Made by a program: the position numbers and the translations under genes
In this document: piece by piece, positions 1-64,000 of the stretch
Layout: the number at the start of each line of letters is the position of its first letter
Position numbering within the stretch: position 1 is the first letter of the stretch
The notes under the pieces: generated by a model
What the model was told of the DNA's origin: nothing
The model's database searches: none
Seen by the model: the letters and a program-made list of their open reading frames with translations, nothing else
Source of the DNA: Kalmanozyma brasiliensis GHG001
Taxonomy: Eukaryota; Basidiomycota; Ustilaginomycetes; Ustilaginales
Direction of reading: 5' to 3'
NCBI RefSeq assembly: GCF_000497045.1
Contig: NW_015961949.1
Coordinates: 186,001 to 250,000, forward strand
Length of the DNA: 64,000 nt

Positions 1-114
1 CTGATCGTCAAGACTCGGCGCGCCCAGATCTCCTTTCAGCGGGCTCTCACTCGGCACCACACCTACCGTCACAAGGATCGATAGGCGAGCAGAGCTCTTC
101 CGCCCTCCGCCGCC

Positions 115-1434
115 ATGACCTCGCTCATCGCTATCGTCGATCTCAAGGGCAAGCCGCTGATCCAGCGCAGCTACCGCGATGACATCTCTGCCACTGCAGT
201 CGAAAAGTTCCTGCCCCTCCTGCTTGACCTCGAAGAGGAAGCTGGTGGCTCGTCCGTCAGTCCATGCTTCTCCTCCGAAGGCGTCAACTACATGTTCATC
301 CGGCACAACAACCTCTACCTCCTCGCCCTGTCGCGGCGCAACTCGAACGCAGCCGAAGTGCTCATCTTCCTCCACAAACTCGCTTCGGTGCTGGAAGAGT
401 ACTTCAAGGAGCTCGAGGAGGAGTCGATCCGCGACAACTTTGTCATCATCTACGAGCTCTTGGATGAGATGATGGATTTCGGGTATCCGCAGACGACGGA
501 GAGCAAGATTCTGCAGGAGTACATCACCCAAGAGTCGCACAAGCTGGAGGTTCAGGTTCGACCGCCGATGGCTGTGACCAATGCCGTATCGTGGCGAAGC
601 GAGGGGATTCGATACCGCAAGAACGAGGTGTTTCTGGATGTGGTGGAGAGCGTCAACCTGCTGGTGAGCGCGAATGGCAATGTGGTGCGAAGCGAGATCC
701 TGGGCGCGGTCAAGATGAAGTGTTACCTTTCGGGCATGCCGGAATTGCGGTTGGGGTTGAACGACAAGGTGATGTTCGAGTCGACGGGACGGGCGGCGAG
801 GGGCAAAGCGATCGAGATGGAGGATGTCAAGTTCCACCAATGCGTGCGGCTGTCTCGGTTCGAGAACGATCGAACCATCAGCTTCATCCCTCCGGACGGC
901 GAGTTCGAGCTGATGAGCTACCGCCTCAGCACGCAGGTCAAGCCGCTCATCTGGGCCGAAGCCATCGTCGAGCGCCACGAGGGCAGCAGGATAGAGTTCA
1001 TGGTCAAGGTCAAGGCGCAGTTCAAACGCAGATCCACCGCCAACAACGTCGAAATCCACATCCCCGTCCCGGACGACGCCGACACGCCCAAGTTCCGTGC
1101 CGCCACCGGCTCGGTAGTGTACGCGCCCGAAAAGTCCGCCATGGTCTGGAAGATCAAACAGCTCGGCGGCGGAAAGGAGTTTTTGATGCGCGCCCACTTC
1201 GGTTTGCCCAGCGTCAAGAGCGAGGAGGTGGTCGACCGACGCGCTCCCATCAGCATCAAGTTCGAGATTCCTTACTTTACCGTGTCGGGGATCCAGGTGA
1301 GGTACCTGAAGATTGTCGAGAAGTCGGGTTATCAGGCTCTGCCGTGGGTGAGGTACATCACGCAGCACGGAGAGTACGATCTGCGTACCCAGAGCGAGAA
1401 GCCGTCTGCTAGGCTGGCGCCGTTCTCGGCGTAG
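115..1434 (+). CDS. APM1: AP-1 clathrin adaptor complex, mu subunit
   Basis: Medium (mu) chain of the AP-1 adaptor, which sorts cargo with Tyr-based signals between the trans-Golgi network and endosomes. The 439-residue product is full length for the family. An N-terminal longin-like domain (about 1-140) contains DNFVIIYELLDEMMDFGYPQ, and the mu-homology domain (about 165-430) contains AVSWRSEGIRYRKNEVFLDV and the C-terminal stretch SGIQVRYLKIVEKSGYQALP. The close match to metazoan AP-1 mu in these blocks, including YITQHGEY near the end, favours AP-1 over the AP-2 or AP-3 mu chains. The ATG follows CCGCCGCC, a good start context, and aligns with the usual mu1 N-terminus. The frame has no introns. 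The downstream neighbour is convergent, 225 bp away. Confidence 0.95.
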   Translation: MTSLIAIVDLKGKPLIQRSYRDDISATAVEKFLPLLLDLEEEAGGSSVSPCFSSEGVNYMFIRHNNLYLLALSRRNSNAAEVLIFLHKLASVLEEYFKELEEESIRDNFVIIYELLDEMMDFGYPQTTESKILQEYITQESHKLEVQVRPPMAVTNAVSWRSEGIRYRKNEVFLDVVESVNLLVSANGNVVRSEILGAVKMKCYLSGMPELRLGLNDKVMFESTGRAARGKAIEMEDVKFHQCVRLSRFENDRTISFIPPDGEFELMSYRLSTQVKPLIWAEAIVERHEGSRIEFMVKVKAQFKRRSTANNVEIHIPVPDDADTPKFRAATGSVVYAPEKSAMVWKIKQLGGGKEFLMRAHFGLPSVKSEEVVDRRAPISIKFEIPYFTVSGIQVRYLKIVEKSGYQALPWVRYITQHGEYDLRTQSEKPSARLAPFSA

Positions 1435-1659
1435 AAACACTCGTTACACTTCGCATCATGTTCGAAAATCACATCGTCGTACTCCTTCTTCGGTTGGCAA
1501 GTGTGTGAGAGCGAGAGTCTGGCTGTTCTGAGCTGGACGAAAGAGGTGGTCGAATGTCGGGCAATTCGTCATGCAGCCACACACACATAGAACCTGACAA
1601 GCAAAGCAATGGTATACAATTCCTTCCTCAATAGGCTAACATACATCCTCTCCTCCTAC

Positions 1660-2187
1660 TCAAAGCGTTGGAGCGTTGAGATCGATGTCCTGCAGATCAC
1701 CAGCGCCCCTGAACGTCTCCAAGATGTTGGCCTGGTCGTTGAGAATATGCCTATCGGTCTGGATGCCGATCTTGGCGAGGTCTCTCCAACGCTGGAAGTC
1801 TTCTGGGTTGCGCTTGTCGCCGTGTGCCTTTTCGGCTTCCTCCCAATGACCCTTGCTGAAGTTCAACATCGTGCTAATCTTCTGCTCTCGGATATCGTAG
1901 ACGAGGGAGCAGGTGGTGCCAGTCTCCTCGAGCCAGTTGCACTGCCAGAGCTCGCCAGGGCGGATGCACTGGTAGTCTGCCGTCTGGTAGTTCAAGCGCC
2001 CCGCCATGGGGCCGCCGTGGATGGCGTATACGATGCGGTTGTCAGAGCGAAACCACATCTCGTAGCGCCACTTCTCGGGGGCGCCCGTTTCGGGATTCTC
2101 GGCATCGTAATCGTAGAGCAGATGGAGGTTTTCAATGTCCTGCTCGAAGGCGCGGCGGACCGAGGCGTCGTCTCGCGGCCAAAGCAT
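1660..2187 (-). CDS. phenolic acid decarboxylase (PAD family)
   Basis: Predicted cofactor-free decarboxylase converting ferulic or p-coumaric acid to the vinyl phenol; cytosolic and probably used to detoxify or degrade plant cell-wall phenolics. The 175-residue product has the PAD core: LLYDYD (23-28), WRYEMWFRSDNRIVYAIHGG (40-59), MAGR (61-64) and WLEETGT (85-91). By alignment from memory with Bacillus PAD, the catalytic residues Tyr11, Tyr13, Arg41 and Glu64 correspond to Tyr25, Tyr27, Arg64 and Glu87 here, all present. The frame stays open upstream to an ATG at 2343, but a TATA-like element lies inside that extension at 2324-2332. Starting at 2187 also gives the normal PAD length, so I chose it. 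The enzyme family is clear; the substrate is inferred. Confidence 0.88.
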   Translation of the reverse strand: MLWPRDDASVRRAFEQDIENLHLLYDYDAENPETGAPEKWRYEMWFRSDNRIVYAIHGGPMAGRLNYQTADYQCIRPGELWQCNWLEETGTTCSLVYDIREQKISTMLNFSKGHWEEAEKAHGDKRNPEDFQRWRDLAKIGIQTDRHILNDQANILETFRGAGDLQDIDLNAPTL

Positions 2188-3105
2188 TGTGGTTCGCGTG
2201 CAAGGTGTGCTTGAGTGTGCGTGGGGTGTTGGTCGGAGCTGAGCGTAGGGGAGAGTGGCTGCTGTCGAGCGAGGTGACGATGGTTCTTGTGAGTGGATGG
2301 ACCAAGGAGCAGGAAGGACGGGGGTATATATCCCTTCGAGCACAGCTCAGACAGACCCATCTAAGGAGGCTCAGCGAAACCGAGCTCTAGCGTGCACTGC
2401 AGAGATTGCTTCGCTACACCGTCTTACCACCGCTAAGCGATCAAACGTCCATTCTTAGCCGCGGAAGATCATCATTCGTCGCTCCGCTGCACGGCAACGC
2501 ATGAAGCTTTCATTACCGGCTATTGGACGTCAGCAAACAATCGGAGAATTCTACCCGTTCTGCCGCGGGATCACCCACGTTCAAACGGCTGCCTTACGAG
2601 CACCGTAGGCTCGTACAGAAGAGCGTCTCCGGATTGCTGGATTGCCTGGAAAACACGGCAGAGCACGCATTTGCGTCATGATGCACGACCACGAGTCTTA
2701 ATTTTCGCTTCACAACGCACGAGTCATTTCCTATGGCCTGCAAGAGTCAACGCCATCACGTACGAGAACGCTTGGAGACGATGTCATGGTTTGAGAAGCG
2801 ACGGTTTCGAATTGGCGGGTCTCTCTTTCCCAACATGACCATGACGATGATGTGCAAGAAGCTCGGAAGGTTTGTGCGAGTAAGGCCGGGCTGAGGAGGG
2901 TGGTACGGAGGGCACCGGAGTTTAAGCTTGCCCGATCTGCACAGCGAGAAGAAATCAGATAACCGAAATCGGGACACCTTCTGAGTAACCGACGACAAGG
3001 AACTCAGCCACGATCTTCTCACACGACCACATCATCTGAACATCCCCAACGCTACACGTCCTCATACAGTCACACCTGGACGTCTGAAGAGGTCAGAGCG
3101 ATACG
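2188..3105. other. divergent intergenic region, PAD / CFD1
   Basis: This 0.9 kb stretch separates two divergently transcribed genes and must hold both promoters. Apart from the TATA-like element for PAD at 2324-2332 I see no conserved motif, RNA gene or repeat. Short open frames on either strand look like chance. Confidence 0.6.
2324..2332 (-). promoter_or_regulatory. TATA-like box upstream of the phenolic acid decarboxylase
   Basis: The minus strand reads GATATATAC here, about 137 nt upstream of the chosen ATG at 2187. A transcription start about 30 nt downstream would leave a leader of roughly 100-110 nt. This supports the 2187 start over the in-frame ATG at 2343, which lies upstream of the element. 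The identification is by pattern only. Confidence 0.5.
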
Positions 3106-4149
3106 ATGAGTGCAGCCGGCCCCTCTACCGTCTCTCCGTCGGCGTCGCACCTCGGTGCGGACCCCAAGATCGTGCGTCGCCTCTCCTCGGTCTCGAACAT
3201 CATCTTGGTCCTCTCTGGCAAGGGCGGGGTGGGCAAGTCTTCCGTATCTGCACAGCTGGCGCTCTCACTTTCCTCGTCCACGCACTCTTCCGGGCGTCCG
3301 ATCCGCGTGGGGATCCTGGATATCGACCTTACCGGACCGTCGATCCCCCGCATGCTCGGGTTGGACGGCGCTACGGTGAAACAAAGCACGGACGGCTGGG
3401 TGCCCGTGTACACCGACACCACGCAATCCCTCGCGGTCATGTCGGTCGGCTTCCTGCTCCGCTCTCGCAACGATAGTGTCGTCTGGAGGGGGCCCAAGAA
3501 GAATGCCATGATCAAGCAGTTCCTTGGCGACGTCCGATGGGGTCAACTCGACTACTTGATCATCGACACGCCACCAGGGACCAGCGACGAGCACATTAGC
3601 ATCCTCGAGTATCTCCGAACGTTCAACCCCGCAGCCGTGATGGTCACCACCCCTCAAGCCGTCTCCCTCGCGGACAACCTGAGGAGTCTCGACTTTTGCA
3701 GGAAAACAAGCCTACCTCTGCTAGGGCTGGTGGAGAACATGTCCGGCTACATCTGCCCGCATTGCAAGGACTGTACCAACGTCTGGGGCAAAGGTGGCGG
3801 CGAAGCGCTCGCCAAACGCGAAGGTTTGCACTTCTTGGGTAGGATACCCATCGATCCTGGCCTGGTGCGTGTGTTGGACGATGCAAAGGAGGATGCACAA
3901 CAGATCGTCAGCCAGCTCGGCGAGACAAGTCTCGAGGATGGCGCGATACACAAGCCTCTGACCGAGAATGGCGAGCTGACGGCGGGGGAGAAGGATGATA
4001 CCCCAGCAGGGACCGTGTTGTCGAGAACAACCATTCAGAGGTACAAGGACAGTTTGACCTTCCCCATCTTTCAGGAGATCACGGATCAGATTCGCGAGCT
4101 CGCGGAGCAACATAAGGCGGGATCAGCGAACAGCGCCGGTTCCTCGTGA
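3106..4149 (+). CDS. CFD1: cytosolic Fe-S cluster assembly P-loop ATPase Cfd1 (NUBP2)
   Basis: Mrp/NBP35-family scaffold that, with Nbp35, assembles 4Fe-4S clusters for cytosolic and nuclear proteins. The 347-residue protein has the deviant Walker [10 protein letters not shown] (38-46), the switch region [25 protein letters not shown], and the cluster-bridging CPHC (Cys217 and Cys220) followed by Cys223. It lacks the N-terminal four-cysteine ferredoxin-like motif of Nbp35, which marks it as the Cfd1/NUBP2 partner. A C-terminal extension of about 60 residues after the conserved fold is polar and poorly conserved. The start is the first ATG of the frame and leaves about 30 residues before the P-loop domain. 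Intronless. Confidence 0.93.
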
Positions 4150-4322
4150 CATGCCACTCTCTCAATGGAACGATACCCTTTCACCCGAATGCGAACGAAG
4201 GTCTGTGCAGTAACGACCAGTGAAGTGATTGCGAGGAAGATACTGATACACGTGAATGCGAGCGACAGTGCGAGACGCCTAGCACGTCTTTTGCGCCAAG
4301 ATAGAATGTCCGTGTGTTGCGT

Positions 4323-5660
4323 CTAGAACGCCTCTCCGCCCCTGAAGCTGAGCTTGGACGTTGCGCGACTAGGCACGAGCACAGGCGCCGCGCCATGATC
4401 GCTGCCATCCGAGTCCAACAGCCCGCTAGCCGACGAGTTCCTGCTCGGTGCTGCAACGCCCAATCTGGCTGTATCGGGGACGAACTCGCTCGAGCCCGTC
4501 CGCGGGCTGGCCCACGGCTGCCCACCACCCAGACCCGCCGCGCTCAACGGCTGCAGCGGGTTGCCAGGCATACTGAACGAGCCGATGCGACTCGTGGCGT
4601 TGCTCTCGAGATAACTGTGCTCTGCGCTGCTGCTGCTCACCTCGTAGCCCGACAGCGTCGAATCGCGACGGGTCGCGGCCGACTGCAGCGGATGGCGACT
4701 GCTCGATTCCTGACGCCCCCACTTGTGCTGCGGATAGGCCGGGTCGACTGCGGAAGGGTGCAGCGCAATTTCGGGAGCTTGTCGACCACTGCGAGTCCGC
4801 TGCAGATCGGCACCTTTACCCGTCGAGCTGGTGCGCGAGAGCGGCCTAGGTCCGAAACTCAGCCGATGGACGGGCGCATTGCGCAGCAGCGGCGGCTCGT
4901 TGTTGCTGAAAAGCGGCGTCTTTGCCCGCTCCGACATGGCCGAATCGCGCGCACCGTTGCCGTGCAGAGTCGAAGACCCGCTGCTCGAGTCATTCGAGCG
5001 AAGCAACGGCGATCGCAGCCCACTGGCGCTCGAGCGATACGACTTGGCGGTGTACTTTTGCGCTTCGGTGAGCGAGAACGATGTGCCGCGGTAACCGTGT
5101 TGCGGTCGCTTGCTGGCGAGCGACGAGGTGGAGGATTCGCCAGGCGTCGAGCCACCGAGGGTCGAGCTGCCGCGCGAGTTGCGTCCGACGGGACGAAGAG
5201 GTTTGTTGGGTGGGAAGCGTTTTGAATGTGCGAGGGTCGGCGAACTGGATCCTGGTGAGGGGCTTCCGCCAGGACTGCCCCGTGGGCTGATGGCGCCTCG
5301 CACTCGCAGATCTTGCCGCGCTCGTTCGCGCTCTTCGAGCACGATGCGGGACGATCTCGACATGCACGAGGGAACAAAGATGCGCAGCAGCGCGATAACG
5401 AGTCCGACAGCAGCCGCGCCCAAGCCTGCAAAGATGAGCAGGAGCGGTGTGAGCGGTACTGTGGTGTTGCCGAGCGGGACGTAGTTGTCGCTTTTCATGA
5501 TGGCGCGCTTTTGCAATGAGCCTGCTGCGTCTGGTGCAAATACGGACGGGCCATCTCGCACAGGAAGTGCCGAGGCACACAAGGCAAAGACCAGTATCGA
5601 GAAGCCCGCGCGGGCAGTTTGTGACGATGTCATCACGATGCTGCGTCTTGACGAAGACAT
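4323..5660 (-). CDS. putative single-pass type I membrane protein, function unknown
   Basis: I do not recognise this 445-residue protein. It has a signal-peptide-like N-terminus (hydrophobic core about 18-32, cleavage plausible after Ala-Ser-Ala near 29-31) and a short outer segment of about 37 residues. That segment carries an N-glycosylation sequon (Asn65-Thr-Thr) and a Kex2-like Lys51-Arg52. One strong transmembrane helix follows (about 71-94), then a cytosolic tail of about 350 residues rich in Ser, Pro, Arg and Gly with no visible domain. This topology resembles fungal cell-wall or polarity membrane proteins (Skg6/Mid2-like layout), but that is only a resemblance. Its upstream side faces the 4.9 kb gene-free region, and it converges with CFD1 (173 bp between stops). 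The coding assignment rests on frame length and coherent topology. Confidence 0.7.
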   Translation of the reverse strand: MSSSRRSIVMTSSQTARAGFSILVFALCASALPVRDGPSVFAPDAAGSLQKRAIMKSDNYVPLGNTTVPLTPLLLIFAGLGAAAVGLVIALLRIFVPSCMSRSSRIVLEERERARQDLRVRGAISPRGSPGGSPSPGSSSPTLAHSKRFPPNKPLRPVGRNSRGSSTLGGSTPGESSTSSLASKRPQHGYRGTSFSLTEAQKYTAKSYRSSASGLRSPLLRSNDSSSGSSTLHGNGARDSAMSERAKTPLFSNNEPPLLRNAPVHRLSFGPRPLSRTSSTGKGADLQRTRSGRQAPEIALHPSAVDPAYPQHKWGRQESSSRHPLQSAATRRDSTLSGYEVSSSSAEHSYLESNATSRIGSFSMPGNPLQPLSAAGLGGGQPWASPRTGSSEFVPDTARLGVAAPSRNSSASGLLDSDGSDHGAAPVLVPSRATSKLSFRGGEAF

Positions 5661-5789
5661 TGGAAGGATCTCGCGACCAAGTGAGTGGCAGAAACGAGTT
5701 GACCTTTATTGGAGCGAGTCCGAAGATTCGTCCGTCGAGTGAGACCGGGAGACAAGCTGTCTATAGATCGGCGAGCATGTACCCTCTGA

Positions 5790-5821
5790 TGGTGGTGGTG
5801 GTGGAGGTGGTGGTGGTGGGG
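5790..5821. repeat. TGG trinucleotide microsatellite
   Basis: An interrupted run of TGG (one TGGAGG break) lies about 130-160 bp upstream of the minus-strand membrane-protein start at 5660. On that gene's sense strand it reads as CCA/CAC repeats, so it may lie in its 5' leader. Confidence 0.85.
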
Positions 5822-7556
5822 TCTTGAACTGTTGTCTTAGTGAGATGTCCTCGTTGGAGGCTTACAGATGAACCGGCTGTGCGAAGGTGGAGAGGGCGCA
5901 CAATGCTGACCTGGCCTGAAAGCGGTGCGGCAAGGTGGGCGAAAGTCTAGATCGGAGTGCCGTGCGTGGACGCCGAAATGAAGTCACTCTGCGCAGCGCG
6001 GAAACGACCGGTCGAAGTGTCCTTGAACCTTGTTTCAGATGCACCGAGGTTCGAGACGGGTGTGCTGGCCAAGACTGAGCGAGATTGGGCGAGTGGCGGG
6101 AGTGGACAATGAGAAAGCCTCGACTGCAAGGCCAAGAAACAAGATGCTGCTGGATTTGGTGGGGAGCCAAGAACGGAGATCGACGTTTTCTGCAACGGCG
6201 GCAAAGCTGAAGCTGGCAGGAAGGTTACTAACGATGAACCTAGATCTTCGCAGCGAATGTCGCCGACTTGGTGGTGCGGGACCTTAGGACACTCTGCGAT
6301 GCGGGATGGGGAGCCGTGTATGCGGTGACCGAGATGCAGCTATACAAAGCGAATCAGGCGATGCTTGCGGGCAGGATGGAGCAAGCGATTGTAGCCAATG
6401 ACCGTCTATGATCGTGGTGAATGGTTCGGTTGCTGGGATGGTTGCAACGCAAGGTAGCTAAGAAGCGATGCTCAGCTATAAACCGTCTATGGCTGGGACT
6501 TGGGCGATTCTAAGCTCGTCGAGAAGGTTTAAGGGTGAGCCGCTCCAAGAAGGAAGGTTGTGGTGGAATGCAAGATCGAATCGAAGTCGCCGAAGGATGT
6601 GGTAGAGCTTCTTGAAGGAACGAACGGAACTGAAGTCGAAAGAGAGAGTGAGGGTGATGGGTATGGAAGCAAGGACGCAAGATGAAGACGGTCCGCAGCA
6701 AAAACGTCAAAGTGGGCGGCGATCTGGACGCGCAAGGGGGGGCAGGGCCGAGGAGGGAGCGTGAGAAAAGTGTGATGAAAGCGTTGTCAAGCAAGGAGGA
6801 AACAACGCAAGAGGGAAGGGAAGCGCAAAGCCTACGAGTCAAGTGGGTCTGCAGCGTGACGATTCAAGAAGAGAGGCGGCTCGAGCCGACGGTGTGAGAA
6901 CAATAGACGCATGAGGAGGAGGTACGGTGACTTTTTCCTTGCGCGCTACAATCCATCGAGCCAGGGCTATCCATCCATTTAGGTTTCGAACCCGAATCGA
7001 CAACACAGCAATGGGCAAGCAGCAAGCAAAGCAGTCCACCGTCTTGGGTTGAGAGACACGAGCAAGGCAAGGTCGGGCGGGCGGGCCGTCATGACGAGAT
7101 TGCCAGGTTGACTCACGAGTCGGTTGCGCAGTTTCGATGCGGCTTTCTCGACCAGAGCACCAGAGGGGCTTGCTGCAGTCGAATGCAAGCCCACGAAACA
7201 AAAAACCCCGAATGAAACGAGAGTAAAATTTCCTGTGCTTTGAGCAGCTCGCTTGAGTATCGAAGTTGCTCTCTTCCGACGACACTGCCTCCGTTTCGCC
7301 CTCGCCTGTTGCCTCGAGTAACATAATCGGAACCGTCGCCGATGTCTTTGACAGCTGAACGCTAGCACCAGTCTGGTCGGAATCAGCGATGTTTTGATCG
7401 TCGCAAAAAAATAAATAGTTTAGCAGAAAGAACGATAGGAACAAATTGACCCTGGAACTGCAAGCCGAGCTGCAAGAGATGGAGAGCGAAGATCGACAAA
7501 ATCATCCAAATCGACCCTTGCTGTGTCAAACGAGGGACGGGCAGCCTGGGAGGCGA

Positions 7557-7592
7557 TCTCATTTTTAGTTTTAAAAATATTTAAATAAAAGT
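7557..7592. other. AT-rich island
   Basis: A run of about 35 bp is almost entirely A and T, with alternating T-tracts and A-tracts, in otherwise mixed-composition sequence. It could be a nucleosome-free or DNA-unwinding segment. No consensus origin or promoter motif can be assigned. Confidence 0.4.
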
Positions 7593-10584
7593 GAGCGAGC
7601 AGCGTGGTTTGCATCGCAAGACAACCGCGTCAACTTTTCCACTCGCCTATCGGAAGAGATGCGCCGCGCGTGGATCGCAAGGCTGTGCCCTCCGAAAAGC
7701 CACTTGCTATCACCATCATCATGACCATGAGCAGCAAGGACGGTCTATGTGGATCAGGGCTCACACTCTTCGGTCCCGCCGCTCCGTCTTGTCATAGCTT
7801 GGCGTCATTAAGGATCGGCTCAACAGCGTGAAAGAGGCTGGGGACGTGGCTTGGCGTGTTTCTAGATTGTTTGATTCGCTGTTTCAGTGCGCGATGATTA
7901 CGTCTTGTTCTGCGGCACACATGGCACTCTAGCATCTTGCACAATGGCCATCGAGGCCTCCGCACAAGCAAACTCGGGTGCCCAACTACCTTCTGCATTG
8001 AGGTGTTCGCGATCTGAGCTGCAGTGACTCTGCTGGGGAACGAAGGCTAGATCAGCTGCCTTTCAGGCGACAGGGAACGAAAATAGGTCAGGGGCTCCGC
8101 TTGGCTCTCGAGACCCTTTTGACGTGCTCGTGTGGGCTTGGTGTCTTTTCGCTAAGGGCTTGTCGATCTCTCTCTCCCTCTTCCCCGCAACCAGCCTTTT
8201 CTTTCGATCGCAATCGCTGTCTTCCCCAACTCGTGACCGCATTGTGGACTACATGGTACTAGTAGCTCCACTTCTCAGACTTCCCTTCTACGACCAAAAC
8301 ACGGTCCACAGTATGATGAGAGCTGGCCAACTAGCCTCGAAGCGAACGTGGCTGATCGTCGCTTTTAGCACAGAACTTTTCTCCAAAGAAAGGTGGCAGA
8401 TTGGGTGGAAATTCAAATCGCGACACGGCGCAAAATTTCCCGCTGTCCCTCCTCTGCCCACATGCGACATCGTGCTTTCCATAGATCGGCACGCCTTTCA
8501 AACTCAGCTGGCAGCGCGACGTCACGCCTCCCCCTCTTGCCCTGATCCCAAATCTTGTTCAGATCCTGTCGGCACGCCTACCTGGTGAGCGGAGTTGGAT
8601 CCGGCCTTACCGCAGCGATTTCTGCTCTAACACGGGACTCGCCCTGCAGTTCCGGCACTTCTCTCTTCCACTTTCCTTTCGGGATCTGCGACTAGCATCG
8701 TTTTCGGTTTTGCCGATCCAATGTCTACGAGCGTGGGAACTGGCTAGAACAAGATTCGCCGGCATGTTACTTTTCGTCGGATGGGTCGCGATGCGATGTT
8801 TGTTTTTTGCTCGCAATTGGAGATGCCGCCGGAACCGTCTGGCGGGCGGCGCGGGCTCCGATATTGTGTTTTCATTGTTCTCTCTGTTCCTTGTTCATGC
8901 TCGTTCTATCGTGGGAAAAGGTGCTGGGCAAGCCTCCTTCTCGAGGCTGACAGTCACGCCTTCGAGCACGCGGGGTTGTGACGAAGACGGAGCTGTCGAG
9001 GATCCTGTCTTGAGGACGGTCAGGTGGGGGAACACGCTGTGTCTGACCGGCGAACCTCGCCAACCCGCCTCGTCCCCGCACTTCCTCGTATCGATCACAC
9101 TGACGAGCCTCGCTTGACGTCTCGGATCGTTTCCGCTGCCGCTACAGTAGGTCAGAAAGGATGGCTGCTGAGCTTCTTGACGAAGAACGGCTCTGCCGGC
9201 GGGTCCCTTCTGCTGGAACAGTCATTCGCCGGACTAGGCTAGCCTGTCTCATGCGTCCCGCTCTTTTAGCACCACGACGGGGCACCGGCACCGAGCCACC
9301 GACGACGGCTGAAGCTCAAATCAGCCTGTGACTTAGCCTCGCCTCATTTCGGTTGGAGTCGACCGTGTCATCGTCCGTCTAGTGATGCGCCCATTCGATG
9401 CAGGCTCGTCCATCGGCGCTAAGAATCGTAAAGTCGTATGTCAGACCGCTCTATTTTCACAAATCAAATTTCTGCCGGCACGACACCGGAGACTTGGCAC
9501 CATCGATAAAGCCCTTCCTTGTCAACGAGGCGGTGTCGCAAATCGAACTTGTTCGGTGGCCAAGACTCTTGGACGGGCCCCTGATTCTTCTGTCAAAGAT
9601 CAGCCTCTTCTTCACCGAACGATGGCGTGGTGAGAACGCTGCAAGGGCCAAACGTGGCTTGCATACCGACAGACGCCGCACAATGTGGTCCATGATGGTG
9701 CACTGCATGCATTGGACGGAGCTGACCATGCGGTAGGGCGGTGCGCTGACGAAGGCTCACACGACCGGGTCGGGTTTCCTGAGGCGCGCGGTAGCTCGGC
9801 TCGAGTGCGTATCAAAGGCAGCGTGTGCAACGCGCGCATCGAGGTCGAGTTCGCCTCGGCAGTCGTGCCTCCGCTGGGAGCGCACACGGAGCCCCAGCGA
9901 TGATGTCACCTCCAGAGAAGACTTTATGCTCGAAGGTCTAACATCCGGCAGGGCTTATCTTGGATTGATCGCGCCCGATCTCGTTCAGATGGCCTCCTTT
10001 TCGAGACCTCTATTTTGCCAGAGACTTTGCAGGTGGACTTGCCGAACTGTGATGTCTTTCACCTACTCTCACTAATCCAAGAGGCACGACGGATCACGTA
10101 TTTCTGGACGAAGGCCCCTCTTGAGACCACAGCAGCAGCTGCGCGTGCATCTAGGAGTCTATGGCCCAGTTCAGGACGCTCGGACGACATCCAGCGGTGC
10201 ACAGCGATTTTTAAGCCATCAGGTGTTAAGACCAAGTAAGAATGAGAAAAAGGAAATGCCACTCGCACGTGACGCGCCAGCATGTCTCAGCTGCAAGCCC
10301 TTTTCGAAGCGGTGTTCTTCTTCCAGACTCGCGGTGCAGGCACGGTTCGGCTCCACGTAGCACCACTTTCATCGTCCTCATCACCCACGATATCAGCCCT
10401 TTCGAGAACACCTTGGCGCAACAGCGGGGAGTACTAGTCGCGCACAGCAAACCAGGCGACGAAAGCGAAAGCGTCGGTCTCCCAGACATCCCCAATCGCC
10501 CGCAGGTCGCGCGACACCTCATCACTCCACACGCTCCCGCACACGAGGTTCCCGCACACGACAGCCTGCCCGTCTAGTCCAGTC

Positions 10585-11235
10585 ATGTTCGGCAGGTCAC
10601 CGTTGCTGCTGGCGCTCCTCGCCCTGCTGGTCGCGCGCTCGACCAGCGCGCTCTACTTCTACCTCGAACCGGATACGCCCAAATGCTTCCTCGAGGAGCT
10701 GCCGAACGACACGGTCGTGGTCGGCCACTACATGACGGAAGAGTGGGACACAACACTCCAACGCTACGTCGTCAAAGACGACATGGGCATCCACATCTCG
10801 GTCCGCGAAGTCAAGGACAATCACATCGTAACGTCCTCCCGTGGGCCACCCGAGGGGAAGTTTGCGTTTACATCCCATGAAGCGGGCGATCATCGGATCT
10901 GTATGGCGGCTAAGTTCGACGGTAGGACAGCGGTCCAGGTGAGGATGCATCTGGATATCGTGATCGGCGACGCGAAGCCGGATAACACCCACAAGGATAA
11001 GAGCCACGTGAACGATCTAGCCCAGAGGGTGCGGGATCTCAACGCAAAGCTGAGGGATATCAGGAAGGAACAGCAGTACCAGAGGGAACGCGAGGCCCAG
11101 TTCAGAGATCTGTCCGAATTGACGAACAGCAGAGCCATGTGGTGGAGTACGCTGCAGCTGGTTACGCTGTTGGGAGCGTGCGTGTGGCAGCTCAGGCATC
11201 TTAGAGGGTTCTTCGAGGATAAGAAGTTGCGTTGA
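10585..11235 (+). CDS. p24 family cargo receptor, alpha subfamily (Erp1/TMED4/9-like)
   Basis: Type I membrane protein of the early secretory pathway that cycles between ER and Golgi in COPI and COPII vesicles and takes part in cargo (notably GPI-protein) selection. The 216-residue product has a signal peptide (1-22), a GOLD domain beginning ALYFYLEPDTPKCF with the expected disulfide pair Cys34 and Cys106, and a sequon at Asn41. A luminal coiled coil follows (about 145-180), then one transmembrane helix (about 187-205) and a short tail with a Phe-Phe COPII signal and terminal Lys-Lys-Leu-Arg (KKXX type). The start of the mature protein and the tail match the p24-alpha branch (TMED4/TMED9, yeast Erp1/5/6) rather than Emp24 or Erv25. 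It converges with the CLC gene, 135 bp between stops. Confidence 0.92.
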   Translation: MFGRSPLLLALLALLVARSTSALYFYLEPDTPKCFLEELPNDTVVVGHYMTEEWDTTLQRYVVKDDMGIHISVREVKDNHIVTSSRGPPEGKFAFTSHEAGDHRICMAAKFDGRTAVQVRMHLDIVIGDAKPDNTHKDKSHVNDLAQRVRDLNAKLRDIRKEQQYQREREAQFRDLSELTNSRAMWWSTLQLVTLLGACVWQLRHLRGFFEDKKLR

Positions 11236-11370
11236 AGGCGCCATCATACCACTGCAATTCACATCATCCCCCACAAAGCGGCGCTCCGTGCCAAGCGACT
11301 GCTCGAACATCACACAGGACCAGGAGAGCTTCCCGACGGAGCTGACATTTCGTGGCAAAAGCGTCTGCAT

Positions 11371-14300
11371 TCACTCGTCCTCCTCCCCGAGCACAAACTG
11401 CTCCTGTTCGCGCCCCGTCTTCTTGAGTCTCTGCTGCGAGCCGTTGCGGCTCAGCGACGCGCGCAACGGCAGATCATCCGTCGGACTCAGTGCGGGTCCC
11501 GACTCGTCGTACATCTCTCCCGCATCCTGTCTCACTCTACCGTACCTCCCCTCTCCCGCTTGCTGTTGTCCGCTCGCCCTCTGTCGTCGCCCGAACCTAT
11601 CCCCTAGTCGTTCCACATGAGGCGCCACGGTCGCCCATCGATCCGCCACCCACTCGTACGCCTCCTTCAACAGCAGCTCCAGTTCGCCACTCGCACTCGG
11701 CTCGCTGGTTGCTCCACTCGGCAATCCAGCAGCAGCCGATCGCGCAACAGCCTCCGACCTCTCCTCCAGCGCGATCCGCTTCAACACATCTTTCACCGTC
11801 ACCAACCCCGACAGCTTGCCGTATTCGACCACGAGGATGACGCGCGGTCCGAGGTTCTTGAACATGTCCATGACGGTCTCGAGCGCCATGCCTGGTTGAA
11901 CGAGGAGTGGGGTGGGGTCGATCCAGCCCGCGAGCTCGAGGAGGTCGGATTCGCCTTCTCCGTCGATGCCGCCACCGGCGGGGCCGAGGATCGGGTCGGC
12001 GTCCGGGTCGTCCTCTGCGTCGCTCGCGTCGTCGTCGAGAGTGGTCATGAGGGATTCGGCTTCGTGTCGACGGAGGGAGGAGCGTCGGGCGCCCGCGCCG
12101 CCGGAGGTGGTTGTGCTGCTGACGCCAAGAGTGGTGGCGCTGCTAAAGCGATTGAGCATGTCTTCCCGTACGGCACGGTCTGCAGCTGCGGTCGTAGGGA
12201 TCGATGACACGTTGAGAAGGTCCTGCTGCGGCGCACCTCTTCCGCCCACACTGCCGGGCCCTTGAGTGGCGTTCGGCCCGACACTGAACACGCACGTCGT
12301 ATCCGCACCCAGCGCACGCGCCCGCCTCGCCTTGCCAATCGCATACCGCAACTCCACCTTCCCGACGTACCCGAGCAGCATCGCATCCTCCTTCCCCTGC
12401 ACCACCGGGAATCCCTTATACGAGCCCTCGCTCATCCTCGCCTCCAGCTCGCCGAGCTTCATCCCGTCTGCATACAGCACCGTCGGATTCGCATGCATCA
12501 CATCCGCCACGGGCACCCCAAAGTTGTGGTCGTCCTTATCGAGGAATGGATAGCCGGAGAACTTGATCATCTGCTCGGCAATGCCTCCGCGCGAAAACCA
12601 GTCGGCGATGCCCTTGGTGATGCCGACGACGATCATGGTGGGCAAGATGTAGGTGAGTGCGCCGGTGAGTTCGAACATGATGACGACGACGGAGACGGTG
12701 ATGCGGGTGACGCCGGCGAGGGCGGCTGCGGCGCCGAGGAAGGCGTACGTGCCCGGGGTGATGCAGGGCACGTCCGGCTGGCAGGCTGAGAAGAGCGACC
12801 AGTGCGGATAGGCGTTGTGCAGCGCCTTGACGAGGATGCCGAACATACGGCCAAAGGTGGCACCGATGGCCATCGAGGGGACAAAGATGCCCGCAGGAAC
12901 CTTGCAGCCGTAGGAGACGATGACGAGGGCCGTTCGGAGCACCGTAGCGAGCAGAAGCGAGTTGACCATGCGCCATTGCGCCCACGTCTTGCACAGGTTG
13001 TCGTAATCGCCCCCGCCCTCGCATTCTCTGAAGAGAATCTCGAGCGATTCCGTCATGTCGATGCGCAGAAACTTGTTCGTATACCCAATCACCGCCGTCA
13101 GCACCGCAAGCACCACCGCTTCGCTGACGCCGTGCTTGGCCAGGTAGCTACGTCGGAACGACTGCACCTGCAGATTGTACTTGATGACAAAAGCGCCGTA
13201 CAGACCGCCAAAGATGCCGATGAGAATGTAAAAGATGATCTCAAAGTAGTGCCAGTCTCGATCGTATGAGACCTGGAACAGAACGAGCTTGCCCGTGCGA
13301 AAGGGGTTCATGAACGAGAGCGTCACGGTGGCTGCCAGCGCACAGAGGAAGGAGCGCCACATGGTGGAAGCGGGAAAGTTGTACGCCATCTCTTCGAGCG
13401 AGAAGAGCACTCCACCGATGGGAGAGCCGAAGGCGACGGCGACGCCTGCCGCCGAAGAGGCCGTGAGCAGTTCGCGCATCTTGGCCTGACTGCGGTTGAA
13501 CGAGCGGAAGAAGCTTGCTACCACATTGCCGATGCAGCACGCCACGTGGACCGCAGGACCTTCCTTCCCGACGCTGAGGCCAGATGCGATCGCTAATGGC
13601 AGCGTGAGACTCTTGATCGCTAGCGTCCAAAAGCCGAGATAGCCGTTGATGACGAAGCCAGCGAGAATGCACTTGATCTCTGAGATACCACTGCCTGCTG
13701 CGTAGGGTGCGAACGCCTTGACGAGATGTGCGCAGAGGAACGAGAGGATGCCGGCAAAGAGGATGTAGATGATGTAGGCTGGCACTGCCCATTTCGACCA
13801 TGGCACCCAGTCTGTACATGTTTCGCTGAGGTCCGCTGCACCGTCAGCAGCGCCCTCAGCCCGAGCTAGTAGCCGCAAGCCAGTCCCGAAGCCGTCGTGA
13901 AGGACTTCGTGAGCGGACCGTGCCCACAGAGTATGATCTGGGATGGCGCGTATTGAGAGGTTGTAGGCCGTGTCCGCAACCGCCCCGTACGAGTGTGAAT
14001 CGAAGACGGCCCTCCTTACGGCGGCAGTGACACTCGCTGCAGCTTCTGCAGCGTCGGTTGGGGTGGGACCACTCAACGAAGCAGTCACGGTCACAGTCGC
14101 CGTTGCCAACGCCTTTGCTGCAGCTGGCAGAGGAGCACCGCCAGGACCTGCTTGGTCCATCATCTCCCAGCAGCAGAACTTCTGGTTCAGCCACCAACCA
14201 GAGCTGCAGTAGCCCTGCTTGAGATCCGATGCCCATTCGGTCGCCAAGCTGATGACGCCCATGTTGATGCCGATGAGGATGCCGACGAGCACGATCAGAC

Positions 14301-14733
14301 CGCTATCCGCGAATGCCGAGAGAGCGGTCTTGAGGATGCCCCATACGAGCCAGGCTCTTCTCCCCCACGGGCCTTTGGGCCACCAACGAGGCGGCACTCC
14401 ACCCCTGCCGAAACCGGAGCGACCCCAAGCAGCGTCCGAGTTTGCGTGTGTCGATCCATTGGCGAGATGCGCGTTGCTGGAAGAAGACAAGACGAAGTGG
14501 GCGGATGCAGCTTGTCGTTCGCGGGCTATCCTGTTGCGCTCGCGCGTGTTGTCGACGACCCAATCGACGGTGGAGAAGGACTCGTATCTGCGGATCTCGT
14601 CGAGCGCCTCGTCGTCCTCTGCACCGGCATTGGCTGTGTAGGTACTGTTGCGACGCGATGGGCCAGGGCCGCCTGCACCCGGTGATGGTGGAGGCGCCAA
14701 AGCGCTCGGTTTGGAATGGGGCGAGGCGTTCAT
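11371..14733 (-). CDS. CLC-type chloride channel / H+-Cl- exchanger (Gef1-like)
   Basis: Voltage-gated chloride family protein, probably an endosomal or Golgi Cl-/H+ exchanger supporting compartment acidification and metal homeostasis. The 1120 residues contain the selectivity-filter motifs GSGISEIK and GKEGPAVH (389-396, gating glutamate Glu391), GSPIGGVLFSLEEM, and the later helices with AGIFVPSMAIGA. Two CBS domains follow: one starting near VADVMHANPT, and a C-terminal one including SGLVTVKDVLKRIA. The CBS pair is separated by a roughly 100-residue disordered stretch. The frame extends seven codons further upstream but without an ATG; the first ATG is at 14733. The first luminal loop (about 190-306) is unusually long and rich in Ala, Thr and Gly. 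Intronless. Confidence 0.93.
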   Translation of the reverse strand: MNASPHSKPSALAPPPSPGAGGPGPSRRNSTYTANAGAEDDEALDEIRRYESFSTVDWVVDNTRERNRIARERQAASAHFVLSSSSNAHLANGSTHANSDAAWGRSGFGRGGVPPRWWPKGPWGRRAWLVWGILKTALSAFADSGLIVLVGILIGINMGVISLATEWASDLKQGYCSSGWWLNQKFCCWEMMDQAGPGGAPLPAAAKALATATVTVTASLSGPTPTDAAEAAASVTAAVRRAVFDSHSYGAVADTAYNLSIRAIPDHTLWARSAHEVLHDGFGTGLRLLARAEGAADGAADLSETCTDWVPWSKWAVPAYIIYILFAGILSFLCAHLVKAFAPYAAGSGISEIKCILAGFVINGYLGFWTLAIKSLTLPLAIASGLSVGKEGPAVHVACCIGNVVASFFRSFNRSQAKMRELLTASSAAGVAVAFGSPIGGVLFSLEEMAYNFPASTMWRSFLCALAATVTLSFMNPFRTGKLVLFQVSYDRDWHYFEIIFYILIGIFGGLYGAFVIKYNLQVQSFRRSYLAKHGVSEAVVLAVLTAVIGYTNKFLRIDMTESLEILFRECEGGGDYDNLCKTWAQWRMVNSLLLATVLRTALVIVSYGCKVPAGIFVPSMAIGATFGRMFGILVKALHNAYPHWSLFSACQPDVPCITPGTYAFLGAAAALAGVTRITVSVVVIMFELTGALTYILPTMIVVGITKGIADWFSRGGIAEQMIKFSGYPFLDKDDHNFGVPVADVMHANPTVLYADGMKLGELEARMSEGSYKGFPVVQGKEDAMLLGYVGKVELRYAIGKARRARALGADTTCVFSVGPNATQGPGSVGGRGAPQQDLLNVSSIPTTAAADRAVREDMLNRFSSATTLGVSSTTTSGGAGARRSSLRRHEAESLMTTLDDDASDAEDDPDADPILGPAGGGIDGEGESDLLELAGWIDPTPLLVQPGMALETVMDMFKNLGPRVILVVEYGKLSGLVTVKDVLKRIALEERSEAVARSAAAGLPSGATSEPSASGELELLLKEAYEWVADRWATVAPHVERLGDRFGRRQRASGQQQAGEGRYGRVRQDAGEMYDESGPALSPTDDLPLRASLSRNGSQQRLKKTGREQEQFVLGEEDE

Positions 14734-15166
14734 TGTGATCGCATTGCCTGCCACACTCCTTCTTCGATGTGAAGGAGCGCTGCGGAGATTAGAAGAGAGA
14801 AAGAGAGACGTAGGATAAGGTGGTCGCGACGATGGCTAGAGAGCGTCAGGAAGTCCAACACTTGTGTGTGACTTTTGATAATTTGCCGAGGCTTGTGAGC
14901 CTGACATTCTTAAATTGTGCCTTTGGCTCTGCACAGTCCCGTCCCTGAAGCCCGACGCGAGGCATCAAAGGGTCTCAGACGGGAAGAAACTCTCCGACAA
15001 TGGCATGTTGCTACGAGCCAGCACGCATCCCTGCAGGACCGACCTGCGATATGGATCGCAAGCACACGCACGTTGATAGGAGGCACGAGAATCCGCAGCG
15101 ATGCTACGGCCTTGTATGATGCGACGAAGCGATCTGGCAGATGCATTACAGGAGGGAGCGCATACC
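14734..15166. other. short intergenic region upstream of the CLC gene
   Basis: This 433 bp stretch holds the CLC promoter and 5' leader and the 3' end of the cyclophilin-RRM gene; both genes are on the minus strand. I see no specific motif or RNA gene. Confidence 0.6.
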
Positions 15167-16864
15167 TCAACGACGAGAATCATCACGGTGCCGTCGGTGA
15201 TCGTCGTCCCTTTGTCTCTCTCCGTTCCTGTGATGGTAGCGATCCCGGTCGCGCTCCTTCCGATTATCGCGGTCGCGAGGATCTTTGTCGGCGCGACCTG
15301 ACTCGTGCCGGCGAGAAGATGACTCTCGATGCCGTCTGTCCTCTTCGTGGCGTCTCCTTTGCGAGCGTCCGTCATTGTGACTTCTCGAATCACTTGCCGG
15401 TCTGTCCGATTCGCGACGCTGTTCGCGCTCCTCCCCTTGAGCACGATCGTAACCATCCGAATGTCGATCCGCATGGCTGCTGCGATGACCATCCGACCGT
15501 GAGGGAGCGTGTCTGGGTCTGTCGTCGTCCTCTCGCCGCGACCTCTTGTGCGCCCTTTCTCTGTGATCGTCTTCTGAGCCGCGATGCCTTCCATCACGTT
15601 CGTCAGTGTGACGGTCTCCCCTTCGACTATCACCGTGCCGTGAGGTATTGCCATTGTCCCTGCGATCTCTGTCGCGACTGCTACTCCCTCCATTCCGATA
15701 CGTATCCTCCCTTGGTCGATACGAATCCACGCTCCCTGTACCGCCCGCACCATTCGACCTCTCCCCGCCCCATCCATAATGACCCTTCGGCGCGTCCCTC
15801 CCGCCATTCCTCTTCTTCACCCAATCCCCATGCAGTCGACTCACGCTCTGCGAGAAATCCACCCAAATCCGTCGATCGTCCACCAGCACGTTCTGCATCT
15901 TGAAATACGCCCGCTCGGCATCGTCCTTCTGATCAAACTCGATAAACGCATACTGCAGCGAATCGCCCGTCTTCTTGTCCTTGATCACTTCGCACGAGAG
16001 GATCTTGCCGAAGCGCGAAAAGATGAGTTCCAAGTCGTCGCTGCGGGTGACCGGGTTGAGCTTGCACACGAAGAGGATGTTTTCGGGTGGACGGATTTCG
16101 GCGAAGGGCAGATCGCCGACCATTTCGAGTGTTAGCGCGGCTGCGTTGGTGTCGGCGTTGCGGCGAGATTCTTCCTTGGTGGTGTCGTCACGGTCATCGA
16201 TGAGGTCTTCGTCGTCGGCCAGCCGGAGCGCGCGGATCTGTGACGGGGTTGGCGAGGGGGAGCGTGAGGGTGGGACAAAGGCATCCGGGTCCCTGAAGGG
16301 GTCTTCGAGCACCACGACATGGCGGATGCGGATGTCCTTGAGCGGTCGCTTTTGGTCGTCAGTGAACGCCTCGTTGATCTTGTCCAGTGTTCCACCTGGC
16401 TCTTGGCCTTCTACAACGATGCCGAACGGCGCGTGCTTGCCATCGAGGTAGTCAATCTCGTCCTTGAGCGTGATGAAGAATTGTGATCCTGCAACTAGTT
16501 CTGCCGTCTCATCCTCTCCATCCGCATCCGAGCGCTTTACCTGCTTGCGGAAGCACGCAAACGACACTGTGCCCTTCTTGGTATGTTGCAACTGATCGCC
16601 TATCGTCTCTGGATGAAAGTATGTGTTCGTCGACCGGTCCTGTGAGTTGGATGGCAGCTGCGACCAGATGCTTGCTCCGCCTTTGCCTGTGTTGGAAGGA
16701 TCACCCGTTTGCGCCAGAAAGTCCTTCTCGACTCGGAAGAACGCGTTGAGCTTGTAGAAATGCTTCGAGCATAGCTTGAGGAAGTTGGTGCAAGAGCGCG
16801 GCGCAAGGTCCGTGTGAAGGTCGATCACAATGTCGCCCAGAGACGTTTCGAGAAGGACGCTCAT
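15167..16864 (-). CDS. CYP6: peptidyl-prolyl isomerase-like 4: cyclophilin-RRM protein
   Basis: Nuclear cyclophilin with an RNA-binding domain, of the PPIL4 family associated with spliceosomes. The 565 residues comprise an N-terminal cyclophilin domain (1 to about 165, beginning [19 protein letters not shown], with [12 protein letters not shown]), a linker, and one RRM (about 261-340; RNP2-like ILFVCKL and RNP1-like LQYAFIEF). A tail of about 210 residues is dominated by Arg, Asp, Ser and His (RD/RS-like), typical of splicing factors. The frame also has an upstream ATG 22 codons earlier at 16930, but family members begin exactly at the MxVLLET motif, so 16864 is preferred. Isomerase activity is uncertain, since PPIL4-type domains often have divergent catalytic residues. 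Intronless. Confidence 0.92.
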
Positions 16865-17383
16865 GGTGATCTGCGGCTGGCGGGCAAGGCGAGGAGATGC
16901 AGGCGCCTTCGTGCAGATGAGAGGGTTCAACGAGGCTTTGCGAGGATCAGCGTTTCATCGTGAGGTTGTTATTCGTAGCGCTCGTTGTTGTCGTCGTTGT
17001 GGTGATCAGAAGGCAAGGAAGATGCACCTCAAGAACAACACTTTTCCCTCAATCGAAATTCCGCGGCTGAGCCACGCACCGAAGGTGGAGGAAATAGCCG
17101 CTCTCACCACCACTCAGACCTCTTGACGCCCATATGGCCACCAATCGCTCTGCACTAGTTGACCGACGCCGACGCTGCTTGGCCGCCGTGACCAGGTGGA
17201 ACGCACAGGCTCGCTTGCACACTGTCACATGTTCTCAATTGCTGCTATATTTACTGTCTGGACCGAAAAAGGCAGGTCTGTCCATGGATCTCTGTGCGGC
17301 AAATACCCAGATTACAACGAGCCACTTACGTCGAGCTCAGGACAAGCTCTGCAAGCACCCTCATCGAGCCGCTCGTCGGCCGC
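16865..17383. other. intergenic region upstream of the cyclophilin-RRM gene
   Basis: This 0.5 kb lies between the start of the cyclophilin-RRM gene and the stop of the oxysterol-binding protein gene; both are on the minus strand. I see nothing specific in it. Confidence 0.5.
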
Positions 17384-18535
17384 CTAGTGCACGCGAGGCT
17401 TCTTGCGGTAGCCATCCTCGGTCGCCGGCTGACCCTTGAACATGGACGCCAGCTGCGAGTACTCCTGGTCGTTCTCGATGTGGACAAAGTGCTCGAGCTG
17501 GTGTGGGGTGTTTGCCGCTGCCTCGTCCTTGCGCTTCTGCCTCTGCGCATTCTCGATCCTAGCCTTGTCCTTGGATGCGGTGTCAAAGTCGCCGGTGCGA
17601 ATACCGTTGGCCACCGTCTTCCACACCTTGCGGCTCTCCATGTCACCCTGCTTCTCGACGTCCTCCACGGAGACCTCTTCTCGCTCGGTCGATGCGTCCC
17701 AGAAGACGTCGTTGCTGCCACCGGAGATGGACTTGCCTTTGTACTTGCTCACACCGGCCCACTCGCCTTCGATCGAGTAGAGCGTGTTGCCGCCGGCGCC
17801 GATGGTCGCCTTGAACGAGTGTGCTTTGCCCGAGAAGTAGCCCTTGCCGGCATAGTTGAGTGTGGTGAGCAGTCCGGTGGTGGACTGGATGTACGAGCTG
17901 CTAGTGAGCTCTACGTACGGTGAGCCGTACCAGAGACCCTCGATGAGCAGGTTGGGAAGCGTGATGAGGTAGAGCTCCTCCTTGTCGCTGCTAGGGAGCT
18001 TGATGCGAAGGATGGCGTGACCAACCTGCTTAACCTGGATGGTGCGTCCGGAGAAGGAGGTCTTCTGCGCATTGTGACCCTCGAGCGTGACGCCAGCCTT
18101 CTTATTCTCGATGTGGTAGGCGGTGATGGGAGGGTGGTGCGAGACCTGCTCGGCAGTAAGGACGGTCTCGCCCCGACCGTTCTGGTCCGGCCACTTGCCA
18201 AGGAAGATCTCGCCAAGGATGGGGTTGAGCGGCTTCTTCTCGGAGCCGGACGAAATGTTACGGGCGGTGAATTGGCCCTTGAGCGTGCTGATGAACCACT
18301 TGAGGACGAGGTTCATGCGCTCCACCTCGTCCTTGCCCGTGGAGATCTTTGCGAACTCGTCGGGGTGCTCACCCCAGTAGGCTGGGAACTCGACCAGAGA
18401 TACTGGAGAGAGGATGAATGAGGGCGCTGTCAGCGAAGACAGATCACCGGAGAAGCTGGCGATCGACTTGAGGAACTGTCCCCAGCCCTGTCGCTGCTCC
18501 TTGGGGACGGCACCTCCGACCTCTTCTTCACCCAT
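17384..18535 (-). CDS. KES1: oxysterol-binding protein homolog, Kes1/Osh4 type
   Basis: Short ORP that exchanges sterol for PI4P between membranes and negatively regulates Golgi secretory function in yeast. The 383-residue protein consists of the ORD alone: lid and N-terminal block with FLKSIASFSGDLSSL, then WFISTLKGQF, KKPLNPILGEIF (PI4P/core motif), the signature EQVSHHPP (129-136) and YIQSTTGLL. No PH domain, ankyrin repeat or FFAT motif is present, as in yeast Osh4. The C-terminus has the usual charged helical region, but the protein is about 50 residues shorter than yeast Kes1. The ATG at 18535 puts the N-terminal lid helix at the expected distance. Intronless. Confidence 0.95.
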   Translation of the reverse strand: MGEEEVGGAVPKEQRQGWGQFLKSIASFSGDLSSLTAPSFILSPVSLVEFPAYWGEHPDEFAKISTGKDEVERMNLVLKWFISTLKGQFTARNISSGSEKKPLNPILGEIFLGKWPDQNGRGETVLTAEQVSHHPPITAYHIENKKAGVTLEGHNAQKTSFSGRTIQVKQVGHAILRIKLPSSDKEELYLITLPNLLIEGLWYGSPYVELTSSSYIQSTTGLLTTLNYAGKGYFSGKAHSFKATIGAGGNTLYSIEGEWAGVSKYKGKSISGGSNDVFWDASTEREEVSVEDVEKQGDMESRKVWKTVANGIRTGDFDTASKDKARIENAQRQKRKDEAAANTPHQLEHFVHIENDQEYSQLASMFKGQPATEDGYRKKPRVH

Positions 18536-19233
18536 GTTGACCGAGGTGGTGTCGAGCGGTGTTAGCGTCTATGTTTGGTCGTCGAGTGCCGAGAATGATC
18601 GCTGATCGTGTCGCCTCGAGTGCTGCGGATGGTGACCAGAAGTGACGATGGTGGACGGGCTTATGGTTGAGCGGAATCGCGATCGTCTCAGGCTCAAAAA
18701 CGTGTGTGTGTCTGTGCCTGTTTGTGCTGCCTGCCTGGGCCAGGGGCGTGATCCGTGACGTTGTGGAGTAATTTCGGCCAGGAGCTCGTGCACTGCGCCG
18801 CTGTGAGCATGTCTGGGCGGGCGATTTCAAAAATGTCCCATTTTGCTGCCTTTTCGCTGTGCTGTGCTGTGCTGTGCTGCTGACGAGCCGTCCCAGGGCT
18901 CGTGCACACACAAAGCAAGCTCTCAGACAGAGACAAGATCGGCTGCGATACTTTTCGGCTGCCCACTGCCCGTCAGCGCCCCCTCCATCGAAGTCGTCTC
19001 TCATTTGATGCTGAATGCGGCTGGCAACGCAGGCCGCTGAGGTCTCAATGTAGAGTGGACGAATCGATGCATTGCAATTGCGCGGTACGAAAGGCGAGAG
19101 AGAACAGAGAGGCTAGAGTACATTGAACTTGATGTACAGATGGGGGCAATCCAAGGATGGACAGGGCGCTATGCGGACGAAGCGACAAGCAGCGATGCAA
19201 CAAGACACGCAGCGGGCATTGAAAGCGATGCGA
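18536..19233. other. intergenic region upstream of the Kes1-type gene
   Basis: This 0.7 kb of 5' flank for the oxysterol-binding protein gene also includes the 3' end of CHK1. It contains a GCTGT pentanucleotide repeat at 18856-18880. I see no RNA gene or further coding region. Confidence 0.5.
18856..18880. repeat. GCTGT pentanucleotide tandem repeat
   Basis: Four perfect GCTGT units are followed by one imperfect GCTGC unit. It lies about 320 bp upstream of the Kes1-type start on the opposite strand. Length variation between strains is likely. Confidence 0.85.
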
Positions 19234-21210
19234 TCAGGTCGAGATGATGGTAGCTCGGATCTCTGATCGGCGACAAATCTCTCGGAAGAGCCTTCGCCAT
19301 TCGAGCGGGTCACCTTTGCTCTTCTGCATCACCACCAGGCACTTGGCGGAATCGTCTGGCATCGAAGCAGCCGATGCTGAATCTGACGTTGCGTCTGGCG
19401 CGATCAGGTTCTCAATGCGGATGCCTCCTCGCAGTGGGCACTTGCGCTTGTCCATCGTAGTCAGACGCACACGAGCGCCTCTGTTGCCGATCACCAGCTT
19501 CTTGCCCGCAGTGCGAGAAGCATCGTCATTCTCGGGCTCCCCGTCGACCATGAAATTGTACGCCTCCTCAAGCTCTTCCTGGTCACCGATGGCTTCGGTG
19601 CCGTTCGGAATCGCAAGACTGTCGAGGATGTTCGTGATCAGGCTTAGCATGGTGACTGCTGTCGCTGAGGAAAAGAATCGTGTGAGATGCGGCGAGAAGC
19701 GCAAGTGCGAGCTCCCAGCGCCAGCCATGTGGGTGAGCGCTTCGAACTGCGTAAAGTGATTGAGGGCCTGTGTGAATTGCGAGGCGCCAGGCATGGCCAT
19801 CTCGGAGCCCAGGCCGCTGCCCGAGCTCGAGTACTCGAGTCGACGGGTCGAAATGTGCTGGCTCATGGCCAGGCGGCGTGACATGTCGTCGCTGCTGGCT
19901 GCAATGGCAGGCATTGCTGTCGATGATGGAAGAGCCAGACCACCGACAGGCCCTGCCTCCTGCTGCCATCCGCGCGCCACCGATCTTCCCGCTGCTAAGC
20001 CGAACGAGCTGTTCTGGATCGCCTCAGGTTGCGTGAGGGATACGTTTTCGGGCACCTGCGCTCGCTGACCATCTGTGTGAAGATCGAGGCGACGCGCTGC
20101 TGCTGCAGCACTGTTGACTTCCAAGTTGATGTCGCCCGAGACGGCGAGACCCTGCAGCAGCTTTTCGGCCAGGTTGACGGGATCGTTGCACTTGCCCTTC
20201 TGTGTCATGAGCTCGTTGGCCCGCTTGAACCAGCGATGGCGTCGAATCCCTTCGAATGTGATGCGCTTCTCTGGGTTCGGGTGCATCATCTTCTTGAGCA
20301 ACGATAGCGCATCGCTTGGAATCGTGGTCCACGGGTCGTAGGCAAAGAGCTCGCCGGTGCGATATGCGTTGTACTCGGGTGATCTTGAAGTAGGTTCGTC
20401 CCAAGGAGTGCTTCCGACGAGCAAGGCGAAGAGCACCACGCCTGAGCTCCAAACATCAACAGGCTCGCCGCGGTAAGGTCTGCCGTTCATCTCCGGTGCA
20501 ATGTACGGCAAAGACCCACAAGCGCCGGTCAGCTCTCGCTCCTTGCCCTTGTACTTGTACACCGAGCAGAGGCCAAAGTCGGCGATTTTGAGGTTGCCTT
20601 CCGCATCGAGCAGCATGTTCTCTGGCTTGATATCGCGATGTGTGACACCCTGAGAGTGAATGTACTCCAACCCCGCGAGCAGCTGCTGAAAGTAGAAATG
20701 CGCCAAGTCCTCCTCGACACCATAGTCTGGCGCAATCTTGTCGAAGAGATCGCCGCCAGCTCCGAGTTCAAGCACCATGTAGAGGCCAGGTACGTAGTTG
20801 TCGTCATGCGAAGGAGTGCTGAGCATCTTTTGCCGCTCCTTGTCGCGAGCCTTGATGGATTCCTGTGTGGTGGCGATAGCTTCTCCCATCAAAATGCCCT
20901 TCTCCTTTCCGGCATTTCCATTCTTGTCGACACCACGCTCGACAGCGCCCAGAAATTCGAGGACGTTTGGGTGTTTGAGGATGGAGTGCACCTGGACTTC
21001 CTTCTGCAGCGCCCGACGGTCGATGGGATACTTGTTGGAACGGTTTGGTGCGTACGATATGACCTTGATGGCAGCCACGGCATTCGACTTGGATGATGGA
21101 TTCACAGCGCGAAAGACTTTGCTGAAGCCGCCTCCGCCGATGAGCTGGACGATGCGGTAGTCCAACACGGGCGGATACGACTGCCCTGTTGAGGAGGTGG
21201 GAATCGGCAT
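19234..21210 (-). CDS. CHK1: DNA damage checkpoint kinase Chk1
   Basis: Effector Ser/Thr kinase of the DNA damage and replication checkpoint that restrains CDK activation. The kinase domain begins with YRIVQLIGGGGFSKVFRAV (glycine loop) close to the N-terminus and includes the VAIxxE-type lysine region, HRDIKPEN (catalytic Asp193), DFGLCSVY and the activation segment CGSLPYIAPE. The last two are characteristic of Chk1. The C-terminal half has the conserved Chk1/KA1-like regulatory region near GDPLEWRRLFREIC. The frame extends to an ATG at 21360, which would add 50 Ser/Pro-rich residues. The ATG at 21210 has a purine at -3 while the upstream one has C, and it places the kinase domain near residue 18 as in other Chk1 proteins. 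It therefore gives the preferred 658-residue form. Intronless. Confidence 0.9.
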   Translation of the reverse strand: MPIPTSSTGQSYPPVLDYRIVQLIGGGGFSKVFRAVNPSSKSNAVAAIKVISYAPNRSNKYPIDRRALQKEVQVHSILKHPNVLEFLGAVERGVDKNGNAGKEKGILMGEAIATTQESIKARDKERQKMLSTPSHDDNYVPGLYMVLELGAGGDLFDKIAPDYGVEEDLAHFYFQQLLAGLEYIHSQGVTHRDIKPENMLLDAEGNLKIADFGLCSVYKYKGKERELTGACGSLPYIAPEMNGRPYRGEPVDVWSSGVVLFALLVGSTPWDEPTSRSPEYNAYRTGELFAYDPWTTIPSDALSLLKKMMHPNPEKRITFEGIRRHRWFKRANELMTQKGKCNDPVNLAEKLLQGLAVSGDINLEVNSAAAAARRLDLHTDGQRAQVPENVSLTQPEAIQNSSFGLAAGRSVARGWQQEAGPVGGLALPSSTAMPAIAASSDDMSRRLAMSQHISTRRLEYSSSGSGLGSEMAMPGASQFTQALNHFTQFEALTHMAGAGSSHLRFSPHLTRFFSSATAVTMLSLITNILDSLAIPNGTEAIGDQEELEEAYNFMVDGEPENDDASRTAGKKLVIGNRGARVRLTTMDKRKCPLRGGIRIENLIAPDATSDSASAASMPDDSAKCLVVMQKSKGDPLEWRRLFREICRRSEIRATIIST

Positions 21211-21647
21211 GTCTACGCTGCAGCAATGGGGGCGATGGCTGCTGCCGCTCCTTCCTAAGGGGGCGAGTGCGGACTGATAGGCGGAAGCTTTTGTGTGTTC
21301 GGGAGAGGAGAGTGGAGAGGATGGCCGAGACAAGGTGGAGTATGATGGGCAAGCAGTCATCCGTTTGCGCTGTCCTTGACGACTGGCAAAATTTGGAGTG
21401 TTGTTCTCGAGCTGAGAGTGGCGGCGCAGCAGCTGTCGCGATGGACGCGTCGAGTAAAGTGCAGCTCGACTCAGCCTTTGAGTGGCGCTCTAACATCCCA
21501 AAATTTGAGAGCACCCGCGCGGACCATGCGCCGACTGAGCCTTCCATACTCCACTTGACCTTCCCACCTCCAACCCACCCACTCTTCAAGCTCGCCGTGT
21601 GACGATCTCATCGAGCTCTCGTTCGTCCATTCAAGCAGACGATAAGT
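21211..21647. other. divergent promoter region, CHK1 / CSN7
   Basis: This 437 bp is shared between two divergent genes. It is partly covered by the possible N-terminal extension of CHK1 (to 21360). I see no specific element. Confidence 0.5.
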
Positions 21648-22598
21648 ATGGCCGCAGTCGCTTCAACGTCCTCCCTCGCGCCGACCGCGGGGCCCTCATC
21701 CTCTACAACTCGCCTCGAGCCGCTGCTGCTCGTAGCTGCATCTACCAAGCCGCGCGGCGCAGCGGCCGCCAATCTCATCCATCAAGCCATCTCCGCACCC
21801 GGCGTGTTCTTCTTTGGCGAGCTCTTCGACGTACCAGGCGTGGCTGAGCTGGCCACCTCAAGCGGCGCAGACTCGTCTTCACAGCTTCACATCGCATATC
21901 AGCTCCTGTGTCTGTTCGCATACGGCGTCTACAGCGACTATGTCCAGCTGGCGCAATCTGGAGCTGTCACAGATCTGTCCAGAGACCAAGTGTACAAGCT
22001 GCGTCAGCTCACACTTCTATCGCTAGCACGTCAGAACAAGGCTCTGGCATACACGACACTTCACGAAGCACTCGGCATCCCACCAAGCAACAAGAGGGAG
22101 CTGGAAGATCTCATCATCGAGTCCATCTACGCCGGTCTGATCTCGGGGAAGCTGAACGAGCTGCAAGCCAGATTCGAAGTGCATTACGTTCAAGGTCGCG
22201 ACGTGCCTCATCCATCGTTGCTCTCTCAACCCGCGCTCATCGCATTGCCCTCCCTAGCGTCAAGCACAGGCACCTCCCAGCTCGACTCGATCTTCTCCTC
22301 ACTTCAAGCCTGGCAGTCAACTACCGTGTCCGTGCTCGAAAGCCTACAGCAGCAGATGGAGGCGACGCGCTCCAGTTCGGCAGCTGGAGAGCAGCAACGT
22401 CAACAGCACCACCAAGCCCTACTCCAGAATCTGGTCGAGGCACAGCAGCAGTTGGAAGCGCAGCAACAACAGCAGCAGCAGAGAAAGGGGAAGGGGGTGG
22501 CCAACGCAATGGAGGTCGATGACGACCATCCAAGGACGGCTGCAAGGAAGTCGGCGGCGGTGGCAGGTGGCAGGGGCAGTAAGAGGTCAAGAGCTTAA
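21648..22598 (+). CDS. CSN7: COP9 signalosome subunit 7
   Basis: PCI-domain subunit of the COP9 signalosome, the cullin deneddylase. The 316 residues match CSN7 through APGVFFFGELFDVPGV, the repeated helical bundle around LFAYGVYSDYV, and the PCI winged-helix region LRQLTLLSLARQNKALAYTT with RELEDLIIESIYAGLISGKL. A C-terminal helix follows, then a glutamine-rich tract (about residues 264-284) and a basic end, KRSRA. The extra Gln-rich and basic tail is outside the conserved fold. The start ATG at 21648 is the first of the frame. The gene is divergent from CHK1 and convergent with the transporter gene at 22769 (170 bp between stops). Finding a CSN subunit implies a COP9 pathway in this fungus. 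Confidence 0.9.
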   Translation: MAAVASTSSLAPTAGPSSSTTRLEPLLLVAASTKPRGAAAANLIHQAISAPGVFFFGELFDVPGVAELATSSGADSSSQLHIAYQLLCLFAYGVYSDYVQLAQSGAVTDLSRDQVYKLRQLTLLSLARQNKALAYTTLHEALGIPPSNKRELEDLIIESIYAGLISGKLNELQARFEVHYVQGRDVPHPSLLSQPALIALPSLASSTGTSQLDSIFSSLQAWQSTTVSVLESLQQQMEATRSSSAAGEQQRQQHHQALLQNLVEAQQQLEAQQQQQQQRKGKGVANAMEVDDDHPRTAARKSAAVAGGRGSKRSRA

Positions 22599-22768
22599 CC
22601 GCAGCTATTGCTCAAGTATCCTCACTGACAAGAGCTTTTCACTGATGTCACGCACTTAATTGACAGCTTCCAGCCTTTCATTCAATCATGAAGGTATCGT
22701 ACATGAACAGAGAGGTGAAGGATGCGATGTGAAGAGCGGTCCCGAGCTCATTGAATGCCTATCGGTGA

Positions 22769-25700
22769 TCAAAAGGGAAGGATGGAATCCGAGACGGCCG
22801 TCGACTTGGCCGTGAAAGCCTCCGCGGCTTTGGGGCAGTGCTCGTCGTTGGAAGCATGATCAATCGCATAGCAGAGGTAGAGAGTGTCCGAGGCGTTGCT
22901 CAGCACGTCGGCACACAGCCGCAAGGTCCAGTATGGGAGCAGGGCGCACAGCAGACCCACCAGCGGAGCATCTGCAGGCACATGCAGCTGATGTGCTGAG
23001 AACAGGAAGCCTACGAGGCCGGCGAGGAAGGACAGCGCGATGGCGGTCAAGTCCAGCACCAAATTGACGACCAGACCTTCCATCACGCCTTGCACTCCTC
23101 TTCTGCTGACCAGCTGCGCACTCTTCTTGGCTGCAGTCCAGAAGCCATCGCCTGTGACCCCGACGTAGACGAGAGCCAGGTTACTGTAGCCCTGCAGGAC
23201 CGCACCTAGACCGGCAAGCAGCACGACGACGTGGGTCAGAGGCTGTAGGAACTTTGGTACCCTACGCTGGGTAGCAGCGTCCGAGATGCGACGCGCTGTC
23301 TCTGCCACTACCGTCAGTGTCTTGACAATAGACAGGATCAATGCCGACATACAGATCGTGCCCAGCGCAGGTCCAGTTGCTCTGGCAAAAGAGACTCGAA
23401 CCACTTCTGTCGGATCTGGTGCTGCGTGTCGACGTGCTGAACTGTTCGAGCTCTGCTGCGGATACGAGCCTGGAGCGCCAGGCTGTTCATCATAGATCGA
23501 GTCACCGTCGAAGAGGATGTTGTTCGCCTGGCTTTCATCTGCGCGTCGCTTGTCGAGGGAACGAGGACGTCCAGCGCCGCCAGCGCTTGTGCCAGATGGC
23601 ACTCTAGCTGAAGATCCTGCGCCGGCTTGAGCGTCGGTATCGATAGCCTCGTCACCGATGCGATGAAAGTACCAATGGCTGACCACGCCTGCCACCGTAA
23701 CGCGCTGCACACCTCGCAAGACGGCCCAGGTCCACAGCCAGGCACACAGCGTAGCCCAGGCGAGCCAAGCTGCCTTGGTGTCGGTCTCCCACTCCATCGT
23801 GTCTCCGACCTGTCGACCAAAATGGCCGACGAGGAATAGCCTGGTGAAGAGGAAGAGGAACGGCACGGTGATGAGCGCGAACGCACCCAGAGAGGCCAGC
23901 GCCAACACGAGCAGGGCGGGATGCTGGAGGACCACGTTGCAAGAGAGCTCCAGTACGGCGATCGACCGGGAGAGTGCCTTGCGACGCTGCCACACCATGC
24001 GAGCAAAGATGACGGCAAGCGCCAGTGGGACGATGGAGATGACGCGCAGTCCAGTTGTGCTCCAACCGCCGCCAGACCAGGCCTCGTCGTCGTAGATGAA
24101 GCTTCCAGCAAATGCCCAAGCCCATCCTAGGCCCAGCACAATGGGCACGCCCATCAAGCCGGTCCGCAGCACTTTGGCGCCGCCGAAGCGATTGAGGTTG
24201 CGGAGCAATAGCAAGTTGCCGACCCCCGCGCCGAACGACAGCAGGGTAAGCAAGATCAAGATGGGCAGAGAGCGGGTGATGGTGTAGTACGAAGATGGTC
24301 GCGTCTTTGGAGTCTTGGGCTGGGCAGGGGTTCGAGCTCCCCAGCTGAGGTAAGCGCCAATGAGGACAGTGGCGCAGACAGCGGCAGCGAAGCTGGCAAT
24401 GGCGGTCTTGTCTCGGTACTTGCCGAATGCGAGACGATTCGCCCAAGGACCCCAGCCCGCTCGTGCGGGTGGAGCAGGGTACAGATGGATCTCGTCAATG
24501 ATGTCCTCTTCGCGCTTGCGAGCACCGGGTTTGCCGCCGCTACGACGTGACCGTTGATGCCCGTCGAGATCGGAGTCGCCCTCCTCCTCGGTCTCGTCCG
24601 AGTTGTGCCTGATGGCTATCTTCAACGGACGTGCGTTGCCAGAACCCGAGGGCAGCAGAGGCTCGCGCAGGGTCGAGGTCATCTGGCGAGCCCGGTTGCG
24701 CGACATGCGGCGACTTGGCTGCGCACGACGACTCTCTCCCTCCGTGTCATATTCTGATTCTGTGACTGAGGAAGCTGAGACGGACCCGGATCTGGACCGT
24801 GACATGTCGGAGCGGTCCTCGTCGTCTTCCTCTTCCCTTTCATCGTAGATGCTGAAGAGACCTTCGCCGCGACTTTGATGTGGGCGACTGACCTTGCTGC
24901 GCGCCTTGTTGGTCCTGTTGGGCTGAGCATAGATGGAAGAGTCCCCCAGCTGGCTCGCGTCTGTCCTGCGTCCTGAGTGAGAATAGATGCTCGACGAAGA
25001 TGGATCGTAGCGAGGCTCTCTGCGCGTTGGAGTGCGTGTCGAGTTTGTGGCAGTGTCGAGGACGGACCCATGCGCGAGCCATCCTCTTGTCTTGGCAGCC
25101 TCACGACGCTGATGATGTGCTACTGTCTGCGAACGCGAGCTCTCAGCAGGTCGTTCGAGCTGGACGGAATGTTCATCCGATGTGCGATGGTCCTTGGTGC
25201 TGGCAAGGCTGTGGTGGCTCGCGCCATCGTCGAAGTCTCCCTCGGCGAGGAAAGGATCTTGCGTGTCGTTTGCCGGAGCTCTACGCGACGTGACTGGTAC
25301 TCTGAATGACGACTGACCAGCGATTGCGGCAGATGGGGCGGATGCATTTAGGAGGTGGGCTGTTCTTTGCTGCGTCGAGGCTGAGGCATGTGCGGACCCG
25401 CCTAGACTATCTGCAACATTTTCGGCGGGAAGAGCAGCCGAGCGTGGCACATGTCGGTCATCTTGCCAGAGATCGACATCGTCCTCGTCGTCGATCTCGC
25501 GAATCATAGAGTCATGGACAGAGTACGCAGCGCCGCCTGTCGGTCTGCCCCGGCCCGATGCGATGAAGGAAGAGGGACCGAACCGACTGGCGCCTCTGAG
25601 ACTGTGTAGGATGCCACTCTGAGTGCCGGCTCTGCAATTCGTTGGAGGAGTGGGAAGCCCATCGGAGCTGGATAGGCTGTATTCTGGGCCATAAGGATGG

Positions 25701-25867
25701 TGACGACTCGCGGGGTGCGAGAAAGGGGCGCCAGAGATGGAGGCGTGACTATAGAAGAGCGGATCGCCCGGGTCGTCGACGTCTTGATCAGCGCCCGTAC
25801 CAGGCCGTGTTGGAGTAGCAAGCCCTGAGGAGAGAAAGCGGGACGCATACTGAGAAAGGGACGTCAT
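22769..25867 (-). CDS. SLC44 / CTL (choline transporter-like) family membrane protein
   Basis: Polytopic membrane protein of the CTL/Pns1 (DUF580) family. The 1032 residues fall into a disordered N-terminal half (1 to about 450, rich in Ser, Arg and Asp, with acidic and basic clusters) and a membrane half (about 465-1010) with roughly ten hydrophobic helices. Family features include the mid-domain WTWAVLRGVQRVTVAGVVSHWYF, the glycine-rich ITVxxG-like YVGVTGDGFW, and the C-terminal DTLYLCYAIDHASN preceding a short cytosolic end. Fungal members include yeast Pns1 and fission yeast Ctl1, the latter linked to autophagy. The long N-terminus makes it more like Ctl1 than Pns1. The substrate is unknown, and choline transport is not established for fungal members. 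Intronless. Confidence 0.85.
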   Translation of the reverse strand: MTSLSQYASRFLSSGLATPTRPGTGADQDVDDPGDPLFYSHASISGAPFSHPASRHHPYGPEYSLSSSDGLPTPPTNCRAGTQSGILHSLRGASRFGPSSFIASGRGRPTGGAAYSVHDSMIREIDDEDDVDLWQDDRHVPRSAALPAENVADSLGGSAHASASTQQRTAHLLNASAPSAAIAGQSSFRVPVTSRRAPANDTQDPFLAEGDFDDGASHHSLASTKDHRTSDEHSVQLERPAESSRSQTVAHHQRREAAKTRGWLAHGSVLDTATNSTRTPTRREPRYDPSSSSIYSHSGRRTDASQLGDSSIYAQPNRTNKARSKVSRPHQSRGEGLFSIYDEREEEDDEDRSDMSRSRSGSVSASSVTESEYDTEGESRRAQPSRRMSRNRARQMTSTLREPLLPSGSGNARPLKIAIRHNSDETEEEGDSDLDGHQRSRRSGGKPGARKREEDIIDEIHLYPAPPARAGWGPWANRLAFGKYRDKTAIASFAAAVCATVLIGAYLSWGARTPAQPKTPKTRPSSYYTITRSLPILILLTLLSFGAGVGNLLLLRNLNRFGGAKVLRTGLMGVPIVLGLGWAWAFAGSFIYDDEAWSGGGWSTTGLRVISIVPLALAVIFARMVWQRRKALSRSIAVLELSCNVVLQHPALLVLALASLGAFALITVPFLFLFTRLFLVGHFGRQVGDTMEWETDTKAAWLAWATLCAWLWTWAVLRGVQRVTVAGVVSHWYFHRIGDEAIDTDAQAGAGSSARVPSGTSAGGAGRPRSLDKRRADESQANNILFDGDSIYDEQPGAPGSYPQQSSNSSARRHAAPDPTEVVRVSFARATGPALGTICMSALILSIVKTLTVVAETARRISDAATQRRVPKFLQPLTHVVVLLAGLGAVLQGYSNLALVYVGVTGDGFWTAAKKSAQLVSRRGVQGVMEGLVVNLVLDLTAIALSFLAGLVGFLFSAHQLHVPADAPLVGLLCALLPYWTLRLCADVLSNASDTLYLCYAIDHASNDEHCPKAAEAFTAKSTAVSDSILPF

Positions 25868-26847
25868 GGCTGCGTTTGACCCTCAAGCTGGGTTGTGTCA
25901 CCGATCAGCGTCGATCCGCACTCTGAGTGCTGGGCCGCTACACGCTTGCCGAATTGGTCCGAGTTGTTGAGCAGCCAGATGGTGAGATGCGGCGATGCGG
26001 CGGAGATGGATGTCGTATGAAGAGGGTGGCTGAAACGCTGGTCTGCTAAGGCCGCGGACGAGATTAGGGTCCTTTGTATGGTGAAAAGAGTCGAGAGGTG
26101 GAGCGAAGAGAGCCAACGTGTCCGCCAAGGACCGATGTCGTCGGCGGAGGAGCGCGCGTCAGGAATGCTTGATGAGCGAATGATAGGAACGCGAGGCTCA
26201 CCGAAGCCTCCAATGATGGTTGTGGATGGTGCGATGGTGGGAGTGATAGTCACCTTGAGCGGCCTCAGTCACACTATCACAATCGCGCTGGCTGGCTGAA
26301 GTGTGAATCACACCTCTGCGGTGTGGAGCAGGCAGTTGAGCAGTGTCGGAGTGCAAGAGAGAGAGAGATAGGCGCGCTGCGCATCTGCATGCTCTCAGGG
26401 TCCAACATGCTTGATAAAAAAGGGTCGGCTTGCTCAGCCAGAACGGGTAGGCTCAGCCGCCCTTTTGCGGCGAGCACAGTCACGAGCCTGAGTCAAGCGC
26501 AATCTCAGGATTGCGTTGCGCGTTCTTTTTTTTTCGCGAGTCAGGACCAAGGTCTAACAAATTGCTATCAATGCTAAAGAAGAAAGGCCGACAGCCTCAG
26601 TGTGGCGAAGGCGTCCCGCAGTGTTCCGTGCCATTCGCTCAGCGTCTGACGGCATTCGCTCTAAGCTCAGCCGAAATTTGGAAGAACGAGAGCGAGAACG
26701 AGAAGAAAGGTCGACTCGTCCGATGATGGCTCATGCCAAATAGCCGGTGCCTAGCAGCCTCCGTCCTCGTCTTTAAGTCAACCAAGTCATCACCCTCTCC
26801 TCACCTGACCTCCGCCCACCTTACTTTCACCCGCATACCACAACACA
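25868..26847. other. divergent intergenic region, CTL gene / MGE1
   Basis: This 0.98 kb contains both promoters. I see purine-rich stretches (for example 26345-26375 and 26690-26710) but no confident heat-shock element, RNA gene or coding region. Confidence 0.5.
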
Positions 26848-27612
26848 ATGTCGAGCTCCATGTCTCGTCAGCTCGGCTTCGCCCTGCGATCCGTCTCAAG
26901 ATCTGCTGTCGCCGGCTCCTCCAAGCAGGGCCTCGCCTCGGTCGCACCTCGCGCTTACGCCGTCGCACCCGCATCGCGAGCCATGCCCTTCTCGACAGCA
27001 CGCACCGCATTCAACTCTGCCGAAAAGAAGAAGGAAGAGGAGACCAAGGCTTCCGGCGAGGCCATGGGCGCCACCGACAAGGATGCGGGTGCTGGCAACG
27101 GCAACGATGCATTGCAATCGCAGATCAAGGAGAAGGATGCCAAGATCAAGGAGCTGCAAGAAGCCATCCTGTACGGCAAGGCTGACTATCAGAATCTGCA
27201 GCGACGATCCAAGGACGAGAAGCTGCTAGCGGGTGACGTGGCCATCACCAAGCTCGCCAAGGACCTCACCAGCTCGATCGACATTCTCGGTCTGGCGCTC
27301 AAGTCGGTGCCCGAGGAGATGCGCAACGCGCCTAAGGACCTCGACTCCAAGGATCCCCGCCGTGTGCTCGCCGACTTGTACTCGGGTGTCGACCTCACCT
27401 CCAAGTCATTGCTCGACATGCTCCGAACACACGGCATCGTCCAGTTTGACCCCACTGGCGAGAAGTTCGACCCCAAGGAGCACGAGGCATTGTACCAGGC
27501 CCCCGTTCCTGGCAAGGAGCCCGGCAGCGTTCTTGATTGCAGCAAGGTCGGCTACAGGATCAAGGACCGTCTGCTCCGTGCGGCCGAGGTGGGTGTCGTG
27601 CAGTCTGCCTAA
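26848..27612 (+). CDS. MGE1: mitochondrial GrpE nucleotide exchange factor Mge1
   Basis: Nucleotide-exchange factor for mitochondrial Hsp70, needed for protein import and folding in the matrix. The 254-residue product begins with an Arg/Ser/Ala-rich presequence lacking acidic residues (1 to about 45). It continues with the GrpE long dimerisation helix (IKEKDAKIKELQEAILYGKADYQNLQRR) and the beta-rich head with FDPxxHEALYQAP. The C-terminus RIKDRLLRAAEVGVV matches the usual GrpE ending RVLRxAxVxV. The ATG at 26848 follows CAACACA, a favourable fungal context, and yields a typical length. Intronless, with C-ending codons suggesting high expression. Confidence 0.96.
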   Translation: MSSSMSRQLGFALRSVSRSAVAGSSKQGLASVAPRAYAVAPASRAMPFSTARTAFNSAEKKKEEETKASGEAMGATDKDAGAGNGNDALQSQIKEKDAKIKELQEAILYGKADYQNLQRRSKDEKLLAGDVAITKLAKDLTSSIDILGLALKSVPEEMRNAPKDLDSKDPRRVLADLYSGVDLTSKSLLDMLRTHGIVQFDPTGEKFDPKEHEALYQAPVPGKEPGSVLDCSKVGYRIKDRLLRAAEVGVVQSA

Positions 27613-28440
27613 GGCAATTCAGCACTCGGCGGGTTCTTTTCTTTCGGCGCAATGTCTCATCAAGCAGTGAGGCCGGCCGACAGGATCGCAAGTCGCCGAA
27701 GGACGCACCAGCAGATCGACTCTCCATTGTGATGGCCAAGGGAGCCAGATGCCGTAGCAGCGGCATGTGCTGGTCTGTCGGGGAGCTCGTCTTTCACAGC
27801 TTGCCAATCTTAACCATTCTTCACCTCTAAGGATGCCGTCTTGGCTTCGTCTGACTCCCACAGGACTCGCAACACACTGCATTTCCCTTCTGTCGGTCGC
27901 CCTATTCTCGCCCGCTCTATACCTGTACTAGTTCCTGCTTCTATCAACAATGCCAAGCCCCACCACTTTTCCGTCAGCCATCACCCCACTGTCTCGCACG
28001 TTCCGAGCTGTGACACCTGCCGACACATGACATAAGAGGGCCTGTTGCTGCCTGTCAAGACGAGCAGCGACAGTGGGACACAACGTCGAGGCAAGGCTCG
28101 TATCGACTGCTTGAATATAAACCAATGTGTCGATGATTAGACAAGAGGAGACCCATGAATTCAAAGAGTGCCAGCCTGTGAATACAAGTTAGACGTCTCG
28201 GTTTGCTTCGCGTGGCTAGCTTGCAATCTTACAGGCGACAAAAATTGCTCGAGAAAGTTTTGCTGCGCTTTCTTCTTGCTGTTTGGCCCTTTGAGCGTCG
28301 CGATTGCAGAAAAAAGTGCAAAGGGTCGACCTCGCTCCTCACGAAGTGAAAAAAAAGTTCTCTGGAGCGTGACTGAGTGTGCAGTGCTGCGTGGGCTGCT
28401 GCTGCTTGGTGGCATATGATCCACTCGTGCTCGCCATCCT
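27613..28440. other. intergenic region, MGE1 3' flank and PAB1 upstream DNA
   Basis: About 0.8 kb includes the 3' end of MGE1 and the distal promoter of PAB1. I see no supportable gene here. The small open frames on both strands lack protein character. Confidence 0.5.
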
Positions 28441-28455
28441 TCCCTTCCTACCTCC

Positions 28456-28582
28456 AAAAAACTTCTCTTAAAACCCAAAAACACCATCTCGAAAAAAGCC
28501 CGAGGTTGCTATCGACTCTTTGCTAGTTGTTGCTCCTCGTACAAAGCCCAAAGAAAACCAAAAAACCCCATACATCTCAAAG
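28456..28582 (+). promoter_or_regulatory. A-rich segment in the putative PAB1 5' leader
   Basis: Two clusters of oligo(A), at about 28456-28498 (runs of 4-6 A) and 28541-28582 (runs of 3-6 A), lie just before a predicted 5' UTR splice donor. In known PABP mRNAs, A-rich leader tracts bind the protein itself and repress translation. That this leader does so is inferred from sequence pattern and position. The transcription start was not determined. Confidence 0.5.
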
Positions 28583-28927
28583 GTAAGCATGCCGTCCAGG
28601 TCGAGGAGCAAGTTGCGGAACTGTGGAAGAGGATCGGACGAGAAGACGCGCTGCCGTGATCGCGAAGCTCGAGCATGACCGCCAAAAGAATACAGTGCAG
28701 TGACCGTAGCAACCGCGGCGACGACATCGATGAGCTGTTCAGCTCCATACGATGCTTCACGCTGGTGCGCAACGAACGTTTGCTCTACTGGGAGACGCGC
28801 AGCTCGTTGCCTACACGATCCTTTTCCCTGTCCCGCAACACTCTTTCGATCAGCTCGTTGACACCATTCAAAGACATCCTCGCTGACATCTATCCTATCC
28901 TTCCCTTGTTCCTTTCTCCACATACAG
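28583..28927 (+). other. predicted intron in the PAB1 5' UTR
   Basis: A GTAAGC donor follows CTCAAAG at 28583. A branch-like CGCTGAC lies at 28881-28887, followed by a pyrimidine tract and the acceptor ACATACAG ending at 28927, giving an intron of about 345 nt. Splicing would join the A-rich leader to a pyrimidine-rich segment just before the ATG at 29031. Predicted by motif only. Confidence 0.5.
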
Positions 28928-29030
28928 AAAGAGTCTCTTAGTGCCCTTTCTTTCCTTTTCTTCTTCCTCCTCTCTTTCTTTCTTATTCTCTTTAAGGAAA
29001 TCTCATCAACTCCCCCCCTTCCTCGCAACG

Positions 29031-30962
29031 ATGTCGTCCACCGAGTCTCCCGCTACCGCCCCCGCCGAGGCCGTCCCTGCCTCCAACGCCGCTCCCGCCG
29101 CCGAGCAGCAGGCTGCCGGCAACAACGAGCAGCGCAACAACGCCGATGCTGCCAACAACATCTCGCTCTACGTGGGTGAGCTCGACCCCTCGGTCACCGA
29201 GGCCATGCTCTTCGAGATCTTCAGCATGATCGGCCCCGTCGCCAGCATCCGTGTCTGCCGTGACGCCGTCACCCGTCGCTCGCTCGGCTACGCCTACGTC
29301 AACTTTCTCAACGCTGCTGACGGTGAGCGCGCCATGGAGCAGCTCAACTACTCGCTCATCCGCAACCGCCCCTGCCGTATCATGTGGTCGCAGCGTGACC
29401 CCGCCCTCCGACGCACCGGTCAGGGCAACATCTTCATCAAGAACCTCGACGCCGCCATCGACAACAAGGCCCTTCACGACACCTTTGCGGCCTTTGGCAA
29501 CATCCTCTCGTGCAAGGTTGCCACCAACGAGACTGGCTCGCTCGGTTACGGTTTCGTTCACTACGAGACCGCCGAGGCTGCTGATGCCGCCATCAAGCAC
29601 GTCAACGGAATGCTCTTGAACGACAAGAAGGTCTATGTCGGCCATCACATTCCCCGCAAGGAGCGTCAAGCCAAGATCGAGGAGTCGCGTGCCAACTTCA
29701 CCAACATCTACGCCAAGAACGTCGACCCCGAGGTCACCGACGACGAGTTCGAGAAGCTCTTCACCAAGTACGGCAAGATCACCTCGTGCGTTCTCCAGCG
29801 CGACGAGGACGGCAAGTCCAAGGGCTTCGGTTTCGTCAACTTCGAGGACCACAACGAGGCCCAGAAGGCCGTCGACGAGCTTCACGACTTTGAGTTCAAG
29901 GGCCAGAAGCTCTTCGTCGCTCGTGCTCAGAAGAAGAGCGAGCGTGAGGAGGAGCTCCGCCGCTCGTACGAGGCAGCCAAGAACGAGAAGCTCGCCAAGT
30001 TCCAGGGCGTCAACCTCTACCTCAAGAACATCCCCGAGTCGTACGACGACGAGCGTCTGCGTGAGGAGTTCGCCCCCTTCGGCACCATCACCTCGTGCAA
30101 GATCATGCGCGCTACCTCGGGTGTCTCGCGTGGCTTCGGTTTCGTCTGCTACAATGCCCCTGAGGAGGCCAACAAGGCTGTCTCGGAGATGAACGGCAAG
30201 ATGCTCGACAACCGACCCCTCTACGTCGCTCTCGCCCAGCGCAAGGACGACCGTCGCCAGCAGCTCGAGGCTCAGATCATGCAGCGCAACCAGCTGCGTC
30301 TCCAGCAGCAAGCCGCCGCTCAGGGCATGGGCTACCCCGGCCCCGGCATGTACTACCCCCAGCCTGGTGCCTTCCCTGGCCAGCCCGGCGGTATGATGCC
30401 CCGCCCCCGCTACGCTCCTGCTGGCATGATGCCCCAGGGCATGCCCATGGCCCCTTACGGTCAGCCTGGCCAGTTCCCCGCTGGCATGATGCCCCAGGGC
30501 TACCGCCCTGCCCGCCCCCCTCGCGGTGCCCCCAACGCTGCCGGCGGCCCTGTCCCTCCCGCTGGTGCTCGCCCTCCCACCGGCGTCAACGGTGCTCCTC
30601 GCCCTGCTGGCCAGCCCGTTCCCGGTCAGCCCATGCCCCGTGGCCCTGCCGCTCGTCCCGCCGGCCGTCCTGACGCTGGTCAGCCCGGTACCCTGACCGC
30701 TGCCGCCCTTGCCAAGGCCGGCCCCGATGAGCAGAAGCAGATGCTCGGTGAGGCCATCTACCCCAAGGTCGCCGCCAGCCAGCCCGAGCTCGCCGGTAAG
30801 CTCACCGGTATGATCCTCGAGCTGCCCGTCACGGAGCTCCTCCACCTCCTTGAGGAGAGCGAGGCTCTGGACGCCAAGGTTAACGAGGCCCTCGAGGTTC
30901 TCAAGGAGTACCAGCAGAACGAGCCCGAGACTGAGGCCGAGGCCCCCAAGACCGAGGCCTAA
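29031..30962 (+). CDS. PAB1: polyadenylate-binding protein
   Basis: Cytoplasmic poly(A)-binding protein that bridges the mRNA tail to translation and deadenylation machinery. The 643 residues contain four RRMs: the first begins NISLYVGELDPSVTEAMLFE near residue 43, the second GNIFIKNLDAAIDNKALHDT, the third TNIYAKNVDPEVTDDEF and the fourth VNLYLKNIPESYDDERL. RNP1 motifs such as GYAYVNF and GFGFVNF are present. A Pro/Gly/Met/Gln-rich linker precedes the C-terminal MLLE (PABC) domain with QKQMLGEAIYPKV and LPVTELLHLLEE. The frame is open 30 codons further upstream but without an ATG; 29031 is the first ATG. The strong bias to C-ending codons indicates very high expression. No coding introns. 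Confidence 0.97.
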   Translation: MSSTESPATAPAEAVPASNAAPAAEQQAAGNNEQRNNADAANNISLYVGELDPSVTEAMLFEIFSMIGPVASIRVCRDAVTRRSLGYAYVNFLNAADGERAMEQLNYSLIRNRPCRIMWSQRDPALRRTGQGNIFIKNLDAAIDNKALHDTFAAFGNILSCKVATNETGSLGYGFVHYETAEAADAAIKHVNGMLLNDKKVYVGHHIPRKERQAKIEESRANFTNIYAKNVDPEVTDDEFEKLFTKYGKITSCVLQRDEDGKSKGFGFVNFEDHNEAQKAVDELHDFEFKGQKLFVARAQKKSEREEELRRSYEAAKNEKLAKFQGVNLYLKNIPESYDDERLREEFAPFGTITSCKIMRATSGVSRGFGFVCYNAPEEANKAVSEMNGKMLDNRPLYVALAQRKDDRRQQLEAQIMQRNQLRLQQQAAAQGMGYPGPGMYYPQPGAFPGQPGGMMPRPRYAPAGMMPQGMPMAPYGQPGQFPAGMMPQGYRPARPPRGAPNAAGGPVPPAGARPPTGVNGAPRPAGQPVPGQPMPRGPAARPAGRPDAGQPGTLTAAALAKAGPDEQKQMLGEAIYPKVAASQPELAGKLTGMILELPVTELLHLLEESEALDAKVNEALEVLKEYQQNEPETEAEAPKTEA

Positions 30963-31826
30963 GCGTTTCTGCTCGATACCCACCTTGGTTTCCAAACGTC
31001 TTCCGCCAATCTGAAGGCCATCCGCTCTCTGTTCGAGGCGACCCTTTCCATCATCACCTTCACCTATCCACCACCCCAAAAGATCTTGTCCCGCGTGCCG
31101 ATGACTCGTTCGTCGCACGCTCAGCGGACGGTCAGTAGGCAATTCAGCTGTCTACACACCCCATGCGTCATTCTAGAAGCTCGAAGGGAAGGCTTAACTG
31201 ACTTCTCTTCCCGCTCTTGCTCGTGATGCGTTGTATTATAGTCTCATTCGGTCGGCTTCGTTGTCCGTTGCTACGTGCAATTGTCTCTTGCGGCTCAATC
31301 TTGCACCGCTTGTGCTTTAGCCAGCATGAGCAAGTCTGAAAGCAGCGACGGACTGCGGTCATGTTGCGACTGGCCATCCGCAATCCATATTGCCTTCCTC
31401 ACACATCTTGTCGACCGTCCGTGAGAGGAGCTTGAGAGCGGATTCAGCGGCTGACAACAAACTTGTTTTACCGGCCTAACAAACGCCGAAAACGCACCAG
31501 GGATGAGCAAGTTTGAGCCGCGTCGAGAGAGTGCTCTGCTGCCTGCAAAATTTTGGTCTCGGCTTGGGATGATGCAGGGCGAATTTTTCTTTTTGACATG
31601 GCTTCTTGCCCAAATTTGAGTTTGGCCGGCAGCACGCTTCTTCTCCATCATCCACTTATCACCTCCATCACCGCCACTGATATCGAAAGCCGCTCTTCCA
31701 CTCCCACTCGGTACATTGCTCACACGCCGCGACGGACATCTTCCACTCTCGAGCATAGCGTTCTACCATCTATTACGGAAACTTTGAACTCGATCAACGA
31801 TTGAATCTTACACACACGCTTTTACC
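30963..31826. other. intergenic region, PAB1 3' UTR and PNO1 promoter
   Basis: This 0.86 kb lies between two plus-strand genes. I see no RNA gene or coding region. Confidence 0.5.
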
Positions 31827-32747
31827 ATGGTCGCAAGTTCATCCAGCAAGCAGGCCGCAGCCGCCTCGTCCTCTAGCAGCGCGAGCAAGATGAAGAAGCC
31901 TTCGTCCAAGTCATCTGCGGTCGGTACGCCCAAGAAGGCTTCCGCTGTGGAGGACGATGGCGACGTGGTGCTGAAGCACAGCAAGCCGTTTGGCCAAGAA
32001 GGATCGGATGACGAAGACGTCGATATTGCCGATTCGACCTTTGCCACCGCCCCCATGGAGGATGACGACGATCTGATGATTGGCACGTCCTCTCCTGCTG
32101 CTCCCTCCGCCTCTGCTGCCACTCCCGCCGAGGCGTCGGGTTCGAAGCCTTCCTTCGCGCCGATCTCAGCATCAGCCGCCTCGTCCCTCACCGCGGTCGC
32201 CAAGGGTCAATTGCGAAAGATCCCCATCCCACCCCACCGTCTCACCCCGCTCAAAAACGAGTGGCACAAGATCTACACCCCTCTGGTCGAAATGGCTTCG
32301 CTTCAAGTTCGAATGAATGTCGCCAAGAAGTGCGTCGAACTCAAATCCTCCCGTTATACCCAGGAGCAGGGGATGCTCCAGAAGGGCGCCGATTTCGTCA
32401 AAGCCTTCGCGCTCGGATTCGACGCTGACGACGCAATCGCACTGTTGCGCATGGATGACCTGTTCATCGACACGTTCGAGATCAAGGACGTCAAGACGTT
32501 GCAGGGGGACAACTTGTCCAGAGCCATCGGACGCATTGCGGGTAAGGACGGAAGGACAAGGTTCGCAATTGAAAATGCGAGTAGGACGAGATTGGTCGTG
32601 GCCGACACGAAGATTCATATCCTGGGCAACTTTGGTAATATCAAGATCGCTAGGGATGCCGTGGTGGCGTTGATCAGGGGAAGCCCCCCCGGCAAAGTGT
32701 ATGCTAATCTCAAGACTATCGGTGCTAGACAGAGGCAGAGGGCTTAG
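31827..32747 (+). CDS. PNO1: ribosome assembly KH-domain protein Pno1 (Dim2/Rrp20)
   Basis: Nucleolar and cytoplasmic pre-40S factor that binds near the 3' end of 18S rRNA and recruits or regulates Dim1 and Nob1. The 306 residues comprise a low-complexity acidic/Ser/Ala N-terminus (1 to about 125) and the conserved body: RKIPIPPHRLTPLKNEWHKI, FVKAFALGFDADDAIALLRM, and the KH domain with LSRAIGRIAGKDGRTRFAIE and HILGNFGNIKIARDAV. It ends in IRGSPPGKVYANLKTIGARQ. The last two blocks are nearly invariant in Pno1. The start ATG at 31827 (CC at -1/-2, A at -3) is the first of the frame. Intronless, ending 141 bp from the convergent CDC6 stop. Confidence 0.95.
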   Translation: MVASSSSKQAAAASSSSSASKMKKPSSKSSAVGTPKKASAVEDDGDVVLKHSKPFGQEGSDDEDVDIADSTFATAPMEDDDDLMIGTSSPAAPSASAATPAEASGSKPSFAPISASAASSLTAVAKGQLRKIPIPPHRLTPLKNEWHKIYTPLVEMASLQVRMNVAKKCVELKSSRYTQEQGMLQKGADFVKAFALGFDADDAIALLRMDDLFIDTFEIKDVKTLQGDNLSRAIGRIAGKDGRTRFAIENASRTRLVVADTKIHILGNFGNIKIARDAVVALIRGSPPGKVYANLKTIGARQRQRA

Positions 32748-32888
32748 AGATGATCGCAATGCAATGTCCAGCTTTTCCGACCATCAATACAGACACGGAC
32801 ACATAGGCAAGGGGAGATGAAGATGAACGAATGCGATTGAACGACGGGTGTGATGCTTTTGGGATGCTTTTACTGTGATGCTGGTAGT

Positions 32889-35018
32889 CTAGAATTCACC
32901 GACGGGGACGCCCATGCGTCCACCGCCGAGCTCGTCCTGTCTAATCCTGGCGTTCTCCTGGGCGATGCTGTGGTAGACCTTGGCCTTCACGGCGCGGTCC
33001 TTCTCCCTAGCGTAGACCCTGGCGATGGTTTCTGCCACAGCGACATTGCCCCCGCTCGCCGCACCACCCGTCGCGGGCCCACTGGTGCAAATCCCGCGCT
33101 GAACATCGTCCGCGCTCATGGCGAGGTAGACCAAACGACTGCTCGCCAGCAGCTGCTTCTTCGCCGCCCGCTTGCCACTGGGACTCACACTGCTACTCAC
33201 CACCCCGCCTGCAGAGGATGAGGACGTGTGCGAGTCGATCTCGGAAGTGATGCGCACCACGCTGTTGACTTCGAGCATGTCGAACACGCCTAGCAACTCC
33301 GACCCCTCGAGGGGGGAGAAAAGCCCCTGTTCTTGACGCAAGAGCGCATGGTAGGTCGACTCGACATCCGCGATGCGTGTTCCACCAGAGGTGGTGGTGG
33401 AAGTGGAAGTGGATCCGAGCACGGACAGTCCCTCCGCGGCACGTGCCTGCGCAATGAGGATCGCCAGCAGCACGAGTTTCGGATGCACCCCCAACGAGCG
33501 CACCTTGGACAGGTTCGGCGAGCCCAACACCGACGTAAGCACCTTGAGTATCTGCGTTGGCGTCACTTTGGGTGCGCTCGACGGTGTGAGGTGACGCAGC
33601 AGATTCGCGCGACTTGCCACCTCCTGTTCGACGCCTTCGGTGGGAGAAGAGACCTTAACTCGCTCCGCCTCCGAAAGGGCCTTTTTGCGCTGTTCGCCCT
33701 CCACCAGCTCCACCGCCAAGCGCGCCGCATCCAGCGCTTTGCGCAAGTCGCCCGTCGCCCCCGCAATCTTCTTGGCCAACAATTCCACCGCCGTCGGCGT
33801 AAACAGCGGCAAATCTTCCACTACCTCCTCTTGCGGAGCATCATCGTATCTCGACTGCAGACCCGACAACCTGTCGCGGATGACACTGACGATCTCCCCT
33901 GCCTCGAACGGTCGGAAGTGCAACAGCGCCGGACTCGCCCCTTTGCTAGCGAGGAGTGGCACAAAACGTTCCGTCAGATCGAGCGAATTGGCAATCCCCA
34001 CCAGCCCGCACTTGCCTGCTCCGGCAGTCCACGAGAAGATCTTGTACAGAATGTTCTGGTGCGCACGGGATTGCAGCAGATGGTCCATCTCATCGAGCAC
34101 GATGAGGATGCGTTGCTGCCCACTGTGGATGAGGTTGGAGAGGGCGGATTCGGCGAAGGCGTCGGACTGATTTTCGGCGACGTTGGAGCCTAGAGCGGTG
34201 AGGATGGAGGAGAAGATGTGACGTGGATGGGAAAGGGTCATGCAATTGACGAATGCGACGCGAGGTGAAGAGGTGGGAGGGAGACTGTTGAGGACCGAGC
34301 GAACGAGTGCGGTTTTCCCGGTACCGGGAAGACCACAGACGTAGAGACAGGAGGCGTCCGAGTCGCCGTCCAGCTCGACGTTGAGGGTGCGCGCTTGGGC
34401 AGGGGCAGAGGGGTCGAGAGAGAAGGTCGAGTGGAGGAACAGCTGGATGGCGACACGCTCGGATTCGCGTCCGACGACCTTGACGTGATGCCCACCTGCG
34501 GAGGAGGGGATGGTGAGCCCCGCCTCGGTCTCGGCTGGATCGACGCCCGCTGCGTATCGGAGCAAGGCACGCGCGTGTGCGTAGACGGAAGAGTACTTCT
34601 CCTTGCCCGACTCGAGAAGAGCGACGATGGGCGGCGAGACGTCGCGATCGGAGGAGCACGAGGAGGTCGCCGCAGAAGAACCCTCAGAGACGCTGCGTGT
34701 GTCGAACAAAGAGCTCTGCGTCGAGTCTTGCGAGGAAAGGGGGAAGTAGGAGCTGGAGTCCTCGTCCGGGATAAGGCGAGATGAGCTGGGCGTGTCGAGT
34801 GTGGATCTAATGCTTGGCGTCTCGATTCGCAGGCGCGAGAGGGGGCTGGCTGGGAGAGCGTCGTGGTCGAGGTCGACATCGTTGCGAGATCGTTTCCTGC
34901 CTGAAGCTGAGAGGGTCGAGGGTCGGCGTGTGGGTGTGGCCTCGACGGGGTGGTGAATGCTGGACGAGGATCGAGCGTGTCGTCTTGAGGGTGTTCTTGG
35001 CATGTTGAGAGCTGACAT
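32889..35018 (-). CDS. CDC6: replication licensing factor Cdc6 (Cdc18)
   Basis: AAA+ ATPase that with ORC and Cdt1 loads the MCM helicase in G1. The 709-residue product has a basic, Ser/Pro-rich N-terminus with CDK-type sites (for example TPSRR near the start) and nuclear-signal-like GRKRSR. The AAA+ core carries Walker A GLPGTGKT (229-236), Walker B ILIVLDEMD, sensor 1 GIANSLDL and sensor 2 region TGDLRKALDAARLAVE, followed by a C-terminal winged-helix domain. The longer frame to 35429 is open but has no Cdc6-like sequence. It would also cover the MCB-like promoter sites at 35361-35400, so the ATG at 35018 is chosen. Orc1 is less likely because there is no BAH domain. Intronless. Confidence 0.9.
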   Translation of the reverse strand: MSALNMPRTPSRRHARSSSSIHHPVEATPTRRPSTLSASGRKRSRNDVDLDHDALPASPLSRLRIETPSIRSTLDTPSSSRLIPDEDSSSYFPLSSQDSTQSSLFDTRSVSEGSSAATSSCSSDRDVSPPIVALLESGKEKYSSVYAHARALLRYAAGVDPAETEAGLTIPSSAGGHHVKVVGRESERVAIQLFLHSTFSLDPSAPAQARTLNVELDGDSDASCLYVCGLPGTGKTALVRSVLNSLPPTSSPRVAFVNCMTLSHPRHIFSSILTALGSNVAENQSDAFAESALSNLIHSGQQRILIVLDEMDHLLQSRAHQNILYKIFSWTAGAGKCGLVGIANSLDLTERFVPLLASKGASPALLHFRPFEAGEIVSVIRDRLSGLQSRYDDAPQEEVVEDLPLFTPTAVELLAKKIAGATGDLRKALDAARLAVELVEGEQRKKALSEAERVKVSSPTEGVEQEVASRANLLRHLTPSSAPKVTPTQILKVLTSVLGSPNLSKVRSLGVHPKLVLLAILIAQARAAEGLSVLGSTSTSTTTSGGTRIADVESTYHALLRQEQGLFSPLEGSELLGVFDMLEVNSVVRITSEIDSHTSSSSAGGVVSSSVSPSGKRAAKKQLLASSRLVYLAMSADDVQRGICTSGPATGGAASGGNVAVAETIARVYAREKDRAVKAKVYHSIAQENARIRQDELGGGRMGVPVGEF

Positions 35019-35651
35019 GGTGGGCAATAGTCGTGGAGCGGTGGTAGGAAGGGGTATCAAGGAGCAGAGGTTGTCGGTGAAATGCGATGGCAGAATACGG
35101 CGAGGAAGGAATGCAGGGTATGCGAGAAAGAGTGCGCGGGCAACGAATGCGATGAGCGAAGGAAACGAGCGAGAACGAGAGATGGAGCAAGTGCAAAGTC
35201 GATCGAGAAGAGAAGACGATGATATGAGAGTGTGATGAGAGGAATGATGAGGAGGATGATGGTCAGTCCCTTTTGTTCGATTCTTCGCAGTTCTGAAACC
35301 TGTCCTGCATGTGCCGTTCTGCTGCCCTGAAATTTGGATCTGGGCAGTTGGGCAGTCATCAACGCGGACTGCAGCGTTCAACGCGTAAATTGGCGCGTCG
35401 TGGGCCTGGCTGTGTGCCACTTTTTCCAACAGTGACGCTGCAGCCGAGACAGAGGAAATTGTGACTGTGTGGGAGAGAGTGGAGTTTTCCTTCTGAAATC
35501 CAGGCTGCAGCTCGAGCAGTTTCTAGGCCTGCAGGCAGCAGTCAAGCTGCCACCAGCTCGAGCCAGCTTGACCAGGCGAGACAGCAGCCCGCGGGACCCT
35601 CAGATGCTCCTCAGGTCCTGGTCAAGCATGCACTGACATAGTAGCAGAACG
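35019..35651. other. CDC6 upstream region and probable 3' end of the KEN-box gene
   Basis: About 0.63 kb upstream of CDC6. It holds the ACGCG cluster at 35361-35400 and, near 35550-35640, the likely but unresolved last exon of the KEN-box gene. Confidence 0.5.
35361..35400. promoter_or_regulatory. MCB-like site cluster upstream of CDC6
   Basis: Within 40 bp are AACGCG, a perfect ACGCGT (35381-35386) and ATTGGCGCG, an E2F-like core. They lie about 345-380 bp upstream of the CDC6 ATG. MBF-type regulators bind ACGCG in fungal G1/S genes, and CDC6/cdc18 is a classic target. A single ACGCGT is expected by chance about every 4 kb, so the clustering and gene identity carry the argument. Confidence 0.45.
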
Positions 35652-35713
35652 TCACAGCAGAGCATGGACCCAAATCGAAGCGGAGCAAGAAACATCACGG
35701 ATGAGAAACTTAC

Positions 35714-36374
35714 CTGAAGTGGTGGAAAGGTCGGAGGTGGTGGAGCTTCGACTGAGGCGACGCAAGGAAGCAGAGGGTCCTGAGAAGCTCTGTCGCTCTA
35801 CGAGACTGCCTTGACGGGACTGGCTGGTGATGCGGCGAACGGCATCTTCCTCCTGCGCATTTCGAGCTTCGGTCTCGAGCACGTCTTGAGAAGCGCAGCG
35901 GAAGGGGGCCACGTTCTCCTTGTTGCAGTCGTCGGGTCGATGAGCAGCGGAGGACAAGTAGGAGCATCCTCCTAGCCTGCGCGAGTGGCCTTGACTGCCG
36001 TTCTCGTCGTCCGAAGAGTCGCCAAATTCGGAGCTGCCCAAGACAGAGCGCCGGGAGCCAGTGGAGGATCGAGAGGAGAAGCGGCTGCTGCCAGCTCGCA
36101 CGTATCGCGGTCTGGATGATGACGAAGTGGTTGGGGGCGCTGAGCCGGTCGAGCAAGACGAGGAAGCCTTGTTCGAGGACAAGCTCTGCACGTTTAGCTG
36201 CGAAAGGGCACCAGCGACGAGAGCGCGGGTGGCTCCCAGCACAGAAGCAGAGGTCGTCTTGGCGCGTGCCTTGATCATGACGATATCCTCGTTCTCGGCG
36301 TCGAGGGGTGCTGGCGCGGGCTGTCGCTGCGGACCTGTACGTAGACGGGCTGAGATGGCTCTTGTGAGGGGCAT
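35714..36374 (-). CDS. Ser-rich KEN-box protein, exon 1 (3' exon unresolved)
   Basis: Not recognised as a known family. The 220 codons are Ser/Arg-rich and probably disordered. They contain a KEN box in DDCNKENVAPF, an RxxL (Arg-Ser-Val-Leu) that could be a minimal D-box, and several RxxS phosphorylation-like sites. KEN plus RxxL suggests an APC/C-degraded cell-cycle protein, but that is inference. The unspliced frame runs to a stop at 35652; however, a perfect GTAAGT donor follows TCA-G at 35714 in phase 1, so the coding exon likely ends there. Possible acceptors lie at 35633 (adds Val-His-Ala then stop) or about 15-20 nt further downstream. A short last exon is therefore expected before CDC6. 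The ATG at 36374 is the first of the frame. Confidence 0.55.
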
Positions 36375-37871
36375 AGTGAGAGTTTGGCGGTGTGATACTG
36401 GCTGACGGATGCTATCGGTAGATTATCAGCACGAGTCCGTTTGCTGGATCTCGATCGCTCCGGGCAGTGCTGTTCAGGCTGCCTAGTTGGTGCGGAGACG
36501 GACGTGAGCGATGGAGCAGCAAGAAGGTGATGCTATGCTGCGCTTGATAGACAGGTTGAATGGCAGAGAGAGGAGTGCAAGGCGAGCAAGAGCGGTATGG
36601 GTCAAGAGCAAGAGAGCGAGAAGAAAGGCTCGCACTGAACCCTGGCTGACCCACTGGCTCTCCTAACCGAGTGACCCTGGCTCGTGGAATCTTCTCAGCG
36701 CTCCTCTCGTGCCCTTGCTCGTACTCTCTGCGCCTTGACAAGACTCTTTCTTGTTCTCTCGCCAGGGTCTTGGAGCTCTCTCGCTCACCCTCGCCTTGTG
36801 GCCCGTCCATTTACGCGAAAAGCGCCTTTCGCAACGCCATATTTTCAGAAAGAGCGGCAGCGTGTCGCACAATTCACGCGTCAACCGTGCGAAAGGTTCT
36901 CACTGCATGAAAGGGGCGACATAAGATTTGCTGAGCAGCAAACAAGCTCCTCGCTCCTCCTTTCTTCGACGATGATCGGCGCTCGAGAGAGCAGAGAGCA
37001 TGGAGACACTTTGGCTGTTGGCGCAGCCTGTGCGTTCAAGAAGAAAGGGAAGAAAGTGATTCGAGAGGAAAGGCTTTCAGAGGTTGGCGCTATCGAAGGT
37101 CGAGAGAGTCTAGAGCTTAATCAAGGTTGTCTTGTTGTTCCTTTGTGCGACCGAGACCGACCCTGCAGGCTCATGAAGCAGAGCGTCGGCGCAGCGCTTT
37201 GCATCGCAATGAGAGCCGGAGCTGCAGAGTCATTTGCTAGCTCGTTGAATGAGCTTTCTGAGGCAGCCCGACTAGTCTACCTCGCAATCAGTCTGTGCGA
37301 GAAGAAATCGAGTGCGATAAAGAGGCCGAATATGACTGAGCGCGTGCACGAGGCTGAGCGAGGCGAGGCCCAATTGCTTCTATTCCCGGTCTCCTCTTTT
37401 TCCGGCCGCGAGAAAAAGAGCGGAGCCCAATCCTGTCAAGGGGCCGACACCTCGAGGTTGCCTTCCTTCGCAGCTCTCATCCACCTCTTCCCCTTCCTGC
37501 CTTTGCGCGGCGGACCAAACCAACAAAGGATCGACCGATCTCACTTCACTTCATTTCATGGCCGAGCACATAAGCTTTCCAAACCGACGTCGCTTCTTTC
37601 CTTTGATACGCTTTCTTGCTGCGCACGGAGCGCAAGGCTCCATTTCATCATCGCATTTCGGCTACGACGCATCACCGACGCAACGTCAACCATACGCAGC
37701 ATCTTCATCGAACGCTGAAACACATCGCCCTGCGACTACGATCTTGTGCGCCCGATCTTCAAGAGATCACCAGTGCGATTCCCGGCGATCCTGACCCACC
37801 GGTCCGAAACTTCGAAGGACGTTGAAGACGAGAGCGAACAGGTGTCCCGCACTTGACCATCCAGGCTCAGC
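36375..37871. other. divergent intergenic region, KEN-box gene / MDV1
   Basis: About 1.5 kb. ACGCGAAA at 36812-36819 and ACGCGT at 36876-36881 lie 440-500 bp upstream of the KEN-box gene and could be MBF-type sites. A frame open from 36684 to 37718 on the plus strand starts at GTG, has no domain and is not accepted as a gene. Confidence 0.5.
36812..36881. promoter_or_regulatory. MCB/SCB-like sites upstream of the KEN-box gene
   Basis: ACGCGAAA (36812-36819) and ACGCGT (36876-36881) occur 57 bp apart in the 5' flank of the KEN-box gene. Both resemble binding sites of Swi6-family G1/S regulators. Identified by pattern; chance occurrence is possible. Confidence 0.35.
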
Positions 37872-40310
37872 ATGAGCCAAAGCCCTCTGCTTGGCGCCGA
37901 CTGGCGCAACGCCGACTTTGGCTCCAGCCTTCCAACATCCGCCTCGATCCGCGACACGCTCACAGGAGCCATCAGCTCCACAAAAGCCTACTTGCAGCCC
38001 TTTACACCTGGCTCTCCCTATCTGGGCTCCAATGGCGTCCATGGCCAGAACGAGGCAGGTCGTCTGCTTTCAGACGTTGCGCCACAGCTTATGACCACTC
38101 GCATGATGGCAGCCGTGTCCAATTCCAACACCGCACTCGGGCTCACACCTGACGGTCAACGGCGAGCCCGCCTGCTGTTGACTCCGGGCTTTTCCATCAG
38201 CAGCCCTGCTCGATCGCTGGTCCGCATTGGCGGGTCTTTGATTCAATCTGGGATCGGTCGTGGGCCCATGAACGGCATCACTTCTCATGAGCTCTTCGTC
38301 TTGGAAGAAAGCGACCGCATTCTCGCCACAGCAGCGCAGGATCTCGATCTCAACGCCAACGGCGATGCACAGTCGGGCTCCAGAGCTGCCATCGAAGCCG
38401 CCAAGCACAAGTCGGAACCATCGGTCTCTCTTCTTCGAGGATTTCAAGCAACAATACCTAGCTCGACCGAGGGACGTCAACGGCGCAGGCGAGTACGAGC
38501 CATTGCCAGTGGATTCGAGGATGGACCGGAAGGCCCCACCAAGCTGGGACTCAAAGCGATGGGCGACAAGGCGCGAGGTCTGATGGTCGAGGGCGTCGAC
38601 ACCGAGCCAGTTTCGGCATTTCAAGCACGCGAGCAGCGTCACGCACGCCGGAATCAGGCCAGTCGCATACTCTCCAGAGGCAAGGATGGGACACGCGCCT
38701 CGGTCATTGAACTGGAGGAGCTCGAGAGGCAGCTGCGAGAGATTGAACGCGAACAGGACGACGTCGGTGTCAGACGCTCGCTCATCGACTCGGAGCTGTC
38801 TGCTGTAGATGCCAAGATCAAGGTGCTGGAGAAGATCAAGGCGGGTCTCAACAAGAAGCTGCTCGGTCTTCGCGAAGAGGAATTGGAGCTCAACGATGAG
38901 CACGAGGGTGTGGGAGAGTTACTGGCCGTCCAGAAGCATCTGCGTGCAATGCCCGGTGGTCCTGCAGCGGCTGCCAATGCGGCTGCTACCGGAGCTACGA
39001 CCAGTCAGGGTAGCAGCCGTCGTCGAAAGGGACCGCTCTTCATGCCCTCAGAACACGACGAGCTGCCATCTGGCGTCGCCTTCATGACGCTTGCAGATCA
39101 CTCGGCACCCATCACCTCGCTCGATTTCACCGAGCCTTACGGAACGCTGGTCTCAGCGTCGCTGGACGAGACCGTGCGCGTGTGGGATCTAGCCTCGGGA
39201 GACGAGGTCGGCAGGTTGCGCGGTCACTCGGGGACCGTCAAATGTCTGCAGGTGGAAGACGAGGTGTGCATCACCGGTGGCTCGGACCATTCCGTCCGCA
39301 TCTGGGACCTGACCAAAGTGCAGAACTTCGAAGCGAGACTCACCATGACGGCTTCCGGAGAGCTTCCAGCGAGGAGGAGGTCGCCCGACTTGAATCGCAG
39401 TCCTCAACTCGCCGGAGACGAGAGCACAAGCAGTATCAAGATCCGCAATGGCGACACGACGTTCGCAGAAGAGGACGACGAGGATGTGCGGGACGAATTC
39501 GACCCATGCGTCAAGAGCTTGGAGGGGCACAGCAAGTCAGTCACCGCATTGTACTTTGACGACAACTGCCTCGTGACTGGTGCTTCCGACAAGACATTGC
39601 GCCAATGGGATCTCAACACGGGCCAGTGCGTGCTGACGATGGACATCCTGTGGGCCATCTCCAACCCGACTTCTTCCCAAGCACTATCGCAGTCCGAGTT
39701 TGGCTTCCCTGACTCGCCCTCGCGCAAAGCATCCTCCTCGTCCATCCTGGGCTCGAACAGGCCCGGTTTGAGCTCGCGCGACTCATTCTCGGTGTTGGAC
39801 AGCCTCGCGGGCGCCTTCGCCTATCCGACGCCACCGTACGCCGACGGCAGCTGGGAGATGTACCAGGACTTTGTAGGCGGTGTGCAGTTCTGGGGCTACG
39901 CGCTGGCGAGCGGATCCGGCGACGGCGGTGTGCGCATGTGGGACATGCGAACGGGTCAAGCGCACCGCACTTTGCTGGGCCACACAGCCCCCGTGACGTG
40001 CCTGCAGTTCGACGAGCACCACATCATCTCGGGCAGCTTGGACAAGTCGATCCGCATCTGGGACCTGCGCATGGGCAGCATCTCGGACACCATCCGGTAC
40101 GATCACCCCGTCACGGCATTGCAATTCGATTCGCGCAAGATCCTCGCAGCAACGGGCGAGAACGAAGTCAAGATCTTTAACCGCACCACGCTGCAGCATG
40201 GATCGTTGACGCTCAACGGACACACTTCGCCGGTGGAGAGGCTGCGTTACATGGACCGATACGCTGTCTCGGGTGGCAAGGACAGCGTGGTCAAGATCTG
40301 GGCGCTGTAA
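37872..40310 (+). CDS. MDV1: mitochondrial division WD-repeat protein Mdv1/Caf4
   Basis: Cytosolic adaptor that links Fis1 on the mitochondrial outer membrane to the dynamin Dnm1 for fission. The 812 residues have an N-terminal helical region, a central coiled coil (about 275-350, starting ELEELERQLREIEREQ) for dimerisation, and a C-terminal WD40 propeller (about 390-812). The blades include LVSASLDETVRVWDLASG, CITGGSDHSVRIWDL, CLVTGASDKTLRQWDL, ALASGSGDGGVRMWDM, HHIISGSLDKSIRIWDL and the final GKDSVVKIWAL. Two loops between blades (about 490-540 and 585-640) are long and Ser-rich. The N-extension plus coiled coil plus seven blades is the Mdv1 architecture. Intronless, with the start at the first ATG. 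Confidence 0.9.
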   Translation: MSQSPLLGADWRNADFGSSLPTSASIRDTLTGAISSTKAYLQPFTPGSPYLGSNGVHGQNEAGRLLSDVAPQLMTTRMMAAVSNSNTALGLTPDGQRRARLLLTPGFSISSPARSLVRIGGSLIQSGIGRGPMNGITSHELFVLEESDRILATAAQDLDLNANGDAQSGSRAAIEAAKHKSEPSVSLLRGFQATIPSSTEGRQRRRRVRAIASGFEDGPEGPTKLGLKAMGDKARGLMVEGVDTEPVSAFQAREQRHARRNQASRILSRGKDGTRASVIELEELERQLREIEREQDDVGVRRSLIDSELSAVDAKIKVLEKIKAGLNKKLLGLREEELELNDEHEGVGELLAVQKHLRAMPGGPAAAANAAATGATTSQGSSRRRKGPLFMPSEHDELPSGVAFMTLADHSAPITSLDFTEPYGTLVSASLDETVRVWDLASGDEVGRLRGHSGTVKCLQVEDEVCITGGSDHSVRIWDLTKVQNFEARLTMTASGELPARRRSPDLNRSPQLAGDESTSSIKIRNGDTTFAEEDDEDVRDEFDPCVKSLEGHSKSVTALYFDDNCLVTGASDKTLRQWDLNTGQCVLTMDILWAISNPTSSQALSQSEFGFPDSPSRKASSSSILGSNRPGLSSRDSFSVLDSLAGAFAYPTPPYADGSWEMYQDFVGGVQFWGYALASGSGDGGVRMWDMRTGQAHRTLLGHTAPVTCLQFDEHHIISGSLDKSIRIWDLRMGSISDTIRYDHPVTALQFDSRKILAATGENEVKIFNRTTLQHGSLTLNGHTSPVERLRYMDRYAVSGGKDSVVKIWAL

Positions 40311-41105
40311 GGGCATGTACAGGTCTGCACATCTGTGTCATTTGTACCGTATCTGTAGTCGCCAGCCATCATCAGTCAAAGGAAGCATGACGACGAAGCC
40401 TTCGCATTGTGCGACTGAGACAGAAGCTCCTGATGAGGCTTTGTCGGGAGAACAGGGGAAGGACTCCTGGGCCAGCAAAGACCCTCTTCGCGACGTCGTT
40501 TTTTTATTTTATTTTTTATTTTGGCTAGAAATCGAACCCCTTTTGCGAGCTGGAATTCAAGTGTTGTAGCAATTACAAAAGGGTCAAGATCGCGAACTAG
40601 CAATTCGAAAATCCCCTGCAGGCAGAGCTGCAGCAAGAAAATCAGCGACTGCAGCGCGTGTTTGTCCCAGCCAGCCAAGCGTGAGTGAGTGAGCGAGTGA
40701 GCCAGGCAGACTCGCTAACACGGCCTCGGCGAAGCGAAGCACTGCCTGCGCCTGTTGGCTTGTTGCTTTGCTCAACGGTGAATTTTGAGAAACATCTCTC
40801 ATCGATCGCGACTTGGTGTGTCTGCATGCTTCTTCCCTCTCTTCATCCCTCATCGCTGCTTCGTCCTTCACCAGCATCTCTCTGCACATCAAATCGACAC
40901 ACGCTCACGCCGCGCAGACTCGCTACGATCACTCACTCTCTTGGCGACACGATCGTGACCGCGACTCGGCTTAGCCACTCCACACTCTTTTCACAACAGT
41001 CGCGACGAGGCATTCCAAAGCATCAACACGTTCGTCATCATCCTAGGCACCCATCGACTTTTCGCCTTACATCAGTGACCACTGGCTTGCTTACCAATCT
41101 TCAAA
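40311..41105. other. intergenic region, MDV1 3' flank and CHS7 promoter
   Basis: About 0.8 kb. It contains an AT-rich tract of T-runs at 40498-40525 and a GTGA/GCGA tandem tract at 40681-40701. I see no gene. A B-box-like sequence near 40531 does not fold into a tRNA. Confidence 0.5.
40681..40701. repeat. GTGA-type tetranucleotide repeat
   Basis: About five units of GTGA, one changed to GCGA, lie upstream of CHS7. This is a simple-sequence tract. Confidence 0.7.
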
Positions 41106-42134
41106 ATGCCAGGCTTCGCGTTCGGCTCGTACTCATTCATCTGCGATGAGATCGCCATGGTCGTCTGTCCGCTCCTGGGCAGTTCCGGCCTGGGGCTCGA
41201 ACCCGTCTGCTACTCTCGCAACGTCGAGATCAACAAGACGATCATCTTTCAGCCCGCCACCTGCTTCATCCACATCGCCGCGCTCGTCATGACCGCCATC
41301 ATGGTCTACCACATTCGCTCTAAGTACACGGCGGTCGGGCGCAAGGAGATCGTGCTCTTCTTCTACCTCTATGCGCTTTCGGAGGTGCTGGTTATTTTCC
41401 TCGACTCGGCGATCGTTCCGACGTACTCGGCGGCGTATACGTATCTCACGGCGGTATATGTGGGATTGAAGACGGCGATCTTTTGGTGTCTGTTGATCAA
41501 CGGGTTTGTGGGATTCCAGTTTGCCGAGGATGGAACGCCCAAGTCGCTCTGGTTCCTGCGTCTTTCTTCCGTCGTCCTCTTCGCCGTCGGCCTCTTTGTG
41601 TCCATCGCCACGTTCAAGGGCTTCGCAGGCATGTCGCCGACCAAACAGACCGGCCTGTGGATCGTCGAACTCATCTTCCCCCTCGCTTGCGTCATCATCT
41701 ACGTCGTCTCCCAGGTCCTCCTCGTTCTGCGCACGCTCGACGACCGTTGGCCGTTGGGTGACATCACTTTCGGCCTTTTCTTCTTCGCCGCTGGGTTGAT
41801 CCTCATGTACGGCTTCGGCCAGGAGGTCTGCCGCGCAGTCAAGCACTACATCGACGGCACCTTCTTCGGCTCCCTCTGCATGCTCCTCGCCGTGATGATG
41901 GTGTACAAGTACTGGGACAGCATTACCAAGGAGGACCTCGAGTTTAGTGTCGGCTCCAAGCAGGCTGTGTGGGAGGTTAAAGATCCGCTCTTTGCGGGTA
42001 CGGGCAGCAGCGAGGGCGACGGAACCCTCAGCGTCAGTGGCAACGATTGGAGAGGTAGTAGCCCAAACAGGTTGGCTCCCACCCCGGCCAAGAGCGCTAT
42101 GGGTTACCCGCCCCTCGGCAACTACTCGCACTAG
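41106..42134 (+). CDS. CHS7: chitin synthase export chaperone Chs7
   Basis: ER membrane chaperone required for exit of class IV chitin synthase (yeast Chs3). The 342 residues show seven hydrophobic segments and the family's N-terminal block [20 protein letters not shown]. Further conserved stretches include [39 protein letters not shown], and the C-terminal [20 protein letters not shown] plus [15 protein letters not shown]. The cytosolic tail of about 55 residues is polar. The start ATG follows TTCAAA. Intronless. Its stop is only 56 bp from the convergent asparagine synthetase-like gene, so the transcripts must overlap at their 3' ends. Presence implies Chs3-type chitin synthase trafficking in this fungus. 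Confidence 0.95.
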
Positions 42135-42190
42135 CCACCATTCGTCTCTCTTGCAATTCGTAGGACATTTCATTCTTTTGGATTCCATAT

Positions 42191-44053
42191 CTATGTGATC
42201 TTGTGATGACCTTTGACATGACGGCTTTCGACATCGATCTTGGCGGCGCGGGTGCCGAACTGCATGGCGCGCTTTTTGAGCTCGCTCGCGCCCTCCAGAC
42301 CTAACGCCTTTGCCACGTCTCTCAACAACCTCTTATCGCCCCCGGCACCGTCTGTTCCGATTCTATCGAGATCGACCTTCTGATGGACGGGTATGTTTGT
42401 GAGAAACTCGAGCACGGTCCGGTCCAGAAACGGGTAGCGAGCTTCCTTTCCGGCGTCGGACAGCACCCGATCATCCCGACCCAGGTTGCGGGTGGGTAGT
42501 CGATCCAGGTCCATCTGCAGCTCGTCCACCAACGATTGAAGCGACTGGTTGGCCGCAGCTCGATGGCGCGAGTAGCCGCCGAGCACTTCGTCCGCTCCCA
42601 AACCGGAGATCAGCACTTTGGCAGGCGAAGTGTACGGTGTGGAAGAGCACAGATGGCCAAATGCGCGAGAGGCGAAGTACAGCGCGGCACCGATGGAGAG
42701 GTCCATGACTGAGGAGGTGGGTGACATCAGCGCTGCTACGGTATATCGGTGCGCTGTGTAGGTGATGTATGGGATGTTGATCGAGACAAAGTTCCACCGC
42801 CTCTTTGGGGCGAGTGCACGAAGCTCTTCGTACGAAGCCAACCCCGTCACTCGATCAGGTACCGCATAGATGTCCACCACCTTCTCCTCTTCCTCGCCCA
42901 TTGCTTCTGTGTCCATCTCGACGACGTCGTTTTTGTGCTTGCCCTTCGCCTTCCTTCCAGCCTTACCCGCGACCAACCGACGCCTCTCGCGGTCAGCCCG
43001 AGCCGCCGCGATCGCACGCACATTCTCAAACGCCACATTGAGCAGATCGATCGGCTGCTCACGCGGCACATGTCGATCGGCGAGGAGCGCAAGGGTAGTA
43101 CAGTCGAGTCCGCCGGAGAAGAGGATGGCCACGTGCGCCGAATTGGCCGGTTGAGAGGTGGTGATCTGCGTGACGCGGCGTCGGACGCTGTCGGAGAGGA
43201 CGGCGAGGAAGTCCGCCCGGATCCGTGAGGTGGCGAGTGGATCGGGGGGATCGGTTGTGGATGGAGAGGGGCGGAGTTCACGGAGTAGGAGCGGGGAGGT
43301 GAAGCGCGATGGGAGGCGTGGGAGCGGTGCAGGGACGATGGGATGGGTGCGCAGGTCGAGAGTCCATAGCGAGGAGCAGTCAATTTCTGTTAGGGTGGTC
43401 AATCCATGGTCGAGGCATGCAAGAGCTTCACTGGCGACAGAGACAATGGCGATGGCGGACTCGGTAGAGGAGCGATGCAGAAGAAGCGATCGTCTGCCCA
43501 ATGGGTCGCGACCATAGTAGAGCTTGGATTCGGTGCGGTCGAGCAGGACGAATGCGTAGGGGCCTTCCACCTCGGACAGGGTCAGGTTAAGGGCCAGCTC
43601 GCAAGTCGTCTTGCCATCATCTTGATCTGGCTGACCGAGCAGGTGCTGAATCCTATCGAGCAGGATGACGGCGTCGTTGTGTCCAGAGTCGAGCCGCACT
43701 TTGGAGGAGGTCGCTTGATCGGAGCGTGTGACTTGGTCGTCCCAATGGAAGATCTGACCGTTCCATGCTAGCACGAGCCGGTCGTCCTCGCTGACCAGCG
43801 GCTGCGTAGTGATACCTTCGCCGCGCAGACAGAGCACGCTCGCTGTCAGTGAGAGGTTCCATGGCGAGGCGATGTCGTCGGTGGTGACTTGAAAGTCGTG
43901 TTGGATCGTCTCTAGCGAATCTGGGCCTCGATTGCTGATGTTCTCAAGCACGGACGGCCAGGCTTCCCGCAAGCGCTTGATGCCATCCTCTGATACCGTG
44001 TGACCATCTTGCTGCGTCGAGGCAGGCGTGATCAAGACGCCAATGCCGCACAT
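42191..44053 (-). CDS. asparagine synthetase domain-containing protein (ASNSD1-like)
   Basis: 620-residue protein with an N-terminal class II glutamine amidotransferase domain starting Met-Cys-Gly-Ile (Cys2 is the usual nucleophile after Met removal). A C-terminal ATP-pyrophosphatase domain has the P-loop SGGLDC (313-318) and LISGLGADEVLGGYSRHR. The layout and motifs match ASNSD1 (yeast YML096W) rather than classical Asn1/AsnB, which is shorter and more conserved. An insertion of about 70 residues after the P-loop helix is charged (KGKHKNDVVEMDTE). The frame has an ATG 12 codons upstream at 44089, but maturation needs Cys2, so 44053 is the functional start. Whether it makes asparagine is not known for this subfamily. 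Intronless. Confidence 0.9.
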   Translation of the reverse strand: MCGIGVLITPASTQQDGHTVSEDGIKRLREAWPSVLENISNRGPDSLETIQHDFQVTTDDIASPWNLSLTASVLCLRGEGITTQPLVSEDDRLVLAWNGQIFHWDDQVTRSDQATSSKVRLDSGHNDAVILLDRIQHLLGQPDQDDGKTTCELALNLTLSEVEGPYAFVLLDRTESKLYYGRDPLGRRSLLLHRSSTESAIAIVSVASEALACLDHGLTTLTEIDCSSLWTLDLRTHPIVPAPLPRLPSRFTSPLLLRELRPSPSTTDPPDPLATSRIRADFLAVLSDSVRRRVTQITTSQPANSAHVAILFSGGLDCTTLALLADRHVPREQPIDLLNVAFENVRAIAAARADRERRRLVAGKAGRKAKGKHKNDVVEMDTEAMGEEEEKVVDIYAVPDRVTGLASYEELRALAPKRRWNFVSINIPYITYTAHRYTVAALMSPTSSVMDLSIGAALYFASRAFGHLCSSTPYTSPAKVLISGLGADEVLGGYSRHRAAANQSLQSLVDELQMDLDRLPTRNLGRDDRVLSDAGKEARYPFLDRTVLEFLTNIPVHQKVDLDRIGTDGAGGDKRLLRDVAKALGLEGASELKKRAMQFGTRAAKIDVESRHVKGHHKIT

Positions 44054-44559
44054 CCCTGGAGGATGAGTGCAAAGAAGATCGCCCGGCACTCAATTGACAG
44101 TTTTCAGGGTCTTGTCAAGACTCTTCTTCGCGCTCCGCCGCCAAATTATTTAGCCTTTTTCAAGGTGGCTTTCAAGCGCGTGGTTGGCCTGTGCCGATGC
44201 AGAAGGGCCCAAGACAGCATGGCGGCGTGGTACGGCTGCTTCTTCTCCTGCAGATGCCGCCGCTTCGACCATCCTTCAAATAGTCGCGTGTCAACCTCCT
44301 TTGGCACTTTGCATCCTCTCACTATCCAGCACATTGCTGCGACGCCCATCTTCACTATCATCACACACGTCACTTCTGCTCAGCTCAGTCGTGTGCACGC
44401 TGGCTTTTGCAGAGCTCCTCGAACCGTATCTACGCGCTGCTACCTTCTTGACTTCAACGACCGCCTATCCGACAAGAGTACCCCAGCGCGAGCAGGTCAG
44501 ACTGCATAGAGAGCGGCAACAGCGTTTCTTCCATCCCACGAGGCAGATCGCATCCCAGG
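44054..44559. other. divergent promoter region, ASNSD1-like / TBC gene
   Basis: This 0.5 kb is shared between two divergent genes. I see no RNA gene or conserved element. Confidence 0.5.
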
Positions 44560-47040
44560 ATGCCGCCCAAGCGCGCGAGAAAGGCACCGCCGTCGGCGCT
44601 CGCCAACCGCAACTCCAAGGGCGACAAGAAGTCAGACAAGGCAGCTTCAGCAACGCAGGCTTCGCTCGCCGACGAGCTCTCTGCGACCCACCTCGATGCG
44701 CCGCACGACGGATACGAGTCGAGCACACACACCGACAACGACGACTTCGAGGACGCTGCCGATGGATCGCCCGCTGATGGCATCACGCCGTCCTCGAGTG
44801 CAGACCCTACAGACGACGCGACTCTGGACAAGCAGGACGACGCAAAGACGAGTGACGCTGCAGCAAAGGACCCATCAATCGAGACCACAGCAGACGACCC
44901 AGCGGCGAGACGTCCCTCGTTAGCTGCCGATACACGAGAGGCCCAAGTGCTCACACCCAAACCCACCGAGGATGGCTTCCCCGGGCTGTCTGACCCGACG
45001 TCGGCACTGAAAGAGAACGCCGACGATGGCATCCCAGCCAGCTCTTCCGTTGCCACCCTGAATGCTACATCCTCGAACGACAACTCCTTCAGCAACGATG
45101 TCCCTCTCAGCTCAGCCGAGATCCGCGACAGTCAATCAGCATCCGACTCGCTCATCTTGGATGAAGAGAAAGCCAAGTTGACGCTGCCAGACCATGTCGA
45201 GAAGGTCCCACCTTCCGTCGGTGCAACCTCCCTCCTCGAGCCGGACGAAACCATCTCGAACCCCTTTGCCTCCACCGATGAATCCGCATCGCAGCCCGTG
45301 CGCTACTCGCAGACCGACACCTCCAAGCCTGTCGCAGCCCACGCTCCGGACACACCAGGCGTGAGCTCGACGCACTTCTCCAACGTCAGTCTGGGCGGCG
45401 CCTCTCCTGCCGTTGGCGGGGACGGAGCCGGCTGGACCTCCTCCAACCGCCGCGACTCGCGGCGAGACACCATCACCACCACCACCAACCGCTCCGTCGA
45501 CTCGGAACCCGTCCGCAATGGTGCCGGCAACTACGACTTCCTCCTCGCACGTCTCGAGACGCAGCACAAGCGACTCAGTGGCGATCCCAAGCAGATGCGC
45601 GCCAGCTTGGATGGTGCGATCAAGCTCAAGGAGCATTTCGACAAGCTTCGCGATGGACAGCGGTTGTCCCACACAGAACAAGTCGATCCTCCCCAACCCA
45701 CCTCTGTGGTCGCTGCAAGGGACGAAGTGGAGCCGACGTCGACGGATACCGCCTACACGGGCCCTCCCGCGTCGGATACGGCGGAAGACCAGATCGACTG
45801 GGAATTCTGGGGCGATGTCATGTCCAACTACCAATCCGTCGCTCGCACCTCGCCTCGTCAGCTCAGTCGCGCCATTCAAGCTGGCATCCCCCCCGCCCTA
45901 AGGGGGATGATGTGGCAGCTCATGAGCAGCAGCAAAAACGAAGAGATGGAAATCATCTACGCCTACTACCTCAAACAGTCCTCGCCGCACGAGAAGGCCA
46001 TTCGTCGCGATCTCAACCGCACCTTTCCCGAACAGGACTATTTTCAAGACGGAAAGGGTGTCGGACAGGAAAACCTGTACAATGTCATCAAGGCGTATAG
46101 TCTCTATGATCCCGAGGTGGGGTATTGTCAGGGGATGCAGTTTGTTGTTGGACCACTGTTGTTGAATATGCCGGACGAAGAGGCGTTTTCCACCTTTGTC
46201 AGGTTGATGAAGAGCTACGATCTTCGGGGGCATTTCACGCCGAACATGCCAGCGTTGCAATTGCGGCTGTTCCAATTCGATCGGTTGCTCGAGGACTTCT
46301 TACCGTTGCTGCATAGGCATTTGGTGCGACAGGGCGTCAAAAGCAGCATGTATGCGAGTCAGTGGTTTATGACGCTCTTCTCGTACCGCTTCCCTCTGGA
46401 TTTCGTCTATCGGATTTTGGATTCGGTGTTCGCCGAGGGGGTGGAGGCGTTGTTTCGGTTTGCGGTGGCGTTGATGAAACGGAACGAGGAGGTGTTGTTG
46501 GAGATGCCGTTTGATCGGGTGGTGACGTTTCTCAAGATGGAGTTGTTCGAGTGTTATCGTCGTTCTTCTCCCTCTGCCGAGAATGTGGTTGCGAGTGGAC
46601 CGGTGGGAGCGTCGTCGACCATCAGCTCGGTCTATCACACAAACGCCTTTGTTCGCGACGCATTCAACATCTCCATCACGCCGTTTCAACTCGACACCTA
46701 CGCAAGCGAGTTCGATACCCAAGTTCGGGCGGCCAACGCGCATCGGAGGGAAACGGAAGCATTGCGTTTGGTCAACCGCAACCTCGCCGCCCGCGTCAAA
46801 GCCCTCGAGGACCAACTCAACAGCGTCAACGCCGAACACGTCGAGATGGTCAAGGACGTCGTCATGGCCAAGATCGCCAAAGAGGAGATGGCAGAGGAGC
46901 TGGTGAGGTACAAAATGATGTATGCCGAGGCGGTGTTGAGCGCCGAACAGGAGAGCGGCAACAATCGGAGCAGCGCCAGAGGCTTGGCGAGGGCTCAGGA
47001 GGCTGCGCTGCGCGATAGCGCCGGCAGTGGAAGCGTGTAG
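44560..47040 (+). CDS. TBC-domain Rab GTPase-activating protein (Gyp5/EVI5-like)
   Basis: Predicted GAP for a Rab GTPase in secretory or endosomal traffic. The 826 residues have a disordered acidic/Ser/Thr N-terminal region (1 to about 420) and a TBC domain (about 440-665) opening with AGIPPALRGMMWQLM. It carries the arginine-finger motif IRRDLNRTFP and the glutamine-finger motif GYCQGMQF, so it should be catalytically active. The C-terminal region (about 715-800) is a coiled coil (ALRLVNRNLAARVKALEDQL), as in Gyp5/Gyl1 and EVI5. The target Rab cannot be read from sequence; the Gyp5 group acts on Ypt1/Sec4. The start is the first ATG of the frame. Intronless, convergent with TOP2. Confidence 0.9.
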   Translation: MPPKRARKAPPSALANRNSKGDKKSDKAASATQASLADELSATHLDAPHDGYESSTHTDNDDFEDAADGSPADGITPSSSADPTDDATLDKQDDAKTSDAAAKDPSIETTADDPAARRPSLAADTREAQVLTPKPTEDGFPGLSDPTSALKENADDGIPASSSVATLNATSSNDNSFSNDVPLSSAEIRDSQSASDSLILDEEKAKLTLPDHVEKVPPSVGATSLLEPDETISNPFASTDESASQPVRYSQTDTSKPVAAHAPDTPGVSSTHFSNVSLGGASPAVGGDGAGWTSSNRRDSRRDTITTTTNRSVDSEPVRNGAGNYDFLLARLETQHKRLSGDPKQMRASLDGAIKLKEHFDKLRDGQRLSHTEQVDPPQPTSVVAARDEVEPTSTDTAYTGPPASDTAEDQIDWEFWGDVMSNYQSVARTSPRQLSRAIQAGIPPALRGMMWQLMSSSKNEEMEIIYAYYLKQSSPHEKAIRRDLNRTFPEQDYFQDGKGVGQENLYNVIKAYSLYDPEVGYCQGMQFVVGPLLLNMPDEEAFSTFVRLMKSYDLRGHFTPNMPALQLRLFQFDRLLEDFLPLLHRHLVRQGVKSSMYASQWFMTLFSYRFPLDFVYRILDSVFAEGVEALFRFAVALMKRNEEVLLEMPFDRVVTFLKMELFECYRRSSPSAENVVASGPVGASSTISSVYHTNAFVRDAFNISITPFQLDTYASEFDTQVRAANAHRRETEALRLVNRNLAARVKALEDQLNSVNAEHVEMVKDVVMAKIAKEEMAEELVRYKMMYAEAVLSAEQESGNNRSSARGLARAQEAALRDSAGSGSV

Positions 47041-47390
47041 GAGAGCGCGAATGACGATCCCCATTTTGCACACAAAGCCCAGCGTGTGTCGCCGACTGCA
47101 TGCATCGAGTATGACGAGAGGACTTCCTTCGCATGCAGACACACACTTCCTGTAAGGGACGGACGAGAGACAAGGGAAGATATCCAGCGTAGATGCAAGG
47201 CGGCCAAATGACCTCGTGCATGGTTGTGGTGACCGCCAGGGCCTGACACGAGACAGATGACAGCCGATCCACCCGCTCAACACAGACACACGGCACTTCC
47301 CAAGTCTAAAACAGGAAACGATTACCATAGCCACGAACAACACAAATACATAAAACGGGACGCTTGAGTAAGACGACGACGGAGCAGCAA
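47041..47390. other. convergent intergenic region, TBC gene / TOP2
   Basis: 350 bp between two stops. It must hold both 3' UTRs and polyadenylation signals. I see nothing else. Confidence 0.6.
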
Positions 47391-50300
47391 TTAGAAGTCC
47401 TCGTCCTCCGAATCATCGATCTTGTAGCTCATCTTGCCCGAAGCGCCTCGTGCCGAGCGACCCGAGGCGCGAGCAGGAGCAGCCGAAGCGGGGCTGTCGA
47501 TCATGAACGAGTCTTCGGTGTCCGAGGCCGGTGCGGCGGCCTTCTTGCGTCCCAGACCGGTGGCTGTCTTCTTGCCAGCAGCAGGCTTGGCGGCGGCAGC
47601 CTTTTTGGCCTTGGGAGCTGCGATGGTGTCGTCCTCCGAGTCAGACAAGTTGAAAGACTTGGGGGCTTCCACCGGCTTGCTCGCGGCCGCTTTCTTGGGA
47701 GCGGCGGCCTTCTTCGTGGCAGCAGCGGGTTTGCTGCTTGTGCCAGCGGCTCGGAACAGCGGAGCGAGCTTCGAGTCGTCGCCATCGTCCAGCTCGACGA
47801 CCTGAGGAGTGGTTGCTCGCGAAGCAGTGGCCGACCTCGAGACAGATGCGTTTGCACGCGGCTTCTTGGCGGCGGCGCCGTTGGAGGTGGTGCCAAGCAG
47901 CAGCTTCATGTCGTCGTCATCCAAGGCGTCAGCGGCGGCACGCTTCTTGGCTGGGCTGACACGAGCAGGAGCGGCTGCCTTCTTCTTACCCGCAGCGGCG
48001 GACGGCTTGAAGTCGTCCTCAGAGTCATCGCCGTCGATGTCGTCCATGCCGTCATCTTCCTCTTCGCCGTCCGAGTTGATCGCCTTCTTGAGAACGCGGC
48101 GGGCTGCAGCACCAGTCTTGGCCGAAGCCTTCTTCGTCTGCTTGCCTTTCTTGACCTTGGTGACGACATCCTTAAGGCGGCGTTCATCTTCTTCGAGCAT
48201 CTCTTCCCAAAGCTCAATGAACTTGCCCAGGTCCTCGTCCCACAGGTTCTGGGGCGAGCGGCCGATGAGGATCTTGAGCTCTTCCTCCTTGCCGTCGCGC
48301 TCCTTCAGAAGCTTCTCGACCTTCTCCTTGGTCAGGTTGTAGATGGCCATGTTGAGCAGGTAGTCGAAGTCCGAGTCGGCTGAGATATCTTCCTCATCCA
48401 CCGGCTCATCGTCCTCGGGGTTGGCAGCGATCGCCGCCTTGCCCTGCTTGGGGAAGGGTCGGAAGTCCTTCTCGCGCAGGTCTTTGACAATGTCGGCGCG
48501 TTTGCGGTTGGACACGACGAGCTGACGAGTGATGATCATCTGCACGAAGCGAGCCTGGTTGGACAGCTTGTCGTACATGAGCTTGAGCTGATCCACCAGG
48601 TGTTCCTTCCTCTTCTGGTAGTACGAGAGACGAAGGAGGTAGAACTCCTCCAAGATCTCCTCGGGCGAAGAGTATTTCTTGATCTTGCCATCCTGGTCGA
48701 ACAGCACCATGTTGGTGGTGGAGATCTGGCACGAGAGCTTGAAGAAAGCATCCGGCCCCTTTTCGGCGATCTCAGCCTGACCTTTGGTGGTCAGCTCGAC
48801 GATAAAGTTGACGGTCGACTCGGTGTGATACTCCTTGTAGTCCTTGATGGTTGCAGGCTGCTTCTCCGACGACAGGACGCGCTCTTCGAGCGACTCTTTG
48901 TAATTCGAAGTCCAGGTTCGGATGGGCAGCTCGGTGATCTCCCAGGTCTTCTCGTCAATCTGGTTGACACGACCGCTCACCTTGAAACGACCAGGAGCGA
49001 ACTCCTCGACGGTACCGGTGAAGCCACGGAACCATGGCTTCAGAGGAATAACGTCTTCGCCGGCCATGCGTCGTCGCAAATTGGCAACAATCTCGTGTGG
49101 GTTGTAGGTGGGCACCGAAGTCGACCATCCGGTACCGATACCGTCAGCACCGTTCATGAGGACCTGGGGGGCCACAGGGATATACCAGTGAGGCTCGACC
49201 TTGGTTCCATCATCCTCCAGGTAATCGAGCAGAGCGTCATCCGACTGAGGGAACAGAGCCCGTGAGATCTTGGGCAAAGCGGTGAAGATGTATCGTCCGG
49301 AAGCGGCGTCCTTACCGCCGAGGAGACGAGTACCGAATTGACCCCTGGGCTCGAGCATGTTGACGTTGTTGCTACCCACAAAGTTCTGCGCGAGACCAAC
49401 GATGGTCATGGTCAGCGCAGCATCACCGTGATGATAAGCTGCCTGACCCAAGACCGTGCCCACGAGGGTCTGAACCTTCAACTCACCCTGGGTCTTCCTG
49501 TTGAGCATAATGTACATGACCTTGCGCTGACCAGGCTTGAGACCGTCGACGACTGAAGGAATGGAACGCATGTTGTCCGCCATGGAGAAGAGGATGAGCT
49601 CCTTGTTGACAAAGTCGGCGTACGGAATGAGGTGAGCGTTGTGGTCCAGGTAGGTGCCAGGTCGGAACTGTCGGAGCCACTCTTTACGATCATCGGCCTT
49701 CTTCTTGTTGAAAGCGAGGTCGATGAGCTCGCGATCGCCGTCCTTGGTGACGTCGAAGGGCAGCCTGTGCTTGGGGAGGTCTCGGAAATACTTCTTGGCA
49801 TCCTTGCTATCCGAAGTACCGAGACCCTTGTAGTACTTGACGTGCCAGCCCTTACCACCGTTGTGAGACTCCCTCCATTGCTCGTATTCCGGAATCGTGA
49901 AGAAGGACAGGTCCTGGTTGCCCTTTTTGCACCTGACGATTGGAGTGACGAATTCGACAAGGAAGCCGGGGATCTTGAGCAGCGACGGGTAAAAGTGATC
50001 GAGGAAGTTGATGATGAGACCTTTGATGTGCGAACCATCGTGATCCTGATCGGTCATGATCATGATGCTGCCGTATCGAAGACTGTTGACGTCGAGGTAC
50101 TGCTTGCCGTGCTGCAGACCCAGGATCTCCTTGATGGCCTTGATCTCGGCATTTTTCATGATCTGGTCGTGCGAGGCTTCACGGACGTTCAAGAGCTTAC
50201 CACGAAGCGGGAAAACGCCGTAGTTGTCCCTTCCGACCTCGACGATACCGGCGACAGCCAACGATTTGGCGGAGTCACCTTCAGTGAGGATGAGGGTGCA

Positions 50301-51923
50301 GTCTCGCGCTTTCCTTCCACCGGCGTTGTTGGCGTCCTCGAGTTTGGGGATGTTGGTGATGCGGGTACGCTTGTGGCCGTCGGTCTTCTTGAGCGCCTGG
50401 TCCTGCTTGAAGCGCGCAAAGCTGACGATGTTGTCGACGACACCGGACTTGATGACCTTCTTGGCGAACTCGTCGGTCAGGGTCCATTTGCTGCCAAACG
50501 CGCTCTGCTTGAGCGTGAGGGTCTCCTTGGTCTGACCGTCGAAGGTGGGGTTGACAATCTGACAGTTGACAAAGACCCAGAGCTGCTGTCGGACCTGATT
50601 GGGCATGACCTTTCCTGTCTTCTTGTCCTTCTTGACGTGGTCGATGAGGCGCGTGATGACCTGGTCAGCCACGTGGTCGACGTGCTTACCACCCTTGATA
50701 GTAGCGATATTATTGACGAACGAGACTTGACGGAACTCACCATCCGAGACGGCGAAGGCTACTTCCCAGGTGCGTCCTTTGTCGACGACCGACTCGTAGA
50801 TGATGGCCGGCTTGGGAGCGGCGCCGGCGGGCACGTCACCACCAGCACCACCTTCCTCGCCATTGTCGGCCTTGCCACCCAGCTCGTTGATGGCAGTGAC
50901 GTACATCTCGACGTACTGCTTGAAGTTCTTGATCTTGAGCAGCTCGCCGTTGAGGGTGACCTTGATGCCCTTGACGGTACCTGCCATGTCGTAGACACGC
51001 TTGAGCATGAGGGCCTCCATGTGGTCGTCGATGGACTCCATGCCAAACAGGGCGAGGTCGGGCTTGAAGGTGATCGAGGTGTACTCATCGGCCTTGCTGT
51101 GCTTGGTGATCTTGGGCTTGCCCTTGTCGTGCATGTTCTTGGTGAAGGTCTGCTTGTACTTGGCCTGGTTCTTGGCATCGGCGGTCTCGACGGTGAACTC
51201 GGTGGAGTAGATGTTGGCGAGCTTGGCACCGTAACCGTTCCTACCACCGGTGACCTTGGCCTCGTTGTCGTCGTAGTTGGACGAGGTGAGGAGATGACCA
51301 AAGATGAGCTCGGGGATGTAGACCTTCTCCTTGTCGTGCATCTCGACAGGGATACCGTGACCGTTGTTCCAGACCATGATGGAGTTGTCCTCGCGGTTGA
51401 TGTCGACCTTGAGGTGGGTCATGCCGGGATCGCGCGCCTTGTTGTCAGCAGCATTGACAAGGATTTCGTCAAAGATCTTGTAGAAGCCGGGAACGTAAGT
51501 CGTCTCGCGGTAGGCCATCTGCTTCTTGGTCTTGTCAAAGACCCAGAGCTTCTCTGTGTGCTTCTCGACACTGCCGATGTAAGTATCAGGACGCTTGAGA
51601 ATATGTTCGAGCTGCGAGAGCTTTTGGTATGTCTCGGAAGCGCTCTTGCCGTTGGCCGACTTGGAAGGTGCAACAGGCTGGAACGAGACATCAGCCTCGC
51701 TGTCAATCATGCTGACATCTGGGTCGCTGTCGGCGCCATTACTGTTGCGTTTAGCCAAGGGCTGTTTCTTTGGCTTGGCAGCAGCGCCACTAGCCTTGGA
51801 GGCGCCTGCCTTCGCACCGGCAGCAGCCTTGGGTTTAGGAGGCGCTTTCGTCTTGGGAGCAGCGGCCTTCTTCGCCGGGATGGCAAAGTCGGAAGTATCT
51901 GACATGTAGTCTGACTCGGACAT
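47391..51923 (-). CDS. TOP2: DNA topoisomerase II
   Basis: Type IIA topoisomerase that passes one duplex through another with ATP; nuclear, essential for chromosome segregation. The 1510 residues are full length. The GHKL ATPase has DEILVNAADNKARD, WNNGHGIPVEMHDKE and GGRNGYGAKLANIYS. The TOPRIM domain has TEGDSAKSLA (Glu548) and MTDQDHDGSHIKGL. The breakage-reunion domain carries the catalytic Tyr878 in GKDAASGRYIFT, with the upstream YHHGDAALT loop. The C-terminal domain (about 1200-1510) is Ala/Lys/acidic-rich with NLS-like and phosphorylation-like tracts, as usual for this divergent region. The start ATG at 51923 gives a short basic/Ala-rich N-tail before the ATPase domain. Intronless despite its size. 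Confidence 0.98.
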   Translation of the reverse strand: MSESDYMSDTSDFAIPAKKAAAPKTKAPPKPKAAAGAKAGASKASGAAAKPKKQPLAKRNSNGADSDPDVSMIDSEADVSFQPVAPSKSANGKSASETYQKLSQLEHILKRPDTYIGSVEKHTEKLWVFDKTKKQMAYRETTYVPGFYKIFDEILVNAADNKARDPGMTHLKVDINREDNSIMVWNNGHGIPVEMHDKEKVYIPELIFGHLLTSSNYDDNEAKVTGGRNGYGAKLANIYSTEFTVETADAKNQAKYKQTFTKNMHDKGKPKITKHSKADEYTSITFKPDLALFGMESIDDHMEALMLKRVYDMAGTVKGIKVTLNGELLKIKNFKQYVEMYVTAINELGGKADNGEEGGAGGDVPAGAAPKPAIIYESVVDKGRTWEVAFAVSDGEFRQVSFVNNIATIKGGKHVDHVADQVITRLIDHVKKDKKTGKVMPNQVRQQLWVFVNCQIVNPTFDGQTKETLTLKQSAFGSKWTLTDEFAKKVIKSGVVDNIVSFARFKQDQALKKTDGHKRTRITNIPKLEDANNAGGRKARDCTLILTEGDSAKSLAVAGIVEVGRDNYGVFPLRGKLLNVREASHDQIMKNAEIKAIKEILGLQHGKQYLDVNSLRYGSIMIMTDQDHDGSHIKGLIINFLDHFYPSLLKIPGFLVEFVTPIVRCKKGNQDLSFFTIPEYEQWRESHNGGKGWHVKYYKGLGTSDSKDAKKYFRDLPKHRLPFDVTKDGDRELIDLAFNKKKADDRKEWLRQFRPGTYLDHNAHLIPYADFVNKELILFSMADNMRSIPSVVDGLKPGQRKVMYIMLNRKTQGELKVQTLVGTVLGQAAYHHGDAALTMTIVGLAQNFVGSNNVNMLEPRGQFGTRLLGGKDAASGRYIFTALPKISRALFPQSDDALLDYLEDDGTKVEPHWYIPVAPQVLMNGADGIGTGWSTSVPTYNPHEIVANLRRRMAGEDVIPLKPWFRGFTGTVEEFAPGRFKVSGRVNQIDEKTWEITELPIRTWTSNYKESLEERVLSSEKQPATIKDYKEYHTESTVNFIVELTTKGQAEIAEKGPDAFFKLSCQISTTNMVLFDQDGKIKKYSSPEEILEEFYLLRLSYYQKRKEHLVDQLKLMYDKLSNQARFVQMIITRQLVVSNRKRADIVKDLREKDFRPFPKQGKAAIAANPEDDEPVDEEDISADSDFDYLLNMAIYNLTKEKVEKLLKERDGKEEELKILIGRSPQNLWDEDLGKFIELWEEMLEEDERRLKDVVTKVKKGKQTKKASAKTGAAARRVLKKAINSDGEEEDDGMDDIDGDDSEDDFKPSAAAGKKKAAAPARVSPAKKRAAADALDDDDMKLLLGTTSNGAAAKKPRANASVSRSATASRATTPQVVELDDGDDSKLAPLFRAAGTSSKPAAATKKAAAPKKAAASKPVEAPKSFNLSDSEDDTIAAPKAKKAAAAKPAAGKKTATGLGRKKAAAPASDTEDSFMIDSPASAAPARASGRSARGASGKMSYKIDDSEDEDF

Positions 51924-52919
51924 CTTGGCTGTGGTGGTGGTGAAGTTTCGGGGCGTTGATGCCCTGAGAGCGGTGAAGGAGGTAGGTGTTGAAGCAGTTG
52001 TGTGGGAGAATGGGAACGTGAAAGGCGATCGAAGACGAGACTGTGGTAGACGTGGTCGTGGAACAAGGTTGGATGCGGAGGCAAGGCTTCGAGAAGAGGA
52101 TGAACCGAGTCGAAGGAGCGAGGCGGCACCAGGCAGCCAAGTGTTTGGAGGAATGGTGGAGCAGATCCACCGCTAGAGAACAGTCTGCTGGTGGTGCGCG
52201 GAGACTGTCTGAGGGTCAGGACGAGGGATGTTGGAGGTGATGAGGGCAAGGAAAGATAGAAGACGAGGTTGGACTGTAAATTTGTGACTGCGGATGGGTT
52301 TGCTTTGAGTGGACGCGCGCTTCTTCCCTTGCGGAACGAGAGAGCAACACTTTTTAGATTCGAGTCCCGCGTCGTAAAGAGAGCAGCCTGCAGACTGAGC
52401 AGAGATCAACACAGCGACGCGCCTTGTTCCAAGCTATTCAAGGCAGAGCAACACTTCCCCAGGCCGCGTCCACCAAGCTCAATTCAATGGCTGAGTTGTC
52501 CTCTGAACGCTCAAAGCAGTCACACGCTTCATACTTAGAGCTGGTTGACAGAGCTCGGCGACTTCTGGACTGTCTGTCTCCTTCCTCTGAGTTCCGCCTA
52601 CTGTACCTTGAACTCTGTCCCATCTCGAGATATTCATCCCTCTCAGGTTTTGCAGTCACAGACAGTCCAGAATGCATCCGCTGATCAGCTTTGTGACCAA
52701 GCCTTCAGATACTTGATGGTGATCAAGGTCGAGGCTGAGCACGTTCAGACACAAGTCAAGGCTTAGCCAGGAGCGGAATCGATGCGAGCAAACACGCGTC
52801 TGCACGTGATTTTTGTGATATTGTTACATTCTATGTGGTGACAATCACAGAAAATGGGCGTAGTCCGATAGTGTGTGCTTTCCTGCTTCCTTCCGGGATA
52901 TATAGAGAGGTTTGCGGCC
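51924..52919. other. TOP2 upstream region
   Basis: 1 kb between the TOP2 start and the SerRS fusion stop, both on the minus strand. One ACGCGT occurs at 52794-52799, a number expected by chance. I see no RNA gene or coding region. Confidence 0.5.
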
Positions 52920-55367
52920 TCACGACGGGGAGACGCAAGTCTTCGCAGGTGAGCGACGGAGCAACAGCCTCTTGAGAGGCTCGAGAACGGTACGCGAGAA
53001 CGGTCCCGCTAGCGCCACCGAAGCACCGATGCGGATTGGAAGCAGCGCCTTGACCAGAATATAGGCCGCGACCATGTTGGCAAACGAGCCTGCAAAGCGT
53101 CTCGAGTCGCCGAGGTCATTGGCTGCATTGATCGACTCGATGTCCTGCTTTTCGAAGCCGAGGTAGCCCTTCTTTCGACAGTACCGCTCGAAGCGCTGCT
53201 CCTTCAGACGTGCCCAAGCCCGAAAGCGAGACAGCAGCGGTTGCGAGTCGGCCTCGCTCTGCGAAGCTGCGGCGTCCGCGTCGCCGAGAAGCCACTGCAA
53301 GACGGCTGTCCCAACGCCGAGCGCGCCAAATACGTAGAAGAGGATCGCCAACGGGATGATGGCAGTGAGCTCGTGCAAGACCAGGAAAGAGGCCATCATG
53401 GTCGGCGCATCCGTGCCGTTCCTCTTTGCGATCGAGCGAATGCGCGTCATCGCCCGCTTCAGGCTCGACTGCGAGCCAGCGCTAGCTTTTCCCGTATACA
53501 GCCACGTGACGTTGGGATCTTTGTCGCCCGCCAGCCAGAAGGGCTTGAGCGTATCAGGCAGCACCAGTTTGCCATTCTCCACGCCGTGGTTCTCGAGGAT
53601 AGCCACGATGAGACGCGGGATCGCGGCTGCCGTGGCATTGAGCGTATGCACGGTAGGATGTTCCGGATCGTTCACATCGTTCGCGTTTGTTCCTGCATTC
53701 CTGATTTGGATGCGCAGCCTTCGCGCTTGATAGGTCGTGCAGTTCGAAGCTGAAGAGACCTCACCCCACGATCCTCGTCCCGGCATCCACACCTCGATGT
53801 CGTACTTGCGATATGCACTCGCTCCGAGCTCTTCTGTGGGCATGTCCAGCACACGGTACGGCAGACCGAGCCCACCGATCACCTCCTCCTGGATGGTGCG
53901 TAGCTCTTCGAGCATGGCATCACTCGCTTGCAGGTCGCCTTCTGTGGCGACAAACATCTCGATTTTGCTGAACTGATGCACACGGTAAAGTCCACGCGTG
54001 TCTGCTCCACGTGCGCCGGCTTCGGCACGGAAGGCATGCCCAAGCGCTGCAAGCTTGATGGGTAGCTCTGACGTTTGGATCAAGGAGGATGCACCACTGG
54101 CCGGAGAGGATGGCTTGCCCCCCTTGTTGGAAGCGTCGAGTTGACGACCTGCGAGCAAACCGGCGAGCGGGATCTCGGCTGTGGCGGCCAGGCAGAGATC
54201 TGCCGAGTCATCCGAGCTGTTGCTTTTGGTCGGCTCGAGAAAGTAGGTTTGCTTGGCCTTCTCGTCCCTCGGGCGGAATCCACATCGATCCGCGAGATCA
54301 GCTCGAACGACATCGGGCGGTGAAACGGCCAAGAATCCTTTGCGAACCACGATCGACATGGCGTATTGCGACAAGGCATGCTCGAGCAAGCTGATGCTTC
54401 CCAGCAGATACGGCCACGAGCTTCCGGTGGTCAACAATCCTGAGACCGTATCCACCTCTGCTCCGCTGGCGGTGGCCGCTAGTGAAAGATGTTCGCGTTT
54501 CGGATCTGCCTCGGGTCCGTCGGGGAAGTCTTTGGCTTGCATCACTGACTTGTTCCACGGCTCCTTCACCAGGTCAAATTCCTTGGGGAGGATATTGAGG
54601 GAGTCTTGAACAGAGACCAACACCGCATTCTGCTCGGGGCCGAGCGGGACATCCGGGTGGCACTGGTTGGGCCAGGACAGGCGCACTTCCGCGCTTCGTG
54701 AACGAAGCTCGTCTTGCTGCTTGCGTGTTGCCTCGAGCTCCTCTTTGACCTTCCTGGCACGTTTCTTCACTTCTGCGATGTACTTTTGCTTGCCTTCGTT
54801 GCCTTCGTTGCTGCTCGGCTCCTCTTTGATCGAAGTAGTAGCGGAAATGTCGGTTCCGAGATCGTCGCTCGCACTGGTGCTCTTGTCCTTTCCCTTTCTG
54901 GAAGTCGACTGATAGTGCTCATTGAGCTCGTTGGTCAAGTCCCTCAGCTGTTTGGATTGCTCCTTCTCCTTCACGTTGAGCGTGTACAGACTATGCCGCG
55001 CCTCTCTGAGCCATTGGAGATCCGCCTCGTCGTATGGCATCTTTCTGAGTTGCATGTCGCGCCTTGCTTCGTCGATGAAGGCGTTGCTCACGCCTCTCCC
55101 TGGAAGCGGGGGTTGCAGCTTCCTCGGCTTTGGCGCGGGGGGCGATGTGGGAGAGCCTTCTTTGCGTCTCAGCCTGCCTGCCTTTCTTTCGGACAACGGT
55201 GCATTTGACCGAGGCGGACTCTTACTGATGCCCAGCGTCACCCTTGATGTGGAAGCGAACCGCGAACTGGTTTGGAGAGCCTCCGCCGACGAGCGGAATC
55301 GATTTGCCTCGACGCAGGGTCGCGCTGTGGACCGCCATATAGCGCTGGAGCTGACTCGTATCGACAT
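52920..55367 (-). CDS. DIA4: mitochondrial seryl-tRNA synthetase fused to a FLILHELTA-family membrane domain
   Basis: One open 815-codon frame. Residues 1 to about 45 look like a mitochondrial presequence (Arg/Ser-rich). About 95-250 is the SerRS tRNA-binding coiled-coil arm with a charged insertion. The class II catalytic domain (about 300-615) has motif 1 near LLEHALSQYAMSIVVRKGF, motif 2 FRAEAGARGADTRGLYRVHQ (446-465) and motif 3 GRGSWGEVSSASNCTTYQAR (530-549). After FWLAGDKDPN, where SerRS proteins end, a linker of about 40 residues leads into FLVLHELTA (661-669). This is the signature of the fungal mitochondrial FLILHELTA family (two hydrophobic helices, YCRKKGYLGFE, then AYILVKALLPIRIGASVALA). 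The first half charges mitochondrial tRNA-Ser; the second may anchor it to the inner membrane. No stop, frameshift or splice site separates them. Confidence 0.88.
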   Translation of the reverse strand: MSIRVSSSAIWRSTARPCVEANRFRSSAEALQTSSRFASTSRVTLGISKSPPRSNAPLSERKAGRLRRKEGSPTSPPAPKPRKLQPPLPGRGVSNAFIDEARRDMQLRKMPYDEADLQWLREARHSLYTLNVKEKEQSKQLRDLTNELNEHYQSTSRKGKDKSTSASDDLGTDISATTSIKEEPSSNEGNEGKQKYIAEVKKRARKVKEELEATRKQQDELRSRSAEVRLSWPNQCHPDVPLGPEQNAVLVSVQDSLNILPKEFDLVKEPWNKSVMQAKDFPDGPEADPKREHLSLAATASGAEVDTVSGLLTTGSSWPYLLGSISLLEHALSQYAMSIVVRKGFLAVSPPDVVRADLADRCGFRPRDEKAKQTYFLEPTKSNSSDDSADLCLAATAEIPLAGLLAGRQLDASNKGGKPSSPASGASSLIQTSELPIKLAALGHAFRAEAGARGADTRGLYRVHQFSKIEMFVATEGDLQASDAMLEELRTIQEEVIGGLGLPYRVLDMPTEELGASAYRKYDIEVWMPGRGSWGEVSSASNCTTYQARRLRIQIRNAGTNANDVNDPEHPTVHTLNATAAAIPRLIVAILENHGVENGKLVLPDTLKPFWLAGDKDPNVTWLYTGKASAGSQSSLKRAMTRIRSIAKRNGTDAPTMMASFLVLHELTAIIPLAILFYVFGALGVGTAVLQWLLGDADAAASQSEADSQPLLSRFRAWARLKEQRFERYCRKKGYLGFEKQDIESINAANDLGDSRRFAGSFANMVAAYILVKALLPIRIGASVALAGPFSRTVLEPLKRLLLRRSPAKTCVSPS

Positions 55368-55731
55368 GCTTGCCTCGCTCGCTCGATGGAGCTTCCAGAT
55401 GATGTGCAGAAGAGGTCGTGGGTGAAGTGAAAGGCTCTCTCTCGGTTGGATAATTCAGGGTTCACGAGGAGGAGGTGTGGAGGCCAAATCGAGCCTTTCT
55501 TCTCATTTCTCAACTTTTTTTGTGGGCCAGCGTGTTGCAATTCTCGTCCGGTACAGCTCGAGCCAGAGCCGGCTGGCAGGCTTACGTTGCGCGACCAAAG
55601 CTCAGCACAAGCCAAGAAGGGTCGAAATTGGGCCCCTTTGATCCTCGTCTGTCGCAAGCTAATCCCTTCTTCCTACCTCGCTAGCCCTCACCCCGTGTCC
55701 TCGACTCCTCATCCTCTTCATCTTGCCCAGC
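55368..55731. other. divergent promoter region, SerRS fusion / PHB1
   Basis: 364 bp shared by two mitochondrial-protein genes. A short T-run lies near 55515. No clear element. Confidence 0.5.
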
Positions 55732-56538
55732 ATGTCGACTTTGATGGCCCGCTTCGCCGTCCCTCTGGGGCTCGGCGTCATGGCACTCCAGGCATCGCTC
55801 TACGACGTTCCAGGTGGATACCGCGCCGTCATGTTCGACCGTTTCCAGGGTGTTAAGGACATTGCTACCGGCGAGGGCACCCACGTTCTCGTCCCTTGGC
55901 TCCAAAAGGCCATCCTCTACGACGTCCGCATCAAGCCACGCAACATCTCCACCACCACGGGCTCCAAGGATCTGCAGATGGTCTCGTTGACGCTCCGTGT
56001 GCTCAGCCGACCCGACATCCAGCACCTCCCCAAGATCTACCAGTCGCTCGGCATCGACTATGACGAGCGAGTGCTTCCGTCCATCGGAAACGAAGTGCTC
56101 AAGGCCACTGTGGCGCAGTTTGACGCTGCCGAGCTCATCACACAGCGAGAGGTCGTCTCGGCTCGCATTCGCGAGGATCTGCTCAAGCGAGCCAAGGAGT
56201 TCAACATCGTCCTAGAAGACGTCTCGATCACGCACATGACGTTCGGACAGGACTTTACAAAGGCGGTCGAGCAAAAGCAGATCGCACAGCAGGACGCAGA
56301 GCGCGCCAAATTCATCGTCGAAAAGGCCGAGCAGGAGCGACAGGCGAGTGTTATCAGGGCAGAGGGAGAAGCCGAGGCGGCGCAAACCATTTCAAGGGCA
56401 CTGGAGAAGGCAGGCGACGGTCTGTTGACCATCCGAAGGATCGAGGCGTCCAAGGATATCGCATCGACATTGAGCAGCGCCAAGAACGTCACTTACCTCC
56501 CACGCGGCCAGGGCATGCTTCTCAACATGCAGACCTGA
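55732..56538 (+). CDS. PHB1: prohibitin 1
   Basis: Subunit of the ring-shaped inner-membrane prohibitin complex that scaffolds m-AAA protease and cardiolipin domains. The 268 residues have an N-terminal membrane-anchoring hydrophobic stretch (about 5-24) and a PHB/SPFH domain. The diagnostic block is [20 protein letters not shown], followed by [20 protein letters not shown] and a C-terminal coiled coil rich in Glu, Ala and Gln. It ends [16 protein letters not shown], close to Phb1 of other fungi and distinct from Phb2. The first ATG is at 55732; the frame's upstream codons include no ATG. Intronless. It converges with the phosphorylase gene (171 bp between stops). Confidence 0.97.
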
Positions 56539-56709
56539 TTCGTTCACTGTTCGCCTCTCCTCTCAACCATGTAGTTCTATTCCCACCGCTTTCGAGCGTT
56601 CATGTCGTGCATCAATCAACACCACATCTCATGTCACATTCTCATCCTGTGCATGCATTGCTCAAATGGTGAATTTCTGCGATAAGAAGCCAGAGTCGAC
56701 AAAAGCCGT

Positions 56710-57942
56710 CTATGAAGATGCAGCGGTGTCCCACACGCCGTGCGGGTGCAGTCTCTACGAATGGCGAGCAAATGAAAGAGTGGGAGCAGTCAGCATGCCT
56801 GTCATCTTGCGCGACCTCTCTACTCCTGTGCTACTTACCTCTTTGGGGATCTCAATGCTGGCCAGAGCATCGAGGACCGACTTGCCGGCCCAGTGTTCGA
56901 GCGTCTCGCACTCCTCCGGAGAGATGAACGCCGACGTATTGCGGTTTGCGAAGCTGCGCCGAACGAAACATAAATCTTTGTCAGTACTTTTTCTTTCCCC
57001 AGCACGGAAAAAAGGTAGTGAACTCACATCATCTGAATGGCGCCTGTTCGGATCTTACCCTTGTGCACGGGCGTCTGTCCGTTCTTCTCGGCCAGCTCGA
57101 TCGCGTCGTTCGCTGCGGCAGCGAGGTGGTTGAGCACGAAGGTTTCCATCTCCAACGTCGCGACACCGGGCCTCCTTTCGCGGATCACGTCGATCAAGTT
57201 GGCATTGGCATCGACGAAAGCCGGATCAATTCTACCCTGGCTGCCATAGAAGCTGTCTGCGCTGGCATTGACCGTATTACCCACGGCCTTGGCTTCTCCA
57301 CCTTCGAACAGATTGGCTTTCACTGCGGGCTTGTCGGCCTCGAGCGCGGCCAGCAAGGCATCGTGCACCTCGGCGTCCGCGTCCAAAGGCTTGGTGATGA
57401 TGTACGGCTCCAACGCCCCCGCTCTGCGCTCATCCGCGCTCGTATCATGATGAAAGTAGTCATAGTTCCTCATGATCCCGAAGCTCGCTTTCGGCACCAC
57501 CACCGTTCCGATGCCATACTCGGGCTGCATCGACCCGCACGAGCCGAGACGGACAATGATCATCTCGCCCTCCACCACGGCGCGGCACTCGCGGACGAAA
57601 AAGTCGACCACCGAGAAGCCCATGCCGATCGCGACAATGGAGATGGGGACGCCGTGGAAGGTGCCTGTGAGCGTGAGGAAGTTGCGCTGCGAGTTGAAGG
57701 TGAATAGCGGTGCACCACCATCGAAGGATTTGGCGATGCGGTGCGCGCGCACTTGATCGCCGACCGTGATGATTCGGTTGGCTACTTGACCGGCACATGT
57801 TGCGACATGGTAGGTGCGCCCCTGGGCGTCTTGCTGTTGGAGGAAGAGCAGACAGCGACGATGGTCAGCACGGACGAGACAGGGTAGGGTTTAAGGATAA
57901 GAAGCTTACGGGAAAGTTGGCGTTGCTGAGCACGTCCTTCAT
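56710..57942 (-). CDS. nucleoside phosphorylase, uridine phosphorylase-like (four exons)
   Basis: PNP/UDP family-1 phosphorylase, probably cleaving uridine with phosphate in pyrimidine salvage. I assemble complement(join(56710..56754, 56839..56953, 57028..57833, 57910..57942)), 332 residues. Donors are GTAAGC, GTGAGT and GTAAGT, and acceptors CAG, CAG and TAG; introns are 76, 74 and 84 nt with CTGAC-like branch points. All joints keep phase and read through family sequence: YHVATCAGQVANRIITVGDQ across the start of exon 2, then IIVRLGSCGSMQPEYGIGTV (phosphate-site region), RRPGVATLEMETFVLNHLAA (ribose-binding Glu-Met-Glu) and AIQMIFANRN over the exon 2/3 joint. Exon 1 codes for only 11 residues and exon 4 for 14. 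Uridine versus another nucleoside cannot be settled by eye. Confidence 0.87.
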
Positions 57943-58376
57943 CTTTGGCCGAACTATGGAGGGTGTTTCTTGTTGAGGCTTGTCCGTCGGCAGATGGTGA
58001 TGGTCGAAAGAATGATATCCTCTAGAGTCGTAGATGCGGGGTGGATGATGCGAGCAAAGAGTCCGGGGAAGAAGATTGATTGAGGGCGACCTGAGCGCTG
58101 CGCTGATACGGACCTTGCTTCCCGAAGATCCGATGATGCGGAGATGGCCGAACCCTTGCCAATCGCGATTTGCTCCAACCCCGATCTCGCGGTTCTCCTC
58201 CACACTCCGCTCCGCACGTTGCTGCACAGTCGATGCAGGATGCGCTCACCTAAAATTAGCACACTCAGCACTCCGCATCAGCGCTTTCATCTTCATCCGT
58301 CGCTCAACCCTCGCTCTCGCTTCTTCCTTCCTCACCATAACCCATCGCTCAATCCCACCCGTGATTGTGGCCCATC
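57943..58376. other. divergent promoter region, phosphorylase / unknown gene
   Basis: 434 bp between two divergent starts. I see no confident element. Confidence 0.5.
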
Positions 58377-59510
58377 ATGGTCGACCCGGTCTCTTACGTC
58401 AAGATGTTCTTCCGCTCCGTCTTCTCCGTCTTCTCCCCCTCCACCACCACAATCTGGCAGAACAACATCGCCTACTCGATCACGCTCCACAACCCCCGAG
58501 TGCTTCTCTACCGCGGTCCCGAGTCCTATGTGACCTTTTCGATCTATGCCCAGGCATACTCTGCCGAGGCACGGAAGCAACTCGAAGGCCTCTCGTCGCG
58601 GGACATTCAGTCTGTTGTCAAGGGGACGAATGTGCAGCTGGTGCAGAAGGGGTGGATTGCCGGAGTTGTGGGATGGAATGCGGCTGGCTACCTGGGTGGT
58701 GGCGGTAAGAAGGGATGGGATGTGACTCCCGCCGGCCAAGTTGGGTGGAAGGACACGCAGGCGGAAGCGCAGGGGCTGAGCGCTAAGCAGCAGGAGGACG
58801 AGGATTATGGTGAGAAGCCGCAGTCCCGTCGCTACTCTTCCCGCGATGGTGAGGAGTACGAGATGCAATCACTCACGAAGCCCAGCCAGGAGGCGCCGCA
58901 GGAGACACGACACATCGCGCTCAAACGTAAGGAGAAAATCGACAAGCAAATCCGAGCCCAGTCGTCGACCATCGACACGGTCGACACCGACACCCAAGCC
59001 ACACGCGTGCTCGGCACGTACAAGTGTCGTATTCCCGTGGAAACGGGTGATGGCTACTTCCGATTCTGGATCACCTTCCCCTCGCCCGTCTCGCGCACAC
59101 CCTTGGCTATCGGAAGCCCCACCTTCCGTCTCTTCTCGTTCAGCCTCACCTCGGCTTCGCCTCGTGGAGCGGCACTACTCCCTGTGCCAGTGATTGTCCC
59201 CGAACTCGCCCTGCGCTCCGTCTCCCTCGCGCTGACAACCATTCTGTATGGTTTGTTCCCCGTCGCCGCCATCGTCGACAAGATCCTCCCCCGATGGGCA
59301 AGTCGTCGCTTCATCAACTGGATCTACACCCGCGTCGGTGCAAAGGGCAAGGCCGACCAGCTCAAGGAAAAGTACAAGGTGGACGAACGGGTGGGCGCTG
59401 CCAAGGAGCAGGTGAAGAAGGTACCTTTTGCGAGCGCGGGCATTCGCACGGACTGGGATATCGAGCGTGATGCGAAGCGGGGGAGGGGTGGGTGGGCGTA
59501 CCATTGGTAA
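58377..59510 (+). CDS. uncharacterised protein with C-terminal hydrophobic segments
   Basis: I do not recognise a family. The 377-residue product starts MVDPVSYVKMFFRSVFSVFS and contains an ordered N-terminal part (to about 130). A charged, polar middle follows (about 140-210, with KRKEKIDKQ). A second ordered block has YKCRIPVETGDGYFRFWITF, then a hydrophobic stretch (about 268-310, including ALTTILYGLFPVAAIVDKI) that could be one or two membrane or membrane-associated helices. The tail is basic and ends GGWAYHW. The earlier in-frame start is TTG; the first ATG is 58377, in a CATC context. The frame is long, uses codons like its neighbours, and fits neatly between promoter and convergent SAC3 (93 bp between stops), so a real gene is likely. 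Confidence 0.7.
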   Translation: MVDPVSYVKMFFRSVFSVFSPSTTTIWQNNIAYSITLHNPRVLLYRGPESYVTFSIYAQAYSAEARKQLEGLSSRDIQSVVKGTNVQLVQKGWIAGVVGWNAAGYLGGGGKKGWDVTPAGQVGWKDTQAEAQGLSAKQQEDEDYGEKPQSRRYSSRDGEEYEMQSLTKPSQEAPQETRHIALKRKEKIDKQIRAQSSTIDTVDTDTQATRVLGTYKCRIPVETGDGYFRFWITFPSPVSRTPLAIGSPTFRLFSFSLTSASPRGAALLPVPVIVPELALRSVSLALTTILYGLFPVAAIVDKILPRWASRRFINWIYTRVGAKGKADQLKEKYKVDERVGAAKEQVKKVPFASAGIRTDWDIERDAKRGRGGWAYHW

Positions 59511-59603
59511 GCGGCCGAGGATGGGGGTATAGGAAGGAGTCGTTTTGTACTCGTTGGAAAGCTGTATGATGGAATGCATTGTATTGTGTCAAAGATGCGT
59601 GAA

Positions 59604-62600
59604 TCAAATGTGTGGTGAGGAAGCGGGCGTGTCGAGGAATTGCCTTGTTCGAGCAATGAGCTCGCGAAGCTGGTTCACTTTTCCTCCTTCCCTCGTGGCC
59701 TCTTCCTGCTTGACCGGCGTGCTTGCCTCTGATCCCACACGCAGCCGCTTACTGGGCGAGATGGGGCTGGGCACCTGCTGCTCCCCTCGCCTCCTCCCTT
59801 CTGCCGCAATGCCTCTCGTTTCCGCCGCAACCTCCTCCACCGCTGCGCCACACAAAGTCGCCAGCCTCTCCGCTGCCTGTCTCCACTCTGCTTCCGATCC
59901 CTCCTTCGTTCTGATCCATACGCCGTTGAGTTTCTGCAACGAGTGCCTGAACAACCGATCCGCATGTTGTCGGAGCACCGCGTCAAGACTCTGCTGCCCC
60001 GCTTCCCGCGAAAAGGAGGAGAGCAGGCTTGAACGAAGGTGCATCCTCTCCTCCTCCTCGAGCTGGTCCAGTTGACTCAGCGCCATCTGCACCAGCCCTT
60101 CACCGCTAGGCAGGGGAAGCATGATGGTCCTAACCTCGTCGTCCTCCAACAGCGTGTCTGAGAGGCTCACCACCGTGCGCAGGATGTGGTTCGCCAGCGC
60201 GGTCAGGATGCGCAGCGCCTTACACGCCATTTCTTCCACCTTTGCATCTGGTCCAGCGGGGACGAGGGTGGAGGTGAGGTCGAAGAGCAGCGCCGAAGTT
60301 CGCGCCCACTGGTCATAGAGGTCGAGCGCAACGTCTTCCAGGCTCGCTTGGCGGCGGGTGATGGTGTAGAGGGATGGGTTGGGGGTCAGGTCCGGCATGA
60401 CCTGCGGAAGGAGGCTGGTGAGCGCGATTTCGATGGAGACGGAGGCGTCGTCGAGTGTGAGTATGCCGATGTGCTCGAATGCGTTCGATAGCGCGGGAGA
60501 GGGCTTGCTGGGAGCTGCAGACACGGCATTGGCAGAGCCTGTTTGACTACGAATGACTTTAGCTGGATCAAGCCCGAGGAGGGCAAGCGAGCTTGCTGGA
60601 CGTTGCGTTGTGACCCGGGCCGGTACTGAGTCGACGTCGGCCATTTCCACATCATCGTCCCCGTACGCCGTCGATGCGGCTGAGCAATTGGTGTCGGACT
60701 CCGCACTTCCCCAGCTGACGACGAGCAGGCGACAGGCGAGCTGACTGCTCTTCACGAGGTCGCAGCCGGCAATTTCTTCGAGCCGCTGGCGATCCTGAGC
60801 GAGCGCCTTCTGTCGTTCGACCACCGTGCCGGACCGAGCAGCCGCAGGACTCGTTTCGAAGATCACCAGCCCTGACTGTCTGTGCCCGTCTACGTCCGGC
60901 AAGATCGCATCGAGCGCGGCCTCACTGCCGTCCGACGCCGGAGTCACGTCGACCAGCTCGAGCTGCGATCCATCTGCGAGATCGATCTCTAACACGTCTC
61001 GGCCGTCTTCGCTGTTCGGGCTGCTAGATGGCGAAGTCGGCGAGAAGCCAAACTTGACCCGCAGCCAGCTCGAAGCGACGTGCTGACCAGGAGCTCCAGA
61101 GTACAGCACCACCAGACGATCCAATTCGGCCGGTCGGAAGTGCAAAAGCAGCTCCTCGACGTGATCGGCCAGCCGTTCGAGCAGCGAACCTTCCGCCCAA
61201 AGCTGGTTGCGTTGACGTCGTACCGTTGTCCACTTCTCGGTCAGATCCTCGTCGTTGTGGAGTCGGTCAGCCGTCGCGGAAGAGAGATCCTCGTGCTTGC
61301 GCTTCGTCCTTGGCGATAACGCTGAGTCACTTGGCCGCTCGCCCGTTAGCAGAGCTTGACGGATGGAAAAGACTCGTCGAATGGGGCTCGTTTCTTCCAG
61401 AATCTTCTTGTCTCGGATCTGCATCCTGATGTCTTCCAATCGCCTCTGCTGGTGAGCACGATCCCTACGTTCCTCCAGCATCTCCATCCACCGCGACCAA
61501 GCTCGCATCGCACAGCTTCTCTCCCTGAACACATGTGCCGCTGCCACCTGACTCGTCTGCTCCGCCGCTTCCACTGCACATTCTCCTGCCAAACGCTGCC
61601 AAAGCTTGTCGGTGATGCCAGACAGCAGCTGTTCTCGCGACGCAGCGCGGCGGCGAACGTCCTCTTCGTGCGCCACGCGTGTTGCGGTCTCCCTTGAGAC
61701 CGACCGGGCAAAGTCGGCTAAAAGCTGTGCGTACGCTCGATCGACGGCGTGGGTGCGCGCTGCTTCCTTCAGCTTCGCTTGAGCTGCCTTCTCGGCCTGA
61801 ACTTTGGCTGCTGCCGCTACCTGCGCTGCTGCGGTCTCTTTTGGTTTCTGACCGGTTGCCGCGAGATGGTCTTGCTTGGTCTCCGTGAGCTTGACTGCGT
61901 TCTCGGCAGGTTTTTCCGACGGCGAAGAGCCGAAGAATGATGGCATCGAGGGTGTTGCTGCTCCAGAGGCCGGTTTCGTCGGAGCACCGAAAGAGTATGA
62001 AGGTGCCGCCGCCTGCTTCGTCTTCGCAGAATTTTCTAGAGCCGCCTCTGGTGCCTTTGCGGGTGGACCGAATGAGAAGCTCGACAGCGACGGAGCTGGT
62101 TTGGCCTGCGTGTACGAGGATGCAGCGCTTGGTGCTGCTTTGTTACCGAAGAAGGAAGGTATTGAAGCCTGTTCTTGCTTAAGCTGCGTCGCATTGTTTG
62201 CAAAGGTACCGGAGCTGGGTTGACTCGCTTTGACCTCTTCGTCATCCTTCTTGCCGAAGCCGGTGAAGCCTCCGAATGGACTTGAAGCAGAAGCGGCGCC
62301 CGGCTTGGCAGAAGTCGATTCGCCGGAAGCAGCCGGCGTGAATGATGTTGCAGCAGCTGACATCTTCGATGACGACGTGGAATCGAAAGCAAGAGACTTG
62401 CTCATGCCTGGCTGCTTTTGCTGATGTCCGAAGGTAGCCGTGTTCGCTCCTCCGAATGCTGTCGCAGGCTGCTGCTGTGCCTTGACTCCGAAGGAAGGCA
62501 TTGCGCTCGTCTGAGCTGCGAAAGACGGTGTCATTCTTGGCCTTGTCGCCGTGCCTTGACCCACTTGTGTAGAGGGCAGCATCGCGCTAGCGCCTGACGC

Positions 62601-64000
62601 CCGACCATCAACCACGTCGGCGCTAGAGAAAGACCCACGTTTGGCCTCAACAAGGCTGGTGCTGAAAGGCGTCACCAGCGGCTTGTCCTCGTTGAGAACC
62701 GCGCTGCGGTGGATCTTGACGCCCACCGGTTCATCCGCTTCGAACTCGAGCTCCAAGCCCAGGTGCGTTGCCATAGCGATGACCTGTTCCGCCGAATCCA
62801 TTTTGAGCACGTGCTGGATGCTCTCGATCGGCATAGCTCGATGCTGCGCCATGTACGCCTTGGACATGGCTTTGAGCGCACCGATGCGCACCGAGCTGAA
62901 CGAGTTCTCGGCAAGACAGGCCATGAGGTAGTTGGCGCTCGGCTTGCGCAGTTCGGCGAAGAACTTGGAGAAGAAGTTGAGCGTCGCCTCGGTGTTTCGC
63001 GGCTGTCCGCGCTTTTCGAGGTTGTTGGAACGTTGCGCCAGCTGGCGCAGATTGATTGCGGTTTGCACGAGAGGCGAGCGGAAGATGTTGCCGGGAAGAA
63101 TTTCGGCCTCGCGCAGCGTCTCGGGGTCGCGCAAGTGAAGCAGAAGGTTGTAGGCGCGGAACTCAGCTTCGTTCGGAGAAGCTTGTTGAGTACCCTTGCC
63201 AGCGACGCTGGAAGAGAGCTTGCGCCGATGGTCATCATAGAATTCGATGAGACTGCGCATCGTCTTGCGCAGCTGCTCGAGCTCTTGCTGCTCACTCCAG
63301 CCTTCCGCACCAGGTCCACCTCTCCAGTGGAGGCAGAGTATGTGATACCGTGCGATACGTTCGTGGCATTCGATCGCTATTGGGCCGCCTTCACTCTGAA
63401 CGATAAAGTCTTGACGCACTGCTCGTGTGCGGTTCCAAAGAAAGCCTTGCACTTGCGTGAATCTCGGGTCGTTGGGGTCAGCGGGCAAGAGATCGTGGAA
63501 GAGATAGTCCAGCGTGCGCTTGAGAACCGGAGGGGGTCGGACGTCTTCTGGCAATGGCAATTCTCGACCTGCCGCCGGACGTCGATAGATCTTGACAGCG
63601 ATGCGAGGGTCGACCCGGTCCGTGCCTGGGTACAGTTCGAGCGGATCGAGCTCCTTTTGGAACTCGCGTTCCTCGCGTTCGAACTCGGGACACATGTCCT
63701 CACATGTTCCGACGAGCTTCACCGCCAAAGCGAGGTCTGTGGGCTTGTCGGGATCCGGAAGGATGCCGGATTTGATGTAGGCGTTTCGGAGCGCTTCTCT
63801 GCCGCCTTTCATCTGGAGAAAGCGGTTGCCGACCTTAGGAGCATCTTCGAAGCGCTTCTTGCGCAACGCGTCCTCGTCTTCTGCCTTGTTGTCGTTGAAC
63901 ATTCCTGCGCCAGGATCTGGTGTCGACGTGCCGTTGCGATCTTTGCGGAGAAAGTTGGAGAAGGAGCTGGTCGGTGCAGCGGATGGAGCCGCAGGTGTAT
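59604..64000 (-). CDS. SAC3: TREX-2 mRNA export scaffold Sac3/GANP (5' end outside the window)
   Basis: Scaffold of the TREX-2 complex that links transcription to export at nuclear pores. From the first visible ATG (63902) there are 1432 codons, but the frame continues without a stop to the window edge, so the gene is 5' partial. The Sac3 core starts with VGTCEDMCPEFEREEREFQ and includes KRTLDYLFHDLL, FLWNRTRAVRQDFIVQ and IECHERIARYHILCLH, followed by the winged-helix PCI part. An FG-rich low-complexity region follows (about 61,890-62,540), with SFG, AFGG, GFG and SFSFG motifs. Next is the CID-like helix around FRERSCAMRAWSRWMEM, expected to bind Cdc31 and Sus1. A long C-terminal GANP-like region ends in a basic tail. 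Intronless in the visible part. Confidence 0.93.
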   Translation of the reverse strand, partial: TPAAPSAAPTSSFSNFLRKDRNGTSTPDPGAGMFNDNKAEDEDALRKKRFEDAPKVGNRFLQMKGGREALRNAYIKSGILPDPDKPTDLALAVKLVGTCEDMCPEFEREEREFQKELDPLELYPGTDRVDPRIAVKIYRRPAAGRELPLPEDVRPPPVLKRTLDYLFHDLLPADPNDPRFTQVQGFLWNRTRAVRQDFIVQSEGGPIAIECHERIARYHILCLHWRGGPGAEGWSEQQELEQLRKTMRSLIEFYDDHRRKLSSSVAGKGTQQASPNEAEFRAYNLLLHLRDPETLREAEILPGNIFRSPLVQTAINLRQLAQRSNNLEKRGQPRNTEATLNFFSKFFAELRKPSANYLMACLAENSFSSVRIGALKAMSKAYMAQHRAMPIESIQHVLKMDSAEQVIAMATHLGLELEFEADEPVGVKIHRSAVLNEDKPLVTPFSTSLVEAKRGSFSSADVVDGRASGASAMLPSTQVGQGTATRPRMTPSFAAQTSAMPSFGVKAQQQPATAFGGANTATFGHQQKQPGMSKSLAFDSTSSSKMSAAATSFTPAASGESTSAKPGAASASSPFGGFTGFGKKDDEEVKASQPSSGTFANNATQLKQEQASIPSFFGNKAAPSAASSYTQAKPAPSLSSFSFGPPAKAPEAALENSAKTKQAAAPSYSFGAPTKPASGAATPSMPSFFGSSPSEKPAENAVKLTETKQDHLAATGQKPKETAAAQVAAAAKVQAEKAAQAKLKEAARTHAVDRAYAQLLADFARSVSRETATRVAHEEDVRRRAASREQLLSGITDKLWQRLAGECAVEAAEQTSQVAAAHVFRERSCAMRAWSRWMEMLEERRDRAHQQRRLEDIRMQIRDKKILEETSPIRRVFSIRQALLTGERPSDSALSPRTKRKHEDLSSATADRLHNDEDLTEKWTTVRRQRNQLWAEGSLLERLADHVEELLLHFRPAELDRLVVLYSGAPGQHVASSWLRVKFGFSPTSPSSSPNSEDGRDVLEIDLADGSQLELVDVTPASDGSEAALDAILPDVDGHRQSGLVIFETSPAAARSGTVVERQKALAQDRQRLEEIAGCDLVKSSQLACRLLVVSWGSAESDTNCSAASTAYGDDDVEMADVDSVPARVTTQRPASSLALLGLDPAKVIRSQTGSANAVSAAPSKPSPALSNAFEHIGILTLDDASVSIEIALTSLLPQVMPDLTPNPSLYTITRRQASLEDVALDLYDQWARTSALLFDLTSTLVPAGPDAKVEEMACKALRILTALANHILRTVVSLSDTLLEDDEVRTIMLPLPSGEGLVQMALSQLDQLEEEERMHLRSSLLSSFSREAGQQSLDAVLRQHADRLFRHSLQKLNGVWIRTKEGSEAEWRQAAERLATLCGAAVEEVAAETRGIAAEGRRRGEQQVPSPISPSKRLRVGSEASTPVKQEEATREGGKVNQLRELIARTRQFLDTPASSPHI

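What the first reader, a model, noticed from the sequence alone, without database searches (positions are those of the whole stretch)
52920..55367. Mitochondrial seryl-tRNA synthetase fused to a FLILHELTA membrane protein
A complete class II SerRS (motifs 1-3 in order, ending at FWLAGDKDPN) continues in the same frame into about 165 residues carrying FLVLHELTA, two hydrophobic segments and the KKGYLGFE/KALLPIR blocks of the fungal FLILHELTA family. That family is of poorly known function. From memory, at least one yeast member has been associated with mitochondrial ribosome assemblies, which needs checking. The fusion would tether a tRNA-charging enzyme to the inner membrane, where mitochondrial translation occurs, and gives a Rosetta-stone hint that the FLILHELTA protein works in mitochondrial translation. 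I see no splice sites or stop that would separate the halves.
Basis: partly seen in the sequence, partly recalled or inferred. Interest (0 to 1): 0.8.

Follow-up and report, generated by a model that had tools for sequence, protein, structure and literature searches.

The report
Membrane-tethered mitochondrial seryl-tRNA synthetase fusion
In smut fungi and their relatives the enzyme that loads serine onto mitochondrial tRNA is built as one protein with a little-understood membrane protein, which suggests that this step of protein making is fixed to the mitochondrial inner membrane.

Summary
Window 52920-55367 (-) is one open frame of 815 codons: a mitochondrial-type seryl-tRNA synthetase (SerRS) running on into a Pfam FLILHELTA domain (56.3 bits, cut-off 25), with no stop and no intron candidate found. 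It is no local accident: 56 protein clusters, the window's own included, carry both halves, with named records in three classes of Ustilaginomycotina. Of the 120 best SerRS hits listed (of 6770), 54 are fused. The 66 others are five Tilletia, two unnamed nested ones, one frame-shifted fusion and 58 outside the group so far as named. In Tilletia maclaganii both halves are separate genes. One origin near the base of the subphylum fits, with or without a later split. AlphaFold predicts a complete SerRS plus an all-helical domain with two hydrophobic stretches. Best explanation: SerRS anchored on the matrix face of the inner membrane, beside membrane-bound translation. Anchoring is inferred, not shown. 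A weak but shuffle-resistant similarity links the FLILHELTA C-terminal half to FAM210, whose human member binds mitochondrial EF-Tu (PMC7863409, passages). No title, abstract start or passage that I saw describes the fusion.

The parts
52920..55367 (-). single ORF, 815 aa, mitochondrial SerRS fused to FLILHELTA domain
   Evidence: fused relatives
55188..55367 (-). residues 1-60, probable mitochondrial targeting segment (9 K/R, 3 D/E; low confidence in the model)
   Evidence: no targeting predictor was available, inference
54678..55028 (-). residues 114-230, two-helix tRNA-binding arm of SerRS (helices 114-157 and 188-230); diverged, PF02403 not detected in this protein
53502..54641 (-). residues 243-622, class II catalytic domain with conserved FRAEAGARG, WMPGRGSWGE, HTLNATAAAIPR blocks
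53466..53501 (-). residues 623-634, variable linker between the two halves
   Evidence: alignment
52923..53465 (-). residues 635-815, FLILHELTA (PF10306) membrane domain: helix 635-649, hydrophobic helix 654-683 with invariant H665 E666 T668 A669, helix 710-733, hydrophobic helix 755-774 with invariant Y769 K773, helix 776-804
55368..55731 (.). 364 bp intergenic space shared with the divergent prohibitin-like gene (55732-56538, +)

Best explanation
The gene encodes the mitochondrial seryl-tRNA synthetase as one polypeptide whose C-terminal FLILHELTA domain is inserted in the mitochondrial inner membrane, leaving the enzyme on the matrix side. Serine charging would thus be permanently held where mitoribosomes and EF-Tu work on the membrane. 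Shown here: the in-frame fusion, its presence in named records of three classes of Ustilaginomycotina, the SerRS fold (predicted) and catalytic blocks, and two hydrophobic helices in a strongly conserved domain. Inferred: import into mitochondria, membrane insertion with the SerRS in the matrix, and the advantage in translation.
Against: No biochemical localisation of this protein or an orthologue was found. No targeting or topology predictor was available; orientation rests on the need for SerRS to meet tRNA in the matrix. The probable targeting segment holds 3 acidic residues. Tilletia keeps both genes apart, so covalent tethering is not indispensable. The membrane half has no solved relative by sequence or clear fold match, and its biochemical role is unknown.
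Confidence: 0.68

Rival explanations
1. The FLILHELTA half does its own job in the inner membrane (for example a MIOREX-type or FAM210-type role), and the fusion only keeps two mitochondrial proteins at equal dose. The tether gives no benefit to tRNA charging.
For: In Tilletia maclaganii the two halves are separate genes and both persist (P0062 607 aa SerRS, P0033 328 aa), and in Vanrija humicola (Agaricomycotina) the membrane protein stands alone (P0034). Human FAM210A has been tied to the protease YME1L as well as to EF-Tu (PMC10564795 and PMC7863409, passages).
Against: The fused state is kept over deep branches. That fused partners usually work together is general knowledge.
Confidence: 0.2
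2. One mRNA, two proteins: the precursor is cut after import, or translation also starts at internal ATGs (residues 657, 658), giving separate SerRS and FLILHELTA products.
For: Two adjacent in-frame ATGs lie just before the motif, and two short database proteins begin at this Met (P0030, P0031).
Against: P0031 shares its contig length with P0036, whose SerRS reading is frame-shifted and whose shifted reading continues through the junction into FLILHELTA, so this is a broken fused gene or an assembly error. Position 657 is Met in only 28 of 57 domain rows, Leu in 28 and Ile in 1. Such a start would drop helix 635-649 and the N-terminal targeting segment.
Confidence: 0.1
3. Artefact: the halves are joined by a wrong reading of an intron or stop, or by chance of gene calling.
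For: Two unnamed SerRS proteins nested among fused ones end right after the SerRS (P0060, P0061), which could mark an intron or a split at the junction there.
Against: Stop-free DNA in the window, no candidate intron by the pattern scan, conserved sequence on both sides and fused models from several sources.
Confidence: 0.02

Closest known systems
Ustilago maydis ssm1 (mitochondrial SerRS)
   Same: By description the counterpart in a related smut; deletion reported to cause cell lysis, mRNA paired with antisense as-ssm1 in teliospores (PMC12566771, PMC11941951, PMC5414199; passages only).
   Different: The passages seen describe it only as a SerRS and do not mention a membrane domain. Its sequence was not compared here.
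CAAD-containing aminoacyl-tRNA synthetases of cyanobacteria (PMC4893482)
   Same: A synthetase with an added domain holding two putative transmembrane helices that fixes it to an energy-converting membrane (passages).
   Different: CAAD was found in class I monomeric enzymes (stated in the passage) and acts at thylakoids; here a class II enzyme, normally a dimer, carries another Pfam domain at its C-terminus, in mitochondria by inference.
FLILHELTA family PF10306 (yeast member Mrx11/YPL041C, recalled)
   Same: C-terminal domain is a clear member by score and invariant motif.
   Different: The standalone members seen (P0033, P0034) lack SerRS.
FAM210A/B, DUF1279, PF06916
   Same: Weak match to the last third of the profile (39 of 62 rows at E <= 1, best 0.01) and to the genome's own FAM210 (score 29.4, 0 of 400 shuffles reach it).
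   Different: Scores printed are under Pfam's cut-off of 26; first hydrophobic helix not aligned. The genome also holds a true FAM210 gene (L004).
Human mt-ArgRS (PMC6120215)
   Same: Mitochondrial synthetase found only in the membrane fraction (passages).
   Different: The paper reports no predictable transmembrane segment.

Membership tests
Seryl-tRNA synthetase (class II) | class II core with conserved motif blocks | tested here: met
   PF00587 90 bits vs 29.3; F446 R447 E449, W527 M528, G535 E536, P584 R585 in 60 of 60 SerRS rows of A1
Seryl-tRNA synthetase (class II) | SerRS fold over whole length (predicted model) | tested here: met
Seryl-tRNA synthetase (class II) | N-terminal coiled-coil tRNA arm (PF02403) | tested here: inconclusive
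   PF02403 not found at E <= 1 in this protein, found in 25 of 62 rows, best 3.6e-5; arm predicted as two long helices
Seryl-tRNA synthetase (class II) | NCBIfam equivalog serS cut-off | tested here: not met
   294 vs 301.65 bits, E 1.8e-87; read as divergence outside the catalytic blocks, so the near miss does not unseat the family by the other tests
Seryl-tRNA synthetase (class II) | serylation of mitochondrial tRNA-Ser | not testable with these tools
   needs an enzyme assay
FLILHELTA PF10306 | score over curated cut-off | tested here: met
   56.3 vs 25 bits; 59.9 for the C-terminal part alone
FLILHELTA PF10306 | HELTA motif in a hydrophobic helix | tested here: met
   H665 E666 T668 A669 in 57 of 57 rows, L667 in 52 of 57; helix 654-683, KD up to 2.3
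FAM210A/B (DUF1279) | PF06916 cut-off | tested here: not met
   12.7 bits whole protein, 15.6 C-terminal part, cut-off 26
FAM210A/B (DUF1279) | profile similarity to a true FAM210 | tested here: inconclusive
   hhalign P 3.8e-4, probability 36, 54 columns of the C-terminal half only; best of the 260 other window open frames 20.4 vs 29.4; with the whole 62-row alignment probability only 8, P 0.0043
CAAD-type anchor | CAAD domain present | tested here: not met
   Pfam-A at E <= 1 lists no CAAD match for this protein (that Pfam holds a CAAD model is recalled)

The most novel reading that the evidence does not exclude
FLILHELTA is a fungal offshoot of the FAM210 membrane domain and docks mitochondrial EF-Tu, so the fusion is a membrane station in which seryl-tRNA passes straight from the synthetase to EF-Tu beside the bound mitoribosome, showing what FLILHELTA and FAM210 proteins do.
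Probability: 0.18. Interest if true: 0.85.

Novelty: new variant of a known kind. Interest (0 to 1): 0.62.

Why it matters
A fusion found in three classes of one fungal subphylum ties a membrane family of unknown job to mitochondrial translation, and makes that job testable in two partners at once. It would be a membrane anchor on a class II synthetase, whereas the cyanobacterial anchor is reported only on class I monomers (PMC4893482, passage). The separate genes of Tilletia give a natural comparison of tethered and untethered enzyme. Malassezia and smut fungi carry the fusion, and the U. maydis mitochondrial SerRS gene is reported as needed for viability (PMC12566771, passage).

Tried and rejected

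Literature, openly licensed papers only, capped lists: the word FLILHELTA is in 0 held papers. The other searches were Mrx11/YPL041C (10 of 10 listed), MIOREX (20 of 4690), FAM210A (10 of 10), SerRS with basidiomycete terms (20 of 78), CAAD (10 of 92), DUF1279 with yeast (4 of 4), ssm1 (8 of 8), membrane-anchored synthetases (5 of 5), mitochondrial SerRS with gene fusion (15 of 672). No title or abstract start listed there describes this fusion. I opened 11 papers by passage search only and read none whole.

Full report
OBSERVATION. The reverse strand of 52920-55367 reads as one frame of 815 codons from ATG to TGA. Pfam finds the class II synthetase core at 432-594 and FLILHELTA at 637-738, both above their curated cut-offs. 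Sequence search of solved structures puts mammalian mitochondrial SerRS first, E 5e-61 to 1.3e-60. The junction (about 611-637) holds no stop, no intron candidate in a simple pattern scan, and keeps codon-position bias. The ORF is therefore a real fused coding sequence as far as DNA can show; there is no RNA or protein evidence here.

HOW WIDE IS THE FUSION. Searching with the membrane half, 29 of 29 hits of compatible length, the window's own included, carry both domains; the length window of that search excludes short proteins. A second search for short proteins (about 112-357 aa) found 5: two starting at the internal Met (P0030, P0031), one fragment that still spans the junction (P0032), and two standalone proteins, Tilletia maclaganii P0033 and Vanrija humicola P0034. 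A third search with the SerRS core scored 7997 candidates and lists the best 120 of 6770 hits: 54 carry FLILHELTA and 66 do not. With P0026 and P0028 that makes 56 fused clusters, own included, plus the fragment P0032. The 66 are five Tilletia proteins, P0036 (a frame-shifted fusion), P0060 and P0061 (unnamed), and 58 others: 53 named, which I place in Agaricomycotina or Pucciniomycotina from knowledge of the genera, and 5 unnamed. The 6650 hits beyond the list were not seen, so fused proteins elsewhere are not excluded. By NCBI taxonomy the fused named records checked lie in Ustilaginomycetes (Violaceomyces, Thecaphora), Malasseziomycetes (Malassezia pachydermatis) and three orders of Exobasidiomycetes (Acaromyces, Tilletiaria, Parajaminaea).

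ORIGIN. A tree of 53 chosen SerRS proteins (of 122) without the membrane half puts 29 fused, 5 Tilletia and 2 unnamed proteins on one side (100/99) apart from 17 unfused outgroup rows, on which I rooted it. Tilletia falls among fused rows with weak support (89/75). Holding the fused rows and P0060/P0061 together is not rejected (p 0.201). So one origin near the base of Ustilaginomycotina fits, with Tilletia either branching before it or having split the gene later. Tilletiales belongs to Exobasidiomycetes in NCBI taxonomy, beside three fused orders, which leans towards a later split. In T. maclaganii the two genes carry tags V8E36_002489 and V8E36_002563 and the same longest-contig length, 2012016, so they probably lie on one scaffold, some 70 genes apart; this is inferred from the labels. 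P0060 and P0061 sit within fused rows (99/94) and end just after SerRS; an intron, a split gene or a truncated model are all possible.

THE FAM210 LINK. The part behind the Pfam FLILHELTA model weakly matches FAM210A/B in 39 of 62 rows (E <= 1, best 0.01), under the cut-off in each case printed. Profile comparison with the genome's own FAM210 protein (L004; PF06916 E 2.9e-17) aligns the second hydrophobic helix and the stretch after it: score 29.4, P 3.8e-4; none of 400 block shuffles reaches it (maximum 22.3), and the reversed sequence scores 10.5. Of 261 open frames in the window only the gene itself scores higher; the next is 20.4, although the window also holds membrane proteins such as a CLC channel and a choline-transporter-like protein. 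With the whole 62-row alignment the probability is only 8 percent. I read this as probable distant kinship, or convergence of one helix region, not membership. It matters because the DUF1279 domain of FAM210A was mapped as the part that binds mitochondrial EF-Tu (PMC7863409, passages). Another group ties FAM210A to YME1L and OPA1 processing (PMC10564795, passages), so the lead is not one-sided.

MECHANISM. The most likely mechanism is an anchored enzyme: imported by its N-terminus, SerRS in the matrix, FLILHELTA in the inner membrane, tRNA-Ser charged next to membrane-bound translation. Passages in PMC6120215 state that the mitoribosome and EF-Tu associate with the inner membrane and that human mt-ArgRS is found only in membranes. 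The cyanobacterial CAAD domain shows that an added two-helix domain can fix a synthetase to a membrane with little effect on catalysis (PMC4893482, passages). Because SerRS enzymes are dimers (general knowledge), two anchors per enzyme are expected. The CAAD authors suggest that anchoring each subunit of oligomeric synthetases might pose structural constraints (same passages); this fusion, if anchored, would show that the constraint can be met.

KNOWN OR NEW. Domain pairs of this kind are visible in database annotation (precomputed Pfam columns), and the Ustilago maydis mitochondrial SerRS gene ssm1 is studied for its antisense RNA and its need for viability (PMC12566771, PMC11941951, PMC5414199; passages); I did not compare its sequence. 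No title, abstract start or passage seen in the ten literature searches describes the fusion; several lists were capped and the library lacks most subscription papers; the MIOREX paper was looked up and is not held, and the original ssm1 paper did not appear. In one 2018 table yeast MRX11 stands under 'biological process unknown' (PMC6230623, passage). I rate this a new variant of a known kind: an organelle-membrane-anchored synthetase with a different anchor, enzyme class and organelle.

Noticed in passing
55368-55731 and 55732-56538 (+): The divergent neighbour, 364 bp away, is a Band_7 protein (PF01145 E 1.3e-27) that reads like prohibitin, an inner-membrane scaffold; a shared promoter region is possible.
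   Followed up: partly
L004 1348-2202 (-): The genome holds a separate true FAM210A/B-domain protein of 284 aa (PF06916 E 2.9e-17).
   Followed up: partly
L004 2-1135 (+): Next to it one frame stays open for about 375 codons of glycine-rich, collagen-like repeats (GGP, GQAG, GHAG).
   Followed up: no
P0060, P0061 (unnamed SerRS proteins): They nest among fused proteins but end just after SerRS: a second split, an intron at the junction or a truncated model.
   Followed up: partly
   Followed up: yes
52920-55367, both strands: In U. maydis the ssm1 mRNA pairs with a teliospore antisense transcript as-ssm1 (papers, passages); plus-strand frames of up to 170 codons overlap this gene here, without evidence of coding.
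   Followed up: no
49632-51902 (+): A 756-codon open frame lies antisense to the 1510-aa ORF at 47391-51923 that reads like DNA topoisomerase II (recognised by eye, not scanned); probably a by-product of codon bias.
   Followed up: no
3106-4146 (+): A NUBPL/ParA-type iron-transfer NTPase (PF10609 E 2.1e-85), a family with mitochondrial and cytosolic Fe-S members (recalled).
   Followed up: no
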